Below are positions 1 through 64,000 of a DNA stretch of 64,000 nucleotides, one piece after another. The position numbers were made by a program, and so were the translations under genes. The DNA is from Myroides fluvii (lineage in GTDB: Bacteria; Bacteroidota; Bacteroidia; Flavobacteriales; Flavobacteriaceae): NCBI RefSeq assembly GCF_009792295.1, contig NZ_CP039934.1, positions 1,942,501-2,006,500 of the forward strand. The letters run 5' to 3'. A model generated the notes under the pieces. The model was not told the DNA's origin and ran no database searches. It was given only the letters and a program-made list of their open reading frames with translations. How positions within the stretch are numbered: position 1 is the stretch's first letter; each line of letters starts with the position of its first letter.

Positions 1-589
1 TTATGGAGTTAATCTGCGTTACAACCAGAATATCAATAAAGGATACATGGATGGAGTAACATACGATGCTATCACCAATGGAATTAGTCCAAGGCTATAC
101 GTTAGCTTTGACTATGGTGAATTGTTTCGATTTTCACCTTCTTATAATTACAACAGAAATTGGTCAAGCTATCAGAATTTTAGTGTAGATCGCGCAAGCA
201 CTTTTGTGCACAATGCAGCTTTGGAAACGATTCTGTATTGGCCCAATAAGTTTACAATAGGGAATGATTTTACGTATACCTATAACTCACAGATTGCTTC
301 GGGGTATAATCGCGATTTCTACATGTGGAATGTGAGTTTGGCTTATGAGTTTTTTAATGATCGATTCAAAGCTAAGGTTAAAGTATATGATATGTTGAAT
401 CAAAATACGAGTTCTAGACGCACTATTGACGCTACTTCGATTGTAGATACAGAGAATTTAGTTTTAAAGCGCTATGTAATGTTTTCATTGACTTATAGTT
501 TAAAAGCCTTTGGCTCTAAAGAGTCGAGGGGAAATAGAGGAAATTACGGAGGAAGACCTCGAGGTAGTATGATGCGAACAATAAGATAA
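1..589 (+). CDS. Outer membrane beta-barrel protein, C-terminal fragment
   Basis: The frame is open from the window edge (first full codon at base 2), so this is the 3' end of a longer gene. The roughly 195 visible residues alternate aromatic and polar residues in strand-like stretches (YNYNRNW, FTIGNDFTYTYNSQ, MWNVSLAYEFF, YVMFSLTYSLKAF), as in the last strands of a TonB-dependent-receptor-type beta-barrel. The tail after the last strand is Gly/Arg-rich (GNRGNYGGRPRG), a type of ending I associate with the outer-membrane beta-barrel (OMP_b-brl_3) family of Bacteroidota. The likely place is the outer membrane; the substrate cannot be told from this fragment. A strong terminator follows directly. 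Confidence 0.7.
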   Translation, partial: YGVNLRYNQNINKGYMDGVTYDAITNGISPRLYVSFDYGELFRFSPSYNYNRNWSSYQNFSVDRASTFVHNAALETILYWPNKFTIGNDFTYTYNSQIASGYNRDFYMWNVSLAYEFFNDRFKAKVKVYDMLNQNTSSRRTIDATSIVDTENLVLKRYVMFSLTYSLKAFGSKESRGNRGNYGGRPRGSMMRTIR

Positions 590-591
590 AA

Positions 592-625
592 AAAAAGGAG
601 AGAATGTAAATTCTCTCCTTTTTTT
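592..625. terminator. Bidirectional rho-independent terminator
   Basis: A perfect 9-bp stem (597-605 with 610-618, GGAGAGAAT/ATTCTCTCC, GTAA loop) is followed by seven T and preceded by an A-run. It lies between the convergent barrel gene and the TPM gene and can work in both directions. Confidence 0.85.
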
Positions 626-639
626 GTATGTTCTGTTGA

Positions 640-1467
640 TTACCAGCTTCCACTTGATCCACCGCCTGAGAATCCTCCACCTCCGAAGCCGCCGCCAAAT
701 CCGCCGCCGCCGCCGAAGCTTCCTCCTCCGCCGAAACCTCCGCCTCCGGAGCTTCTGCCAAGGTTACTGAGAATTACCATACTAGCTAAATCATCTAAGA
801 AACCGCGATGGCCTGAATTATTTCCACGACCACCTCCGTTGTTTTTATTTTTATTGAATAGAATGGTTCCTACTATCAAAGCGATAATCGCGATTAAGCA
901 AAATAAACCTCCTATTTCATTATCACCATCCATCCGAGCGTCTTTATCTGCTTGATAGGTGCCAGCAAGCATTTCCATGATGCCGTCTACTCCTTCATTT
1001 AACCCTGCATAGTAATCCCCTCGCTTAAATTCGGGAATAATGCGATTTCGAATCAATTCTCCTCCTTGTCCAGCTGTAATTTGAACTTCAGCACCATAAC
1101 CAGGGTAGATTCCTATTTGCCTTTCTTCTGCCGCCATTAAGATTAAAACACCATTGTCTTTCCCTTTTTGACCAATCCCCCAGGTTTGTCCCCATTTAGG
1201 GCCTAAGATGCCAATACTCTCTCCTTTTAGAGAAGGAATGATAATGACTACAATCTGTGTTGAGGTTGTATCACTATAGTTGATTAACTTTTGTTCTAAT
1301 GCTTTATTTTGTTGACTGCTTAGAAGTTGAGCATAATCATAAACCGCTGTTTGTTTCGTACCCGTAGGCTTGGTTGGAATATCAAATTGCGCATAATTGA
1401 CTTGCGACCAAAGTAAAAGGAACGCAAATACAATATAGGATAGGACGTTGTTCTGTCTTTTTTGCAT
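640..1467 (-). CDS. TPM-domain membrane protein with glycine-rich tail
   Basis: 275 residues. An N-terminal signal peptide (hydrophobic to about residue 25, ending NYAQ) is followed by a TPM domain at about 38-170 (YDYAQLLSSQQNKALEQKL, then TQIVVIIIPSL and DNGVLILMAAEERQIGI). One transmembrane segment lies near 187-205, and a long Gly/Ser/Phe-rich tail (GGGGFGGG repeats) ends in SSGSW. This is the YgcG-like form of the TPM family: extracytoplasmic domain, single membrane anchor, low-complexity tail. TPM domains have been linked to photosystem II repair and acid phosphatase activity in plants; the bacterial role is not settled. It is the last gene of a leftward lemA-tpm-tpm set, a combination that recurs in many bacteria and suggests a shared envelope function. 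Confidence 0.85.
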   Translation of the reverse strand: MQKRQNNVLSYIVFAFLLLWSQVNYAQFDIPTKPTGTKQTAVYDYAQLLSSQQNKALEQKLINYSDTTSTQIVVIIIPSLKGESIGILGPKWGQTWGIGQKGKDNGVLILMAAEERQIGIYPGYGAEVQITAGQGGELIRNRIIPEFKRGDYYAGLNEGVDGIMEMLAGTYQADKDARMDGDNEIGGLFCLIAIIALIVGTILFNKNKNNGGGRGNNSGHRGFLDDLASMVILSNLGRSSGGGGFGGGGSFGGGGGFGGGFGGGGFSGGGSSGSW

Positions 1468-1473
1468 GTCGTG

Positions 1474-1914
1474 TTAAGCTTTTGATATTTCGTTTGATAG
1501 TTCATTTTTGTTTTCTCCAACGGATGGAAAATACACCTTTAATTGACTACCTGCTTTGAGAATTCCATAAATTAACCCTTGTTTGAACAAGCCTTGTTTA
1601 AAGTGATTGATCACAAGTTCTTTTGTTCCTTCCCAAAAATTTTCTGCTTTTACGCGTTGATCAATTCCCTTATCACCAAGAATGACGAAAGCTTTAGAAC
1701 TTAAACAAATATAGAACAACACCCCATTGGCATGCGTGGTTTTGTCCATCGCTAGTTCAAAAAACACCTCTTGAGCTCTCGTATAAGGTTCTTTTGTAGC
1801 TTGTATTTCAATGTGAATCCTGATTTCTCCTGTGGTATTCTTCTCTGCTTGTGTGATAGCTTCTATGATTTCCTGTTCATCCGTAGGACTCAGAAATTGA
1901 TGAATGGGTTTCAT
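1474..1914 (-). CDS. TPM-domain protein, short soluble form
   Basis: 146 residues with no signal peptide and no clear membrane segment. The TPM fold signature covers about residues 5-130 (FLSPTDEQEIIEAITQAEKN, TTGEIRIHIE, NGVLFYICLSSKAFVILGD). It lies between lemA (4-nt gap) and the longer TPM gene (6-nt gap) and is surely co-transcribed with both. The two TPM proteins are diverged rather than recent duplicates: one is anchored with a Gly-rich tail, this one is probably cytoplasmic. No enzyme activity can be assigned from the sequence. Confidence 0.82.
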   Translation of the reverse strand: MKPIHQFLSPTDEQEIIEAITQAEKNTTGEIRIHIEIQATKEPYTRAQEVFFELAMDKTTHANGVLFYICLSSKAFVILGDKGIDQRVKAENFWEGTKELVINHFKQGLFKQGLIYGILKAGSQLKVYFPSVGENKNELSNEISKA

Positions 1915-1918
1915 AGTC

Positions 1919-2503
1919 TTAGAATTTTACTTTTGGTGCGTTTTCAGCTCCAGCTTCCGCTTTGAAGAATGGACGCTCTGCGTATCCACTTAGAAAAAAC
2001 TTGTTTGGCACTTTTAGCACATATCCGTTGTAAACCTGTACTGTTTCATTAAAACGAGAACGTTGCGTGAAGATTTGATTCTCTGTACTTGCTAATTCAT
2101 CTTGTAGTTTCAAGAAGTTTTGATTTGTTTTTAAATCAGGATATTTCTCTACAGTTACTAATAAACGACCTAAAGCACTAGAAACCCCAGATTGAGTTTG
2201 TTGGAAATTGGCCAACTGCGCTTCAGTCATATTGGTTGGATCAATAGAAACAGATGTTGCTTTTGCTCTTGCATTTACAACTGCTTCTAATGTTGATTTT
2301 TCAAAATCAGCAGCTCCTTTTACAGTTTCTACTAAATTTCCAATAAGGTCATTTCTTCTTTGGTAGGCACCTTCTACATCAGCCCATGATTTGTCTACTG
2401 CTTGTTTGTGTCCTAAAGCTGTGTTTTGATAATTCATGGATAACAAAAAGTATCCGCCAATTAATACAACTAATACGATAATAATAGGTAACGCTTTTTT
2501 CAT
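1919..2503 (-). CDS. lemA: LemA family protein
   Basis: 194 residues, the usual LemA length. An N-terminal membrane segment (about 5-24, PIIIVLVVLIGGYFLL) is followed by the conserved start of the LemA domain (HKQAVDKSWADVEGAYQRRN DLIGNLVE in two blocks) and a long helical region with YPDLKTNQNFLKLQDELAST, the most typical LemA stretch. The topology is a short cytoplasmic end plus a helical extracytoplasmic domain. It heads the lemA-tpm-tpm set. LemA function is poorly known; in several bacteria it sits beside TPM or peptidase genes and is tied to envelope maintenance. The MerR gene upstream ends 10 nt before its start, so these genes could all be one transcript. Confidence 0.92.
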   Translation of the reverse strand: MKKALPIIIVLVVLIGGYFLLSMNYQNTALGHKQAVDKSWADVEGAYQRRNDLIGNLVETVKGAADFEKSTLEAVVNARAKATSVSIDPTNMTEAQLANFQQTQSGVSSALGRLLVTVEKYPDLKTNQNFLKLQDELASTENQIFTQRSRFNETVQVYNGYVLKVPNKFFLSGYAERPFFKAEAGAENAPKVKF

Positions 2504-2513
2504 TTGTTTGTTT

Positions 2514-2843
2514 TTAGAGTTCGTTTTTTATACTTATTAATGTTTCTTTGATGTATTCCAATCGCTTGATAATTTCTAGGTTATCAACTGCTTCTTTTGG
2601 TTTGAGTTTGAGCTGGTCCTTAGCCCCTTCTAAGGTGAAGCCCCTTTCTTTCACAAGGTGGTAAATTAATTCAAAATTCTTGACATCTTGTTGAGAGAAC
2701 ATGCGATTTCCTTTGGCATTTTTCTTTGGCTTAATAATGTCAAATTCTTTTTCCCAAAAACGGATCAAAGACGTGTTGACGTCAAAAGCCTTCGCGAGCT
2801 CGCCAATACTGTAGTATCTTTTTTCAGGTAAATTTACTTTCAT
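2514..2843 (-). CDS. MerR-family transcriptional regulator
   Basis: 109 residues. The winged helix-turn-helix lies at about residues 10-75 (YYSIGELAKAFDVNTSLIRF WEKEF then RMFSQQDVKNFELIYHLVKE). The C-terminal helix (EIIKRLEYIKETLISIKNEL) should form the antiparallel coiled-coil dimer. There are no effector-binding cysteines or drug-binding domain, so the inducer is unknown. The start codon overlaps the stop of the M23 peptidase gene by one base (TAATG), which implies translational coupling. Short MerR proteins next to an M23 peptidase and LemA are, as I recall, common in flavobacteria. Confidence 0.88.
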   Translation of the reverse strand: MKVNLPEKRYYSIGELAKAFDVNTSLIRFWEKEFDIIKPKKNAKGNRMFSQQDVKNFELIYHLVKERGFTLEGAKDQLKLKPKEAVDNLEIIKRLEYIKETLISIKNEL

Positions 2844-3820
2844 TAGTCGAGAGATTGATTTTCGTGATTAGCTTCTTGTAACAATAGTTCAAATTCTTTG
2901 GCTGAAATATCGCCATAATAATAATTTAATGGATTGACCGGATTTCCTTTGTAGTGTACCTCATAGTGTAAGTGCGGACCTGAACTTCGACCTGTACTAC
3001 CTGCATAGCCAATAACATCTCCTCTCTTTACAGTTTGTCCTTGTTTAACATTGTATTTGCTTAAGTGAGCATAGCGCGTTTGATAGCCATAACCATGTTC
3101 AACTTCAATTAAGTTTCCATAGCCAGAAAGCTGATTGTTTGCTCGTGTTACTCGGCCATCTCCCGTGGCATAGATAGGTGTTCCAATGTTGACAGAGAAG
3201 TCCATGCCCGAGTGAAACTTCTTGATTTTTGTAAAAGGATCACTGCGATATCCATATCCTGAGGCCATGTGTTTTAAACTTTCGTTCTTTACAGGCTGAA
3301 TGGCAGGAATAGCAGCTAATAATTTCTCTTTTCCTTTAGCTAAGTTGATGATATCATCCAAAGAACGAGACTGAATCGCCGTTTGTTTGGCAATCAGGTC
3401 AATTTTTTCTGTCGTAAGGCGCAACAATTTTTCGTTCTGTAAATTTTTAAATTCTTTATAGCGGTTTATTCCGCCCAATCCCGCTTTACGTTGTTCTTCT
3501 GGAATAGGGGCTGTATTGAAGTAGGCTCTGTAAATTTCATTATCTCGAACCTCTAATTCATCTAAAACTTCTGCGATAAGATCAATTTTCTTATTGAGCA
3601 AGGTATAGTTCGTTTTAAATTCTGCAACCTCTCTTTCTAGCATCTTTTCTTTGGGTGTCGCTAGTATATTGGAGTTAATTAAAATAAATAATCCAAGTAA
3701 ACCAAAGACAGCGGCAGATAAGATGAACAAGAATATGTTTACGATTCGCTTAGAAGATTTGGGGCGTATTCTGTGAAACGCCAACTTTTCGGAATCGTAA
3801 TAATATTTTACCTTAGCCAT
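2843..3820 (-). CDS. M23-family metallopeptidase, membrane-anchored
   Basis: 325 residues. A cytoplasmic N-terminus, a membrane segment at about 27-50 and a predicted coiled coil at about 60-145 are followed by the LytM/M23 domain at about 185-310. Zinc ligands and catalytic residues are present: H203 and D207 (HxxxD), H252 in YAHLS, and H283/H285 in GPHLHYEVH. The protein should therefore be an active peptidoglycan endopeptidase rather than an EnvC/NlpD-type degenerate activator. It would act in the periplasm on peptide cross-links. It is the first gene of the leftward cluster. On the minus strand a TAAATTTG element (plus coordinates 3891-3898) could be its promoter -7 box. Confidence 0.9.
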   Translation of the reverse strand: MAKVKYYYDSEKLAFHRIRPKSSKRIVNIFLFILSAAVFGLLGLFILINSNILATPKEKMLEREVAEFKTNYTLLNKKIDLIAEVLDELEVRDNEIYRAYFNTAPIPEEQRKAGLGGINRYKEFKNLQNEKLLRLTTEKIDLIAKQTAIQSRSLDDIINLAKGKEKLLAAIPAIQPVKNESLKHMASGYGYRSDPFTKIKKFHSGMDFSVNIGTPIYATGDGRVTRANNQLSGYGNLIEVEHGYGYQTRYAHLSKYNVKQGQTVKRGDVIGYAGSTGRSSGPHLHYEVHYKGNPVNPLNYYYGDISAKEFELLLQEANHENQSLD

Positions 3821-4036
3821 AATTTAAAAAACACTATTTTTGCACTAATTTTGTAATACCCTTGTTTGGTTTAAAAAAGGCATTAAACAACAAATTTAAA
3901 CAATGTTTTGGTTTAATACTTGGTTAAATAACAAATGGAAATAAAAAATTAACAGATTTTGTCGGTTAAAAGAAGGGTATTCGTGCAATTAGCACGTTAT
4001 TTAAATGTTGGATAGAAAATATTAGTTTCCGAAAAT

Positions 4037-6673
4037 ATGAAATCACAAGAAATTCGTCAGAAGTTTTTAAACTTTTTTGAAGAAAAAGGGCATTTAATTG
4101 TTCCTTCAGCGCCGATCGTTTTAAAAGACGATCCAACGTTAATGTTTAACAACTCTGGGATGGCCCAGTTTAAAGAATATTTTTTAGGAAACGCCACGCC
4201 AAAAAGCAAACGTATTGCAGATACACAGAAGTGTTTACGCGTTTCTGGAAAGCACAATGACTTAGAAGATGTTGGTTTTGATACGTATCACCACACCATG
4301 TTTGAAATGTTGGGGAATTGGTCTTTTGGAGATTACTTTAAAAAAGAAGCAATTGCTTGGGCATGGGAGTTTTTGACTGAGGTATTGAAGTTAGAGAAAG
4401 ACCGTTTGTATGTGTCTGTTTTTGAGGGTAATCCTGCAGAAAATGTGCCATTTGATCAAGAAGCGTTTGATCTGTGGAAACAATATGTTGCAGAGGATCG
4501 CATTATTCTAGGAAATAAAAAAGACAACTTCTGGGAAATGGGAGATCAAGGACCTTGTGGACCTTGTTCTGAAATTCATATCGATTTGCGTACTGATGCT
4601 GAAAGAGCTTCGGTTTCGGGTTTCTCTTTAGTAAACGCTGATCATCCACAAGTGGTGGAGATTTGGAATAATGTATTCATGGAATTCAACCGTAAGGCGG
4701 ATGGTTCTTTGGAGAAATTACCTGCACAACACGTTGATACAGGAATGGGATTTGAACGTTTGTGTATGGCGATGCAAGGGGTGACATCAAATTACGATAC
4801 GGATGTTTTTACACCGCTGATTCGAAAAGTGGAAGAAATCACGGGATTAACTTATACAGATAATTCAATTCAATCGATTGCTGAAGAGCAAAATAAAACA
4901 AATATTGCCATTCGCGTTATTGTAGATCACGTACGTGCAGTTGCTTTTGCTATTGCTGATGGACAATTGCCTTCAAATAATGGAGCAGGCTATGTAATTC
5001 GCCGTATTTTACGTCGTGCAATTCGCTACGGATTTACCTTTTTAGGTACGAAAGAACCGTTTATTTATAAATTGGTAGAGGTGTTAGCTCACCAAATGGG
5101 AGCTTTCTTTCCAGAAATCGTATCTCAAAAATCACTGGTTGAAAATGTAATCAAAGAAGAAGAAGCTTCTTTCTTGCGTACGTTAGAACAAGGGTTGCAT
5201 TTGTTGGATCAAGTGATTGAAAAGACCAAAGGCAAAGTAGTGGATGGAGCAAAAGCGTTTGAGCTATACGACACCTTCGGATTCCCAATTGACTTAACAG
5301 CGCTGATTTTAAGAGAAAAAGGATTTGAATTAGACGAGAAGGGATTTGAGGTAGCAATGAATGAGCAGAAAACGCGTTCAAGAGCTGCATCAGAAGTTTC
5401 TACGGATGATTGGACAGTTTTAATTGGCGGCAATGTGGAGCAATTCGTTGGGTATGACCAATTGGAAAACCAAGTAAAAATTACGCGTTACAGAAAAGTA
5501 GATAGTAAAAAAGACGGAAAATTATTCCAGTTAGTTTTAGATGCTACGCCATTCTATCCTGAAGGAGGTGGTCAAGTGGGAGATTGTGGATTGATCGTGT
5601 CTGCAAATGACGCAATCCAAGTAATCGATACGAAAAAGGAGAACAATTTAATTTTACATATTGTAAGAGAGTTACCGTCTAATGTAGCAGGAACTTTTAC
5701 AGCAAAAGTTGATGTGGATGCTCGTCAACAATCGATGGCGAATCACTCAGCAACACATTTATTACACCAAGCGTTACGCACAATTTTAGGAACGCATGTG
5801 GAACAAAAAGGATCGTTAGTATCTCCAACGCATTTGCGTTTTGACTTCTCGCATTTTGCTAAAGTGACAGAAGAGGAATTGCAATTGGTTGAGGACTTCG
5901 TAAATAATCGTATTCACGAGCAATTGCCTTTAATTGAGAGACGCAGTATTCCGTTTAATCAAGCGGTAGCAGAAGGAGCAATGGCTCTTTTCGGTGAAAA
6001 GTATGGAGATGAAGTACGCGCAATCCGCTTCGGTGAAAGTATGGAATTGTGTGGAGGAACTCACGTACAGAATACAGCTGATATTTGGCAGTTTAAAATT
6101 GTAAGTGAAGGAGCAGTAGCTGCTGGAATTCGCCGTATTGAAGCTATTTCCAACAAGGCAGCACGTGCATTCTTCGCCGAGCAAGAAAATACGCTGAAAG
6201 AATTAAAAGCAGTATTGAAGAACCCTCAAGATACCTTGAAAGCTGTTGTCGCTTTACAAGAGGAGAATGCAAAACTGAAGAAACAAGTGGAGCAACTCTT
6301 GAAAGAAAAAGCGAAAAACGTAAAAGGTGAGTTGAAAGGACAAATTCAATTGATTAATGAGGTGTCTTTCTTAGCGGTTGAAGTAGATTTAGATGCAAAT
6401 GGAGCCAAAGACTTGGCTTACGAATTAGGAAGCGAATTGTCGAACCTTTATGTGGTATTGGGATCAAATGCCAATGACAAACCGATGTTGACTTGTTATG
6501 TTTCGAAAGAAATCGTAGAGTCAAAAGGACTAAATGCAGGTCAAATCGTTCGTGAATTAGGAAAATACATCCAAGGGGGTGGAGGAGGACAAGCCTTCTT
6601 CGCTACTGCGGGAGGTAAAAATCCAGAAGGAATGAAAGAAGCCATCAGTCACGCTATTGATTATTTAAAATAA
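4037..6673 (+). CDS. alaS: Alanyl-tRNA synthetase
   Basis: 878 residues, full length. The protein attaches alanine to tRNA-Ala and clears mischarged Ser/Gly. The class II catalytic core is N-terminal (starts [32 protein letters not shown] near 170). It is followed by the tRNA-recognition region ([15 protein letters not shown]) and the editing domain with the zinc site H570/H574 (HSATH) and C672/H676 (CGGTH). The DHHA1 domain with the Gly-rich [14 protein letters not shown] motif closes the protein. All ligands are intact. The gene is divergent from the M23 peptidase gene with a 216-bp gap; a TATTTTTG element at 3835-3842 is one possible -7 box. A strong terminator follows. Confidence 0.98.
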
Positions 6674-6685
6674 TATATTGATTTT

Positions 6686-6716
6686 AAAAGATTCCTATTC
6701 GTAGGAATCTTTTTTT
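6686..6716 (+). terminator. Rho-independent terminator of alaS
   Basis: A 12-bp stem AAAAGATTCCTA/TAGGAATCTTTT with a TTCG loop (6698-6701) is followed by a T-run. It separates alaS from the GSCFA gene. Confidence 0.88.
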
Positions 6717-6732
6717 CTTATAGCTCATAGAG

Positions 6733-7689
6733 ATGAAATTTAGTACCGTTGTGCCTGTATCGTATACCGGAAAAAAGATTACTTACGAAGATAAAATACT
6801 TTGTATGGGATCTTGTTTTGCCGTTAATATTGGAGAGAAATTTAAAGCCTATCAATTTCAGCAAATCATTAATCCATTTGGGATTTTATTCCATCCCAAA
6901 GCAATAGAGAAACTGGTAGAATACGCGGTGAAAGGATATGAGTTTACCACATCAGATGTATTTGAACACCAAGAAATTTGGAGTTCTTTTGTAGCGCATT
7001 CTGATTTGAATGAGCTAGAACAAGAGGATATTGTAACCAAATTGAATGTCAAATTATTCGACTTGCAAATGGCCTTACGAGAGAGTACTTTTATTGCACT
7101 TACTTTTGGTACGGCTTGGGTTTATGCCTTGAAAGAAACGGGCGAGATTGTTGCGAATTGCCATAAAGTACCCAATACGCAATTTGATAAACGCTTACTG
7201 TCTTATGAGGAGGTGGTAGAAAGTTACAAACATATCATAACCTTGATTCGCACGGTAAATAGTGAAGCACATATTTTGTGTTCTATTTCTCCTGTGCGTC
7301 ATATCAAAGATGGTTTTGTGGAAAATCAACGCAGTAAAAGTATTTTGCTTGCAGCTTTGCATCAAGCGTTAGCGGTTGTACAAGATGCGAAAGTGAACTA
7401 TATTCCCGTGTATGAAATTGTGATGGATGAATTACGTGATTATCGCTTTTATAAAGAGGATTTGATTCATCCGAATGATATGGCCATTCAATACGTTTGG
7501 GAGCGTTTTGTTGCTCACTATGTTGATGAGCAAATGGATGCGGTAATGAAAAAGGTAGATGAGGTTCAAAAAGGACTTAATCATCGACCGTTTAACCCTA
7601 CAGCCGAACAGCATTTGAAGTTTTTGGATTCGTTGATTGAAAAAATTGACGATTTATTAGAGCGTTATCCATTTATGAGTTTTAGATAA
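6733..7689 (+). CDS. GSCFA domain protein
   Basis: 318 residues. The family-naming motif is present near residue 27 (MGSCFAVNIGEKF), with NPFGILFHP and ALTFGTAWVY downstream and a C-terminal HPND motif (DLIHPNDMAIQYVWERF). This arrangement, GSCFA...HPND, resembles the Ser...Asp/His layout of SGNH/GDSL hydrolases, so hydrolase or esterase-like chemistry is plausible, but the substrate is unknown. There is no signal peptide, so it is likely cytoplasmic. It follows alaS and leads into the DUF4230 gene with a 12-nt gap. Confidence 0.87.
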   Translation: MKFSTVVPVSYTGKKITYEDKILCMGSCFAVNIGEKFKAYQFQQIINPFGILFHPKAIEKLVEYAVKGYEFTTSDVFEHQEIWSSFVAHSDLNELEQEDIVTKLNVKLFDLQMALRESTFIALTFGTAWVYALKETGEIVANCHKVPNTQFDKRLLSYEEVVESYKHIITLIRTVNSEAHILCSISPVRHIKDGFVENQRSKSILLAALHQALAVVQDAKVNYIPVYEIVMDELRDYRFYKEDLIHPNDMAIQYVWERFVAHYVDEQMDAVMKKVDEVQKGLNHRPFNPTAEQHLKFLDSLIEKIDDLLERYPFMSFR

Positions 7690-7701
7690 TCGATTGAAGC
7701 T

Positions 7702-8334
7702 ATGAGATTTATTTTTAAAGTTATCTTTTCTTTTTTTATTGTGCTATTCTTCATGTTTATGGGCGTAGTGATGTATCAATATACTTTTGGTAAATCGAAC
7801 AATAGTGTTGAGTATAATTCGGATTTAATTCAGGAGCAATTAAAGAATGTCAGTAAATTGATTGTGACAGAAGCCAATTATACCCAAGTGATGACCTACC
7901 AAGATCAACAGAAGTATTTGTTGAATTTGGTTTCCTTTACTAAAAAGGCTGTGGTAATTGTCAATGCAAAAGCAACTGTAGAATACGATTTAACCCAATT
8001 GCAATACCAAATTGACGAGGAGAATAAAGTGGTGCAATTGGTGCATATTCCAGAACCTGAAATACACATCTATCCCGATTATAAACTGTACGATGTGGAA
8101 ACAAGTACATTTAATCCCTTTACAGGAGCTGATTACAACAAGATTAATGCGAAAATCAAAGAAGATTTACAGCGTAAGATTGAACAGTCGAGTCTAAAAG
8201 CCAATGCAGAAAATCGATTGACCAGTGAATTGGGAAAATTATTAGTAGTTACCAATATGCTAGGATGGCGATTGGAATATCAGGGGAATACCATAAAAAA
8301 AGAAAGTGACTTATTCGTCACTTTCCCTTTGTAA
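7702..8334 (+). CDS. DUF4230 domain protein
   Basis: 210 residues. One N-terminal membrane segment (about 4-28, FKVIFSFFIVLFFMFMGVVM) precedes a DUF4230 domain at about 45-205 (KLIVTEANYTQVMTYQDQ, then AVVIVNAKATVEYDLTQL). The domain is probably outside the cytoplasm. Function is unknown. The stop codon is one base from the stop codon of the convergent hydroxylase gene, and the last codons encode a hairpin that looks like the terminator of that neighbour. Confidence 0.82.
   Translation: MRFIFKVIFSFFIVLFFMFMGVVMYQYTFGKSNNSVEYNSDLIQEQLKNVSKLIVTEANYTQVMTYQDQQKYLLNLVSFTKKAVVIVNAKATVEYDLTQLQYQIDEENKVVQLVHIPEPEIHIYPDYKLYDVETSTFNPFTGADYNKINAKIKEDLQRKIEQSSLKANAENRLTSELGKLLVVTNMLGWRLEYQGNTIKKESDLFVTFPL
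8295..8325 (-). terminator. Terminator of the hydroxylase gene inside its neighbour
   Basis: A 9-bp perfect stem (GAAAGTGAC 8302-8310 with GTCACTTTC 8317-8325) has an A-run at 8295-8301 on the plus strand. Read on the minus strand this is a hairpin followed by seven U, placed 11 bases after the stop of the hydroxylase gene. It lies wholly within the coding sequence of the DUF4230 gene. Confidence 0.75.
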
Positions 8335-8335
8335 T

Positions 8336-10084
8336 TTAGGCTTGTTCAATAATACTTACACCATCTAGAATTAAATGAGCGACTTTAGGTCGTTCTACTT
8401 TTAGGTGCTCTAGGCGATTGATTGCCTTTTGATATAACGTATTGTCTTGTTTCTTTTTTGCTAGCTCCAAAATCTCAACGGTTAATAACCAATCGGAGGC
8501 ATACGAAGCGATTAAAGTGTCTAAAATTGCGTGTAAATCCGTTGTTTTGTTTTCTTCGCGCATCAAGCGTACCGCTTGATAAAGTCCTTCTAATTTGATT
8601 TTATCTTCATCGCGTACTGCCTTGATTGTTTTAGAAGAAGGAACGTGATTCACTAAATCGAAACTTTTGTAATCTGCAGGTCCAGAAAAAGCAGAAATAA
8701 CAGAAGCTCCAACAGCCATGTCGTATGTGCCCCATTCTGGTTGAAATAACACCGTATCACCATGAGTAACTGTACAATCTTTAAAGCTGATTAAGATAAT
8801 TTTTCCGTGAATATTTCTGATTCCAGTAATATTGGTTCCTGAAACTGTAATGTCTCCTTCAAATTCTAATGTTACGGGTTGTCCTTCGAATAAGTTATAC
8901 GCTTTTAAATCACGTGGACTCATATCCTCAATAGCCAGGTTGATTCCTTTTAAACGACCTAAAGCAGTTCCAAAGCCATGAGGGTGTGTTTCGGTTCCAT
9001 GTCCAACTAATTCTTTTTCTCTATACGATAAAGCAGTGGCTCCTGTCGTTTGTACATAAGCAGGTTTACCTTCATGTTCAATTACGTTGGTAAAATGCCC
9101 TGAAATTTGAATACCTGTATTTAATTCGATTGTACCGAGTGCTTTAGAAGCAATTAGCTTTTGAATACCTTCTAAACCGCCTTTTCGCAAAGCCATTTTG
9201 TTTGCAAAGTTTTCCAATACTTCACTTAAATAAGCGAAATCAGGAGTAACATAAAGTTGCGGTTGCGGTTTTGTAATGTCGAATCCTTGATGAGCCGCTT
9301 CAATCGTATACGGAAGTTTTTCTACATTATCCGTCATACACCAAGCGCTCTCTCCAATCGAAGATAATAGACCAGCGCCGTAAATCTTCGGATTGTCTAC
9401 TGTTCCGATTAAGCCGTATTCAACCGTCCACCAGTGTAGATTTCGAATCAAGGCCATTTCAGAAGGAGCCGTTGTGATGGCTTGTAGGCGATCCACTTCG
9501 TCTTCCGCTTTTTTTATCTCTTCTTCCGCTACACCTTCTGCTTCTTTTAAAATAGAAAGCAAACGGATAGCTTCATAAATTTCGTAATCGTGAGCTGAAG
9601 AAATCGCTTTACACCCAATTTCGCCAAAGCGTCTTAAGTATTCCGCGTATTCAGGATTGGCAATAATAGGGGCATGTCCTGCACCTTCGTGAATAATATC
9701 GGGTGCGGGAGTGTATTCAATATTTTCTAATTGTCGAATGTCAGAGGCAATAACAAGTACCTTATACGCTTGAAATTCCATAAAAGCATTGGGGGGTATA
9801 AAACCATCTACCGCTACAGCAGCCCAACCAATTTCCTTTAGAATTCTATTCATACCATACATGCTGGGAATAGATTCTACCGATATACCGGTCTTACTTA
9901 GTCCTTCTAAATAGGTATCGTGTGCTACTTTAGATAAGTAATCGACATTTTTTCGCATGACATAGCGCCATACTGCCTGGTTGATAGGAGTGTAATCCTC
10001 ATAGTCTTGTGGCTTGATAAACTGCTTCAAGTGAGGGGGTAATCGGTCTATTAATTCGTTGCTTTCGTATTCTTTTGCGTTCAT
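8336..10084 (-). CDS. phhA: Aromatic amino acid hydroxylase (phenylalanine 4-monooxygenase type)
   Basis: 582 residues. The iron- and tetrahydropterin-dependent catalytic domain covers about residues 30-320. The facial triad is visible: H132 and H137 in HEGAGHAP and E222 in WWTVEYGL. The expected reaction is Phe to Tyr, though Trp or Tyr as substrate cannot be excluded. Usual bacterial enzymes are about 260-300 residues. This one carries an extra C-terminal part of about 250 residues (with EPEWGTYDMAVG-like and SFKDCTVTHGD segments) whose role I do not know; similar long forms exist in other Bacteroidota. It stands alone, leftward, with a terminator inside the convergent gene. Phenylalanine catabolism would suit an amino-acid-using, weakly saccharolytic bacterium. 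Confidence 0.9.
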   Translation of the reverse strand: MNAKEYESNELIDRLPPHLKQFIKPQDYEDYTPINQAVWRYVMRKNVDYLSKVAHDTYLEGLSKTGISVESIPSMYGMNRILKEIGWAAVAVDGFIPPNAFMEFQAYKVLVIASDIRQLENIEYTPAPDIIHEGAGHAPIIANPEYAEYLRRFGEIGCKAISSAHDYEIYEAIRLLSILKEAEGVAEEEIKKAEDEVDRLQAITTAPSEMALIRNLHWWTVEYGLIGTVDNPKIYGAGLLSSIGESAWCMTDNVEKLPYTIEAAHQGFDITKPQPQLYVTPDFAYLSEVLENFANKMALRKGGLEGIQKLIASKALGTIELNTGIQISGHFTNVIEHEGKPAYVQTTGATALSYREKELVGHGTETHPHGFGTALGRLKGINLAIEDMSPRDLKAYNLFEGQPVTLEFEGDITVSGTNITGIRNIHGKIILISFKDCTVTHGDTVLFQPEWGTYDMAVGASVISAFSGPADYKSFDLVNHVPSSKTIKAVRDEDKIKLEGLYQAVRLMREENKTTDLHAILDTLIASYASDWLLTVEILELAKKKQDNTLYQKAINRLEHLKVERPKVAHLILDGVSIIEQA

Positions 10085-10429
10085 AGTATTCTAAAAGTAG
10101 TTTGGTTGCGGTAAATATAAGGAAAAAGATGAATGTATTAAAAGCTCTTATGTTTTCGTGAGTGAAAGAGGTAATAATGAAATTGGGGGATTGTTTTTGT
10201 ATTTTTAAAATGTTAAAATTAAATTAATTGAATTTTAGAGTTAAATATTTGATTAATATGTTTTTTTTGTGTTAAATATTTTAGCTTGAATGTTGTTTTA
10301 TTATACAATATTAAGTTGTTATTGTATATTATTAGGTAACATTAAAGATAATATTAACTAATATTTTTTTTAGTTTCAAAAATGTTTTTATATTGCAACA
10401 CAATTATTAACTAATTAAAGCAAATATTT
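10085..10429. other. Intergenic, very AT-rich; divergent promoter region
   Basis: 345 bases between the divergent hydroxylase and lipoprotein genes. There is no open frame of note. The part from 10200 on is extremely AT-rich and must contain the lipoprotein promoter. I see no exact TAnnTTTG box close to the start (TATATTGC at about 10391 is the nearest). Confidence 0.5.
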
Positions 10430-11560
10430 ATGAAAAAATTATTTATGTTTTTGGCTGTAGCTGGTTTGGCTACATTCGGAGCTTCTTGTAGTAGCGACGA
10501 TAGCAGTAAAAAAACGGATGATACTCCGGATGACGTAAAGCCACCAGTAGCAAAACAGTTAGTGTTATCTGCTGATAAAACTTCAGTTTTAGAAGGTGGA
10601 ACTGTTAAGTTTACTGTAAAAGCTGATGGAAAAGAAGAAGGTGGAGCTGAGCTTTACATCGGATCTGAGAAAATTTCAAATCCACACACTTTTGCTACAG
10701 CAGGAGAGTATAAAGTTATCGCTAAGAAAAAAGACTTTAAAGACAGTGCTGCTGTAACTATTAAAGTAACAGTAGAGGGAGGTCCTCAACCAGAACTAAA
10801 ATTAACTTTAACTCCAAGTAAAGCTGAAGCTTTTGTAGGTGAGGTGATTACTTTTGCTGTAAAAGACGAAAATGGAGCTAACGTTTCTGGTGTTACAGTA
10901 AAACATGCTGATGGAACTGCTGTTACAGGTGGAGTTTTCTCTTCAGATGTAGCTGGAACATTTAAGTTTGTTGCTTCAAAAGATGGATATGTAACAAGTG
11001 ATGAGGCTTCTGTAGTAATAAAAACTAGACCATTACTTACAACTAATTTCTTCAAATATGACGGAATTCAGCATGTAGTAGATGAGGCTCTTTTCGTTTA
11101 CCAAGGAACTCAACCTTTTAATGGAGGTATTATTGATACATACATTATGGCTGTTGTTAATATGGATGGTGAAGCAGTTAACAATAGAATTTTAGGTCTT
11201 GTTGCTTTCCCTAGAACTACTACAGGTGTACAAGTATATCCTGGTAATGGTCAAATTGGTGTAGCTGGATGGGGTGGATTCCAATTTAGAGCAAATGGAG
11301 AAGCATTAGAAGTTCCTGTAGTAACAAATGCTACTAGTATTGAGCTTTTTGGAATGAATCTTCAAGATGTTGAAGCTGGTGTTAAAGTGGCTGCTAATGG
11401 AAAAATCGTATTCGAATTTGCATTAACAGGAACTGAAGAAAAAGTTACTGGTTTATACGAAGGTGAAGTAGTTGTTTTAACAGACGCTCCTGCTGCTGAC
11501 GCAATAAGATCTGCTCATGCAAATGGCGTTAAAAACGTTAAAATGTCTAGAAAACAATAA
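10430..11560 (+). CDS. Probable surface lipoprotein with two Ig-like domains
   Basis: 376 residues. A lipoprotein signal peptide ends FGASC, with C20 as lipid anchor. The residues after the cysteine (SSDDSS) resemble the flavobacterial lipoprotein export signal, so surface exposure is likely. After a Pro/Asp/Lys linker come two repeats of an Ig-like/PKD-type fold, about 43-115 and 121-198 (each SADKTSVLEGGTVKFTV- or TPSKAEAFVGEVITFAV-like, ending in a KATKDGY-like strand). A C-terminal domain of about 170 residues (from LLTTNFFKYDG) has no family I recognise. Short Ala/Lys/Glu-rich composition and rich use of GTA/GCT codons suggest good expression. It is monocistronic, with its own terminator. 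The binding partner is unknown. Confidence 0.75.
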   Translation: MKKLFMFLAVAGLATFGASCSSDDSSKKTDDTPDDVKPPVAKQLVLSADKTSVLEGGTVKFTVKADGKEEGGAELYIGSEKISNPHTFATAGEYKVIAKKKDFKDSAAVTIKVTVEGGPQPELKLTLTPSKAEAFVGEVITFAVKDENGANVSGVTVKHADGTAVTGGVFSSDVAGTFKFVASKDGYVTSDEASVVIKTRPLLTTNFFKYDGIQHVVDEALFVYQGTQPFNGGIIDTYIMAVVNMDGEAVNNRILGLVAFPRTTTGVQVYPGNGQIGVAGWGGFQFRANGEALEVPVVTNATSIELFGMNLQDVEAGVKVAANGKIVFEFALTGTEEKVTGLYEGEVVVLTDAPAADAIRSAHANGVKNVKMSRKQ

Positions 11561-11621
11561 TTGTTTAAAAGTTTAATTATCTGTAAGAGATAAAGAATTT
11601 TTATATAATTTTCTAAATTTG

Positions 11622-11657
11622 AAATGCCCAAAAGAGAATTCTCTTTTGGGCATTTTT
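11622..11657 (+). terminator. Rho-independent terminator of the lipoprotein gene
   Basis: A perfect inverted repeat (17 + 17 bases, GCCCAAAAGAGAATTCTC at its core) runs 11622-11655 and continues into T. It can pair to a very stable hairpin. Confidence 0.85.
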
Positions 11658-12031
11658 TTGTATAGAGGTGAGAGGACAGAATGGTTCCAGTAGAGCTAGA
11701 TGGTTAAGGTGTAATAGATCGGAAATAAAACTTGAGGTTTATTTGAAATTAAAGCTTTATTGTTTCATTCTTCTGGTGCAAGTTGTTAGGGGATTGGAGA
11801 TTTACAGTATACCAGAGGCCTAATTCTTTTTCGTTATTCCTTTAGAGCAGTAACGGTTGTAAGCTGTAAAGAGCCCACGTTGCATTTAGTGTATTAAGAA
11901 AGTCTTTTAGCCTAATCAAAAAGAAAATAGAGATAAGTACTACTGTGATTTGAAATGAAAATTGTTTTGACCTATAACGCTTTTTTATTTTTAATATAAA
12001 AAGAGAGGCTATCCTTTTTTTATTTATTATG
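11658..12031. other. Intergenic stretch without recognisable gene
   Basis: About 370 bases between the lipoprotein terminator and the insertion-sequence remnant. An open frame on the minus strand (11842-12066) has no recognisable product and overlaps the IS end. I see nothing else. Confidence 0.5.
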
Positions 12032-12480
12032 TGTCCCGTCCTGAAATGGCGATACATAAAAAACAATCGTTATGAGCAATTCATATGTAAAGCGTATTCA
12101 AAAAAGATTATACGCTAAGTTTCAAACTCCAATTAGTTCAGGAAATAGAACGTGGAGAGCTGCGTCTTTCCGAGGCAAAATTAATGTATGGTATTCAAAG
12201 TGAGTCTACTATCCGCAATTGATTGCAATATAATGTGACTTTGATTTGGAAAAGACTAAAAGCTAACTTAGGAGAAATACACGATTGATGATATTAGAGC
12301 AAAAACAAAGATTTTTTTTCTCTTCAAACAAATTAATTTGTTCGAAGAGAAAAAGTATTCTGTTGATGATAAATTTACTGCATTGGATATAATGGTTAAT
12401 ATAATTAAAAATGACTGAGAATTGATATCAGAAATAATTGTAGAAACTATATAATCAAGATACTTCAACTAGTCAATTAA
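12032..12480 (+). mobile_element. Decayed IS3-type insertion sequence, left part only
   Basis: The stretch opens with TGTCCCGTCCTGAAATGGCG, which resembles the terminal inverted repeat of flavobacterial IS3-type elements as I remember them. About 40 bases later an orfA-like reading frame begins. No matching right-end repeat or orfB (DDE) part is visible, and the sequence fades into AT-rich DNA by about 12480. The right boundary is therefore approximate. This is a dead, truncated copy. Confidence 0.6.
12072..12255 (+). pseudogene. IS3-type transposase OrfA, frameshifted and interrupted
   Basis: From ATG 12072 the frame reads MSNSYVKRIQK. An extra A in the run 12100-12105 then shifts it. In the restored frame it continues DYTLSFKLQLVQEIERGELR and then LSEAKLMYGIQSESTIRN, the helix-turn-helix of IS3-family OrfA proteins. 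A TGA at 12220-12222 stands where the family has Trp (NWL), and LQYNVTLIWK follows like the family's LRKYGTFDWE. Further stops lie downstream. At least one frameshift and one nonsense change show the gene is broken. Confidence 0.75.
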
Positions 12481-12535
12481 ATGTTTAATTCCTAATCAGA
12501 GGTTTGGAATTAAAAATATTAAGTTGTGAGGGTAT

Positions 12536-12572
12536 AAAAAAAACAGTAGTGAACTAAGGCCCACTACTGTTT
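12536..12572 (-). terminator. Rho-independent terminator of the DUF4136 gene
   Basis: An 11-bp stem (AAACAGTAGTG 12541-12551 with CACTACTGTTT 12562-12572) is followed on the minus strand by a U-run (A-run 12536-12543). It lies 22 bases after the stop of the leftward lipoprotein gene. Confidence 0.83.
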
Positions 12573-12594
12573 TATATTTTGTAATTTTAAATGT

Positions 12595-13155
12595 TTATTT
12601 CTTTACTTCAGGCGGATATGTACTCAATATCTTTTGTACAAAATCCTGAATTTTAGCTTCTTTCTTTTCAGGGGTATTGGCGTTGTCAATATAACCCGTT
12701 CCAATCCCTTGCCAGATCAAGGCTTTTTTGTTCGTATCAATGAAATCGATGTACAATTTCCCTTCTATTGAGGTAGATACGGTGGTAGAGTTAGGACCCC
12801 AGTATGGAGCATACCCCCAGCCGTAGTAGCCGTATCTCGAGTAGAAGTAATCGTTATTGGTTGTTACGTTTACCTGCTGTTGTGATTTAGTAAAGATGTT
12901 TACTAACAATTGAGGATTACTATCTGTTTTAGTAAAGCCTTTCGCCGTCATCTCTTGGTCAATGGCATTTAGAATACGCTTTTTATCCAAGTCATTTAGT
13001 TTTACATTGTCAATACCTTCTTTGAAAAAAGCATAGGTTTGATACGCTGTAAAATTGGTGTTTTTGTCGTAATCGGCACTAACACGCACACTACTACAAG
13101 AGGCTGAAAAAATAGTTACAGCCGCAAGAATTAGGAATTTTGATACCGTTTTCAT
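12595..13155 (-). CDS. DUF4136 domain lipoprotein
   Basis: 186 residues. The signal peptide ends FSASC with C20 as lipid anchor. The DUF4136 domain follows (VSADYDKNTNFTAYQTYAFF at the start, IEGKLYIDFIDTNKKALIWQG near 130). A Tyr/Gly-rich insert (YFYSRYGYYGWGYAPYWGP) lies at about 103-121. The protein is probably anchored in the outer membrane facing the periplasm. Function is unknown. It lies 20 nt downstream of the urocanate hydratase gene on the same strand with no terminator in between, so co-transcription is likely, although no functional link is evident. Confidence 0.85.
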   Translation of the reverse strand: MKTVSKFLILAAVTIFSASCSSVRVSADYDKNTNFTAYQTYAFFKEGIDNVKLNDLDKKRILNAIDQEMTAKGFTKTDSNPQLLVNIFTKSQQQVNVTTNNDYFYSRYGYYGWGYAPYWGPNSTTVSTSIEGKLYIDFIDTNKKALIWQGIGTGYIDNANTPEKKEAKIQDFVQKILSTYPPEVKK

Positions 13156-13175
13156 CGCTTACTTATTTATGTGAG

Positions 13176-15164
13176 TTAATTTAATAGACTATCGTCAACG
13201 ATATGGGGAAGCGTTACCTTTAGAAGAGGTTCTACTTCCATTGCGCGTTTGATAGCAAATGTAGCTTCTTTATTTCGTGCCCAGTTGCGTCGTGCAATAC
13301 CGTTGTTTACATCCCAGAATAACATAGATTTTAATTTGTCATCTGCTTCTTTACTACCATCTAAAAGCATACCAAAACCACCGTTGATAACTTCTCCCCA
13401 TCCAACACCACCACCATTGTGGATAGAAACCCAAGTAGCGCCTCTGAAGCTATCGCCAATTACGTTGTGAATCGCCATATCCGCAGTGAAACGAGATCCA
13501 TCATAAATGTTTGATGTTTCACGGTAAGGCGAATCTGTTCCTGATACATCATGGTGATCACGACCTAATACTACAGGGCCGATGATTCCTTCTTTAATTG
13601 CCTGGTTAAAGGCTTCTGCAATTTTAATTCGACCTTCTGAATCTGCATATAAAATACGCGCTTGTGATCCAACGACAAGTTTGTTCTCTTGTGCACCTTT
13701 AATCCAGCGAATGTTATCTGCCATTTGTTGCTGAATCTCCGCAGGTGAAGTTTGCATAATATCTTCTAATACGCGACAAGCAATTTCGTCCGTTTTAGCT
13801 AAATCTTCTGGTTTTCCTGAAGCGCAAACCCAACGGAAAGGACCAAAGCCGTAATCAAAGCACATAGGACCCATGATGTCTTGTACGTAACTAGGGTATT
13901 TAAAGTCGATGCCATTCTCTGCCATAATATCAGCTCCAGCTCTAGAAGCCTCTAGTAAGAAGGCGTTTCCATAGTCAAAGAAATACGTTCCTTTGGCTGT
14001 GTGCTTGTTAATAGCCGCCGCTTGTCTGCGTAGAGATTCTTGTACTTTTTCTTTGAATAAAGTTGGATTATTGGCCATCATATCGTTAGCCTCTTCAAAA
14101 GATAATCCCACAGGATAGTATCCTCCAGCCCAAGGGTTGTGTAAGGAAGTTTGATCCGATCCTAAATGTACAAAAAGGTTGTCTTCTGCGAATTTCTCCC
14201 ATACTTCAACAATATTACCTTGAAAGGCAATGGAAACCACTTCTTTGTTTTCTTGCGCTTGTTTTACGCGAGGAACCAAGGCATTGATATCTGTAATTAC
14301 TTCGTCTACCCAGCCTTGAGTGTGTCTTGTATGTACGGCTTTCGGATTGACTTCTGCACAAATAGTGATGCATCCAGCTATATTACCAGCTTTGGGTTGA
14401 GCACCACTCATGCCTCCTAGTCCTGAAGTTACAAATAGTTTCCCTGTTAAATCTTCTCCATTTTTGGCGATTTTTCTACCTCCATTCAATACGGTAATTG
14501 TTGTTCCATGTACAATTCCTTGAGGGCCAATATACATATAGCTTCCCGCTGTCATTTGACCATATTGGGTAACACCTAAGGCATTGAATTTTTCCCAATC
14601 ATCGGGTTTAGAGTAATTCGGGATCATCATTCCATTGGTCACTACAACACGAGGAGCCTTAGCATGTGAAGGGAATAGTCCCATCGGATGTCCAGAATAC
14701 ATGACAAGTGTTTGCTCATCTGTCATTTCTGCTAGATAGCGCATGGTCAATAGATATTGAGCCCAGTTAGAAAAAACTGCACCATTACCTCCGTAAGTGA
14801 TTAATTCATGAGGATGTTGTGCAACAGCATAATCCAAATTATTTTGAATCATCAGCATGATTGCTTTGGCTTGTGTAGAGTTTCCTGGATATTCTTCTAT
14901 AGGTCTTGCGTATATCTTGTAGTCGGGTCTAAAGCGATACATGTAGATGCGACCATAGGTTTCTAATTCGTCTTTAAATTCTTGAATTAACTCGGAGTGA
15001 TGTTTAGCATCAAAATAACGTAAAGCATTTCGCAAGGCAAGTTTCTTTTCTTCTTCTGTCAATATTTCTTTGCGTTTTGGAGCGTGATTAATTGCAGGAT
15101 CATACTCCTTTTTTGCTGGTAGCTCATTTGGAATTCCTTGTAAAATTTGTTCCTTAAAAGTCAT
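13176..15164 (-). CDS. hutU: Urocanate hydratase
   Basis: 662 residues. The enzyme converts urocanate to imidazolonepropionate with a tightly bound NAD+ (step 2 of histidine degradation). Hallmarks are present: YGQMTAGSYMYIGPQGIVHG near 201-220 and FVTSGLGGMSGAQPKA at 244-259, plus ASRAGADIMAENG and FGPFRWVCASGKPEDL in the C-terminal half. It is about 100 residues longer than the common bacterial HutU (about 555), matching a longer form I know from other Bacteroidota and eukaryotes. No hutH, hutI or hutG genes are nearby, so the pathway is scattered in this genome. It may share a transcript with the DUF4136 gene downstream. Confidence 0.95.
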   Translation of the reverse strand: MTFKEQILQGIPNELPAKKEYDPAINHAPKRKEILTEEEKKLALRNALRYFDAKHHSELIQEFKDELETYGRIYMYRFRPDYKIYARPIEEYPGNSTQAKAIMLMIQNNLDYAVAQHPHELITYGGNGAVFSNWAQYLLTMRYLAEMTDEQTLVMYSGHPMGLFPSHAKAPRVVVTNGMMIPNYSKPDDWEKFNALGVTQYGQMTAGSYMYIGPQGIVHGTTITVLNGGRKIAKNGEDLTGKLFVTSGLGGMSGAQPKAGNIAGCITICAEVNPKAVHTRHTQGWVDEVITDINALVPRVKQAQENKEVVSIAFQGNIVEVWEKFAEDNLFVHLGSDQTSLHNPWAGGYYPVGLSFEEANDMMANNPTLFKEKVQESLRRQAAAINKHTAKGTYFFDYGNAFLLEASRAGADIMAENGIDFKYPSYVQDIMGPMCFDYGFGPFRWVCASGKPEDLAKTDEIACRVLEDIMQTSPAEIQQQMADNIRWIKGAQENKLVVGSQARILYADSEGRIKIAEAFNQAIKEGIIGPVVLGRDHHDVSGTDSPYRETSNIYDGSRFTADMAIHNVIGDSFRGATWVSIHNGGGVGWGEVINGGFGMLLDGSKEADDKLKSMLFWDVNNGIARRNWARNKEATFAIKRAMEVEPLLKVTLPHIVDDSLLN

Positions 15165-15382
15165 TTTCTGAGTTTTTTGTGATTAATTATTTATGTGTTT
15201 TTTAAGTAAAAACCTAAAAACTATTAACTAGTTTTGTCTCGTAATCTAGCTTTAGATTTTGACTCAAATTTCCGTAGGTAAGTTACTAAAAACTCTTGTA
15301 TTATTTATTTTAATATTTATACAAAAAAAAGAGGTTTTAGTTAAACCTATCGTAAATTAAAGGCTTGTAAATGTGATATGTA

Positions 15383-16267
15383 ATGAAGAATCTGTTTTCA
15401 AATGAGACTGTGCCTACCGTACAAGTTGAACTTCCTTTTAGTAGCGGCGTTGAATTGTTTATTCGAAGGGAAGATTTGTTGCATCCAGAAGTTTCGGGTA
15501 ATAAATTTCGAAAATTGAAATACAATATGGAGGCGGCAGAGGTTGGGGGCTATCAGCAAGTATTGACTTTTGGAGGAGCGTATTCCAATCACATTGCCGC
15601 AACCGCAGCCGCGGGAAGAATATTAGGGGTACAAACGATAGGTGTAATTCGCGGAGAAGAAATCAAAGATAATTATCAGGACAATCCTACTTTAAAAAAA
15701 GCAGCTGAGGATGGCATGCGTTTTAAATTTGTTACGCGTACGGAGTATAGGATGAAAGATTCAGTCGCTTTTTTAGCGAGACTAGAAGAAGAATTTGGTG
15801 ATTTTTACCTCGTTCCAGAAGGAGGGACAAATCAAGCGGCAATCAAGGGAACAGAGGAAATCTTGCAAGAGGAAGATGTTGTCTATGATTATGTGTGTTG
15901 TGCGGTGGGAACCGGAGGAACGATTGCTGGAATTATCAACCGTTCTTTTGCTCATCAACAAGTTATTGGTTTCCCTGCCTTGAAAGGTGATTTTCTGCTG
16001 GATGAAATCAAAAAATACACAACCAAAGAAAATTGGACCTTGCAAACGGGGTATCACTTTGGAGGGTATGCAAAGTACAATGCTGATTTATTGCAATTTA
16101 TAGGCGATTTTGAGCGGCAAACAGGAATTCTTTTGGATCCGATTTATACAAGTAAACTACTTTTTGGTATCTTTGATTTAATTGAGCGTGGCCAATTTAA
16201 AAACAAGAGTAAGATTCTCGCTATTCACACGGGAGGCTTACAAGGGTGGAATGAAAAAATAAAATAG
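15383..16267 (+). CDS. PLP-dependent ACC deaminase / D-cysteine desulfhydrase family enzyme
   Basis: 294 residues, fold type II (tryptophan synthase beta-like). The probable PLP lysine is K41 in SGNKFRKLKYN, and the substrate-carboxylate motif TFGGAYSNH lies at 62-70. A glycine-rich phosphate-binding loop (CCAVGTGGTIAGII) is near 172-185. The family includes ACC deaminase, D-cysteine desulfhydrase and related enzymes. The exact substrate cannot be read from these motifs, but short flavobacterial members like this are usually labelled by family only. It leads a rightward set with the glucosaminidase (4-nt gap) and hemL genes. Confidence 0.85.
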   Translation: MKNLFSNETVPTVQVELPFSSGVELFIRREDLLHPEVSGNKFRKLKYNMEAAEVGGYQQVLTFGGAYSNHIAATAAAGRILGVQTIGVIRGEEIKDNYQDNPTLKKAAEDGMRFKFVTRTEYRMKDSVAFLARLEEEFGDFYLVPEGGTNQAAIKGTEEILQEEDVVYDYVCCAVGTGGTIAGIINRSFAHQQVIGFPALKGDFLLDEIKKYTTKENWTLQTGYHFGGYAKYNADLLQFIGDFERQTGILLDPIYTSKLLFGIFDLIERGQFKNKSKILAIHTGGLQGWNEKIK

Positions 16268-16271
16268 CTAT

Positions 16272-17195
16272 ATGATTAGAAAAATCCTTTTACTGTTCTG
16301 TTTACTCACGCTTGTAAGTTGTGGGGTAAAGAACAATTCCAAATTCACAGGAAAGAAGTCTAAAACCAAAGAGTTGGTGTCTAAAGAACAATATCGCGCT
16401 CAACAAAAAAAGGTAGAAGAGCAACGTCGTATTCAGGAGGAGGCGAAGCGTGAAAAAGACAAGCGCACTGCGGCTAAAACCAGTGAAACACTTGAGGCGA
16501 CTTCGCGGATTTCGGTTACAACAGATATGATTCAGGATTATATTTTACAGTATAAGGATATAGCCAAAGACAATATGTCGTCTTATGGAATTCCGGCGAG
16601 TATTACGTTGGCGCAAGGTGTTTTAGAATCGGGCTCTGGTCAAGGAACCTTGAGTAGAAATGCCAATAATCATTTTGGGATTAAATGTCATAAAGAATGG
16701 GATGGTCCTTCCGTTCGACATACAGATGATGCCCCTGATGAGTGTTTCAGAAAATACGATGCTCCAGAGGAATCCTACCGCGATCACTCTCAGTTTTTAG
16801 TATCGCGTAGTCGTTACAATGATTTGTTTGCCTTGGATAAGGATGATTATGAAGGGTGGGCACATGGACTAAAAAAAGCAGGATATGCTACGGATCCCAA
16901 ATACGCAAATAAATTAATTAGTTTGATAGAGCGCTATACACTAGATCAATACGATCGTGAAGTGTTGGGGCTGACTTCTCCACGTGCTAAAAAGGAAGTA
17001 GACAAAAAAGCAGAGGTCAAAGTAGATACGAAAACCAAAATAGATACGAAGGCCGTTGCAAAATCCCATGTGGTTCAAAAAGGAGATACGTTGTATTCTA
17101 TATCGAAAAAATACAATACAACTGTGGCAAAGCTGCAGAAATCCAATAATCTAGATGGAACTAATCTTTCGATTGGTCAACGTTTAAAATTGTAA
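16272..17195 (+). CDS. Glucosaminidase-LysM lipoprotein (peptidoglycan hydrolase)
   Basis: 307 residues. The lipoprotein signal ends LVSCG (C17). A Lys/Glu/Arg-rich linker (about 25-75) leads to a GH73 glucosaminidase domain at about 85-225 (ASITLAQGVLESGSGQGTLS with the likely catalytic Glu in LESG, NNHFGIKCH, GWAHGLKKAGYATDPKYANK). A single LysM repeat closes the protein (about 262-307, HVVQKGDTLYSISKKYNTT). It should cut N-acetylglucosaminyl bonds in peptidoglycan while bound to the outer membrane. It sits 4 nt after the PLP enzyme and 6 nt before hemL, so the three are probably one operon. Confidence 0.92.
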   Translation: MIRKILLLFCLLTLVSCGVKNNSKFTGKKSKTKELVSKEQYRAQQKKVEEQRRIQEEAKREKDKRTAAKTSETLEATSRISVTTDMIQDYILQYKDIAKDNMSSYGIPASITLAQGVLESGSGQGTLSRNANNHFGIKCHKEWDGPSVRHTDDAPDECFRKYDAPEESYRDHSQFLVSRSRYNDLFALDKDDYEGWAHGLKKAGYATDPKYANKLISLIERYTLDQYDREVLGLTSPRAKKEVDKKAEVKVDTKTKIDTKAVAKSHVVQKGDTLYSISKKYNTTVAKLQKSNNLDGTNLSIGQRLKL

Positions 17196-17201
17196 AATAC
17201 T

Positions 17202-18482
17202 ATGTTATATCAAAGAAGTAGTCAGCTTTTTGCAGAAGCTGAAAAAGTTATTCCCGGGGGAGTAAATTCGCCGGTTAGAGCATTTAAATCTGTAGGAGGT
17301 ACTCCCATATTTGTCAAAGAAGCGAAGGGAGCTTATTTGTATGATGTGGATGGAAATCGACTGATTGATTATATTAACTCATGGGGGCCTATGTTATTGG
17401 GACATGCTTACCCGCCAGTGGTAGATGCAGTCATTGAGAAAGCTAAAAAGGGAACTTCTTTTGGTATGCCAACAGAAATAGAAACTGAAATTGCAGCATT
17501 AGCTGTTTCCATGGTGCCAAATATTGATAAGATTCGATTTGTTAATTCAGGGACAGAAGCGTGTATGAGTGCTATTCGATTAGCTAGAGGATATACAGAT
17601 AGAGAGAAGATTATCAAGTTTAAAGGCTGTTATCACGGGCATTCGGATTCATTTTTGATTCAAGCAGGTAGTGGTGCAGTTACCTTTGGATCTCCTAATA
17701 GTCCTGGAGTGACACAAGGAACAGCTAAAGATACTTTGTTGGCAACGTATAATGATTTGGCTAATGTGGCTTCTATTTTCGAGGCAAATAAAGGAGAAAT
17801 AGCAGCTATTATTATAGAACCCGTTGCAGGAAATATGGGATGTGTTACGCCTAAAGCAGGATTTTTAGAAGGATTGCGTGAGTTGTGTGATGCACATGGA
17901 GCCTTGTTGGTTTTTGATGAAGTCATGACGGGATTTCGATTAGCACGAGGTGGAGCACAAGAGTTATTTGGCGTACGCGCAGATTTAGTTACTTTTGGTA
18001 AAGTGATTGGCGGTGGGCTACCTGTGGGAGCATTCGCCGGTTCTGCTCAAGTAATGGATTATTTAGCGCCTGTTGGACCTGTATATCAAGCCGGAACTTT
18101 ATCTGGTAATCCGTTGGCTATGGCAGCTGGATTGGCCATGTTACAAGCTATTAATAGTGATTTAGCCGTATTCCAACGCTTAGAAGAAAAAACAGCTTAT
18201 TTAGAGCAAGGAATGCGCCGTGTCTTAGATGGAAAACAAATAAAATATACCATTAATCGCGTAGGATCTATGATTTCCGTGTTTTTTGATGAACGCGAAG
18301 TTGTGGATTTCGATACGGCAGGTTATGGAAATAATGAAACGTTTAAGAAATTTTTCCACGGCCTTCTAAAAGAGGGAGTTTACATTGCCCCATCTTCTTA
18401 CGAAACTTGGTTTATTACGGATGCGTTGACCTATGAAGATTTAGATTTTACGATTCAAGCGGTAGAAAAAGTATTCGCTTAA
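17202..18482 (+). CDS. hemL: Glutamate-1-semialdehyde 2,1-aminomutase
   Basis: 426 residues, standard length. A class III PLP aminotransferase fold: N-terminal [46 protein letters not shown], and the PLP lysine K267 in [18 protein letters not shown]. It forms 5-aminolevulinate from glutamate-1-semialdehyde, the last step of the C5 route to tetrapyrroles. It is the third gene of the rightward set and is followed by a strong terminator. Assignment is secure; the close packing behind a cell wall hydrolase probably reflects gene order rather than shared function. Confidence 0.97.
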
Positions 18483-18504
18483 TAGTTTATCCTCAGATAA
18501 AAAC

Positions 18505-18541
18505 AAAAATCTCTTTTGCGTTGTGTAAAAGAGATTTTTTT
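18505..18541. terminator. Bidirectional terminator between hemL and rnhB
   Basis: A perfect 13-bp stem AAAAATCTCTTTT/AAAAGAGATTTTT has a 9-base loop (18518-18526). T-runs follow on both strands, so it can end both the rightward hemL transcript and the leftward rnhB transcript. Confidence 0.82.
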
Positions 18542-18543
18542 AT

Positions 18544-18592
18544 GCACTCATCTTAACTTTTTTACTTCAACTGAAAAAGTCAAGATGAGTGC
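18544..18592 (-). repeat. Long inverted repeat at the 3' end of rnhB
   Basis: A 19-base arm GCACTCATCTTAACTTTTT (18544-18562) pairs with 18574-18592 with a single A:C mismatch on the plus strand. On the minus strand (the rnhB transcript) that position becomes a G:U wobble, so the RNA stem is unbroken. It lies four bases after the rnhB stop and has no U-run of its own. Confidence 0.65.
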
Positions 18593-18596
18593 TGTA

Positions 18597-19196
18597 TTAT
18601 AGATCTAACTTTAATTGATCAGGTAAAAGTTTGAATGATTTTCGGTGATATTTACACGGGCCATATTCTAAAATGGCCGCTCGGTGTTCTTGTGTTGGAT
18701 ATCCTTTGTTTTTCTTCCAATTGTACATCGGAAATTCTTCGTGTATTTGATTCATGTAATCATCGCGATAGGTTTTTGCTAACACAGAGGCGGCAGCTAA
18801 ACTCAAATACTTGGCATCGCCTTTAACAATACACTGGTGGGGAATGTTGGGAATAGGGGTGAATTTATTGCCATCTACGAGTAAGAATTCGGGCATAGGT
18901 TTTAATTGGTATACGCTTTCTTGCATAGCCTTGATGGCAGCATGTAAGATATTCAATTCCTCAATTACATCTTCATGTAGATGCGTTACACCATAACTTA
19001 AGGCCTGTTCTTCAATAATACTTCTCAGACTATAACGACTCTTTGCTGAAAGCTGTTTGGAGTCATTTAAGATTTCATTGGTGAAATCTGGAGGGAGAAT
19101 AACAGCCGCTGCAGTTACTGGTCCGGCAATACAACCTCTACCAGCTTCATCGGTTCCAGCCTCGTATAATACTTCTGAATAATGATGTAGTAACAT
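18597..19196 (-). CDS. rnhB: Ribonuclease HII
   Basis: 199 residues. RNase HII cuts RNA in RNA-DNA hybrids and starts removal of single ribonucleotides from DNA. The catalytic motif is intact at 14-20 (GTDEAGRG, D16 and E17), followed by [20 protein letters not shown] and [15 protein letters not shown] with the downstream acidic residues. The C-terminal [20 protein letters not shown] is typical. It is transcribed alone; two stacked hairpins lie beyond its stop codon. Confidence 0.96.
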
Positions 19197-19639
19197 AACT
19201 AAAAAATGAAAAACAAAGGTAAGACTCTAAAGGTGAATCTAGGTCTTGAAAAGGTAATATTAACTAATAAATCCATTAAATAAATCCTAAGAATTTAAAA
19301 TTTAACATTTTGAAAAAAAGTTGTTTTTTAAGGTGTTTTTATCTTGTTATCTGAGCCTTAGTGTGTTGTGGTTATTTGGGTTTAGTAACAGATTTTTCGA
19401 GCTGTTAAATGTAAGGGCAATGATAAGTCTTTGTTAAGTTTTTTGGTTTGAGTGTTGGTGGTAATTATTTGATTTTTTAATCTATTTTGTAGTTGTTTTA
19501 TTTTTTTTTATATAATTATATTGATTTAATGTCTATTCTTTAGTATTTCATTGCTTTGTTTCTAGTTAATGATAGGAAAACTTAACTAGGTTTTAGTTTA
19601 GTTTTTTATGTTTGCGAACTAACTAATTCAAATTAAATA
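19197..19639. other. Intergenic region with promoter of the first SusC gene
   Basis: 443 AT-rich bases between the divergent rnhB and SusC genes, without open frames of note. A TATGTTTG element at 19607-19614 matches the Bacteroidota -7 box TAnnTTTG, giving a leader of about 20 nt. I see no clear TTG box at the right distance and no anti-sigma/ECF or other regulator nearby. Confidence 0.45.
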
Positions 19640-22600
19640 ATGAGATCAAAGCTAAAATGGACTTTAGTGCTAGTTATGGCACTAATGGTACAATTTGCAT
19701 TCGCTCAGGAAAAGACGCTAAAAGGGGTTGTTTCTGAGGAAGGTATGCCTTTGCCTGGAGTTACTGTGGTTATCCAGGGAACCCAAATGGGTACACAAAC
19801 CGATTTAGACGGTAATTACTCTTTGAAGGTAAAACAAGGAGATGTAGTATCTTTTTCCTTTATCGGGTTAAAAGATGTTACTTATAAAGTAGGTGCAGCT
19901 AACGCTTATAATGTGTCGATGACTACAGTCGAAGATATGTTAGAAGAAGTTGTTGTTTTGGCTTATGGACAGGTTAAAACAAAAAACCAAGTAACAGGAA
20001 ATGCTGTTGCAATTAAGGGAGATGCAGTAGCGGCTACGCCAATGGCATCTGCGGATCAAGCGTTACAAGGACGTGTGGCTGGTTTACAAATGTCTGCTTC
20101 TTCTGGTTCGCCTGGAGCAAAGCAGAATATTCGTATTCGTGGACGTAACTCCATGACTGCTACAAATGAGCCTTTATATGTTATTGATGGTATTCCAATG
20201 TATGATGGTGACTTTTCTGGAGGAAACCAAGGGACAGACTCTCCTTCAACATCTTTGTCTTTATTAGCAACAATTAATCCTGCTGATATTGAGTCGATGA
20301 CTGTTTTAAAAGATGCAGGTGCAACAGCAGTATATGGTGCTCGTGGTACCAATGGAGTTATTTTGATTACAACAAAAAGAGGAAAAACAGGAGAGACGAA
20401 GTTTAACTTTGCAACCCGTGTAGGATTTCAAAACAATGCGGTTAAAGGACCACGTTTATTGAGTTCAAATGAGAAAGAAGAAATTTTCTTAGATGGAGTG
20501 TATAGAACTTATGGAACTAGAGAAGAAGGTGGTTTTGCCCGTGAAGAAACTGGGGCTTTTGCTTTAGCTAACTTCTCTAAATCTGGAAACTACGGTAATT
20601 GGATCGCTGCTGGTCGTCCTGATAATGATTGGGGAGATTATGTGAAAAATCAAGATGCACCACTGACAAGTATGAACTTTTCAGCTACTGGTGGTAGCGA
20701 CCGTCACAATTTCTATGCATCATTGTCTCACGATAAAATCGAAAGTACCGTAATTGGCTCGGATTTTAGACGTATTGGAGCTTCATTGAGCTTTATGCAA
20801 AAAATCAATGATAAAATAGAATTTAATACGAGTATTAAAGTGACGAATACCAAACAAAATGGTATTTCTGAAGGAGGAGCTTATTTCTCAAACCCGAACT
20901 ATATTAAATTAGTAATGAATCCATGGAATCCATTGTATAATGAGGATGGTTCTTACTATTTACCAAATTCAGGGTATCACAACGTAGTGTATACAACGAA
21001 ACACAATCAAACGTTGAATGATGTAACACGTGTAATTAATTCAAATTCGATTAGTTATGCGATTACAGATAATTTGAAGTTTACTTCTTCTATGGCTATT
21101 GATTATACTTTAGCTGATTTTTCAGAGTATAGAAATCCAGTTCATGGAGACGGTAAAAACTACCAAGGAACTACTGTGAAAGCAGCTAGAAATAACTTCA
21201 ATTATGTGGCTCAGAATGGTTTAGATTATAAATTCTATTTAGGAGAAAATCACCAATTCAATACAAAAGTTTTGGTTGAATATCAAAAATCTAAACGCAG
21301 TTTCTTCGAGGGCTCAGGTCAAATTTTGTTAGAAGGATTTAATTCCTTAGCAGCAGCGGCAGCAAATAAAGATGTAGCTTATGACTTTTTGGATGATGCT
21401 AACTTAGGTTATGTTGGGATCATCAACTATAATTACCAAAACAGATTCTTAGTTGACTTAACAGGAAGACGCGAAGGTTCGTCTAAATTTACAGATCGCA
21501 TTGGTTACTTCTATTCAGTAGGAGGGGCTTGGAACATGCATTTAGAAAATTGGATGGCTAATCAATCTACTATTTCAACGATGCGTTTTAGAGGGTCTTA
21601 TGGTACTAACGGTAACTCTCAGATTAATCCAAACCAATATGTGCGTCGTGCTGATGTTGTTTCTTATGATGGTGAGGCTGCTCTAGTACCCACTCAAATT
21701 GGTGGACCTATCGGATGGGAAAAGCAAGAGAAAATGGATGTTGGTTTCATGATGGGTATGTTTGAAGATCGTTTCACTTTTGGTGCTACGTACTTTGAAA
21801 GTAAAACAAGTGATTTGTTATACAAGAAAAGTTTGTCAAAAATGTCTGGATTTGAATCTCAAATGATGAACATGGGGGCAATGAACAACCGTGGTATTGA
21901 ACTTGAATTAAATGCGGAAATCGTTCGATCAAAAGATTTCAATATTTCAGTTGGTGCTAACTTTGGAACTGTACGCAATAGAATTACTGAAATGCCTGTG
22001 ATTGATGGTGTAGAAATGGCAGACTATAAATCATACACTGCGGATGTTAAAGGACATGCTGTTAGTGAGTGGTACATGCCAACATGGGCAGGAGTAGATG
22101 CTCAAACTGGACAACCTACGTGGTATGATGCTGATAATAAAAAGACTTCTGTGTATAAAAATGCAGAATCTAGATTTCAAGGAGCAAGTGCGTTGCCTAA
22201 ATTTACAGGAGGGGCTAATGTACACGTAGATTACAAAGGATTCTATTTAGACGGTATGTTTACATTTGCAGGTGGTCATAAAGTATATGAGCAATATGCA
22301 TTTAAAACGGCGGGTACTACAAGTGCTATTATTTCATCGAATGCGTCTTCGCAAATGTTGGATAGATGGCAAAATCCTGGAGATATTACGGATGTACCTG
22401 TGGTAGAATATAAAGCAACGGGTGGAAACGAGAATTTCACAGACCCATCGACGCGATTTTTATATGATGGAGATTATATTCGATTGAGAAATGTCACGTT
22501 AGGATATAACTTTAATTCAGCTTTCACAAGAGCATTAAACTTAGATGGAGTGACACTTTCAGTTATTGGAACCAACTTGTGGACTTGGGTGAAAGACAAA

Positions 22601-22699
22601 GGATTGAAATATGATCCAGAAGTGGATGCTACAGGATATGTGAGTGTAGCTACTCCTCCAGTGAAATCAATTGTGTTTTCTGTAAATGTTAAGTTTTAA
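19640..22699 (+). CDS. SusC/RagA-family TonB-linked outer membrane transporter, pair 1
   Basis: 1019 residues. The signal peptide ends AFAQ (cut after A22). It is followed by a carboxypeptidase-D regulatory-like domain (about 27-100, GVVSEEGMPLPGVTVVIQGT), a short TonB-box-like stretch (EEVVVLAYGQVKT) and the plug with the family signature LYVIDGIPMYDGD and TVLKDAGATAVYGARGTNG (about 180-245). A roughly 750-residue barrel ends in PVKSIVFSVNVKF, with aromatic last residue. It imports an oligomer bound by the SusD partner 6 nt downstream, driven by TonB. Substrate is unknown: no glycoside hydrolase, peptidase or regulator is encoded nearby. It resembles the pair 3 SusC along most of its length. 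Confidence 0.95.
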   Translation: MRSKLKWTLVLVMALMVQFAFAQEKTLKGVVSEEGMPLPGVTVVIQGTQMGTQTDLDGNYSLKVKQGDVVSFSFIGLKDVTYKVGAANAYNVSMTTVEDMLEEVVVLAYGQVKTKNQVTGNAVAIKGDAVAATPMASADQALQGRVAGLQMSASSGSPGAKQNIRIRGRNSMTATNEPLYVIDGIPMYDGDFSGGNQGTDSPSTSLSLLATINPADIESMTVLKDAGATAVYGARGTNGVILITTKRGKTGETKFNFATRVGFQNNAVKGPRLLSSNEKEEIFLDGVYRTYGTREEGGFAREETGAFALANFSKSGNYGNWIAAGRPDNDWGDYVKNQDAPLTSMNFSATGGSDRHNFYASLSHDKIESTVIGSDFRRIGASLSFMQKINDKIEFNTSIKVTNTKQNGISEGGAYFSNPNYIKLVMNPWNPLYNEDGSYYLPNSGYHNVVYTTKHNQTLNDVTRVINSNSISYAITDNLKFTSSMAIDYTLADFSEYRNPVHGDGKNYQGTTVKAARNNFNYVAQNGLDYKFYLGENHQFNTKVLVEYQKSKRSFFEGSGQILLEGFNSLAAAAANKDVAYDFLDDANLGYVGIINYNYQNRFLVDLTGRREGSSKFTDRIGYFYSVGGAWNMHLENWMANQSTISTMRFRGSYGTNGNSQINPNQYVRRADVVSYDGEAALVPTQIGGPIGWEKQEKMDVGFMMGMFEDRFTFGATYFESKTSDLLYKKSLSKMSGFESQMMNMGAMNNRGIELELNAEIVRSKDFNISVGANFGTVRNRITEMPVIDGVEMADYKSYTADVKGHAVSEWYMPTWAGVDAQTGQPTWYDADNKKTSVYKNAESRFQGASALPKFTGGANVHVDYKGFYLDGMFTFAGGHKVYEQYAFKTAGTTSAIISSNASSQMLDRWQNPGDITDVPVVEYKATGGNENFTDPSTRFLYDGDYIRLRNVTLGYNFNSAFTRALNLDGVTLSVIGTNLWTWVKDKGLKYDPEVDATGYVSVATPPVKSIVFSVNVKF

Positions 22700-22705
22700 A
22701 AAGTT

Positions 22706-24226
22706 ATGAAAAAGATTATATTTTCAATTTTAACGGTAGCTTTACTATCTTCTGGACTGACGAGTTGTTCGGATGATCGTTTAGATGCTACCTTAGAAGG
22801 TTCTCGCGACATTGAAGCGAAACCAATAGAAACTGCAACTGATTTGCGTGCAACAGTATCTGGAGCGTATTATAGAATGGTGAATGTTGCTTATTATGGG
22901 CGTGATATCATCATCTATAGTGAGGTTCGTGGAGATAATGCTTATGCAGCGGCTGGATTTTCTAACCGCTTCCAAAACGTATCTGGATTTAATTTGACTG
23001 CTACGCATACATTCCCTGCAGATACGTGGAAGAAAATTTACGAAGTAATTAGTTCGGCTAACTTAGCAATTGGAGCAGAGGTTAAAACAGGTAATGAAAC
23101 GGAAATTAAGCAAGGAAAAGCGGAAGCTTATGCTATTCGCGCTTTAGCTCATTTCGATTTATTGCGTATTTATGGTCAGCAATATGTTGGTGATAAAGGA
23201 TTAGATGCTTTAGGTGTTCCTTATATTACGCGTTTTGGTGAATTGGATACGAAAAACTATAAACGCATTTCTGTAAAAGAGGTTCGCGATAATATCTACA
23301 AAGATTTAGAGGAAGCGTTGAAATTAGTTGATAAAAATGCTTCAAACAAAAAGCGCTTTACACAACAAGCAATTTATGGTGTGAAATCAAGAGTAGCGTT
23401 GTTTTTCGGTGCGTTTGATGAATCTGATTACACGATCGCAATGGAAAGTGCTAAATCAGCCATGGATTTAGGAGGAGATGTTATTCCGGAAAGTTCTTAT
23501 ATTGGTTCATTTAGTGCAGAAGGAATACAAAGTAATACGGTATTTGAATTAGCGCAAGACAACGTTAATAATCCTGGAAATAACTCCTTGTATAACATCT
23601 TTTCATATGATGGTTATGGAGATGTAGTTGGTTTAGGTGAAAACTTGCAAGCGTTATTTGAAAATCAGAATGATATTCGTTCTTCCGAGAAAATGCAAGG
23701 ATATAACAATGTAGTTCAAAATGAGAAAGGGAGCTATAAAAAGATTGGAGCGAATCAATATATCAAGTTGACAAAAGAAGAATTAGATGGTGAGGTAGCA
23801 GTGGATCCTTCTATTCGTTATGATCTTGAGTATTACCGTAACTTCGGAAAATACACGAGAATAAGCGCTAATATCAAAGTAATGCGTTACGAAGAATTGT
23901 TGCTTAACTATGTTGAGGCTGCAGCGCGTACAAATACTGATGAAGGTGTAGCTTTAAGTTTATTAAACAAATTAGCTTCAGAGCGTTATTTAGGTAAACC
24001 AGCAGCTAAATACACTACACTTACATTAGAAGCTGTATTGACTGAAAGACGTAAAGAATTAGTTTTTGAAGGATTTCGCTTCGAAGATCAAATGCGTAAT
24101 AAGGAAAACATGGCTATTACTCCTCAGGTAATAAAAGAAATTAAATATGGATCGCCTAAGTTAGCTTTCCCTATTCCACGTAACGAGATTAATGCAAGTA
24201 AAATTGATCAAAACGAAGGATATTAG
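22706..24226 (+). CDS. SusD/RagB-family surface lipoprotein, pair 1
   Basis: 506 residues. The lipoprotein signal ends LTSC (C21), followed by SDDR, which fits the surface export signal. TPR-like helices typical of SusD start near 40 (ATDLRATVSGAYYRMVNVAY) and include AIRALAHFDLLRIYGQQYV. The C-terminal part carries RYEELLLNYVEAAARTN, TERRKELVFEGFRFEDQMR and the closing FPIPRNEINASKIDQNEGY. It caps the SusC barrel and binds the ligand at the cell surface. It lies 6 nt after its SusC, and its terminator has a UUCG loop. Confidence 0.94.
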   Translation: MKKIIFSILTVALLSSGLTSCSDDRLDATLEGSRDIEAKPIETATDLRATVSGAYYRMVNVAYYGRDIIIYSEVRGDNAYAAAGFSNRFQNVSGFNLTATHTFPADTWKKIYEVISSANLAIGAEVKTGNETEIKQGKAEAYAIRALAHFDLLRIYGQQYVGDKGLDALGVPYITRFGELDTKNYKRISVKEVRDNIYKDLEEALKLVDKNASNKKRFTQQAIYGVKSRVALFFGAFDESDYTIAMESAKSAMDLGGDVIPESSYIGSFSAEGIQSNTVFELAQDNVNNPGNNSLYNIFSYDGYGDVVGLGENLQALFENQNDIRSSEKMQGYNNVVQNEKGSYKKIGANQYIKLTKEELDGEVAVDPSIRYDLEYYRNFGKYTRISANIKVMRYEELLLNYVEAAARTNTDEGVALSLLNKLASERYLGKPAAKYTTLTLEAVLTERRKELVFEGFRFEDQMRNKENMAITPQVIKEIKYGSPKLAFPIPRNEINASKIDQNEGY

Positions 24227-24250
24227 TATATTCTGTTTCTTATACCAAAA

Positions 24251-24276
24251 GGGCTGTCTTCGGACAGCCCTTTTTT
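24251..24276 (+). terminator. Terminator of SusCD pair 1
   Basis: An 8-bp GC-rich stem (GGGCTGTC/GACAGCCC) with a TTCG loop is followed by six T. It is a very stable hairpin and limits read-through into pair 2. Confidence 0.88.
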
Positions 24277-24792
24277 GTTTTTATCCGTGTTTATTCGATT
24301 TCTATTGGAATATACTCTAAGGCTTTGTTGTGTTAGTGTTTGTGTGTAATGGGTTGGTTATTATGGTGCTAGCTGATCATTTAGCAGGATAAAAATAGTT
24401 GATAAGATTGATTTAACATAGGTGTGGTGATTTAGTTGTATTGGGAATTGTTTTTTGTTTTTTATCTATTTTAGGGTATGTTTTGTTTCTTTCTTCCTTT
24501 TTTTTGGGAGATATTGTGATTAAAAATTGAGTTTGACTTTGTTAATGAAAAACAAGTATGAATGCTAAAAATATATTAAATGTTTGATTAGTTTAATATT
24601 TAGACACTTGTTTTTAGTTAAGTGTGTGGTGTTTTATATTGTTTTTATATTCATTATTTAACTTAAAATGTGGTTATTTTGTAAGTAAATTCTTTTGTGA
24701 GTTGTATTTTTGTTTCTGTTTGTACGAAATGGCTTCGGCGGTCTAGTAAAAAATGTTTAGATTTGTTTAACTAACTAATCAATTTTTTAAGA
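24277..24792. other. Intergenic region with promoter of the second SusC gene
   Basis: 516 T-rich bases without open frames of note. A TAGATTTG element (24758-24765) fits the -7 box, but no TTG lies about 19 bases upstream. From 24754 on, the sequence is identical to that upstream of the third SusC gene for 70 bases, extending across the start codon. Confidence 0.45.
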
Positions 24793-24823
24793 ATGAGATC
24801 GAAGATTAAGTGGATTTATGCGT
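24754..24823 (+). repeat. 70-bp direct repeat, copy 1
   Basis: Identical to 29795-29864. It covers the -7 box, the leader, the start codon and the first ten codons of SusC genes 2 and 3. Similarity continues with few changes to about codon 100. Confidence 0.9.
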
Positions 24824-27800
24824 CCATCATGATCCTACTTGTACAAGTAGGGTTTGCGCAGGAAAAAACACTATCTGGAGTGGTATCAGAGGAAGGCATG
24901 CCACTGCCAGGGGTAACGGTTGTGATTAAAGGAACCCAAATGGGTACACAAACCGATTTAGATGGTAAATATTCCATAAAAGCCAAGCAAGGTGAAGTGC
25001 TTGTCTTTTCGTTCATTGGAATGAAAGAGGTGAAGCACACCGTTGGGGGTGCTAATGTGTTTAATGTAGCTATGGTTGCTGATGAGCATCAGTTAGAAGA
25101 AGTAGTTGTAACAGCTATGGGAATCAAACGAAGTGCAAAAGCGCTAGGTTATGCAACACAAGAATTAAAAGCGGCTGATATCAACAAAACAGAAAACAGC
25201 AGTTTATCAGGAGCATTACAAGGGAAGCTAGCCGGTGTTCAAATCACTCCATCAAGTGGTGCGCCAGGTGCGTCTTCTCAAATTGTAATTCGCGGAGCTC
25301 GTTCATTTACAGGAAATAATACGCCTTTATATGTAATTGACGGGATGCCAATCGAATCAACAGCACCTATTTCAACAGGAAATAGTACTTCAGGGGCAGA
25401 TATTGCTAACCGTGCTATTGATATTGATCCAAGTGATATCGAAACCATCAATATCTTAAAAGGACAAGCAGCTTCTGCTTTGTATGGTATTCGTGCATCC
25501 AATGGGGTAGTGGTAATTACAACCAAGAGCGGTAGAGGACTAAAAGAAGGAAAGCCGGTCATTAGTTTTACATCAACCAGTAGTTTTGAGAGCTTGTCTA
25601 AAAAGCCAAGTTTGCAAAAAACCTATGGACAAGGGGTGGATGGAAAGTATGATCCTTATAGTTCAATGTCTTGGGGACCAAAAATTTCGGAGTTGCCAAA
25701 CGACCCTAAGTATGGTGGTAATGTAGCGAATGATTTAAATGGAGGAGTTCTACGTCCTGGACAGTATTATGTGCCTCAATTGGCAGAAGCAAAGTTAAAT
25801 CCTTGGGTAACACCAGGCGTATATGATAACATTGATGCTTATTTTAGAACGGGAAAAACCTTGACGAATAATTTTAATATTAGTCAAAATACGGGAAAAA
25901 CCAATTATTCCTTTGGTTTGGCTAATACGACTCAAGAAGGTATTATGCCGGGTACAGAAATGAAGCGTACGACGATTAAATTCTCAGGAGAAACCAAATT
26001 GAATTCTGAATGGACTACGGGTTTTGCAGGTAGTTATATCACCAGTGATGTAAGAAAAGCCTCTGCAGCAAATAACTCAGTATTACCTGGAATTTGGGGA
26101 GCACCTGTGAGTTTTGATCAAAAAGGAACGCCAATTCACACAGATAAGAGTATTTACGAGCAAATTCATTATCGCGTTGGGTCTTTTAATAATCCTTACT
26201 GGGCTGCAGAACACAATGAGTTTTCGGAAAAAACAGGTCGTTTTTACGGAAATGCCAATATTGCCTATGCGCCTGAGATTAGTGCGGATGGGTCAAAAAA
26301 TTTGACTTTCCGTTACCAAGCAGGGATAGATACGTATACGACACATTATAGAGATGTATATGAGTTTGGATCTGGACATGATCTTTCTGGAGAAACAGCT
26401 AATATTAAATTAAGAGGAATTACTAATACGGTAGCTAACTCTTTATTCACCATTAACTATGATATGCTATTAGGGGATGATTTCCGCTTTGATATTATGG
26501 TCGGAAATGAGTTCAATGAGACGAGTTTGAAAATGTATGATGATTTTGGTGGAGGTTTGAATTTTGGAGGTTGGCCTACTATTGGAAATGCTATGAGTGT
26601 TACTACAAAAGAAATACGTGAAATGAAGCGTAATGTTGGTTTCTTTTCAAACGTAGGATTGTCTTACCGCGATATGATTTTCTTGAACGGTACGATTCGT
26701 AAAGATATTGTATCGACTATGCCAAGAGGAAATAGAGATTTCGTCTATCCTTCGGTATCATTAGGTTTTGTGTTGACAGAGCTGGAAGGATTAAAAGGAA
26801 ACAGTGTTTTGAGCTTTGCGAAATTAAGAGGATCTTATGCGGAAGTAGGGCAAGCAGGTGATTATCTAAAAGATTATTACTATACACCTAGTTATGCGGG
26901 AGGTTTCTGGAGCTCTAATCCAATCTTGTACCCATTAGATGGAGCGGTTGGGTATATTCCTAATACAATGATTTATGATCCTAACTTAAAACCACAAAAT
27001 ACGAAATCGTGGGAGTTTGGAGGGGATTTTAGATTTTTTGACAACCGTTTTGGAATCGATTATACTTTCTCACGTCAAGATGTAAAAGATCAGATTTTTC
27101 CAGTGCCATTAGCTGGATCAACAGGAGCATCGAGTTTTGTAACCAATGGGGGGAAAATTCATACCATTTCCCATGAAATTACCGCTTTTGTAACACCAGT
27201 GCAAACGCAAGATTGGCAATGGACCATCAATGCGAACTTCTCTAAAATTGATTCAAAAGTTGATGAATTAAAAGAAGGAGTAGAAAATATTGTATTAGGA
27301 GGGTTTGTGGAACCCCAAATTCGCGCACAAGCAGGGGATCGTTTTCCTGTAATTTACGGAACTTCTTTTGCTCGTGATGATAATGGTCGAATTTTAGTAG
27401 ATGATAAAGGGATGCCAATCGTTGGAACTGCAAAAGCTTTAGGAGAAGTAGCACCAAAATTTATTTTAGGTGGTTCTACGAGTTTAACTTGGAAAAGTTG
27501 GAACTTAAGTGCAACGGTAGAATGGAAAAATGGAGGTAAAATGTATAGCGGATCCAATATGGGGATGAAGCTATATGGAGTTGACTCTAGTACAGGAAAT
27601 CGCGATCAGTCGTTTGTATTTGATGGAGTTTACAAAGATGCAAATGGCAATTCAGTTGAAAATAATGTAGCAATTACAAACGAAACACGTGCAAAATACG
27701 AAAATATCATGAGTGGTATTACGGAGAGTAATGTGTATGATGCGAGTTTTGTGAAATTACGCGATGTGAGTTTGGGCTATAAATTTGACAAGATTTGGAA

Positions 27801-27975
27801 AGATAAGGTAGATCTAAGAGTATCCGCTTTTGCCCGTAACTTACTGTTGTGGTCAAAAATGCCAAATTTAGATCCAGAGTCTTCGCAAGGAAACAACAAT
27901 ATGAGTGGTGGTTTTGAACATTATTCTATACCGCAAGCCAAGAGTATTGGTTTCTCCGTTAATGTTACATTTTAA
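24793..27975 (+). CDS. SusC/RagA-family TonB-linked outer membrane transporter, pair 2
   Basis: 1060 residues. Signal peptide to about residue 22 (VGFAQ), carboxypeptidase-D-like domain to about 100, plug with EEVVVTAMGIKRSAKALGYA, LYVIDGMPIE and NILKGQAASALYGIRASNG, and a barrel ending AKSIGFSVNVTF. The VTAMGIKRSAKALGYA stretch and QAASALYG replace the AYGQVKTKN and DAGATAVYG of pairs 1 and 3, so plug and barrel belong to a different SusC branch. Its first 100 residues, however, are nearly identical to those of the pair 3 SusC. The gene therefore looks like a mosaic. The partner SusD-like lipoprotein starts 13 nt downstream. Substrate is unknown; peptides are as possible as glycans. Confidence 0.95.
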   Translation: MRSKIKWIYASIMILLVQVGFAQEKTLSGVVSEEGMPLPGVTVVIKGTQMGTQTDLDGKYSIKAKQGEVLVFSFIGMKEVKHTVGGANVFNVAMVADEHQLEEVVVTAMGIKRSAKALGYATQELKAADINKTENSSLSGALQGKLAGVQITPSSGAPGASSQIVIRGARSFTGNNTPLYVIDGMPIESTAPISTGNSTSGADIANRAIDIDPSDIETINILKGQAASALYGIRASNGVVVITTKSGRGLKEGKPVISFTSTSSFESLSKKPSLQKTYGQGVDGKYDPYSSMSWGPKISELPNDPKYGGNVANDLNGGVLRPGQYYVPQLAEAKLNPWVTPGVYDNIDAYFRTGKTLTNNFNISQNTGKTNYSFGLANTTQEGIMPGTEMKRTTIKFSGETKLNSEWTTGFAGSYITSDVRKASAANNSVLPGIWGAPVSFDQKGTPIHTDKSIYEQIHYRVGSFNNPYWAAEHNEFSEKTGRFYGNANIAYAPEISADGSKNLTFRYQAGIDTYTTHYRDVYEFGSGHDLSGETANIKLRGITNTVANSLFTINYDMLLGDDFRFDIMVGNEFNETSLKMYDDFGGGLNFGGWPTIGNAMSVTTKEIREMKRNVGFFSNVGLSYRDMIFLNGTIRKDIVSTMPRGNRDFVYPSVSLGFVLTELEGLKGNSVLSFAKLRGSYAEVGQAGDYLKDYYYTPSYAGGFWSSNPILYPLDGAVGYIPNTMIYDPNLKPQNTKSWEFGGDFRFFDNRFGIDYTFSRQDVKDQIFPVPLAGSTGASSFVTNGGKIHTISHEITAFVTPVQTQDWQWTINANFSKIDSKVDELKEGVENIVLGGFVEPQIRAQAGDRFPVIYGTSFARDDNGRILVDDKGMPIVGTAKALGEVAPKFILGGSTSLTWKSWNLSATVEWKNGGKMYSGSNMGMKLYGVDSSTGNRDQSFVFDGVYKDANGNSVENNVAITNETRAKYENIMSGITESNVYDASFVKLRDVSLGYKFDKIWKDKVDLRVSAFARNLLLWSKMPNLDPESSQGNNNMSGGFEHYSIPQAKSIGFSVNVTF

Positions 27976-27988
27976 TTAGAAGAGAAAA

Positions 27989-29491
27989 ATGAAAAGAATT
28001 AAATATATTTTAGCAAGTATAGTCGTGGCGGCTTTAGCATTGCAGTCTTGTTCGGAGGATAAAATGGATGACATCAACAAGAATAAAAATGATCCTGAAT
28101 TCATGGAATCTAAATTTATCCTTACAGAAGTGATGACTAAAACAGGATTCTCTATCACAGGAGGCGATTTAGCTTTTTATGCGTCCATTTATACAGAGTT
28201 ATTAGGAGGAACGTTTAATCAGTTTTATAATGCACAAGAACGATTGGGAGAGCCTTCGGCTAGTACAACATACAATAATCAATGGAATGCTATTTATGTC
28301 AACCTGCGAAGCTTGAAGCTTGTCGAGCAAAAATGCTCAGCAGGAGGGGAAGAAGCAGGTAACTATCATACGTTAGGTGTGGCTCAAATCCTAAAGGCAT
28401 ATAATTTAGCATTGTTGACGGATTTATTTGGTGATGTACCTTATTCGGAGGCACTTGAGCCTTTAAAAAATCCGCAAGCGAAAATTGATAGACAAGAAGA
28501 TATTTATAAGGCTGTATTTCAATTGTTAGATGATGGAATTGAAAATTTAGCCAAAAAATCAGAGTATCCTAATTTAGGGAAACAAGATTTGGTTTATACA
28601 AATGGAGATGTAACAAGTTGGACAAAAGCAGCTTATGGATTAAAGGCGAGATATCTTATGCGAATGTCGTTAAAAAATCCTGATTATCAAGGGGTTATTG
28701 ATAATGTGGATAAATCTTTTACTTTTAGTGAAGGGGATTTTAAATATCAAGTTCCTGGAGTAAACTATCCTTTTTATTTGGTTTATCGCGCTAGAAAGGG
28801 GATGTATGCATCAAAAACCTATTATGATTTGATGCAAAAGTTAGATACAGCTGATCCGCGTTTGAATGATTATTTTATCAAAGTAGGGAAGGATGATCCT
28901 AAGGTGGTATTAGTGGATCACGCAAAAGATGTCACACAATCACAGAGTGTTTATTCACCTTCAGCGTTGAGTTATAGTACAGCAACAGATTTGAAAAATG
29001 CAACGAATGCGGTTTATTTAATGAGCTACCATGAACTGTTATTCTTGAAAGCCGAAGCACAAGCTCGCCTAGGAATTCCACAGGCGAACGCTACCTTACA
29101 AGCAGCAGTTGATGCAGGATACTTAGATAAAAAGCAAAGTATTACTTACGTTCGTTATGTGCCAAAGCCGAATGAGCCTAAGCCTATTAATGGATATAAT
29201 CGTAATCTACCTACTAATTTAGCAGGTGATGATTTGTTAAAACGCATTGCTCAAGAGAAGTATTTATCCGCTTTTGAGGTTGAAAGTATAGAGATGTACA
29301 ACGACATCAGAAGATGGAAAGCAATGGGAGAAAATTTAATTGAATTACAACACAAAGACCCAGCTAAATTCCCTAAGCGTTTTTCGTATGGAAACTCGGA
29401 TGTGTCAAATAATCCACATGTAAGAGCAGCTTACGGTGATGGTAATTATGTGTATACGGATGATGTTTGGTGGGCAGGTGGAACAAGATAA
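27989..29491 (+). CDS. SusD-like lipoprotein (SusD-like_2 type), pair 2
   Basis: 500 residues. The lipoprotein signal ends ALQSC (C21), followed by SEDKMDD, fitting surface export. Internal motifs ILKAYNLALLTDLFGDVPYS near 130-150 and MSYHELLFLKAEAQARLGIP near 335-355 belong to the SusD-like_2 branch, unlike the RagB-type partners of pairs 1 and 3. The C-terminal AFEVESIEMYNDIRRWKAMG and a final Trp/Tyr-rich segment complete it. The partner type agrees with the different SusC branch of this pair, so pair 2 probably takes up a different ligand from pairs 1 and 3. Confidence 0.92.
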   Translation: MKRIKYILASIVVAALALQSCSEDKMDDINKNKNDPEFMESKFILTEVMTKTGFSITGGDLAFYASIYTELLGGTFNQFYNAQERLGEPSASTTYNNQWNAIYVNLRSLKLVEQKCSAGGEEAGNYHTLGVAQILKAYNLALLTDLFGDVPYSEALEPLKNPQAKIDRQEDIYKAVFQLLDDGIENLAKKSEYPNLGKQDLVYTNGDVTSWTKAAYGLKARYLMRMSLKNPDYQGVIDNVDKSFTFSEGDFKYQVPGVNYPFYLVYRARKGMYASKTYYDLMQKLDTADPRLNDYFIKVGKDDPKVVLVDHAKDVTQSQSVYSPSALSYSTATDLKNATNAVYLMSYHELLFLKAEAQARLGIPQANATLQAAVDAGYLDKKQSITYVRYVPKPNEPKPINGYNRNLPTNLAGDDLLKRIAQEKYLSAFEVESIEMYNDIRRWKAMGENLIELQHKDPAKFPKRFSYGNSDVSNNPHVRAAYGDGNYVYTDDVWWAGGTR

Positions 29492-29514
29492 ACCTGAAAA
29501 TTATATTTTTATAG

Positions 29515-29544
29515 AGAGGAAGTCGAAAGGCTTCCTCTTTTTTT
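29515..29544 (+). terminator. Terminator of SusCD pair 2
   Basis: A 10-bp stem (29515-29524 with 29529-29538, one U:G pair) has a GAAA tetraloop and is followed by six T. Confidence 0.86.
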
Positions 29545-29775
29545 ATATACGGGTTAGGAAATAGAGGTCGTCAGGAGTTGATTTTTAATTATAACTTTTA
29601 GTGTGGCTTGCGTTTATTGAGATCATCGAAAGTGGGGAGAAATGGGTCTTCTACAATCTTTGTCTAGTTTGCAACTAAATTGGTTTTATTATGAATAAAT
29701 ACGTTTAAAATTGGTGTTTTTTTATAGAATACACTTATGATGTATAAATACTATTGAAAGTTTGTTAAAATTTAC

Positions 29776-29806
29776 TTGTTACTTGTTAAAAAATTGTTTA
29801 GATTTG
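29776..29806 (+). promoter_or_regulatory. Promoter of the third SusC gene
   Basis: TTG (29776-29778), 20 bases, then TAGATTTG (29799-29806). This fits the Bacteroidota -33/-7 consensus, with a leader of about 25 nt. The rest of the 342-base gap (29492-29833) holds only the upstream terminator and T-rich DNA. Confidence 0.55.
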
Positions 29807-29864
29807 TTTAACTAACTAATCAATTTTTTAAGAATGAGATCGAAGATTAAGTGGATTTATGCGT
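29795..29864 (+). repeat. 70-bp direct repeat, copy 2
   Basis: Identical to 24754-24823 upstream of and into the second SusC gene. It breaks at codon 11, where GTGC replaces GTCC, and the two genes stay close to about codon 100. Confidence 0.9.
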
Positions 29865-32800
29865 GCATAATGATCCTGCTGGTACAGGTGGGATTCGCAC
29901 AAGAGAAAACACTTTCTGGAGTGGTATCAGAAGATGGTATGCCGCTGCCAGGAGTAACGGTTGTGATTCAAGGAACCCAATTGGGGACGCAAACCGATTT
30001 AGATGGTAAATACTCAATAAAAGCAAAACCAGGACAAGTACTTGTTTTTTCTTTTATAGGGATGAAAGAAGTAAAACACACGGTTGGAAATGCCAATGTG
30101 TTTAATACTGCTCTTCATGCAGAAGGCAGTGAATTAGAGGAGGTAGTTGTTTTAGCTTATGGTCAGGTGAAGACTAAAAATGAAGTAACGGGTAATGTGG
30201 TTGCTGTAAAAGGAGAAGTCATTGCGAGTACACCAGTTGTTTCTGCTGATCAAGCTTTACAAGGACGTGTGGCGGGTTTACAAATGGCCACAACATCTGG
30301 TTCTCCTGGAGCAGTGCAAAACATCCGTATTCGTGGACGTAACTCCGTTTCAGCAACAAATGAGCCTTTGTATGTGATTGACGGAATTCCAATTATTAAC
30401 TCGAACTTGTCAGATAGTGATGATGTTACTAGTTTATCTCCATTGGCTGCTATTAATCCTGAAGATATTGAGTCTATGACCGTTTTAAAAGATGCAGGGG
30501 CTACTTCAGTATATGGTGCTCGTGGATCGAATGGGGTAATCTTAATTACTACTAAACGCGGTAAACAAGGAAAACCAAGTTATAGTTTCAGATCATCCAT
30601 TGGGTTTCAAAATAAAGCGGTAAAAGGACCTCGTTTCTTATCATCAAAAGAAAAAGGAGATTTGTGGATTGAAGCTCTTTACAATACATTAGGAGGTGAA
30701 AAGGCAGGAATTACCAAAGAATGGGTTATTGATAATTATGAGACAGATGATGTAATGGGACGTTATGACATCTATATGAATTGGAGAGATAATGGGATGC
30801 AAGATTTTGATTGGTCTGAAATGGTCAAAGTAAAAAATGCACCCATGTCTAGTTTGAATTTCTCTGTAACTGGAGGAGATGAGAAAGGAACGTATATGGC
30901 CTCTATTGGTCATGAAAAAACAGAAGGAACGGTAATTGGAACTGATTTTAGAAGGGTAACAGGTTCATTCAGTTTTACCCGTAATTTAAGTGATAAAATT
31001 GATATTAGAATCGGAGCAAATGTTTCGAATATCAAACAAAATGGAATTTTAGAAGGGGGAGCTTTCTTCAGTAATCCAAATTTATCTGGAAGATTAATGA
31101 ATCCTTGGGCAAATCCTTATAACAAAGATGGATCATATAATATTAATTCAGGTTTATTAGGAGGACTGCCAAATATTCTATATACAGTAAAGGAGAATTT
31201 AACTGAAAATGATTTAACACGAGTTATTTCAAATAATGCAATCGGGTACAAGCTTTTGGATAATTTGAAATTTGAATCGACAATTGGTTTGGATTACACT
31301 TTAGCTAATCATCAGGCCTATTACAACCCGCTACATGGAGACGGTAGATCTACAGATGGTTTTGCTGCACAGTCAGATCGTAGGGTATTCAATTATGTAT
31401 GGCAAAATTCATTGAACTACAATTTTTACTTAGGCGAAAATCATCGTTTTGATGTGAAAGCCTTGATGGAATACCAAAAAAATAAGTATAATAGACTTTC
31501 TGCGGATGGACAAGTAATGCCACAAGGATTAACTACCTTAGGTGGTGCTGCTGCAAATTTTACTGCTGCTTCTGAATATTATGATTGGATGCAGTTGAGT
31601 TATTTAGGATTGATAAACTATTCGTATGCCAATAAGTATTTAGTTGATTTAACAATTAGACAAGAAGGTTCTTCTCGTTTTTCTAGTAATAATCGTTGGG
31701 GAACTTTCTGGGCAGTTGGTGCTGCATGGAATATTCACCAAGAAGATTTTCTGTTAGATTCTAAGGCGATTAGTACGTTGCGTTTAAGAGGTTCATATGG
31801 TTCTACGGGGAACTCCTCTATTAATCCTAATGTGTACCAACATTTACTTACTAAAGATTCTTACAGTCTAGAAGCAGGTTTAATTAGTACGCAAATTGGT
31901 GGAGCTTTAGGATGGGAAAAACAAACTAAACTAGATTTTGGATTGGAATTCGGTTTTATTGATAATCGCATTACGGGTAGTTTTGCTTATTACCAAAGTA
32001 AAACTAAAGACTTATTGTATAGACAACCTTTATCAATGACTTCTGGATTTTCTGAGAAGTGGATTAACCAAGGAAAATTAGAGAATAGCGGAGTTGAAGG
32101 AGAATTAAATGTGGAAATTATTCGTTCAAAAGATTTTAATTGGTCAATTGGCGCCAATATAGGTACGGTTCGCAATCGATTAACCGAAATGCCATTGGCA
32201 ATTAAATCCTTCACGGCTGATAAAGAAGGAAGAGCTATTAATGAATGGTATATGCCAACCTATGCAGGCGTAGATGCTCAGACTGGTGCGGCTCAATGGT
32301 ATATGGCAGATGGTACTAAAACGAATAAGTATAGCGATGCTGAAAGTCGTTTCCAAGGAGCGAGTGCTTTGCCTAAAGTAACAGGAGGATTTAATACACA
32401 TATTGATTTCAAAGGGTTCTATTTGGATGCATTGTTTACATTTGCAACAGGGTATAAAGTGTACGATATGTGGTCACAAATTACTCATGAACCAAATAGT
32501 ACAGCGTTATATGCTTATAATGCTGATAGCGAATTGTTAGACCGTTGGCAAAAACCTGGAGATATCACAAATGTTCCTAAGCTAACATATGATGGTGAAA
32601 AAGATGTAAGTGATAATTATACTAAACCATCAACCAGATTTTTATATGATGGAGACCATATTCGCTTACGACAAATTACTTTTGGTTACAATTTGAGTAA
32701 ACAAGCAGTAAAAGCAATTGGAGTAGATGGAGTTAATTTCTCTGTATCCGCTCTAAATCCCTTAACATGGGTGAAAGATGGACGTTTAAAATATGATCCT

Positions 32801-32881
32801 GAAGTAGACGCTACAGGATTTATTGAACTAGCTTCTCCACCATTGAAGTCTGTAGTTTTTTCTCTTAACGTTAAATTTTAA
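29834..32881 (+). CDS. SusC/RagA-family TonB-linked outer membrane transporter, pair 3
   Basis: 1015 residues. The signal peptide and carboxypeptidase-D-like domain (1-100) are nearly those of the pair 2 SusC. From EEVVVLAYGQVKTKNEVTGN on it instead follows the pair 1 SusC: ADQALQGRVAGLQM, LYVIDGIPIINS, TVLKDAGATSVYGARGSNG, AESRFQGASALPKVTGGFN, and the end LKSVVFSLNVKF. It should import a ligand captured by the SusD 5 nt downstream, powered by TonB. Close kinship with pair 1 suggests related ligands or antigenic variants. Substrate is unknown. Confidence 0.95.
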   Translation: MRSKIKWIYACIMILLVQVGFAQEKTLSGVVSEDGMPLPGVTVVIQGTQLGTQTDLDGKYSIKAKPGQVLVFSFIGMKEVKHTVGNANVFNTALHAEGSELEEVVVLAYGQVKTKNEVTGNVVAVKGEVIASTPVVSADQALQGRVAGLQMATTSGSPGAVQNIRIRGRNSVSATNEPLYVIDGIPIINSNLSDSDDVTSLSPLAAINPEDIESMTVLKDAGATSVYGARGSNGVILITTKRGKQGKPSYSFRSSIGFQNKAVKGPRFLSSKEKGDLWIEALYNTLGGEKAGITKEWVIDNYETDDVMGRYDIYMNWRDNGMQDFDWSEMVKVKNAPMSSLNFSVTGGDEKGTYMASIGHEKTEGTVIGTDFRRVTGSFSFTRNLSDKIDIRIGANVSNIKQNGILEGGAFFSNPNLSGRLMNPWANPYNKDGSYNINSGLLGGLPNILYTVKENLTENDLTRVISNNAIGYKLLDNLKFESTIGLDYTLANHQAYYNPLHGDGRSTDGFAAQSDRRVFNYVWQNSLNYNFYLGENHRFDVKALMEYQKNKYNRLSADGQVMPQGLTTLGGAAANFTAASEYYDWMQLSYLGLINYSYANKYLVDLTIRQEGSSRFSSNNRWGTFWAVGAAWNIHQEDFLLDSKAISTLRLRGSYGSTGNSSINPNVYQHLLTKDSYSLEAGLISTQIGGALGWEKQTKLDFGLEFGFIDNRITGSFAYYQSKTKDLLYRQPLSMTSGFSEKWINQGKLENSGVEGELNVEIIRSKDFNWSIGANIGTVRNRLTEMPLAIKSFTADKEGRAINEWYMPTYAGVDAQTGAAQWYMADGTKTNKYSDAESRFQGASALPKVTGGFNTHIDFKGFYLDALFTFATGYKVYDMWSQITHEPNSTALYAYNADSELLDRWQKPGDITNVPKLTYDGEKDVSDNYTKPSTRFLYDGDHIRLRQITFGYNLSKQAVKAIGVDGVNFSVSALNPLTWVKDGRLKYDPEVDATGFIELASPPLKSVVFSLNVKF

Positions 32882-32886
32882 TTACG

Positions 32887-34344
32887 ATGAAAAGAACACT
32901 TAAACAAGTTTGGATATTGGTTGCTATGGCGAGTATTTCTTTAGCATCATGTTCATTAGATCCGAAGATATCCGAAAATATTGATTATACAAAAGATCCA
33001 ATACAAACGGAAAAGCAATTAGATGCAACTGTAATAGGGGCTTATGCGTTAATGACCGATGCTAAATATTATGGAAATAATGTTTTAGCATTTTCAGATG
33101 CTCGTTCAAACGCCTATTCTGATAATAGAACAAATCGCGTTGGAAGTATATCTGCTTTTACAATCAATTCGACTGCTCGTTATGCAGCAGACACTTGGAA
33201 GCAGATTTATCTTGTTATCTCGGAAACAAATCGAGCTTTAGAATCTCAAGTGCCAGATAGTAAAGAAGTGAAAAAATTAAGAGGACAAGCCCATATTCTT
33301 AGAGCCTTAGCTCATTTTGATGTGATGCGTTTATATGGACAGCAATATGTCGATAATAAAGGTTTAGCTGGACTTGGGGTGCCTTATATCACTAAATATG
33401 CTGCAACGGACGATAAAGTTACCCGTTCAACAGTTGGCGAAAATAGATTGAGTATTTATGCTGATTTGGATAAAGGAATCGAATTGCTATCAGAAGCGAA
33501 TACAGGTAGTAAAGTAAAAGTATCATTGGCAGCTGCTTATGCTTTTAAAGCAAGAATGGCCTTGTTTTTTTCTAATTGGGAATCAAGCGATTTAGAAGTA
33601 GCCAAGAACAACGCTTCTTTAGCAATGTCTGCTAGTACAGGGCGTATTATTGAAAGAGCGCTATTTACGGATTCTTACATTGCAGGTGATCCACAAGGGA
33701 ATACAATATTTGAAATGTCTCGTGATAAAGTTTTTAACTCAGGTACAGATTCCTTGTACTATATCTATGTTACTCATGCAATTGGGTATGGAGACATGCT
33801 AGTAAATTTTGATGTGGATGAATTATTTGGTGATGATGCACCTGAATATGTTACAGATGAAGATGGAGTAGTAATTAAAGTGCTCCCTGCTAATGATATT
33901 CGTGCTGAGAGAACGATGATTAATGTTGTGTATGGTGAATTGAGAAATGTGGGTAAATATCCAAAAATGGAATCTAATCTGAAGTTAATACGCTACGAAG
34001 AAATGCTGTTAACATTTGTGGAGGCTGACTATCGTATAAATAATGCAAGTTCAGCTGAAGGATTAGAGTTATTAAATTCATTGAGACAAAATAGGTTGTT
34101 AAATTATACCGATGTTGCCTCGTACGATTTAGAAGATATACGCCTTGAAAGACAAAAAGAATTGTTATTTGAAGGGTTTGGCTTTGAAGATTTAATGCGA
34201 TTTCATTTAGAAGTTGTTAATCCGCGATTGAGAAATTCGAAAGGAGAAATTGAACCGGTTAAATATGGAGATCAAAGATTGTCATTTCCAATACCTCAGT
34301 CGGAAATCAATGCAAGCGGAATTCAACAAAACAAAGGTTTTTAA
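32887..34344 (+). CDS. SusD/RagB-family surface lipoprotein, pair 3
   Basis: 485 residues. The lipoprotein signal ends LASC (C22, followed by SLDPK). It carries the same SusD features as the pair 1 partner: QLDATVIGAYALMTDAKYYG, RALAHFDVMRLYGQQYVDNK, IRYEEMLLTFVEADYRINNA, ERQKELLFEGFGFEDLMRF, and the end FPIPQSEINASGIQQNKGF. The similarity to the pair 1 SusD over the whole length shows that the SusC-SusD unit was duplicated as a pair. A short Asp-rich insert (DDAPEYVTDEDGV) at about 315-327 is absent from the pair 1 protein. Confidence 0.94.
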   Translation: MKRTLKQVWILVAMASISLASCSLDPKISENIDYTKDPIQTEKQLDATVIGAYALMTDAKYYGNNVLAFSDARSNAYSDNRTNRVGSISAFTINSTARYAADTWKQIYLVISETNRALESQVPDSKEVKKLRGQAHILRALAHFDVMRLYGQQYVDNKGLAGLGVPYITKYAATDDKVTRSTVGENRLSIYADLDKGIELLSEANTGSKVKVSLAAAYAFKARMALFFSNWESSDLEVAKNNASLAMSASTGRIIERALFTDSYIAGDPQGNTIFEMSRDKVFNSGTDSLYYIYVTHAIGYGDMLVNFDVDELFGDDAPEYVTDEDGVVIKVLPANDIRAERTMINVVYGELRNVGKYPKMESNLKLIRYEEMLLTFVEADYRINNASSAEGLELLNSLRQNRLLNYTDVASYDLEDIRLERQKELLFEGFGFEDLMRFHLEVVNPRLRNSKGEIEPVKYGDQRLSFPIPQSEINASGIQQNKGF

Positions 34345-34352
34345 TAAAATAG

Positions 34353-34390
34353 AAGAGGGTGTCCCAAAGGTCACCCTCTTTTGTTTTTTT
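34353..34390 (+). terminator. Terminator of SusCD pair 3
   Basis: A 9-bp stem AAGAGGGTG (34353-34361) pairs with CACCCTCTT (34372-34380), followed by a T-rich tail TTGTTTTTTT. Confidence 0.83.
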
Positions 34391-34524
34391 CCATTTTCAC
34401 TCGCACCCTCGCACAGAAGGAACTTCGAATATTCAATTCTCTAGTGACTCCCCCATCTTTTCAGACAACTTCTTTTTTATTCCCTTAAATTAGCTCGGTA
34501 TCACCATTATAATAAAAATAAATT

Positions 34525-34532
34525 TACCTTTG
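34525..34532 (+). promoter_or_regulatory. -7 promoter element upstream of the porin gene
   Basis: TACCTTTG matches TAnnTTTG and lies 17 bases before the start codon, giving a very short leader. I see no matching TTG box. Confidence 0.45.
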
Positions 34533-34548
34533 CTTAAATTTAGTTTTT

Positions 34549-36585
34549 ATGCGAAAGTGTCTTTACTTGTTTTTTTGTTTCATGAGCTTGTTGTCTTACT
34601 CTCAGGGGACAATAAAAAAATACAACTTTAGTGAACAAAATCAAGGTAATAATTCGAATTACGGCAATCAAAATAATTTTGGAGATCCAAATAATTTGGG
34701 TAACCAAAATATCCAGCAAGAGAATAATGAAAAACGCAGCCTGCGAGAAAAGGTAAAGAAAGATTCTATTGCTCCTATGAAGGACTATAAAATCATTACG
34801 ATTCTACGCGATACGATTGCAGTAGATACGGCGCTCACTTTAAAGAACTACTATAAGTTCAATTATTTGCGCAAAGATAATTTTGGCTTGTTGCCCTTTG
34901 CCAATGAAGGACAAACTTATGCTACCTTAAAGTATAGTCAAAAAGAAAATAGTGTATTACCTGGTTTTGGTTTTGAAGCCAAGCATTTCAATTATATGAA
35001 GGCTGAGGATATTACCTATCATTCCAGCCCAACGCCTCGTACGGAAATGTATTATAAAACCGTAATGAAACAAGGGCAGAGTTTAGATGCCTTTATCACA
35101 TTGAATACAAGCGAACATCTGAATATGTTTTTGGCCTATAAAGGCATGCGTTCACTTGGTAAATACATGAGCCAATTGTCTTCAACAGGGAATTTTAGAA
35201 TTGGAGGAAGCTACTATTCCCCAAACAAACGCTATGTGTTGTTTACGCATTTTGTGGCTCAAGATATTTTGAATCAAGAGAATGGTGGAATTCGCGATTT
35301 AAATTTGTTTGAAACAAGTGAGAAACCTTATAATAAACGCGAACGTTTGAATGTGTATTTTCGAGATGGTGAATCCTTGTTAAAAGGAAAACGCATGTTT
35401 CTGCATCACGAGTATCAGTTGAATAGTTCACTAGCGAATGGAATCCTATTAACGCATGAATTTACATATGAAGATAAATTTTTTGAATACAGTCAAGAAA
35501 ATCTAAATAGCAATTATACACAGAAAGATCGTTTTGGGGCATCGTTTAAATCTTCTATCTCGAACAAAACAAAGTATTATACGTTGTCAAATAAAGTAGG
35601 CGCTGCTTTTCAATCTGGATTATTAGGAAGAGTAGAAGTTTTTGCAGATTTTTATAAATACAACTACCAATACAATAGTGTTGCTACGATAAATGAAGAA
35701 TTTATTCCCAGCGTATTAGAAAAAAACATAACGTTAATTGGAGGGAAATACACCTATAAAAAAGAAAATTGGAAAGCATTCTTGTTGTTGTATAATTCCC
35801 TAGGAAACGATAATACAAGTAATATTCAAGTGAATATCGATTATGCCTTAGCGGAGAATATCGGATTGCAAGCGGGGTATCAAAAGTTGAGTCGCATGGG
35901 AAATTTGAACTATTATTTGTATCAAAGTGATTATGTGAATTACAACTGGAACAACAGCTTCAACAATGAGAAAATTAATCAATTTGATGCTACGCTTACC
36001 ACGCCGTGGGTAACATTGGAAGGGAGTTACCAAGTAATCAAAGACAAACTGTATTTCTCTAATGATAATCCAGTTTACAATGATTTTGGTATTGCGAAAC
36101 AATTGTTGGTAACACCGAAACAATATGGTAAAACAATTAACTTCCTATCGCTTCAGGCTTCCAAAGAAATTAAATTGGGAAGATTTGGGTTAGATAATAC
36201 TATCTTATATCAAGAAGTAGATCAAGACGAGAATATACTCAATGTTCCAAAACTGTTAACGCGTAATACATTCTATTACAAAGGAGCTTTATTTGATAAA
36301 GCCCTGAAATTTCAAACGGGAATTACATTTACGTATTTTAGTAAATTCTACGGTAATGATTACAACCCGGTGATTGGAGATTTTTATGTACAAGATAAAG
36401 TGAAGATTGGGGATTATCCCGTTTTTGATTTCTTTATTGATATGAAAGTGCGTACAGCGCGTATTTACTTTGTTCTGGAACATTTTAATGCAAGTATGTC
36501 AGGATATAAATATTATACTGCACCAAATTATCCGTACAAAGATTTTACATTTAGATTTGGATTAGTTTGGAACTTCTTTAGTTAA
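34549..36585 (+). CDS. Putative porin (Porin_10-like outer membrane barrel)
   Basis: 678 residues. The signal peptide ends SYSQ (about residue 19). An Asn/Gln/Gly-rich low-complexity linker (about 30-60, NNSNYGNQNNFGDPNNLGN) precedes the conserved start of the domain (TLKNYYKFNYLRKDNFGLLPF at about 101-121). Many amphipathic strands follow, and the chain ends FTFRFGLVWNFFS with aromatic residues, as in an outer-membrane barrel. I place it in the putative porin family of Bacteroidota (Porin_10, DUF4289). It is probably a channel or structural barrel without a plug domain. It is monocistronic between a terminator upstream and one downstream. Confidence 0.8.
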   Translation: MRKCLYLFFCFMSLLSYSQGTIKKYNFSEQNQGNNSNYGNQNNFGDPNNLGNQNIQQENNEKRSLREKVKKDSIAPMKDYKIITILRDTIAVDTALTLKNYYKFNYLRKDNFGLLPFANEGQTYATLKYSQKENSVLPGFGFEAKHFNYMKAEDITYHSSPTPRTEMYYKTVMKQGQSLDAFITLNTSEHLNMFLAYKGMRSLGKYMSQLSSTGNFRIGGSYYSPNKRYVLFTHFVAQDILNQENGGIRDLNLFETSEKPYNKRERLNVYFRDGESLLKGKRMFLHHEYQLNSSLANGILLTHEFTYEDKFFEYSQENLNSNYTQKDRFGASFKSSISNKTKYYTLSNKVGAAFQSGLLGRVEVFADFYKYNYQYNSVATINEEFIPSVLEKNITLIGGKYTYKKENWKAFLLLYNSLGNDNTSNIQVNIDYALAENIGLQAGYQKLSRMGNLNYYLYQSDYVNYNWNNSFNNEKINQFDATLTTPWVTLEGSYQVIKDKLYFSNDNPVYNDFGIAKQLLVTPKQYGKTINFLSLQASKEIKLGRFGLDNTILYQEVDQDENILNVPKLLTRNTFYYKGALFDKALKFQTGITFTYFSKFYGNDYNPVIGDFYVQDKVKIGDYPVFDFFIDMKVRTARIYFVLEHFNASMSGYKYYTAPNYPYKDFTFRFGLVWNFFS

Positions 36586-36593
36586 AATACAGC

Positions 36594-36622
36594 AAGGTTG
36601 ATCAAGAGATCAACCTTTTTTT
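36594..36622 (+). terminator. Terminator of the porin gene
   Basis: A perfect 10-bp stem AAGGTTGATC/GATCAACCTT with an AAGA loop is followed by T. Confidence 0.87.
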
Positions 36623-36687
36623 GTGGTTGACATTTGCTTTGGTTAGATTTTTGTTGCTCTTGTTTTACAGACAAAAAAGGAGAAATC

Positions 36688-37977
36688 ATGAAAGAAGCTT
36701 TTGTACACTACGTTTGGGAAAAGCAATTGTTTACCACGCCATTCTTGCAGACGGAACAAAAGCAAGAGATTAGCGTTATTCATCCAGGGCAATGGTCTAC
36801 GTTGGCTGGCCCTGATTTTTTTAATGCACAAATTTCCATTGATGGACAAGTTTGGGCTGGTAATATTGAAGTTCATCTCCAATCTTCGGATTGGTATCGG
36901 CATCATCACGAACGAGATGTTCGGTATGATAATGTAATTTTACACGTTGTATGGGAATATGATACACCCGTGTTTAATTCTCAAGGCATAGAAATACCTA
37001 CTTTGCTTGTACCTACCTACATTCAACCAGCAGTATTAACACAAACACAGCGACTCTTTGCACCTAAAGCAACCATTAATTGCCAAACCTTAATAGGGGA
37101 TAGTCTAACTCCAATTGCCTGGTATAAATGGAAAGAGACCTTATATGTAGAACGCTTAGAAGAAAAGGGGATGCAAATTGAGTCGCTCCTAACAGATACA
37201 AAAGGCGATTGGAATCAGGTGCTATGGTGTATGCTCGCTAAAAACTTTGGATTAAACATCAATGGGGATGCTTTTTTCTCTCTAGCAAGAGCACTGCCTA
37301 TTCAAACGCTACTTAAAGAAGGAGATGAGTTACCCAATATTGAAGCCTTGCTCTTTGGAATGGCTGGATTCTTGAATGCGGAAGAAAAGGAAATACTCGA
37401 TCGTTACTATTGGGATTTGACCAAACGATGGACGTTTTTTCGACACAAATACCAGCTCAAGGAACGCAATGTTCAAGAAATGCATTTCTTTAAACTGAGA
37501 CCCACTAATTTCCCTACTATTCGCTTAGCTCAATTAGCCTCGTTGATCTATAGTCAGAAGTACAAATTTGCTGCACTGCTTCAAATGCAGGGCATAAGTG
37601 AATTAAAAAGCATGCTTCAAACGGATGTCAGTGCGTATTGGCAAACCCATTACGCATTTGGAAAAGAAGGAAAAAAAGCAACAAAAAAATTGTCAACCCC
37701 TTTTCAAGAGCTCCTGCTCTTGAACACAATTATTCCCATTCAATTTATATTTGAACGCCAGAAAGGAAATGCAGAACATGTGGAACAAATTGTCGAAATG
37801 AGTAGGCAACTCCAACTAGAAACGAATGCAGTAACTACGTTATTTCAAAAAGAAGGAGTGAATTTAGAAAGTGCTTTTGATTCGCAAGCCATGATTCAAT
37901 TAAACAAAAAGTACTGTCTGTGGAATAAATGTTTGTCTTGCGCAGTAGGCATGGCAATTTTAAATAAAAAGAACTAA
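36688..37977 (+). CDS. DUF2851 family protein
   Basis: About 429 residues from the ATG at 36688, chosen because AAGGAG lies just upstream and the family begins MKEAFVHYVWE...; the open frame extends 54 bases further up. DUF2851 hallmarks: HPGQWSTLAGPDFFNAQISI, WAGNIEVHLQSSDWYRHHHE and DNVILHVVWEYD in the first 110 residues, which resemble a nuclease-like active site (E, H and D residues), though activity is unproven. The C-terminal half is helical and ends with CLWNKCLSCAVG, a CxxC-type pair. Function is unknown. It is followed after 28 nt by the PspC-like gene. Confidence 0.85.
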   Translation: MKEAFVHYVWEKQLFTTPFLQTEQKQEISVIHPGQWSTLAGPDFFNAQISIDGQVWAGNIEVHLQSSDWYRHHHERDVRYDNVILHVVWEYDTPVFNSQGIEIPTLLVPTYIQPAVLTQTQRLFAPKATINCQTLIGDSLTPIAWYKWKETLYVERLEEKGMQIESLLTDTKGDWNQVLWCMLAKNFGLNINGDAFFSLARALPIQTLLKEGDELPNIEALLFGMAGFLNAEEKEILDRYYWDLTKRWTFFRHKYQLKERNVQEMHFFKLRPTNFPTIRLAQLASLIYSQKYKFAALLQMQGISELKSMLQTDVSAYWQTHYAFGKEGKKATKKLSTPFQELLLLNTIIPIQFIFERQKGNAEHVEQIVEMSRQLQLETNAVTTLFQKEGVNLESAFDSQAMIQLNKKYCLWNKCLSCAVGMAILNKKN

Positions 37978-38005
37978 ATTTGTATTGCTACAAAGAAATT
38001 GGAAT

Positions 38006-38227
38006 ATGATAAACAATTTGCGTTATTTTTTTGAAAAGCACGGATTTAAAGTATCTACCCGTTTGGGTGATCGCTTGGGAATTCGCGTGACTAATATTCG
38101 CCTCTTTTTTATTTATCTGTCTTTTTTTACGTTGGGATTGGCTTTTGCACTCTATCTGACCTTAGCCTTTATTGTAAGGTTAAAAGATTTAATCTATACG
38201 AAACGCAGTTCTGTATTTGATTTGTAA
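38006..38227 (+). CDS. PspC-like small membrane protein
   Basis: 73 residues from the ATG at 38006, preferred over an in-frame ATG 21 bases upstream because the family starts MINNLRYFFEKHGF. The first half is the PspC-type helical segment (STRLGDRLGIRVTNIRLFFI) and the second a membrane segment (YLSFFTLGLAFALYLTLAFIV), then a conserved tail KDLIYTKRSSVFDL. The family is related to phage shock protein C, which senses membrane stress in other bacteria; here no other psp genes are present. It follows the DUF2851 gene closely and is probably co-transcribed. Confidence 0.78.
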   Translation: MINNLRYFFEKHGFKVSTRLGDRLGIRVTNIRLFFIYLSFFTLGLAFALYLTLAFIVRLKDLIYTKRSSVFDL

Positions 38228-38282
38228 AACTAAATAGACGAACTTTCCGCTTTGACTAGTGATGCACAACGCTGTGTGTTGT

Positions 38283-39182
38283 ATGAAATATTTTTATCAC
38301 TGGTATTATTATACCCAATCTCAAAAACGAGGTTTTATTGCTTTCCTAGTTATTTTTTTGATGATACAATTTCTATTGTTTTTGTATTATCAACAACAAC
38401 CAACAACCAATAATCAGTACGTATTAGCTCGTGATGAGCAACAATCCATCCAAAGAGAACTAGATAGTTTGCGTCTGATGAACGCGAAGAAAAAAGACAC
38501 CATTTATCCGTTTAATCCAAATTACATAACCGATTACAAGGGATATATACTCGAATTGACTCCAGTGGAAATTGATCGTATATTAGTGTATAGGTCAGAA
38601 AACCAGTATATTAATTCTGCTCAAGAGTTTCAACAGTTGACAGGTGTTTCGAATAGATGGATGGAGAAGTATGAACGTTATTTTATATTTGGAAATCGAT
38701 ACAAAAAAAAGACCGCTACCGCTACTAGTCGTTCTAGTACTGTAGGAAATCAATCCCAAACAAGGGTGAGCGCGAAAGATGTACGCGATATCAATGTAGC
38801 AACTGCCACCGAATTACAAGAAATCCACGGTATTGGCCCCGTCTTATCTAAGCGAATTTTAGATGATCGCGATCGATGGGGGGGATATGTCCACATGGAT
38901 CAGGTCAAGTTTGTGTATGGATTATCTCAGCAAGTAGTGGAATCAATTTTATTGCAGTTTGCCGTTCTTACACCAAGCGCAAAAACGCCAATAGATTTGA
39001 ATAACTCAACTATTAATGATTTGAAAAATATACCTTATTTGAATTATTATCTCGCAAGAGAGATTGTTAAATATAGAAGTTTACACGGTGATTTCGTTAA
39101 TAAAGAGCAATTAAAAGAAATTGAAAAAATTCCTCTTGACAAGATTGATATAATTAGTTTATATTTGGAAATTAGGAATTAA
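38283..39182 (+). CDS. Helix-hairpin-helix (ComEA-like) membrane protein
   Basis: About 299 residues from ATG 38283 (MKYFYHWYYYTQSQKRGF); an in-frame ATG exists 24 bases upstream. One membrane segment near 20-37 anchors it. It carries two or three helix-hairpin-helix motifs: an early degenerate one (LTPVEIDRILVYRSENQYIN), a clear one (INVATATELQEIHGIGPVLS KRI), and a C-terminal one (IDLNNSTINDLKNIPYLNYY). Such motifs bind DNA without sequence preference. The layout, anchor plus HhH repeats, recalls ComEA, a DNA receptor in natural uptake, but no com genes are near, so a DNA-uptake role is only a possibility. The next gene starts 11 nt downstream. Confidence 0.82.
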   Translation: MKYFYHWYYYTQSQKRGFIAFLVIFLMIQFLLFLYYQQQPTTNNQYVLARDEQQSIQRELDSLRLMNAKKKDTIYPFNPNYITDYKGYILELTPVEIDRILVYRSENQYINSAQEFQQLTGVSNRWMEKYERYFIFGNRYKKKTATATSRSSTVGNQSQTRVSAKDVRDINVATATELQEIHGIGPVLSKRILDDRDRWGGYVHMDQVKFVYGLSQQVVESILLQFAVLTPSAKTPIDLNNSTINDLKNIPYLNYYLAREIVKYRSLHGDFVNKEQLKEIEKIPLDKIDIISLYLEIRN

Positions 39183-39193
39183 ATTAAACAACC

Positions 39194-40336
39194 ATGAATT
39201 TTGAATACAATGAAACTCAAGCAATGATTGCTGAGTCTATTAGAGATTTCGCAGAACAAAATATTCGTCCATATATTATGGAGTGGGATGAAGCACAGAT
39301 TTTTCCTGTTGATTTATTTAAGAAATTAGGAGAAATGGGTTATATGGGAGTACTGGTTCCAGAAGAATACGGAGGATCAGGACTGAATTACCACGAATAT
39401 ATTACCATTGTAGAAGAAATATCAAAAGTAGATTCGTCAATTGGTTTATCTGTTGCGGCTCATAATTCATTATGTACAAACCACATTTTGACATTTGCCA
39501 ATGAGGAGCAAAAGAAAAGATGGTTGCCAAAATTAGCAACTGCAGAGTGGATTGGTGCTTGGGGATTAACGGAGCACAATACGGGTTCTGATGCAGGTGG
39601 AATGAGTACTACGGCTGTTAAAGATGGTGATCATTGGGTGTTGAATGGAGCTAAAAACTTTATTACGCACGCGATTTCTGGTAATGTAGCAGTTGTTATT
39701 GTTCGTACAGGAGAAAAAGGAGATTCACGTGGAATGACTGCTTTCGTAGTTGAAAAAGGTACCCCAGGATTTTCAAGTGGAAAAAAAGAAAATAAATTGG
39801 GAATGCGTGCTTCAGAGACCGCAGAATTGATTTTTGATAATTGTCGTGTTCCAGATGCAAACCGCTTAGGTGAAGTTGGAGAAGGATTTATCCAAGCGAT
39901 GAAAGTATTAGATGGTGGTCGTATCTCAATCGGAGCATTATCTTTAGGAATTGCTAAAGGAGCTTACGAAGCAGCGTTGAAATATTCAAAAGAAAGAGTG
40001 CAGTTTGGAAAACCAATTAGCGATTTCCAAGCAATCGGATTCAAATTAGCAGATATGGCTACTGAAATCGAAGCTTCTGAATTGTTATTGCACAAAGCAG
40101 CTTTCTTGAAAAACAACAATAAACCCATGACTAAATTAGGAGCAATGGCAAAAATGTATGCTTCTGAAGTGTGTGTGAAAGTTTCTACTGATGCAATCCA
40201 AATTCACGGCGGGTATGGATACACGAAAGATTTCCCAGTTGAAAAATTCTTCCGTGATTCAAAACTATGTACCATTGGAGAAGGAACAACGGAAATTCAA
40301 AAGTTAGTTATTTCTAGAAATATCTTAAAAGAGTAG
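39194..40336 (+). CDS. Acyl-CoA dehydrogenase
   Basis: 380 residues, the usual size. Three-domain flavoprotein: N-terminal helical domain, middle beta domain with [17 protein letters not shown] (FAD/substrate contacts) and the C-terminal helical domain with [20 protein letters not shown] and the final [18 protein letters not shown]. The catalytic Glu of short/medium-chain enzymes is expected in the EGTTEIQ segment. It oxidises acyl-CoA to enoyl-CoA in fatty acid or branched-chain amino acid breakdown; chain length cannot be fixed from this. It is probably transcribed on its own or after the HhH gene, and a strong terminator follows. Confidence 0.94.
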
Positions 40337-40353
40337 TTTCTTTATTATATACT

Positions 40354-40383
40354 AAAAAGGTCAACCCGAGGGTTGACCTTTTT
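40354..40383. terminator. Bidirectional terminator after the acyl-CoA dehydrogenase gene
   Basis: A 13-bp stem AAAAAGGTCAACC/GGTTGACCTTTTT with a CGAG loop has T-runs on both strands. It can also serve the leftward symporter gene that ends 50 bases away. Confidence 0.85.
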
Positions 40384-40434
40384 AGTTTTTATGAGATAAG
40401 CCTTGAAAGAGAAGGTGATTTTTACTGAGAAAAA

Positions 40435-41628
40435 TTATCCCATCTCTCCTTCCTCTCCTGTTTGTTCATTTCCTTCACTGAACTTAGTAACTAGTAAGCT
40501 CAAGGCACCATCGCCTGTTATATTACAAGCTGTTCCAAAACTATCTTGTAAGGCGAAAATGGTTAATGTTAGCGCAATTCCCGCATCGTCAAAGCCAAGT
40601 ACGGATGTTATAATTCCCAAGGAAGCCATAACAGTACCTCCAGGAACTCCAGGAGCACCAATGGCAAAAATACCCAATAACAGAATAAAGAGAATCATCG
40701 TTCCAAAATCAGGTAAAGTACCGTACAAGACCAAAGAAACTGTCATCACAAAGAATACCTCTGTCAATACGGAACCACACAGGTGAATGTTCGAGAAAAA
40801 AGGAATAGTGAAGTTTGTTATGGACGGGTGAAGCACTTTACTTTGATTAGCAGCATGCAACGCTACACCTAAAGTAGCTGCCGATGACATGGTTCCTACC
40901 GCTGTTAAATAGGCTGGACCATAATGCTTCAAGATCTCCCAGGGGTTCTTTCTGCTGTAAATTCCCGCAATCGCATAAAGCACAGCTAACCAAACGAAAT
41001 GAGCCACTAGTACAATTAAAATCACCGTTAAGAATACGGGGAGCTGAGATTGAATCGATCCTTCATAACTGAGTAAGGCAAAATTACTCATGATGTAAAA
41101 AGGAAGAATAGGAATTAGTATGCGATTGACTAACAACAAAACAATAGCCTTAAACTGATCAAAAGCCCGTTCTAAAGGCCTTGCGTCTGTCCATAATATG
41201 CCAATACCAATCATCAGTGCTAAGGTTAGTGAAGTCATCACGCCAAATACTGGAGGAATATCTAATTTAAATAACATAGCGGGTATTTCTCTCAAATCAT
41301 TAGCTGTGTTTGCAATCTCTAATCTAGGAATTAATTCATATCCCAAAATGGAGCTAAAAAAACCAGCGCCTATGCTCGATAGATAAGCAATTAAAACAGA
41401 AAAACTAATAATCTTTATTGAATCTTTATCGAGTTTGGTGATCGAAGAAACTACAAAGCCAAGTATGATTAAAGGAACTAGAAACAAAATTACTTGACCT
41501 AAGATATGACGTGTCGATAAGATAATTTGCAGAAGTGCATCATTGAGATACCCCCCAAGGAGAAGACCAATTATTACACCAAGTAATAAGCGAAAAATGG
41601 TGTTGTTTACTATTTTTTTCATAGACAA
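40435..41628 (-). CDS. Dicarboxylate/amino acid:cation symporter (DAACS family)
   Basis: 397 residues with about eight hydrophobic helices and two re-entrant loops, as in GltPh. Family features: LVPLIILGFVVSSITKL near 50-67, a serine-rich hairpin GTMSSAATLGVAL near 250, and a C-terminal LFILLLGIFAIGAPGVPGGT then ALQDSFGTACNITGDGALSL, in which the NITGDG motif binds cation and substrate. It imports C4-dicarboxylates or acidic/neutral amino acids with Na+ or H+. The exact substrate is not readable. It is monocistronic and leftward. Confidence 0.9.
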   Translation of the reverse strand: MSMKKIVNNTIFRLLLGVIIGLLLGGYLNDALLQIILSTRHILGQVILFLVPLIILGFVVSSITKLDKDSIKIISFSVLIAYLSSIGAGFFSSILGYELIPRLEIANTANDLREIPAMLFKLDIPPVFGVMTSLTLALMIGIGILWTDARPLERAFDQFKAIVLLLVNRILIPILPFYIMSNFALLSYEGSIQSQLPVFLTVILIVLVAHFVWLAVLYAIAGIYSRKNPWEILKHYGPAYLTAVGTMSSAATLGVALHAANQSKVLHPSITNFTIPFFSNIHLCGSVLTEVFFVMTVSLVLYGTLPDFGTMILFILLLGIFAIGAPGVPGGTVMASLGIITSVLGFDDAGIALTLTIFALQDSFGTACNITGDGALSLLVTKFSEGNEQTGEEGEMG

Positions 41629-41852
41629 TATTTTATATAGAATTAGGGGTAAAAATAAAAAGCAACGATTGTTTTTCTTGCATCTGAAAAGTAAAATACC
41701 ATATAGATGGTAGACTAGGAGAATTAAAGAATTTAGTATTCAAATAGTATGTTTTTATAAATATTGTAATCAAACAATGAAATCTTTTTTATTCTACTCA
41801 AAAGAAGAGAGTAATAGAATTGATTTAAAAATGATAACTAGTTGTTTTTTTG
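41629..41852. other. Intergenic, no gene seen
   Basis: 224 AT-rich bases upstream of both the symporter and the TonB-dependent receptor genes. Together with the regulatory repeats and promoter to 41947 the gap is 319 bases. Apart from those repeats I see no structure in it. Confidence 0.5.
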
Positions 41853-41887
41853 CCATTCGCACACCTAAATCAACCATTCGCGCACCC
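41853..41887 (+). promoter_or_regulatory. Paired direct repeats, candidate LytTR-regulator site 1
   Basis: CCATTCGCACACC (41853-41865) and CCATTCGCGCACC (41874-41886) differ at one base and start exactly 21 bases apart, i.e. two helical turns. They end about 6 bases before the TTG of the promoter. LytTR domains are known to bind 9-bp direct repeats with this spacing; the regulator encoded 4 kb downstream is the natural candidate. A similar site precedes the next gene. Confidence 0.65.
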
Positions 41888-41892
41888 TTTTT

Positions 41893-41922
41893 TTGAGTGG
41901 AAGGAGTTGTGAACTACGTTTG
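41893..41922 (+). promoter_or_regulatory. Promoter of the TonB-dependent receptor gene
   Basis: TTG (41893-41895), 19 bases, TACGTTTG (41915-41922). This fits the Bacteroidota consensus; start codon ATG at 41948. Confidence 0.6.
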
Positions 41923-41947
41923 TATTGTAATTGAGAATAGAGAGAAG

Positions 41948-44080
41948 ATGAAAATACGGTTTGGTTTGTTGGTCACCTTGGGATGGTTTACCCTGCAAGC
42001 GCAGCATATACGAATAGCAGGGACTGTGCTAAATAAGAAGCATAAACCTATTGAACAAGTCAATGTGTATCTTGAAGGAAGTTTTGACGGAGCGTTGTCT
42101 GATGCGAAAGGATATTTTTCATTTGAAGTTGAAGATAGCCTGGTAGAGGGGGTGTTGAAATTAAAGCACCCAAATTATCTCCATCTCACAGTTCCCATTG
42201 CAATCAAACCCAATACTGTTCATCAGTTTGTCATGCAGGAAGGTGAAGAGTTGCTAGGAGAAATCGTCATCAAGACAGAGGGGAATGATCAAAGAAGAAA
42301 AAGTGAGCATTTCGTTTTTAATGCCATGGATGTTGTTAGTACTGCAGGGAGTCCAGGTAATATTATGGGGGTTTTGAATACTTTGCCAGGTGCACAAACT
42401 AATGGGGAAGACGGACGACTTTTAATACGGGGGGGAAAAGCAGAGGAAAGCGGTATGTATGTCAATGGGATTAAAGTATTTCAACCTTATACGGCTACAG
42501 TAGGAAATGTACCTGTTCGATCTAAATTTAATCCGTTCTTGTTTAAAGGGATGTCATTTTCTGCAGGAGGATATAGTGCGGAATTTGGAGACGCTTTATC
42601 AGGTATATTGGAATTAGATACTTCGAATGCAATTGATCCATCGCGAAAAGATAGTTCTATTTCTACCGTTGGAGTTAGTTTTGCTGAAACGCATCAGTGG
42701 GGGAAAAACTCGTTGTCTTACCATTTGAACTACCTAAATTTAGGAGCGTACACCAAGGTTATCAAACAACAGTATACAACGAAAAAACCATTTGCCACTA
42801 CATCAGGTGAAATGGTGTATAAACGAGAGATAAAAGAAGGAGGATATAAACTGTATGTTGCAGTTGACCTCTCTGAAATGGAATATGAACAAGCTGTAAA
42901 GCCAAGTCAGCGAATCGATACCTTATCTTTTCGATCAAATAACGTTTATCTGAATAGTGTATACCTTAAAAAACTAACGCCGTTTTTAAAATTAGATATC
43001 GGTACGGGATTAGGCTATACTCATTATAAAGGAAATTATAATGAAAAGTACATGGGAAGGAAGAATTGGGATTTGAATCAAAAAGTAAAGTTGTCATATC
43101 AATGGAATCGAGCGTTGCATACGATGGTTGGAGTAGATATTCATCGTGCTCAATTAGATTTGACAAGAGGGATAGAGGGATATACTCAAGATATCGAAGC
43201 CGATGCAACAAACACTGCATTCTTTGTTGAGAATAACTGGACAATTGTACCTGATTTAACGCTGAGAGCAGGAGTGCGAGTAAATAAATATACTGCAATT
43301 CCAACATGGACGATTGAACCAAGAACGAGAGTAACCTATCAATTGGATGCTAAACAACAGCTCTCTTTTTCATATGGAATTTTTAATCAAACACTAGCAC
43401 TCGAACAGGCATTGGAGGTGAAAAAAGAAGATTGGATGCAGGCCAGTCACTATATCCTGAATTATTCTTACACCTTTAAAAAACGAGAGCTAAGGACTGA
43501 ATTGTTTTACAAAACCTATGATAAGTTGCTGCTAACTCCTGTAAGAGAAGAAAAAGCATTCACGCAATTAGGAGAAGGATATGCAAGAGGTCTAGACTTG
43601 TTTTGGAGAGACAATACAACCTTTAAAAACTTTGCGTATTGGATAACCTATACCTATCTCGATTCTAAGCGAAAGGAGGCGTATTGGGAGCAATCGATAC
43701 AACCCTCGTATGTATCAAAGCATCACGTAGCTGTTGTGACGAAATACTGGATAGAAAAATGGAAATCTCAAGTAAGTATGACTTATAACTACAGTAGCCC
43801 CCGTTATTTTTATTCGGTTGATAGCACAAATCAAGTGCGGTATACAACTAGTGCTATTCACAATGTGAGTCTAAGTTGGGCTTATTTAGTAAGCGGACAG
43901 AAAATACTCTATGCTTCGGTGGATAATCTACTGGGACGCAATCCTACCTATGCTTATCAGTTTAATCAAATTGGAGGACAACCAGATTTGGTTCAGGCTT
44001 CTGCAAAGCGATTTATCTATGTTGGGTTTATGTGGACAATTAGCAAAGATAAAAAGTCAAATCAATTAGAGAATCTATAA
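41948..44080 (+). CDS. TonB-dependent receptor with carboxypeptidase-like N-terminal domain
   Basis: About 710 residues from ATG 41948 (MKIRFGLLVTLGW, a normal signal peptide ending LQAQ); the open frame extends upstream to a GTG that lies among promoter elements. A carboxypeptidase-D regulatory-like domain covers about 22-100 (IAGTVLNKKHKPIEQVNVYL), then a plug with NTLPGAQTNGEDGRLLIRGG and SGMYVNGIKVFQPY. The barrel ends with FIYVGFMWTISKD. It is shorter than the SusC proteins and has no SusD partner, so it resembles a siderophore- or small-ligand-type receptor. The ligand is unknown. Direct repeats and a promoter lie just upstream and are repeated before the next gene. Confidence 0.9.
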   Translation: MKIRFGLLVTLGWFTLQAQHIRIAGTVLNKKHKPIEQVNVYLEGSFDGALSDAKGYFSFEVEDSLVEGVLKLKHPNYLHLTVPIAIKPNTVHQFVMQEGEELLGEIVIKTEGNDQRRKSEHFVFNAMDVVSTAGSPGNIMGVLNTLPGAQTNGEDGRLLIRGGKAEESGMYVNGIKVFQPYTATVGNVPVRSKFNPFLFKGMSFSAGGYSAEFGDALSGILELDTSNAIDPSRKDSSISTVGVSFAETHQWGKNSLSYHLNYLNLGAYTKVIKQQYTTKKPFATTSGEMVYKREIKEGGYKLYVAVDLSEMEYEQAVKPSQRIDTLSFRSNNVYLNSVYLKKLTPFLKLDIGTGLGYTHYKGNYNEKYMGRKNWDLNQKVKLSYQWNRALHTMVGVDIHRAQLDLTRGIEGYTQDIEADATNTAFFVENNWTIVPDLTLRAGVRVNKYTAIPTWTIEPRTRVTYQLDAKQQLSFSYGIFNQTLALEQALEVKKEDWMQASHYILNYSYTFKKRELRTELFYKTYDKLLLTPVREEKAFTQLGEGYARGLDLFWRDNTTFKNFAYWITYTYLDSKRKEAYWEQSIQPSYVSKHHVAVVTKYWIEKWKSQVSMTYNYSSPRYFYSVDSTNQVRYTTSAIHNVSLSWAYLVSGQKILYASVDNLLGRNPTYAYQFNQIGGQPDLVQASAKRFIYVGFMWTISKDKKSNQLENL

Positions 44081-44082
44081 GT

Positions 44083-44115
44083 ACAGTTCAGACGTACTCC
44101 TTGACCATTCGCGCA
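44083..44115 (+). promoter_or_regulatory. Paired direct repeats, candidate LytTR-regulator site 2
   Basis: ACAGTTCAG (from 44083) and ACCATTCGC (from 44104) start 21 bases apart. The first fits the LytTR half-site pattern I remember, [TA][AC][CA]GTTN[AG][TG], at every position. The second shares the CCATTCGCGCA core with site 1. As at site 1, the second repeat ends just before the TTG of a promoter. Confidence 0.6.
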
Positions 44116-44124
44116 GTGTTGTTT

Positions 44125-44153
44125 TTGGTTTAGGTCATGTTGCTCTACATTTA
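44125..44153 (+). promoter_or_regulatory. Promoter of the TPR-like secreted protein gene
   Basis: TTG (44125-44127), 18 bases, TACATTTA (44146-44153), seven of eight matches to the -7 box. The distance from the repeats to the start codon at 44177 is almost the same as in front of the receptor gene. Confidence 0.5.
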
Positions 44154-44176
44154 GTTTATATTTAAAAATGTACTCG

Positions 44177-44800
44177 ATGAAAAAGTTATTAATTTTAGGT
44201 TTTACTGTATTTAGTTTAGTGTGTTTTGGGCAATCTAAATACGAAAAAGGTATGCAGAAAGCCCTTGAGCAATGGCAAGGTGGGCAAATAAAAGAAGCTA
44301 TAGCTCTTTTGGAGCGCATTGCTGCTTCTGACAAGGAAAATTGGGTGCCTGTATATTATCAGGTATTTATTGAAATAACACAGGGTTTCAACAATCCACA
44401 GGAAGCAGCTGTAGAAGAGGAGATTGAACGCAATCGCATCATCATTGAGCAATGGCTGAATAAAGGAGGGGAAGAATGGTATGTGTTAAAAGGAATGAAT
44501 GAAACATTAGAACTCATTACTGATCCCATGACGAAAGGGATGACTCAAAGTCCAATCATTAATCAAGCCTATGAGCAAGCTGTAGCATTAAATCCAAAGA
44601 ATCCAAGAGCAGTATATTCCCTTGCTAGTTTTCATTTAAATAGTGCGAAATTTATGAAAGTAGATGTAGATTACTATTGTAAGATGTTGCATAAATCAAT
44701 TGAATTATTCGATCAACAAACAAGTGAGATTCCTTTCTATCCCTCTTGGGGAAAGGATTGGGCTGTAAAAACACAAGAGTTGTGTGTAAATAAAAATTAA
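44177..44800 (+). CDS. Secreted TPR-like protein of unknown function
   Basis: About 207 residues from ATG 44177 (MKKLLILGFTVFSLVCFGQ, a normal signal peptide cleaved after about residue 18); an ATG 9 bases upstream is also possible. The mature protein is helical. KGMQKALEQWQGGQIKEAIA LLERIAA and AYEQAVALNPKNPRAVYSLA look like two TPR-type repeats. Cys residues occur near the end (DYYCKML, TQELCVN). I do not recognise a family name with certainty, and similar small periplasmic proteins occur beside receptors in flavobacteria. It lies between the receptor and the kinase genes and has its own promoter with paired repeats, so it probably belongs to the same regulon. Confidence 0.65.
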   Translation: MKKLLILGFTVFSLVCFGQSKYEKGMQKALEQWQGGQIKEAIALLERIAASDKENWVPVYYQVFIEITQGFNNPQEAAVEEEIERNRIIIEQWLNKGGEEWYVLKGMNETLELITDPMTKGMTQSPIINQAYEQAVALNPKNPRAVYSLASFHLNSAKFMKVDVDYYCKMLHKSIELFDQQTSEIPFYPSWGKDWAVKTQELCVNKN

Positions 44801-44853
44801 GGGATAGTTTGTTTTATTGTATTTTTGGGTCATCGTAAAAAGGGAAAGAAATC

Positions 44854-45939
44854 ATGTGTATTAATTGGTATCGACATATAACATTAGTGGTGATTTTTGG
44901 TGTAGTTAGCTGTATGTCTACGTCTTATTATTACTTTAATAAAGCGAGACATGTAACTGATTTTTCTTATGTGGATTATCTATTCTCGAAAAATGCACTG
45001 CTTTCTTTTTTGATTACCTTACTTATTTATGGGGCGAACGTTGCTACTACGCTATTGTTGAATTTTATGCTGAACAAACGAGATCAGAAGGCAAAAATTC
45101 CATTGCGTAGAAATTTGCGCAATATCGTATTTTTTGCCAATGGGTTACTGGTGTCTATTTTCTCGTATTATTTTTTCTTGAGTGTTTTGTTGTGGGCTTT
45201 TTATGATGTCTCCTTCTCTTCCTTTTATTCTGGAAGAAACTTGCATCTAGCTGATTTGCTAGGTGTGGTGTTAATTAGTTTTTTTATTATTCTGATTGTA
45301 TTTGTATTTTCATATAATGATCAGGTAAGACTGCTAGAATTGAAAAACAAAGAAATGGAAATTGCGTTGCAGAAAACCCAAATAGCACACATGAAAGAAC
45401 AATTGTCTCCTCATTTTTTGTTTAACAATTTAAATGTGTTAATTAGTACGATTCAAGAAGATTCAGCAAAAGCAGAGCAATTCGCACGTTCTTTTTCTAA
45501 AATATACCGCTATGTGTTGGAACGTCTTGATGATACCTCTTGTGCGTTAGCCGATGAACTGCTATTTATTAAAGACTACGTTTATCTGTTGAATGTTCGC
45601 TATGACAATGCGATTGATTTTCATATTGAAAAAGAGGTGATGCAAAATAGCGAAGTACAAGTGCCTACGTTAAGCTTGCAATTGTTGATAGAGAATGTAG
45701 TGAAGCACAATACAATTCCGTCCGAAGGGAAGCTGAGAATAGAATTAAAAATGGAGGGTGATTATCTGGTTCTGTGGAATGAAAAAAGTGGAAAACCCAA
45801 TCAAGTGTATTCATCAGGTGTGGGATTGCAAAATTTGTCTAAACGATGCCAGTTGTTGGTGAAAAAAGAGATAGAAATACAAGATGTAACAGATGGGTTT
45901 AGTGTGAAAATACCACTGTATAGTAAAGATGAAATATGA
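44854..45939 (+). CDS. LytS-type sensor histidine kinase
   Basis: 361 residues. Four membrane segments lie at about 6-27, 46-75, 88-118 and 129-154, with little periplasmic loop, so the signal may be sensed in the membrane. The His_kinase domain has the phospho-acceptor H187 in LSPHFLFNNLNVL. The ATPase part has the N box (LQLLIENVVKHN) and a G box (SGVGLQNLSKRCQ). The coiled coil LELKNKEMEIALQKTQIAHM links membrane and kinase. Its stop overlaps the start of the LytTR regulator gene by 4 nt (ATGA), so they are a co-translated pair. Confidence 0.93.
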   Translation: MCINWYRHITLVVIFGVVSCMSTSYYYFNKARHVTDFSYVDYLFSKNALLSFLITLLIYGANVATTLLLNFMLNKRDQKAKIPLRRNLRNIVFFANGLLVSIFSYYFFLSVLLWAFYDVSFSSFYSGRNLHLADLLGVVLISFFIILIVFVFSYNDQVRLLELKNKEMEIALQKTQIAHMKEQLSPHFLFNNLNVLISTIQEDSAKAEQFARSFSKIYRYVLERLDDTSCALADELLFIKDYVYLLNVRYDNAIDFHIEKEVMQNSEVQVPTLSLQLLIENVVKHNTIPSEGKLRIELKMEGDYLVLWNEKSGKPNQVYSSGVGLQNLSKRCQLLVKKEIEIQDVTDGFSVKIPLYSKDEI

Positions 45940-46682
45940 ATATAGTTATTATAGAAGACGAAAAACCTGCTGCGCGATTATTGATGCGCGAGTTGGAGAA
46001 GTTAGGCTTTACTGTGCAGCAGATGTTATATTCAGTAGGAGAAGCCATTCCTTGGTTTCTACAGAATGAAGAACCCGATTTAATCTTTGCCGACATTCAA
46101 TTGACAGATGGGTTGTCATTGGAAATATTCGAGCAGGTAGTATTGAAACACAGCGCTATTATCTTTGTGACGAGTTTTGATCATTATGCGGTGAAAGCGT
46201 TTAAACTAAACAGTATTGATTATTTATTAAAACCCATTGATCCGACAGCGTTAGTAGCTGCAATCAATAAGTACAGAACACAACAGAATAGAATCGGACA
46301 AAAAGTACAAATCCTCAAGACCGCGCATGATGCTCCTGCTTATGCTAAACGGCTAATGACGAAAGTGGGTATGCACATCAAAATGGTTTTACTTGAGGAA
46401 GTAGTGTGTTTTTATAGGGAAGATCGCGGAGTGTATATGGCGACGAGAGAAGGGAAAAATCAGTTGTTAGAAGAATCTTCAATTGAAGCTGTTTTAAAAA
46501 TGGTTGATCCAACTAAGTTTTTTCGCGTTAATCGCTATCAAGTTGTGGCGATTGATCATATTGTTCAAATCGTTCAACTGTCGACTTCTCGACTTAAATT
46601 AGTATTGTTGAACTATAGTGATGAGGTGATTGTCAGCAGAGAACGCGTGAGTGATTTTAAACTGTGGCTTGGGGCAAATTAA
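45936..46682 (+). CDS. LytTR-family response regulator
   Basis: 248 residues. The receiver domain (1-120) has the acidic pocket E7/D8/E9, phospho-acceptor D53 in FADIQLTDG, and the Lys of YLLKPIDP. The LytTR DNA-binding domain covers about 145-245 (MHIKMVLLEEVVCFYREDRG, FFRVNRYQVVAIDHI, VIVSRERVSDFKLWL). The partner is the kinase encoded just before it. The likely targets are the paired direct repeats upstream of the receptor and TPR-like genes, because LytTR proteins bind such sites. No terminator is seen directly after the gene before the rpsU promoter. Confidence 0.94.
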   Translation: MNIVIIEDEKPAARLLMRELEKLGFTVQQMLYSVGEAIPWFLQNEEPDLIFADIQLTDGLSLEIFEQVVLKHSAIIFVTSFDHYAVKAFKLNSIDYLLKPIDPTALVAAINKYRTQQNRIGQKVQILKTAHDAPAYAKRLMTKVGMHIKMVLLEEVVCFYREDRGVYMATREGKNQLLEESSIEAVLKMVDPTKFFRVNRYQVVAIDHIVQIVQLSTSRLKLVLLNYSDEVIVSRERVSDFKLWLGAN

Positions 46683-46781
46683 CCCTTAGATCTACTTGTT
46701 TTAAATTGTTGGTGAAGGAGTTAATTAGGGAGGAGGAATAACGGGGAATAAAAAATTATAGAATAAAAATCTATTTTTTTG

Positions 46782-46811
46782 TTGTGTTGTATGAAAAAAG
46801 CCTTACTTTTG
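46782..46811 (+). promoter_or_regulatory. Promoter of rpsU
   Basis: TTG (46782-46784), 19 bases, TACTTTTG (46804-46811): a full match to the Bacteroidota consensus. The leader would be about 27 nt. Confidence 0.65.
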
Positions 46812-46824
46812 CATCACCAAATGA

Positions 46825-46833
46825 GAGGAGGTG
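46825..46833 (+). promoter_or_regulatory. Strong Shine-Dalgarno of rpsU with a minicistron
   Basis: GAGGAGGTG is a near-perfect complement of the 16S rRNA tail, unusual in this window where such signals are almost absent. It stands 11 bases before the rpsU ATG at 46843 and 3 bases before another ATG (46835) that opens a four-codon frame (MKTC, stop at 46847-46849) across the rpsU start. Confidence 0.7.
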
Positions 46834-46842
46834 TATGAAAAC

Positions 46843-47037
46843 ATGTTGATCATTCCAATTAAAGACGGAGAAAATATCGATAGAGCACTAAAGCGCTACA
46901 AAAGAAAATTTGACAGAACAGGTACGTTACGTCAATTAAGATCTCGTCAGCACTTTACAAAACCGTCGGTTTTAAAAAGAGACAAAATGCAAAAAGCTGC
47001 ATATATCCAAGGATTAAGAGATTCAGTAGAAATCTAG
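46843..47037 (+). CDS. rpsU: 30S ribosomal protein S21
   Basis: 64 residues from ATG 46843, the usual bS21 start (MLIIPIKDGENIDRALKRYK); an in-frame GTG 12 bases upstream lies inside the Shine-Dalgarno and is not a likely start. Highly basic, with KFDRTGTLRQLRSRQHFTKP. In Bacteroidota bS21, with bS18 and bS6, covers the anti-Shine-Dalgarno sequence of 16S rRNA, which explains the poor use of such signals there. The strong Shine-Dalgarno here fits autoregulation, with ribosomes lacking bS21 translating it best. It has its own promoter and a terminator downstream. Confidence 0.97.
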   Translation: MLIIPIKDGENIDRALKRYKRKFDRTGTLRQLRSRQHFTKPSVLKRDKMQKAAYIQGLRDSVEI

Positions 47038-47064
47038 ACTTAAACATTGGGTTAAAACATAAAG

Positions 47065-47105
47065 CCGTTGTAATAAAGTATTATCTTTGTTACAACGGTT
47101 TTTTT
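47065..47105 (+). terminator. rpsU terminator ending at the xerC start codon
   Basis: A 14-bp stem CCGTTGTAATAAAG/CTTTGTTACAACGG (one U:G pair, TATTAT loop) is followed by seven T (47099-47105). The xerC ATG begins at the next base. The 3' side of the loop also holds TATCTTTG (47082-47089), a match to the -7 box TAnnTTTG. Confidence 0.85.
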
Positions 47106-48005
47106 ATGGATAAAAATGTACAGAAATTTCTGGAGTATTTAGAGAAGGAGAAGAATTATTCTGCTCATACCCTTGAGGCATATCACCATGATGTTGCTTC
47201 TTTTTTGGTTTTTGTGGAAGAGTCAACACGAGATTACTTGACAATTAAATACGAGGTGGTGCGTTTGTGGATTGTTGCTTTGATGGAGGGAAATATCAGT
47301 AAGCGTTCCATTAATCGAAAGATGAGTGCGCTTAAGGCCTTTTATAAATTTTTGATGAAAGTGGGGGCTGTAGAAGTTAGCCCGCTGCAACAGCACAAAA
47401 CGCTTAAAGTTGAAAAGAAATTGCAATTGCCCTTTTCGGTGGCGGAGGTTGATGCTGTGCGGTTGTCGTTGGAAGAACAAGAGGGATTTGACGCGTTGAG
47501 GGATTTGGTAATTGTAGAAATGTTGTACTGTCTAGGGTTGCGAAGAAGTGAACTATGTGGTGTGCAGTTGGCTGATGTGGATTTTTATACACAAATGATT
47601 CGCATAACAGGTAAGGGAAATAAGGTTCGCTATGTTCCGATGATAGAGCCTTTGTCGTTGCTCTTGAAGCGTTATCTTGCAGAGCGAGAGATTGTTTTGA
47701 GCGATGTTCAGAAAATTAACGATTTTTTAATAGATAGTAAGGGTGCTAAAGTTGATGAAATATTTGTTTATCGAATGATTAATTTATATTTTAGTAAGAC
47801 AACAACAAAGGAGAAAAATAGTCCTCATATGTTACGGCATGCTTTTGCTACGCATCTGTTAGAAAATGGTGCGGATATCAATTCAATAAAGGAGTTGATG
47901 GGGCATCAAAGCTTGGCTTCGACAGAAGTTTATGCGCATGTAAATTTGAAAGAATTGAAAGAGACATATAAGAGGACACATCCAAGGTTGAAGAAAAAAA
48001 ATTAG
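47106..48005 (+). CDS. xerC: Tyrosine recombinase XerC-like
   Basis: 299 residues. The N-terminal SAM-like DNA-binding domain covers about 1-85 (FLEYLEKEKNYSAHTLEAYH). The catalytic domain carries the full set of active residues: R146 in LGLRRSEL, K170 in TGKGNKVRYVP, H241 and R244 in HMLRHAFATH, H267 in GHQSLAS, and Y276 in YAHVNL. It would resolve chromosome dimers at dif with a XerD partner; XerC versus XerD cannot be settled here. The start codon touches a terminator U-tract, so its transcript must either read through or start just upstream (TATCTTTG at 47082), giving a nearly leaderless mRNA. hpf follows after 22 nt. Confidence 0.93.
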   Translation: MDKNVQKFLEYLEKEKNYSAHTLEAYHHDVASFLVFVEESTRDYLTIKYEVVRLWIVALMEGNISKRSINRKMSALKAFYKFLMKVGAVEVSPLQQHKTLKVEKKLQLPFSVAEVDAVRLSLEEQEGFDALRDLVIVEMLYCLGLRRSELCGVQLADVDFYTQMIRITGKGNKVRYVPMIEPLSLLLKRYLAEREIVLSDVQKINDFLIDSKGAKVDEIFVYRMINLYFSKTTTKEKNSPHMLRHAFATHLLENGADINSIKELMGHQSLASTEVYAHVNLKELKETYKRTHPRLKKKN

Positions 48006-48027
48006 AAAACCTTAAAAACAGGAAGTT

Positions 48028-48327
48028 ATGAAAGTAAACATTCAGGCCGTTAATTTTAACGTAGATCGTAAGTTAGTAGATTTTATCAACGAAAGAATGC
48101 TGAAAGTAGGTAAGTTTTACGATAAAGTGATTTCTGTTGATGTATTTTTGAAAGTAGAAAATACCAATGAGAAAGAAAATAAAACAGTTGAGGTGAAATT
48201 ATTAGTTCCGGGAGACGATATCGTGGCGAAAAAAACTTGTAAAACTTTTGAAGAGGGAGTTGATTTAGGAGCCGATGCTATTGAACGCATGGTTGTGAAG
48301 TATAAAGAGAAAATGAAAGCACATTAA
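48028..48327 (+). CDS. hpf: Ribosome hibernation-promoting factor, short form
   Basis: 99 residues, matching the short HPF/YfiA (RaiA) type. The fold is beta-alpha-beta-beta-beta-alpha: MKVNIQAVNFNVDRKLVDFI, YDKVISVDVFLKVEN, KTVEVKLLVPGDDIVAKKTC, and a C-terminal helix AIERMVVKYKEKMKAH. It binds the 30S decoding centre and inactivates ribosomes in stationary phase. It lacks the long C-terminal dimerisation domain. It sits between xerC and the tRNA cluster, and a hairpin terminator follows. Confidence 0.94.
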   Translation: MKVNIQAVNFNVDRKLVDFINERMLKVGKFYDKVISVDVFLKVENTNEKENKTVEVKLLVPGDDIVAKKTCKTFEEGVDLGADAIERMVVKYKEKMKAH

Positions 48328-48371
48328 TGGAAAAAAATCAGGAAATTGTTTTTTTTAATCAATAAAATATA

Positions 48372-48379
48372 TACATTTG
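48372..48379 (+). promoter_or_regulatory. -7 promoter element before the tRNA-tuf cluster
   Basis: TACATTTG matches TAnnTTTG. A TTG lies at 48346-48348, 23 bases before it, longer than the usual spacing. Transcripts from here would start inside the following hairpin. Confidence 0.45.
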
Positions 48380-48380
48380 C

Positions 48381-48406
48381 AGTCCGTTAGAAATAGCGGA
48401 CTTTTT
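48381..48406 (+). terminator. Terminator of hpf, overlapping the tRNA promoter start site
   Basis: A 9-bp stem AGTCCGTTA/TAGCGGACT (one U:G pair) with a GAAA loop is followed by T. A -7 box lies two bases upstream, so transcripts from that promoter would lack the 5' arm and escape the terminator. Confidence 0.65.
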
Positions 48407-48420
48407 CTATTGAGTGAAAT

Positions 48421-48494
48421 GCCGGTGTAGCTCAGTTGGCTAGAGCAGCTGATTTGTAATCAGCAGGTCGTGGGTTCGAGTCCCTCTATCGGCT
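48421..48494 (+). tRNA. tRNA-Thr (anticodon TGT)
   Basis: A cloverleaf can be drawn: acceptor GCCGGTG/TATCGGC, D arm GCTC/GAGC, anticodon stem GCTGA/TCAGC with loop TTTGTAA, T arm with GGTTCGAGTCC. CCA is not encoded. It is the first tRNA of the tuf cluster. Confidence 0.93.
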
Positions 48495-48525
48495 CAAAGA
48501 AAAAGACAACAAACACAAGGTTTGA

Positions 48526-48606
48526 GGGGAGATACTCAAGCGGCCAACGAGGACGGACTGTAAATCCGTTGGGAAACCTTCGCAGGTTCGAATCCTGCTC
48601 TCCCCA
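48526..48606 (+). tRNA. tRNA-Tyr (anticodon GTA)
   Basis: Acceptor GGGGAGA/TCTCCCC with discriminator A, anticodon stem ACGGA/TCCGT with loop CTGTAAA, a long variable arm as expected of bacterial tRNA-Tyr (81 nt), and T loop GGTTCGAATCC. Confidence 0.94.
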
Positions 48607-48629
48607 CGACTAAATATAAAAATGCATAA

Positions 48630-48701
48630 GCCGGTGTAGCTCAGGGGTAGAGTGCTTCCTTGGTAAGGAAGAGGTCACGGGTTCAAATCCCGTCATTGGC
48701 T
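48630..48701 (+). tRNA. tRNA-Thr (anticodon GGT)
   Basis: Acceptor GCCGGTG/CATTGGC, anticodon stem CTTCC/GGAAG with loop TTGGTAA, T arm with GGTTCAAATCC. Its first bases equal those of the tRNA-Thr(TGT), the other threonine isoacceptor of this cluster. Confidence 0.92.
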
Positions 48702-48714
48702 CAGGTTTTTTTAT

Positions 48715-48722
48715 TATATTTG
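48715..48722 (+). promoter_or_regulatory. Possible internal promoter of tuf
   Basis: TATATTTG matches TAnnTTTG, 38 bases before the tuf start. A TTG sits 16 bases upstream, inside the tRNA-Thr 3' end, a little too close. Tentative. Confidence 0.35.
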
Positions 48723-48759
48723 AACACTAATTATATAACTAAGATTAAATTATTAGATC

Positions 48760-49947
48760 ATGGCAAAGGAAACTTTTGATCGTTCGAAACCGCACTTAAA
48801 TATCGGTACTATCGGACACGTTGACCACGGTAAAACTACTACTACTGCTGCTATTACTAAAGTTTTAGCTGACGCAGGATTCTCAGAAGCTCGTTCATTT
48901 GATTCAATTGATAATGCTCCAGAAGAAAAAGAGCGTGGTATTACAATTAATACTTCTCACGTAGAGTACCAAACTAAAAACCGTCACTATGCACACGTTG
49001 ACTGTCCAGGTCACGCGGATTACGTGAAAAACATGGTTACTGGTGCTGCTCAAATGGATGGTGCTATCTTAGTAGTTGCTGCTACTGATGGACCAATGCC
49101 ACAAACTCGCGAGCACATCTTATTAGGACGCCAAGTAGGTATTCCTAGAATTGTTGTTTTCTTAAACAAAGTTGACTTAGTAGATGACGCTGAGTTATTA
49201 GAGCTTGTTGAAATGGAAGTTAGAGATTTATTATCTTTCTACCAATATGACGGTGATAATGGACCAGTAGTTCAAGGTTCTGCTTTAGGAGCTTTAAACG
49301 GAGAGCAAAAATGGGTTGATGCATTATTACAATTAATGGATGAAGTTGATGCTTGGATCGAAGAGCCAGTACGTGACAACGAAAAACCATTCTTAATGCC
49401 AGTTGAAGACGTATTTACAATTACAGGACGTGGAACTGTTGCTACAGGACGTATCGAAACTGGAGTTGCTAATACAGGAGATCCTGTTGAAATCATCGGT
49501 ATGGGAGCTGACAAATTAACTTCTACTGTAACAGGAGTTGAGATGTTCCGTAAAATCTTAGACCGTGGTGAAGCTGGAGATAACGTAGGTTTATTATTGA
49601 GAGGTATTGACAAAACTGATATCCGTCGTGGTATGGTTATTTGTAAGCCAGGTTCAGTAAAACCACACGCTAGATTTAAAGCTGAGGTTTATATCTTGAA
49701 AAAAGAAGAAGGTGGACGTCACACTCCATTCCATAACAATTACCGTCCTCAATTCTACGTTCGTACAACTGACGTAACTGGAACAATCCAATTACCAGAA
49801 GGAACTGAGATGGTTATGCCTGGAGATAACTTAACTATCAATGTTGAGTTGTTAAGCCCAATCGCATTATCATTAGGTCTACGTTTTGCTATCCGTGAAG
49901 GTGGTAGAACAGTAGGTGCTGGTCAGGTAACTGAAATTTTAGACTAA
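48760..49947 (+). CDS. tuf: Elongation factor Tu
   Basis: 395 residues. G-domain motifs are intact: GHVDHGKT at 19-26, DCPGH at 81-85, NKVD at 136-139 and SALGALNG. Domain 2 ([13 protein letters not shown]) and domain 3 ([20 protein letters not shown]) follow. It delivers aminoacyl-tRNA to the ribosome. It lies after three tRNA genes and before tRNA-Trp and secE, the usual order in flavobacteria. Codon use is strongly selected (TTA, GGA/GGT, CGT), fitting very high expression. Confidence 0.99.
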
Positions 49948-49968
49948 TTTTTAGTATAAATAAATTTT

Positions 49969-49994
49969 AAAGTCAGCGGGTAACCGCTGACTTT
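49969..49994 (+). terminator. Hairpin after tuf, weak terminator or processing site
   Basis: An 11-bp stem AAAGTCAGCGG/CCGCTGACTTT with a GTAA loop stands 8 bases before tRNA-Trp. The T-run is short (TTT then AT), so partial termination or a processing role is as likely as full termination. Confidence 0.55.
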
Positions 49995-50002
49995 TATAAC
50001 AA

Positions 50003-50073
50003 ACGGGTGTAGTTCAAGGGTAGAATAGCGGTCTCCAAAACCGTTGATGGGGGTTCGAATCCCTCCACCCGTG
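50003..50073 (+). tRNA. tRNA-Trp (anticodon CCA)
   Basis: Acceptor ACGGGTG/CACCCGT with discriminator G, anticodon stem GCGGT/ACCGT with loop CTCCAAA, T arm GGGGGTTCGAATCCCTC. It lies between tuf and secE as in many bacteria. Confidence 0.95.
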
Positions 50074-50088
50074 CAAAAACAATATAAC

Positions 50089-50286
50089 ATGGCAAAGGTA
50101 TTTAATTACATATCAGAAGCTTTTACAGAACTTAAGTCAAACGTTACTTGGTCTCCTTGGGCTGAAGTGCAAAAGTATACAATCGTTATTGCGATTTTTG
50201 CAATTCTATTGTCACTTGCTACATGGGGTGTAGATAGTTTGTTTGGGGACTTATTAGGAAAGTTTTATAATTGGATAAGATCATAA
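50089..50286 (+). CDS. secE: Preprotein translocase subunit SecE
   Basis: 65 residues from ATG 50089, after the tRNA-Trp gene; the frame is open further up but only through the tRNA. The single-helix form: an amphipathic N-terminal helix (VFNYISEAFTELKSNVTWSP, then WAEVQKYT) and one membrane segment (IVIAIFAILLSLATWGVD). It clamps SecY in the translocon. It is 12 nt before nusG in the conserved secE-nusG-rplK order. Confidence 0.95.
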   Translation: MAKVFNYISEAFTELKSNVTWSPWAEVQKYTIVIAIFAILLSLATWGVDSLFGDLLGKFYNWIRS

Positions 50287-50298
50287 GGAGATAATATT

Positions 50299-50853
50299 AT
50301 GGCTGATACAAATGTCAAAAAATGGTATGTGGTTCGTGCGGTAAGTGGACAAGAGAATAAAGTGAAGAATTATATCGAAACTGAAATTTCTCGTTTAGGG
50401 TTGTCAGATTATCTTTCGCAAGTTTTAGTACCAACTGAAAAAGTGGTGTCTGAAGACAAGAATGGTAAGAAGAAAACAACTGAACGTGTCTATTTTCCAG
50501 GCTATGTGATGATTGAGGCTAACTTGACAGGAGAGGTTCCGCATGCTATTAAATCGATAACAGGAGTTATTGGATTCTTGGGAGAAACACGTGGGGGAGA
50601 CCCTGTTCCTTTAAGAGAATCGGAAGTAAATCGCATGTTAGGAAAAGTCGATGAATTGGCGGTTAAAGTTGATTCAGGTGCAATTCCTTATGAAGTTGGT
50701 GAGTCAGTAAAAGTGACTGATGGTCCATTTAAAGGTTTCGATGCAACCATCGAAAATATAAATGAAGATAAGCGCAAGCTAGAGGTAATGGTGAAGATTT
50801 TTGGAAGAAAAACACCTTTAGAATTAAGCTTTACACAAGTAGAAAAAATATAA
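50299..50853 (+). CDS. nusG: Transcription termination/antitermination factor NusG
   Basis: 184 residues. The NGN domain starts [20 protein letters not shown] and includes the [15 protein letters not shown] segment. The KOW domain at about 130-184 has [20 protein letters not shown]. It binds RNA polymerase and can link it to the ribosome through S10. Standard length. rplK starts after a 54-base gap that holds only an imperfect hairpin. Confidence 0.97.
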
Positions 50854-50907
50854 TGTTACATAGACGCATCTTTGCTTCCAAAAGAGATGTGCTAAATTTT
50901 TTTAGAA

Positions 50908-51345
50908 ATGGCAAAAGAAATTAGTAAAGTAGTTAAACTACAAGTTAAGGGAGGTGCTGCGAATCCTTCGCCACCGGTTGGACCTGCTTTGGGGGCTGCT
51001 GGAGTTAACATCATGGAGTTCTGTAAGCAATTTAATGCTAGAACACAAGATAAACCCGGTAAAGTTTTACCAGTACAAATTACTGTGTACAAAGACAAAT
51101 CATTTGAATTTGTTGTTAAAACGCCACCTGCTGCTGTTCAATTATTAGAGGCTGCAAAAGTGAAATCTGGATCTGGTGAGCCTAATAGAAAAAAAGTAGC
51201 TAGCGTAACTTGGGAACAAGTACGTGCTATCGCAGAAGACAAAATGCCGGATTTGAACGCATTTTCTGTTGAATCAGCGATGTCAATGATCGCGGGTACT
51301 GCAAGATCTATGGGTATATCAGTAACGGGAACAGCTCCTTTTTAA
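50908..51345 (+). CDS. rplK: 50S ribosomal protein L11
   Basis: 145 residues. The N-terminal part has the conserved [25 protein letters not shown] and the C-terminal RNA-binding domain ends [19 protein letters not shown]. It forms the GTPase-associated centre with L10 and L7/L12. 18 nt separate it from rplA. Confidence 0.98.
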
Positions 51346-51363
51346 TTGTAAAAGAAAAAAGAA

Positions 51364-52053
51364 ATGGCAAAATTAACAAAAAAGCAAAAGGAAGCTGCTG
51401 CTAAAATTGAGAAAGGTAGATTTTATTCTTTAAAAGAAGGTTCTACTTTAATTAAAGAAGTTGCTTCTGCAAAATTTGACGAATCTGTTGATATCGCTGT
51501 GCGTTTGGGTGTAGATCCACGTAAAGCAAATCAAATGGTGCGTGGAGTAGTTACACTACCACACGGAACTGGAAAAGATGTTAGAGTGTTAGCATTAGTT
51601 ACTCCGGATAAAGAAGCTGAAGCTACAGCAGCTGGAGCAGACTATGTTGGATTAGATGAGTACCTACAAAAAATTAAAGACGGTTGGACAGATGTGGATG
51701 TTATCATCACAATGCCTGCTGTTATGGGTAAATTAGGACCATTAGGACGTATTTTAGGTCCTAGAGGATTAATGCCTAACCCTAAAACTGGTACTGTAAC
51801 TATGGACGTAGCGAAAGCAGTTCAAGAAGTGAAAGCTGGTAAAATCGATTTTAAAGTTGATAAAACGGGAATCGTTCACGCAGGTATTGGAAAAGTATCG
51901 TTTAGTGCTGATATGATTCAAGAGAATGCAGCTGAATTGATTCAAACATTAATCAAATTAAAACCAACAGCAGCTAAAGGTACTTATGTTAAGTCTATTC
52001 ATATATCTAGTACTATGAGCCCTGCTATTGCTTTAGATCCTAAAGCAGTATAA
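51364..52053 (+). CDS. rplA: 50S ribosomal protein L1
   Basis: 229 residues. Conserved segments [58 protein letters not shown] are present, in the L1 stalk protein. L1 represses its own operon in other bacteria by binding the leader; I did not find a clear mimic here. 22 nt separate it from rplJ. Confidence 0.98.
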
Positions 52054-52075
52054 TTGGTAGAAAAAATTTTTACGT

Positions 52076-52564
52076 ATGACTAGAGAACAAAAAGCAGTAG
52101 CGATAGAAGACATTAAAGGAAAATTAGCAGATGCTAATATCTTTTATATTGCTGATATTTCAGGATTAAATGCAGATGTTACAACTAACTTGAGAAGAGC
52201 TTGTAACAAAGCGGGAATCACGGTAGAAGTAGTTAAGAATACGTTGCTTGCTAAAGCAATGGAAGCATCTGAGAGAAACTATGAAGATTTAGCTTCAGTT
52301 TTAAAAGGGAACAGCGCTATCTTTATTTCGGACGTTGCTAACGGACCGGCTAAAATCATCAAAGACTTTAGAAAGAAAAGCGATAAACCTGCTTTAAAAG
52401 GAGCTTATATTAACGAAGAAATCTATATTGGTGACAATCAATTAGACGCGTTAGTAGCAATTAAATCGAAAGAGGAAGTTATTGGAGAAATCATCGGATT
52501 ACTACAATCACCTGCTCAAAGAGTTATCTCAGCTCTACAAAATCAATTCAAAGACGAAGAATAA
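52076..52564 (+). CDS. rplJ: 50S ribosomal protein L10
   Basis: 162 residues. N-terminal rRNA-binding domain (FYIADISGLNADVTTNLRRA, NTLLAKAME) and a C-terminal helix (AQRVISALQNQFKDEE) that holds the L7/L12 dimers. Its length is slightly below that of some bacterial L10 proteins but normal for this group. An 85-base gap leads to rplL. Confidence 0.97.
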   Translation: MTREQKAVAIEDIKGKLADANIFYIADISGLNADVTTNLRRACNKAGITVEVVKNTLLAKAMEASERNYEDLASVLKGNSAIFISDVANGPAKIIKDFRKKSDKPALKGAYINEEIYIGDNQLDALVAIKSKEEVIGEIIGLLQSPAQRVISALQNQFKDEE

Positions 52565-52649
52565 AAAAAGATTCTTGTGTTTGAATGTTCCATAAACGAA
52601 CGCACATTAATAAATTATATTTTTACAAATCATTTAAACGATAGAAAAA

Positions 52650-53018
52650 ATGGCAGATTTGAAACAATTCGCAGAACAATTAGTTAACTTAACAGTAAAA
52701 GAAGTTAACGAGTTAGCAACTATATTAAAAGATGAATACGGAATTGAGCCTGCAGCTGCTGCTGTAGTTGTAGCTGCTGGTGGAGACGCTGGTGCTGCTG
52801 AAGAGCAAACTGAATTCACAGTAGTATTAAAAGAAGCTGGTGCTTCTAAATTAGCAGTAGTTAAAGCAGTTAAAGAATTAACTGGTTTAGGTCTTAAAGA
52901 AGCTAAAGATATGGTTGATTCAGTTCCTGCAAACATCAAAGAAGGTGTTTCTAAAGATGAGGCTGAAGGTCTTAAAAAAGCATTGGAAGAAGCTGGAGCT
53001 GTTGTTGAGCTTAAATAA
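52650..53018 (+). CDS. rplL: 50S ribosomal protein L7/L12
   Basis: 122 residues. The N-terminal dimerisation helix ([20 protein letters not shown]), an Ala/Gly hinge ([20 protein letters not shown]) and the conserved C-terminal domain ([34 protein letters not shown]) are all present. It recruits translational GTPases to the ribosome. A hairpin lies in the gap to rpoB. Confidence 0.98.
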
Positions 53019-53040
53019 GCTTTTTAACCAAAATATTTTA

Positions 53041-53077
53041 GGTTTAGGTCTTGGGAGCAATCCCAAAGGCCTAAACC
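53041..53077 (+). terminator. rplL-rpoB intergenic hairpin, candidate attenuator
   Basis: A long stem (GGTTTAGGTCTTGGGA with TCCCAAAGGCCTAAACC, one bulged A) with a GCAA loop. It is followed only by ATTTTGCG, not a real U-run, so it would stop just part of the polymerases or guide RNA processing. Placement between rplL and rpoB matches the well-known attenuator/processing site in E. coli. Confidence 0.55.
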
Positions 53078-53145
53078 ATTTTGCGTATAAAGTGATTTGT
53101 GCGTAAATCTTATTAAACATTATAAACAAAATTTATTGTCCATTG

Positions 53146-56100
53146 ATGATCACAAATCAGAATGAAAGATTAAATTTTGCCTCTACAAAGAATATTCCTG
53201 CATACCCAGATTTCTTGGATATCCAGGTTAAGTCTTTTAAAGATTTCTTTCAGTTAGAAACGAAATCAGAAGAAAGAGGTAATGAAGGTTTATATAATAC
53301 CTTCATGGAGAACTTCCCGATCACTGATACGAGAAATCAGTTTGTATTGGAGTTTCTTGATTACTTTGTTGATCCTCCTCGCTATTCAATTGAAGAATGT
53401 ATTGATAGAGGACTAACGTATAGCGTTCCGTTAAAAGCGCGTTTAAAATTGTACTGTACTGACCCTGAACACGAGGATTTTGAAACTATCGTTCAAGATG
53501 TGTATTTAGGAACAATACCGTATATGACGCCTAGCGGTACATTCGTAATCAATGGAGCTGAGCGTGTGGTAGTATCTCAATTACACCGTTCACCTGGTGT
53601 GTTCTTTGGACAGTCTTTCCATGCTAATGGTACAAAATTGTACTCGGCGAGAGTAATTCCTTTCAAAGGATCATGGATTGAGTTTGCTACTGATATCAAT
53701 AGCGTAATGTACGCTTACATTGATAGAAAGAAAAAATTACCTGTTACTACCTTATTCCGTGCTATTGGATTCGAAAGAGACAAGGATATCCTAGAGATTT
53801 TCGACTTAGCAGAAGAGGTGAAAGTATCAAAAACAGGGTTGAAAAAGTACATCGGTCGTCGTCTTGCTGCGCGTGTGTTAAATACATGGCATGAAGACTT
53901 CGTAGATGAAGATACAGGAGAAGTAGTTTCAATTGAGAGAAATGAGATTATCTTAGACCGTGATACAGTCCTAGATAAAGATAATGTCGAAGAAATCATT
54001 GAGGCGAACGTTAAGAATATCCTCCTACATAAAGAAGACAATAATCAGGCAGATTATGCCATCATTCATAATACATTACAGAAGGACCCTACAAACTCTG
54101 AAAAAGAGGCTGTAGAGCACATCTACCGTCAGTTGCGTAACGCAGAACCGCCTGATGAGGAAACTGCACGTGGTATTATTGATAAATTATTCTTCTCCGA
54201 TCAACGTTACAATCTAGGTGAGGTGGGTCGTTACAGAATGAATAAGAAACTTAATCTTGATACCCCAATTGACAAACAGGTATTGACAAAAGAGGATATT
54301 ATCACTATTGTTAAATACTTGATTGAATTGATTAACTCAAAAGCTGAGATTGATGATATTGACCACTTATCAAACCGTCGTGTACGTACAGTAGGTGAGC
54401 AGTTGTCAGCTCAATTTGGTGTTGGTTTGGCACGTATGGCTAGAACAATTCGCGAGCGTATGAACGTACGTGACAACGAAGTGTTTACTCCAATCGACTT
54501 AATTAACGCGAAGACCTTGTCTTCAGTGATTAATTCATTTTTCGGAACAAACCAGTTATCTCAGTTTATGGACCAAACGAATCCATTGGCAGAGATTACA
54601 CACAAACGTCGTTTATCAGCATTAGGACCTGGAGGTTTATCTAGAGAAAGAGCTGGATTTGAGGTGCGTGACGTTCACTATACACACTACGGACGTTTAT
54701 GTCCTATTGAAACACCTGAGGGACCAAACATTGGTTTGATTTCTTCACTTGCGGTGTATGCAAAAGTGAACAATATGGGATTCATCGAAACTCCATACCG
54801 TCCAGTTGTGGATGGAAAAGTGGATATCGTTAATGCGCCTATATATTTAAGTGCAGAAGAAGAAGAAGGAATGTTAATCGCGCAAGCGAACGTTCCGATG
54901 GATAGCGAAGGGAAAATTACGGAAGAACGCGTAGTTGTAAAAGAAGAAGGGGATTTCCCAGTGGTTGAACCGAAAGATTTACACTTTACAGACGTTTCTC
55001 CGAATCAGATTGCTTCGATTTCGGCTTCTTTGATTCCGTTCTTAGAACACGATGATGCCAACCGTGCTTTGATGGGATCAAACATGATGCGTCAGGCTGT
55101 GCCTTTATTGCGTGCGGATTCTCCAATCGTTGGTACAGGTTTAGAAAGACAAGTAGCTTCAGATTCACGTGTTTTAATTAATGCAGAAGGTGAAGGTGTT
55201 GTTGAGTATGTGGACGCACAAAAAATTATTATTAAGTACGACCGTACGGATGAGGAGCGTTTAATCAGCTTCGATCCAGACGAGAAAGTATATAATCTAA
55301 TTAAGTTTAGAAAAACTAACCAAAGTACTTGTATCAACTTAAAACCTATCGTTCGCAAGGGAGATAGAGTGACAAGAGGACAAGTATTGTGTGAGGGATA
55401 TGCTACACAAAATGGAGAGTTAGCGCTTGGACGTAACTTACAAGTGGCTTTTATGCCATGGAAAGGGTACAACTTCGAGGATGCTATCGTAATTTCAGAA
55501 AAAGTAGTGCGTGAAGATATCTTTACATCTATCCACATCGATGACTATACACTAGAAGTGAGAGATACAAAATTAGGAAACGAAGAGTTGACTAATGATA
55601 TCCCGAACGTAAGTGAGGAAGCAACGAAAGACTTAGATGAAAACGGTATGATCCGCATCGGTGCTGAAGTTAAACCTGGTGATATCCTGATTGGTAAAAT
55701 TACACCGAAAGGTGAATCTGATCCAACACCTGAAGAGAAGTTATTACGCGCTATCTTCGGAGATAAAGCTGGAGATGTTAAAGATGCATCATTAAAAGCT
55801 TCACCTTCATTAAGAGGGGTTGTATTAGACAAGAAATTATTTGCAAGAGCTGTAAAAGACAAACGCAAACGTTCAAAAGATAAAGATGATTTGGCTTTAC
55901 TAGAAACTAAATTCGAAGTGAAGTTCAATGAATTAAAAGATCGTTTAGTTGAAAAATTATTCTTTATTGTGAATGGTAAAACTTCACAAGGTGTATTGAA
56001 TGATTTAGGAGAGGAAATCTTACCAAAAGGAAAGAAATTTACTCAAAAAATGTTACATGCAGTAGATGATTTCGCTCACTTAACCAAAGGACAATGGACA

Positions 56101-56958
56101 GTTGATGAAGAGACAAACAGTATGATTACTGACTTGATTCACAACTACAAAATTAAGTTGAATGACTTACAAGGTGCTTTGCGTAGAGAGAAATTTATGA
56201 TTACCGTTGGGGATGAATTACCATCGGGAATCTTAAAACTTGCAAAAGTTTATATTGCTAAAAAACGTAAATTGAAAGTTGGGGATAAGATGGCAGGACG
56301 TCACGGTAACAAAGGTATTGTTGCTAGAATCGTTAGAGATGAAGACATGCCATTCTTAGAAGACGGTACACCTGTTGATATCGTGTTGAACCCATTAGGG
56401 GTACCATCTCGTATGAATATTGGTCAGATCTATGAAACTGTATTAGGATGGGCTGGACAAAAATTGGGTAAAAAATATGCTACTCCAATTTTCGACGGTG
56501 CTAACTTAGATCAAATCAATGCTCTTACGGATGAAGCTGGTATTCCTAGATTTGGACATACTTATTTGTACGATGGAGGAACAGGAGAACGTTTCCACCA
56601 GAGAGCAACAGTAGGAATTATTTACATGTTGAAATTAGGACACATGGTTGATGATAAGATGCACGCGCGTTCAATCGGACCATACTCGTTAATTACGCAA
56701 CAACCATTAGGAGGTAAAGCTCAATTTGGAGGTCAGCGTTTTGGTGAGATGGAGGTTTGGGCTCTAGAAGCATACGGAGCATCAAGTACATTACGTGAGA
56801 TTTTGACGGTAAAATCGGATGACGTTATTGGTAGAGCGAAAACTTACGAAGCTATCGTTAAAGGTGAAACTATGCCAGAACCAGGATTACCTGAATCATT
56901 CAATGTATTAATGCATGAATTAAAAGGTCTTGGATTAGACATCAGATTAGAAGAATAA
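53146..56958 (+). CDS. rpoB: DNA-directed RNA polymerase subunit beta
   Basis: 1270 residues from ATG 53146 ([20 protein letters not shown]); an in-frame TTG 3 bases upstream is not needed. The fork and rifampicin region is present ([40 protein letters not shown]), and there are [34 protein letters not shown], and the C-terminal [19 protein letters not shown]. The rifampicin-site residues look like the sensitive type. It forms the catalytic core with beta prime and alpha. 70 bases separate it from rpoC. Confidence 0.99.
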
Positions 56959-56970
56959 ACTATAGATTTT

Positions 56971-56998
56971 AGAGTAAGCAGTTTTTGCTGCTTACTCT
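56971..56998 (+). other. rpoB-rpoC intergenic hairpin
   Basis: A perfect 11-bp stem AGAGTAAGCAG/CTGCTTACTCT with a TTTTTG loop, starting 12 bases after the rpoB stop. It is followed by TTATCAT, so termination should be weak. It could be a processing or stability element. Confidence 0.55.
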
Positions 56999-57028
56999 TT
57001 ATCATACACTTTAACAAGTAAGTTTACC

Positions 57029-60000
57029 ATGAATAGAAATAAAGAGAAAAATACCGTAAAAAGGTTTAATAAAATCTCAATTGGTTTGGCTTCACCTGAA
57101 TCGATTCTTGCAGAATCAAGAGGGGAAGTTCTAAAGCCAGAAACAATTAACTATCGTACGCATAAACCAGAACGTGATGGTTTATTCTGCGAGCGTATTT
57201 TTGGACCTGTAAAGGATTACGAGTGTGCTTGTGGTAAGTATAAAAGAATTCGCTACAAAGGGATCGTTTGTGACCGCTGTGGTGTTGAAGTTACTGAAAA
57301 GAAAGTACGTAGAGATAGAGTGGGGCATATCAACCTTGTTGTGCCTATCGCACATATTTGGTATTTCCGTTCTTTACCTAATAAAATTGGTTACATTTTA
57401 GGGCTTCCTTCTAAGAAGCTTGATATGATTATTTACTACGAGCGATATGTAGTAATTCAGCCAGGTATTGCTAAAAATGCTGAGGGTGAACCATTAAATC
57501 GCCTTGATTTCTTAACAGAAGAAGAGTATTTGAATATTGCTGATTCTCTTCCGATGGAAAATCAATTCTTAGATGATAATGATCCAAATAAATTCATCGC
57601 CAAAATGGGTGCTGAATGTATCATGGACTTATTAGCGACAACTAATTTAGATCAATTGTCTTATACTCTGCGTCACGCAGCTAATAACGAAACATCTAAA
57701 CAAAGAAAAACGGAAGCGTTAAAACGCCTTCAAGTGGTTGAAGCTTTCCGTGAATCTAATGAGAATCGCGAGAATAGACCGGAATGGATGATCTTAAAAG
57801 TGATTCCTGTTATTCCACCTGAATTACGTCCATTAGTGCCATTAGATGGTGGTCGTTTTGCAACGTCGGATTTGAATGATTTATATCGTCGTGTGATTAT
57901 CCGTAACAACCGTTTAAAACGTTTAATGGAAATCAAAGCTCCTGAAGTAATCTTGCGTAACGAAAAACGTATGCTTCAAGAGGCTGTAGATTCACTATTT
58001 GACAACACGAGAAAATCGTCTGCTGTTAAAACAGAATCAAACAGACCATTAAAATCGTTGTCAGATTCATTAAAAGGTAAACAAGGACGTTTCCGTCAAA
58101 ACTTACTAGGTAAACGTGTGGATTATTCTGCTCGTTCGGTAATTGTCGTTGGACCTGAATTGAAATTATACGAATGTGGATTGCCAAAAGACATGGCAGC
58201 TGAACTATACAAACCTTTCGTAATCCGTAAATTGATTGAAAGAGGAATTGTAAAAACAGTAAAATCTGCTAAGAAAATTATTGATAAGAGAGAACCAGTG
58301 GTTTGGGATATTCTTGAAAACGTAATTAAAGGACATCCAGTTCTATTGAACCGTGCCCCTACCTTACACCGTTTAGGTATTCAAGCGTTCCAACCAAAAT
58401 TGATTGAAGGTAAAGCGATTCAGTTACACCCATTAGTGTGTACGGCATTCAACGCCGATTTCGATGGTGACCAGATGGCCGTTCACTTACCGTTAGGGCC
58501 TGAGGCAATCTTGGAATCTCAATTATTAATGTTGGCTTCACATAATATCTTGAACCCTGCGAATGGTGCGCCTATCACGGTACCTTCTCAAGACATGGTA
58601 CTTGGTCTATATTATATGACTAAGTTACGTAAGTCGACACCAGAAGAAATCGTAAAAGGTGAAGGACTGACTTTCTATTCAGTAGAAGAAGTACACATCG
58701 CAATCAACGAAGGGAAACTTGACTTGAACGCAGGAGTAAGAGTACGTGCTAAAGATTATAACGAAAAAGGTGAATTAGCATATAGAATCATTGAAACAAC
58801 CGCTGGACGTATCTTGTTTAACGAGGTAGTTCCTGAAAAAGCAGGGTATATCAATGAGGTATTGACTAAGAAATCTTTACGTGATATTATTGGAGGTATT
58901 TTGGCTACAACTGATGTACCTACAACTGCTGCATTCTTAGATGATATCAAAGGAATGGGGTATGGTTATGCTTTCCGAGGAGGATTGTCATTCAGTTTGG
59001 GTGATATTATTGTTCCAGAGAAAAAACAAGATTTGATTGATGACGCAAACCTACAAGTAGATCATATTACAGTGAACTATAACATGGGGCTTATCACAAA
59101 TAATGAGCGTTACAATCAAGTTATTGACGTTTGGACATCTACTAACGCGATGTTGACGGAATTAGCAATGAAGAATATTCGCGAAGATAAACAAGGATTT
59201 AACTCAGTATACATGATGTTGGATTCTGGAGCGAGGGGTTCAAAAGAGCAAATTCGTCAGTTAACTGGTATGCGTGGTTTGATGGCTAAGCCGAAAAAAT
59301 CAACAGCTGGTGGTGGTGAAATTATTGAAAACCCGATTCTTTCTAACTTTAAGGAAGGTTTATCGATTTTAGAGTATTTCATTTCTACCCACGGTGCTCG
59401 TAAAGGTCTTGCGGATACGGCGTTAAAAACGGCGGATGCCGGATATTTAACTCGTCGTCTACACGATGTTGCACAAGATGTTATCGTTAACTCTGTAGAT
59501 TGTGGTACTTTAAGAGGAATTGATGTAACTCCATTAAAGAAAAACGAAGAAGTAATTGAATCGTTAGGAGAAAGAGTATTAGGACGTGTTGCATTGAATA
59601 ATGTAGTTAATCCATTGAACTCTGAAGTAATTGTTGGTGCTGGTGAGGAAATCACAGAAGCTATTGCTAAAGCAATCAATGCATCTCCTATTGAGGCTGT
59701 TGAAGTTCGTTCTCCATTAACTTGTGAGGCTAAAGTTGGTATCTGTGCGAAATGTTATGGACGTAACTTAGCTACGGCTAGAATGGTTCAAAAAGGAGAA
59801 GCTGTTGGAGTTGTTGCTGCTCAGTCAATTGGGGAGCCAGGTACACAGTTAACCTTAAGAACGTTCCACGTTGGGGGTACTGCAGGAAATATTTCTGAGG
59901 TTTCTACAATTACGACGAAATTTAAAGGTCGTTTAGAAATTGAAGAACTTAGAACTGTTGAAAGTGAAGACAACGAAGGAAAAGCAATCAATATTGTAAT

Positions 60001-61324
60001 TTCTCGTTCTACAGAGGTTAAATTATTTGATCCAAATACTGGAATTTTGTTAACAACAAACAATATTCCTTATGGTTCAACAATCTATGTAAACGATGGA
60101 GATATTGTTGAAGAGGGTGCTACTATCTGTAAATGGGATCCATATAACGGGGTAATCGTTTCTGAATTCACCGGTAAGGTTGCTTATGAAGATATCGAAC
60201 AAGGACAAACGTTCATGGTTGAAATCGATGAGCAAACAGGTTTCCAAGAAAAAGTAATTAGCGAATCAAGAAACAAAAAATTAATTCCTACTTTATTAAT
60301 TTACGGTAAAGATGGTGAGTTAATTCGTTCATACAACTTACCAGTAGGTTCTCACTTAATGGTAAATGACGGAGAGAAAATTAAGGCTGGTAAAGTATTA
60401 GTTAAAATTCCTCGTCATACATCAAAAGCAGGGGATATTACAGGAGGTTTACCTCGTATTACAGAGCTTTTAGAAGCGCGTAATCCGTCGAATCCAGCTG
60501 TAGTTTCTGAAATTGATGGGGTTGTATCTTTCGGTAAAGTGAAGAGAGGTAACAGAGAAATCGTAGTTGAATCAAGAACAGGAGATGTAAGAAAGTATTT
60601 AGTTAAACTTTCGAATCAAATTCTAGTTCAAGAGAATGACTTCGTAAGAGCTGGTTTACCGTTGTCAGATGGAGCAATTACTCCAGATGATATTTTACGT
60701 ATCCAAGGACCTTCTGCTGTACAGCAGTACTTAGTAAACGAGATTCAAGAAGTTTACCGTTTACAAGGGGTGAAGATTAATGACAAACACTTTGAGGTTG
60801 TTATTAGACAAATGATGCGTAAAGTTCAAATTCAAGATCCGGGAGATACCTTATTCTTAGAAGATCAATTGGTTCACACAAGTGACTTTATCGTTGAAAA
60901 CGATCGTTTATTCGGTATGAAAGTTGTTGTGGATGCTGGTGAATCTGAGAATCTGAAAGAAGGACAAATTGTTTCTATGCGTGAATTACGCGATGAAAAC
61001 TCATTGTTAAAACGCGAAGATAAAAACTTAGTAATCTCTAGAGATGTAATGCCAGCAACTGGTACGCCAATTCTACAAGGTATTACTAGAGCATCGTTAC
61101 AAACGAAGTCATTTATCTCTGCAGCGTCGTTCCAGGAAACAACAAAAGTGTTAAACGAAGCAGCTGTTGCTGGTAAGATTGATACGTTAATGGGATTAAA
61201 AGAAAACGTAATTGTTGGACATAGAATCCCTGCTGGTACTGGTATGCGTGAGTATGAAAGTATTATTGTTTCTTCTAATGAAAACGGAGATTTATTAACG
61301 CAAGAACAAGAATTAAATTTCTAA
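57029..61324 (+). CDS. rpoC: DNA-directed RNA polymerase subunit beta prime
   Basis: 1431 residues. The N-terminal zinc site is C66, C68, C81 and C84 (CACGKYKR...VCDRCG). The active-site motif NADFDGDQM puts the Mg2+ aspartates at D477, D479 and D481. A second zinc site ([16 protein letters not shown]), the trigger-loop region ([18 protein letters not shown]) and the C-terminal MREYESI segment follow. Full length and intact. It is followed after 3 nt by a DUF3467 gene. Confidence 0.99.
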
Positions 61325-61327
61325 AAC

Positions 61328-61639
61328 ATGACGGACGATCAAAATAACTTCAATATCGAATTGGATGAAGTAACGGCAGAGGGAACTTATTCAAATCTGG
61401 CAATAATCAATCATTCAAACACTGAATTTGTTGTCGATTTTGTGAACATCATGCCTGGTGTGCCAAAAGCTAAAGTGAAGTCGAGAATCATCTTAACTCC
61501 ACAACATGCAAAGAGACTCTTACAAGCGCTAGAAGATAATATCACTAGGTTTGAACAGTCTAATGGTGAAATAAAGGATTATGAAGCTAGTAATAGTTCA
61601 ATGCCACCAATTAATTTTGGACCCAAAGGAGAAGCTTAA
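61328..61639 (+). CDS. DUF3467 domain protein
   Basis: 103 residues, acidic. The DUF3467 domain has ELDEVTAEGTYSNLAIINHS, TEFVVDFVNIMPGVPKAKVK and SRIILTPQHAKRLLQALEDN. No signal peptide or membrane segment, so it is cytoplasmic. It starts 3 nt after rpoC and shares its transcript; the pairing of DUF3467 with rpoC is, as I recall, widespread in Bacteroidota. A role with RNA polymerase is a plausible inference from gene order only. Confidence 0.85.
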   Translation: MTDDQNNFNIELDEVTAEGTYSNLAIINHSNTEFVVDFVNIMPGVPKAKVKSRIILTPQHAKRLLQALEDNITRFEQSNGEIKDYEASNSSMPPINFGPKGEA

Positions 61640-61654
61640 TTAACGCGATATAAG

Positions 61655-61687
61655 AAAAGCCTCACACGAAAGTGTGAGGCTTTTTTT
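61655..61687 (+). terminator. Terminator of the rpoBC-DUF3467 operon
   Basis: A perfect 13-bp stem AAAAGCCTCACAC/GTGTGAGGCTTTT with a GAAA tetraloop is followed by T. It closes the long operon. Confidence 0.9.
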
Positions 61688-62684
61688 GTTCGTTCGAAGA
61701 TTGACGGTTTTTGTTTCGTTTGCTGTTTACAATTTTTTGATGTTTTACTAACATGCAACTCAAATGTCGCCAAATGTTATCCCAATATTAAAGCGTATAA
61801 CCAAGCGCTCGGATTGCTTTTTTAGGCTGATACAAGCTTTTTTATTGCCAAATAGAAGGTTTCTTTTGATTAATGAGGTGATGTGTTGTCATGTTTATTG
61901 AAAAAGTAAAAATATAGCGGTTGCGAAATCTGAAAAGGGGTGTTTTTTATAGGAAGAATTGGATGGATTCCATAACCTAAATTTGATATGGGTTAACTAT
62001 AGCTTAATTTGATTTTATTGGAATTGCCCCTGAAATTGACTTGTTTTGTCTTACTAAAATGAAAGAACTACACCGCATACCTTGTATAGCACGTAAGTGT
62101 GAAAATAGGCAAAATAGCAAAGCTAAGTGTGAGCGATAGAGCCTTTCATTTGCCTTGCAATAAAGCTGAAATTAGGATAGTCGTTGTTACTGCCCGTTTT
62201 TATATTCGTATAAGCAGCAAGTAATGACCTAATTTATATTTTATTTTAAGCGTGAATCGAGCCCTTTGATGAGAATCCTCTCTAGAAGGGCTTATTTTTT
62301 GTTTTTATAGTAAGCGTATTGTAATCGCGTATCTTGCGATTTATTTTGTTTGCTCACAGTGTGTAATTGCATTAATTTTTAAAGAAAATGATGGGGTTTG
62401 TATTTGGGCTGTGTCTTTCGTATAAAAAGAATGAAACGGCTGTGAATAATTAGTCTAAAAGCTATTTGGGGCGCTATATTTGTAGTAATGTTAAGGAGGG
62501 TGTTTTTAACTAATATTAAATATTTTCTTAAAAAATATAAAGAATAATACCTGTAATTTAAAATACTTCAAATAAATTTTTCAATCTAAAGTAGATGTGC
62601 TATTTTTGCCTTTCCACAGTATAGTGGGTATTTAGCAAAGTCTGTATTTAGAGTAGCTGATCTACTCATGAAAAGTAAAGTCAT
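61688..62684. other. About 1 kb without recognisable gene, probable relict DNA
   Basis: No frame here reads like a protein, in either direction. The part 62050-62250 is less AT-rich than its surroundings and contains two copies of AAGTGTGA (62095 and 62125). A GAGCCCTT...AAGGGCTT inverted repeat at 62259-62293 ends in a T-run and could be a terminator. Two TAnnTTTG elements (62475-62482 and 62601-62608) are possible promoters. It may be the remains of an inserted element. Confidence 0.45.
62601..62608 (+). promoter_or_regulatory. -7 promoter element upstream of pdhA
   Basis: TATTTTTG matches TAnnTTTG, 76 bases before the pdhA start. No clear TTG is at the right distance. Confidence 0.45.
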
Positions 62685-63683
62685 ATGAAAGAAATTACAA
62701 AAGAAGTTTATCTAAAGTGGTATGAAGACATGCTATTTTGGAGAAAGTTTGAAGACAAGCTTGCCGCTTTATATATTCAACAAAAAGTAAGAGGATTCTT
62801 ACATTTATATAATGGGCAAGAAGCGGTTTTGGCTGGAGCTTTACACGCAATGGATTTGTCAAAAGACAAAATGATTACAGCATACAGAAATCACGTACAA
62901 CCTATCGGATTGGGTGTTGACCCAAGAAGAATCATGGCAGAGTTGTTAGGAAAAGGTACTGGTACATCTCAAGGTTTAGGTGGATCAATGCACATCTTTT
63001 CTAAAGAACATAACTTCTATGGCGGACATGGTATTGTAGGTGGACAAATTCCTTTGGGAGCTGGATTAGCATTCGCAGATAAATATTTTGATAGAAAAGC
63101 AGTAACCATGTGTTACTTTGGAGATGGTGCGGCACGTCAAGGATCATTGCACGAAACTTTTAATATGGCAATGAACTGGAAGTTACCAGTGGTATTCATT
63201 ATTGAAAATAACGGATATGCAATGGGAACCTCTGTAGAGCGTACAGCTAATCATTCTGAAATCTGGAAATTGGGATTGGGTTATGAAATGCCTAGTGGAC
63301 CAGTAGATGGAATGAATCCTGTAAAAGTAGCAGAAGCGATGTACGAAGCGATTGAAAGAGCACGTCGTGGAGATGGACCTACTTTATTGGAGATGAAAAC
63401 GTATCGCTATAGAGGACACTCTATGTCTGATGCACAAAATTATCGAACAAAAGAAGAGGTAGAAGAATACAAAAAGATTGATCCAATTACACAAGTTTTA
63501 GATGTAATTAGAACAAACGGATATGCGTCAGAAAACGAAATCGAGGCAATGGATCAACGAGTGAAAGATTTAGTAGCTGAATGTGAAAAATTCGCTGAAG
63601 AGTCTCCATTCCCAGAGTTGAACGTGATGTACGATGTAGTGTACGAACAAGAAAATTACCCTTTTTTACCTCATAGATTATAA
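62685..63683 (+). CDS. pdhA: Pyruvate dehydrogenase E1 component, alpha subunit
   Basis: 332 residues. The thiamine-pyrophosphate motif is GDGAARQGSLHETFNMAMNW (about 145-164), ending ENNGYAMGTS with the Mg2+-binding NN. The phosphorylation-loop region YRYRGHSMSDAQNYRTKEE is also present. It decarboxylates pyruvate with a beta subunit, which is not encoded in the window. The E2 gene starts 9 nt downstream. The alpha-then-E2 order means the beta subunit must be encoded elsewhere; a branched-chain dehydrogenase is less likely given the motif match. Confidence 0.93.
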   Translation: MKEITKEVYLKWYEDMLFWRKFEDKLAALYIQQKVRGFLHLYNGQEAVLAGALHAMDLSKDKMITAYRNHVQPIGLGVDPRRIMAELLGKGTGTSQGLGGSMHIFSKEHNFYGGHGIVGGQIPLGAGLAFADKYFDRKAVTMCYFGDGAARQGSLHETFNMAMNWKLPVVFIIENNGYAMGTSVERTANHSEIWKLGLGYEMPSGPVDGMNPVKVAEAMYEAIERARRGDGPTLLEMKTYRYRGHSMSDAQNYRTKEEVEEYKKIDPITQVLDVIRTNGYASENEIEAMDQRVKDLVAECEKFAEESPFPELNVMYDVVYEQENYPFLPHRL

Positions 63684-63692
63684 TAAAATAAT

Positions 63693-64000
63693 ATGGCAGA
63701 AGTAATTACAATGCCACGCTTAAGCGACACCATGACAGAAGGTGTTGTTGCAGCTTGGTTAAAGAAAGTTGGAGATAAGATTTCAGAAGGAGATATCCTT
63801 GCAGAAATTGAAACAGACAAAGCAACAATGGAATTTGAATCTTTCTATGAAGGAACATTGTTATACATTGGATTACAAGAAGGGGAAGCTGCTCCAGTAG
63901 ACTCGCTTCTTGCTATTATTGGAAATGAAGGTGAAGATATTTCTGCTTTACTTAGTGGTGGTACAGCTGCTGTCGCTGAACAAACAGTAGTGGTTGAAGC
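63693..64000 (+). CDS. pdhC: Dihydrolipoamide acetyltransferase (E2), N-terminal part
   Basis: Cut by the window edge; about 102 residues visible. ATG 63693 opens MAEVITMPRLSDTMTEGVVA, followed by the lipoyl-domain core with the lipoylated lysine in EIETDKATMEFES. A Gly/Ala/Glu linker begins near the edge. It transfers acetyl groups to CoA in the pyruvate dehydrogenase complex. It lies 9 nt after pdhA, on the same transcript. Confidence 0.93.
   Translation, partial: MAEVITMPRLSDTMTEGVVAAWLKKVGDKISEGDILAEIETDKATMEFESFYEGTLLYIGLQEGEAAPVDSLLAIIGNEGEDISALLSGGTAAVAEQTVVVE

Follow-up and report, generated by a model that had tools for sequence, protein, structure and literature searches.

The window analysed here, a stretch of 64,000 nucleotides of the Myroides fluvii genome, carries two pairs of short direct repeats, each in front of one of two neighbouring genes that are followed by a kinase and a LytTR-type regulator. 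This raises the question whether the repeats are recognised by the regulator encoded next door and what such a recognition would do. Four genes on the forward strand form the locus. The first one (41948..44080) encodes a TonB-dependent-receptor-like outer-membrane protein of 710 aa with a CarbopepD_reg_2 domain and a barrel (PF00593, 44.4 bits, cut-off 27); the plug domain falls slightly short of its cut-off (PF07715, 23.1 bits, cut-off 23.9). The second one (44177..44800) encodes a TPR-like protein, in which a signal-like stretch can be seen by eye at the N-terminus, and is the first gene of a putative TPR-kinase-regulator operon. An alternative in-frame ATG of this gene is located further upstream at 44168. 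After an intergenic gap of 53 bp follows the gene of a sensor histidine kinase of 361 aa (44854..45939), which belongs to the LytS/YpdA type: it matches PF06580 above the cut-off, adjoins a LytTR regulator and shows membrane segments by eye. The regulator gene (45936..46682) overlaps with the kinase gene by 4 bp. Its product of 248 aa has the domains of a LytTR response regulator (AlgR/AgrA/LytR), a receiver (PF00072) and a C-terminal LytTR domain (PF04397), both above the cut-off. With a histidine kinase as partner and a receiver domain in the regulator, the pair lies outside the LytTR Regulatory Systems (LRS) as defined in Streptococcus mutans, in which the LytTR regulator is encoded together with a membrane inhibitor instead of a kinase. 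The nearest relatives of the regulator were found in six loci with 73-78% identity, five of them from Myroides and one from a Flavobacteriaceae MAG; the plasmid collection gave no match. Among solved structures, the LytTR profile had one credible match, 3d6w.

The two repeat pairs reported by the sequence-only reading are present as described. By direct reading of the sequence, CCATTCGC starts at 41853 and again at 41874 upstream of the receptor gene, and ACAGTTCAG at 44083 and ACCATTCGC at 44104 precede the TPR gene, in both cases with a spacing of 21. The receptor promoter thus has a distal half-site GCCATTCGCACA (41852..41863) and, 21 bp from it, a proximal half-site ACCATTCGCGCA (41873..41884), and the TPR-gene promoter a distal half-site ACAGTTCAGACG (44083..44094) and a proximal half-site that again reads ACCATTCGCGCA (44104..44115), all on the forward strand. 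Both half-sites of the TPR gene were recognised from the sequence and the comparison of upstream regions, the proximal one also by the genome pattern search. On the same strand follow the -7 box of the receptor gene, TACGTTTG (41915..41922), and a -7-like box of the TPR gene, TACATTTA (44146..44153), each 42 bp from the start of the proximal half-site. One geometry is therefore common to both promoters, with a half-site spacing of 21 bp and a TAnnTTTG-like -7 box at +42 from the second half-site. The placement of the -7 box at both promoters is thus more exact than the normal spacing stated earlier. The TTG box proposed next to the second repeat did not stand as such. Conservation in this interval is found in a T run about 15-21 bp past the start of the second repeat, which at the receptor promoter (41888..41894, forward strand, offset conserved) is the probable -33 region. 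The distance of 93-95 bases claimed between the first repeat and the start codon agrees with 95 bp for the receptor gene (ATG 41948) and with 94 bp for the TPR gene if the ATG at 44177 is used.

TonB-dependent receptors are found beside other surface or regulatory genes in SusC/SusD and Fec-type receptor/ECF-sigma loci. Unlike these, the four window genes scanned include no SusD, ECF sigma or anti-sigma gene; other loci were inspected by eye. The half-site type of AlgR from Pseudomonas aeruginosa, CCGTTCGTC, presumably resembles the Myroides half-site CCATTCGCGCA, but the gene context of AlgR is unlike that of the window. AgrA of Staphylococcus aureus serves quorum sensing, acts at another promoter type and is not known to involve an outer-membrane receptor. 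It is likewise described as a LytTR response regulator which uses direct repeats centred near -60 and activates its own operon (PMC4227749). YpdA/YpdB of E. coli also combines a LytS-type kinase and a LytTR regulator with two direct repeats, but differs in its target yhjX and in the repeat GGCATTTCAT (PMC4847170). In S. mutans, LytTR repeats are reported directly upstream of the -35 region, where they give positive feedback (PMC6193735). Its HdrRM/BrsRM systems likewise have a LytTR protein, direct repeats (9-12-9) a few bp before the -35 region and feedback on the own operon; however, their regulators pair with a membrane inhibitor, whereas the window encodes a histidine kinase and a receiver-LytTR protein with an outer-membrane receptor as predicted target (PMC6193735). 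Published LytTR operators are described as a pair of 9-11 bp direct repeats that flank a gap of 11-13 bp (PMC4847170; PMC2766830), and the window sites have this layout as it is given in PMC4847170. Mechanisms of this kind are known. As far as titles and abstract openings of the open-access literature are concerned, with subscription literature outside the scope, no description of the operator, the cluster or the regulon was found.

Since the layout in the window matches published LytTR sites, we read it as probable activation by the phosphorylated neighbour. The adjacent kinase would sense a signal, and the regulator would become phosphorylated. It would then bind head-to-tail to the two half-sites, which at 21 bp (about two turns) lie on the same face of the DNA directly upstream of the promoter, and would assist RNA polymerase at a promoter that combines a weak -33 region with a -7 box. 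Of the two operators, the first would act on the receptor gene and the second on the TPR-kinase-regulator genes, which would result in positive feedback. The neighbouring regulator very probably docks at both repeat pairs, and we hold it to be highly likely that its phosphorylated form (encoded at 45936-46682) binds both operators and activates the receptor gene as well as its own TPR-kinase-regulator operon. Activation as the direction of the effect is suggested by the site position alone. The direction is not readable from the sequence as such, and the regulator might bind and repress, or work both ways through DNA bending. This appears unlikely, as the features seen here are those expected for activation: sites located entirely upstream of the promoter, with a constant helical phase, and a -33 region that lacks a conserved TTTG.

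This arrangement was compared with other genomes by way of the TPR homologue, which 159 of the 299 family genomes contain. From these 159, 77 relatives were picked by hand, almost by rank, so that the sample is non-random and consists mostly of other Flavobacteriaceae; the number corresponds to 80 stretches minus L142 and L143 (window genome) and L144 (G318). In total, 85 upstream regions of TPR genes and 38 of receptor genes were compared, the latter (window included) requiring a receptor match of more than 150 bits and a start more than 200 bp inside the stretch. The start codons are mechanical first starts, and some of the distances to the start are therefore too short. Exact ACMRYTC pairs with a spacing of 21 were found in 21/85 TPR regions and 10/38 receptor regions, compared to none (TPR) and at most one (receptor) at any other spacing from 8 to 44. 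With up to one mismatch, pairs at this spacing occur in 45/85 and 28/38 regions (means of dinucleotide shuffles 0.13 and 0.02), and with up to two mismatches in 56/85 and 37/38 regions (shuffles 3.05 and 1.15). Sites follow the direction of the operon in 106 cases and are reversed in 9 (86 loci, 794,533 bases). The single half-site is common: ACCATTCGC has 22 matches in the window at up to one mismatch, where 9.5 are expected, and is not specific. This, together with the lack of the TPR-side pair in some relatives, is what speaks for functionless chance repeats. Such an origin is nevertheless extremely unlikely in view of the spacing, shuffle and genome-wide controls and of the conserved spacing and box offset.

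The -7 box played no part in finding the half-site pairs. Among the 93 regions with a pair at up to two mismatches (123 regions in all), 83 have TAnnTTTG (up to one mismatch) at +42, and the runner-up offset reaches 7. As the 21/42 layout, -7 box included, is this rigid, such operators should be easy to locate in related genomes. The very rigid coupling to the box could also be expected if the repeats were bound by a transcription factor of a different type or belonged to an unusual class of promoter. We consider this very improbable, since length and spacing of the half-sites match published LytTR sites and a related LytTR regulator (more than 140 bits) is encoded within the stretch in 77 of 84 TPR loci. 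In the remaining seven loci no LytTR regulator above 140 bits was found in the fetched stretch; a kinase is found in 83 of the 84 loci. No site with up to one mismatch was detected at a distance of up to 900 bp from the TPR start in 20/84 loci, some of which have weaker pairs. In 20/84 loci, a DUF2141 gene is located directly 5' of the TPR gene, and 19 of the 20 have the site up to 200 bp upstream of the DUF2141 gene, so that the site stays with whichever gene comes first in the unit. The earlier suggestion that the repeats are sites of the neighbouring LytTR regulator agrees with their position and spacing, with the geometry of the promoters and with their conservation next to a related kinase-LytTR pair in many genera, which points to a link between regulator and sites. 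Two kinases of the common type (L142 and L145) were analysed with Pfam and carry a 2TM domain, and the window kinase shows none. In several loci, the stretch between kinase and regulator encodes small proteins whose N-terminal pattern looks similar by eye.

Outside Myroides, the upstream regions contain a family form, ACAATTCATC-N11-ACARTTCRGT, which differs from the Myroides form ACC[AG]TTC[GA]C[GA]CA; its base counts come from 64 of 107 non-Myroides regions (up to one mismatch). The family form was found at up to one mismatch in 104 of 199 family genomes, compared to 0 for the reversed control, and no match was present in the other 95 at this threshold. The pattern misses genuine cases, as in G127, where cluster L158 has pairs with another spelling. 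In a phylum-wide draw, the family form occurs in 18 of 296 genomes, 17 of which are among the 30 rows of the window's family, and the control was found twice. The half-site pair is also present in one Cyclobacteriaceae cluster (L050) and one Weeksellaceae cluster (L042). As judged from these matches, a similar predicted switch with another spelling is common across many flavobacteria, and a LytTR signalling system common in Flavobacteriaceae hereby gains a defined predicted operator and a predicted regulon.

The same four genes as in the window are present in seven further loci, L031-L036 and L144. Upstream of the receptor gene, CC[AG]TTC occurs twice at a distance of 21 bp in all eight Myroides-type loci (distal half 8/8), except for the proximal half-site of L031, which reads CAGTTC (7/8); the flanks are scrambled. 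The TPR-side pair is less constant. At up to one mismatch it was found in one of the seven other Myroides-type loci (L035), and at up to two mismatches in the window, L031, L032, L035 and L144, but not in L033, L034 and L036. The gap from the receptor stop to the TPR ATG amounts to 80, 47 and 80 bp in the pair-less loci L033, L034 and L036, compared to 97, 97, 214 and 108 bp in L031, L032, L035 and L144; in the window, it measures 96 bp (44080 to 44177). In the loci without the TPR-side pair, the receptor promoter presumably drives the whole operon. In 299 family genomes, matches to the Myroides form with up to three mismatches do not rise above chance (among those listed, 72 places, spread over 59 genomes; reversed pattern 81). 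Therefore, there is no sign of the Myroides spelling outside the Myroides lineage in these genomes, apart from two places with one mismatch (G017:C4:113151 and G011:C29:72635). The sole exact match among those listed is the receptor site of the window.

The window genome is a single contig of 3,766,904 bases. Within it, CCATTCGC-N13-CCATTCGC occurs without mismatch at one place, the receptor promoter; with up to three mismatches the pattern has 35 matches and its reversed version 4. A stricter pattern, CCRTTCRCRCA-N10-CCRTTCRCRCA, which was derived from the Myroides receptor sites including the window's own, has two matches at up to three mismatches, the two window sites with 0 and 3 mismatches (reversed control 0). 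The sequence-only reading had proposed a genome search for such pairs in front of TonB-dependent receptors. This search led to two promoters, and a general TonB-receptor regulon under ACCATTCGC pairs was rejected for the window genome because the stricter pattern matches the two window sites only. A genome-wide count of ACMRYTC pairs at up to one mismatch was uninformative (81, reversed 42), with many pairs in tandem arrays of the AACCGTT type.

The window genome has ten LytTR matches, and another LytTR regulator could therefore act at the window sites. The likeliest one is a second copy of the regulator, L142 (G000:C1:264842-265603), in which case the neighbour would serve other targets. A tree of 88 regulators unites the eight window-type proteins in a single group (100/100), which is sister to a group of three paralogues (98/89) that includes L142. 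Besides this sister relation, the distal half-site of the TPR gene, ACAGTTCAG, is nearer to the family type. On the other hand, the operon of the paralogue, whose kinase has a 2TM domain, carries a pair of its own at G000:C1:267550-267580, ACGGTTCATCC/ACAGTTCATCC, which is clearly unlike the window sites, and receptor sites of the Myroides form co-occur with a window-type regulator in 8/8 loci compared. Control of the window sites by another LytTR regulator is thus improbable, and we retain the neighbouring regulator as the predicted reader. The stretches around the ten LytTR matches (L308-L317) contained no pair at up to one mismatch; they are too short for the sites already known.

The same tree points to a duplication of the regulator in the Myroides lineage. 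Both copies are present in two genomes, the window genome and Myroides odoratus XSfan (L033, L038). The clade of the window regulator is fast-evolving and apparently the sister group of a paralogue whose sites are of the family type. Since the stems of both groups are long, long-branch attraction could partly account for the sister relation. Eight long-branch or divergent regulators (L040, L042-L045, L050, L143, L147) were kept outside the 69 family rows. In the alignment, the candidate specificity loop reads REDRGV in the window (LytTR codons 161-166, 46416..46433, forward strand), and SENKGT gives the commonest residue at each of these places among the 69 family regulators. S161, N163, K164, T166 and N217 are identical in 69/69 family regulators and in the three paralogues, compared to R, D, R, V and T in the eight window-type proteins. 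Window-type LytTR domains also differ from their relatives at many other positions. Residues 195-201 of the window regulator, FFRVNRY, align with FFRCHNS of AgrA; compared to FhRhHRS, the conserved motif of LytTR response regulators, the first four places fit and HRS is changed to NRY, and R197 and R200 are invariant across all regulator rows compared. Residue 201 is K in 67/69 relatives and 3/3 paralogues, whereas window-type proteins have Y or S there. It is equivalent to S202 of AgrA, which is reportedly involved in DNA contact (PMC4227749). Variable loop residues are described as the cause of LytTR specificity, with no common consensus among LytTR sites (PMC4847170).

The proximal half-sites divide along the same line: the family form reads ACARTTCRGT (G9 in 64/64 sites) and the Myroides form ACC[AG]TTC[GA]C[GA]CA (C9 in 8/8), the changes in Myroides being A3 to C, G9 to C and A11 to C. 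The repeats and the DNA-reading loop of the regulator appear to have changed together in the Myroides lineage. This coupled change is one evolutionary event and therefore counts as one independent observation. We hypothesise that the residue changes may have caused the change of the half-site. The window circuit would then derive from the LytTR circuit common in Flavobacteriaceae, with the regulator duplicated in the Myroides lineage and the DNA-reading loop of one copy altered along with its sites. We lean slightly towards a duplication of the ancestral circuit, after which one copy would have kept the family-type half-sites and the other re-spelled its sites and five residues, giving two insulated circuits per cell. 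If true, this would be a natural experiment in how the beta-sheet LytTR DNA-binding domain picks its sequence. The coupled change of loop and half-site is the most interesting part of the analysis and can be tested in vitro, and the natural variants of site and loop are a resource for LytTR specificity.

Additional targets were sought in the relatives. Among the matches listed, 20 further sites were chosen by hand as apparently remote from a TPR gene, although at least L284 and L295 are receptor genes less than 10 kb from one. All 20 have an open reading frame in the same direction that starts 60-145 bp past the site start. By eye, they belong to seven DUF2141 genes, seven DUF2807/GIN units, three receptors, two PF00144 serine hydrolases and one ABC transporter, with Pfam run on one locus for each of the non-receptor types. 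The predicted regulon consists of the receptor, DUF2141, the TPR-kinase-regulator genes, DUF2807/GIN proteins and a few others, and looks like a programme of the cell surface or envelope. No DUF2141 match was found in the window genome, whose three DUF2807 genes (L304-L306; L306 and L307 represent one open reading frame) have no half-site pair at up to one mismatch. Its regulon therefore seems to be reduced. Control of its own DUF2807 genes by such sites was rejected, as there is no pair near them. Two of the DUF2807/GIN units have a small gene in front, one of them with a DUF4440 match below the cut-off.

ACARTTCAATACA-like pairs of predicted half-sites were identified at four loci, three named as Polaribacter and one as Croceitalea, that encode a related LytTR regulator. 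The pairs are located at position 2419 of the fetched stretch L044, 2402 of L048, 2398 of L049 and 2320 of L046, and those of L044 and L046 deviate from the ACARTTCAATACA-like form. Beside all four pairs a TANNTTTG-like box is present at the same offset as in the window, starting 42 bp after the start of the second half-site. The geometry of pair and box may therefore extend to a wider LytTR group.

In flavobacterial clusters with a related TPR gene, kinase and regulator, additional predicted sites can lie 3' of the kinase gene and 5' of the regulator gene, for example at 6591 in L201, 6429 in L205, 6567 in L175 and 7018 in L149. The paralogous kinase-regulator locus of the Myroides fluvii genome (L142, G000:C1:263000-271000) has a separate predicted operator of its own. 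Here, a small signal-peptide-like ORF precedes the kinase gene, and a Pfam search with the 134-aa ORF between kinase and regulator gave no match. In a mutation table for Flavobacterium johnsoniae lines, one LytTR/kinase pair (FJOH_RS09515/09520), a possible relative of this system, is mutated in 5/5 replicate columns (PMC10197871).

Any count of pairs matching the relaxed half-site pattern ACMRYTC in the M. fluvii genome is inflated by AACCGTT/AACTGTT-type tandem arrays with a 7-bp period, which are located outside the window (G000:C1:2590321-2591444, 18290-18387, 3572235-3572318 and 3746864-3746961). A search of other flavobacterial genomes with the Myroides form of the half-site, whose total matches were at chance level, also returned CCATTYAYACA-type pairs with 21-bp spacing, e.g., G011:C29:72635-72666, G013:C21:214515-214546 and G294:C1:1048160-1048191. 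These are possibly operators of another LytTR class.
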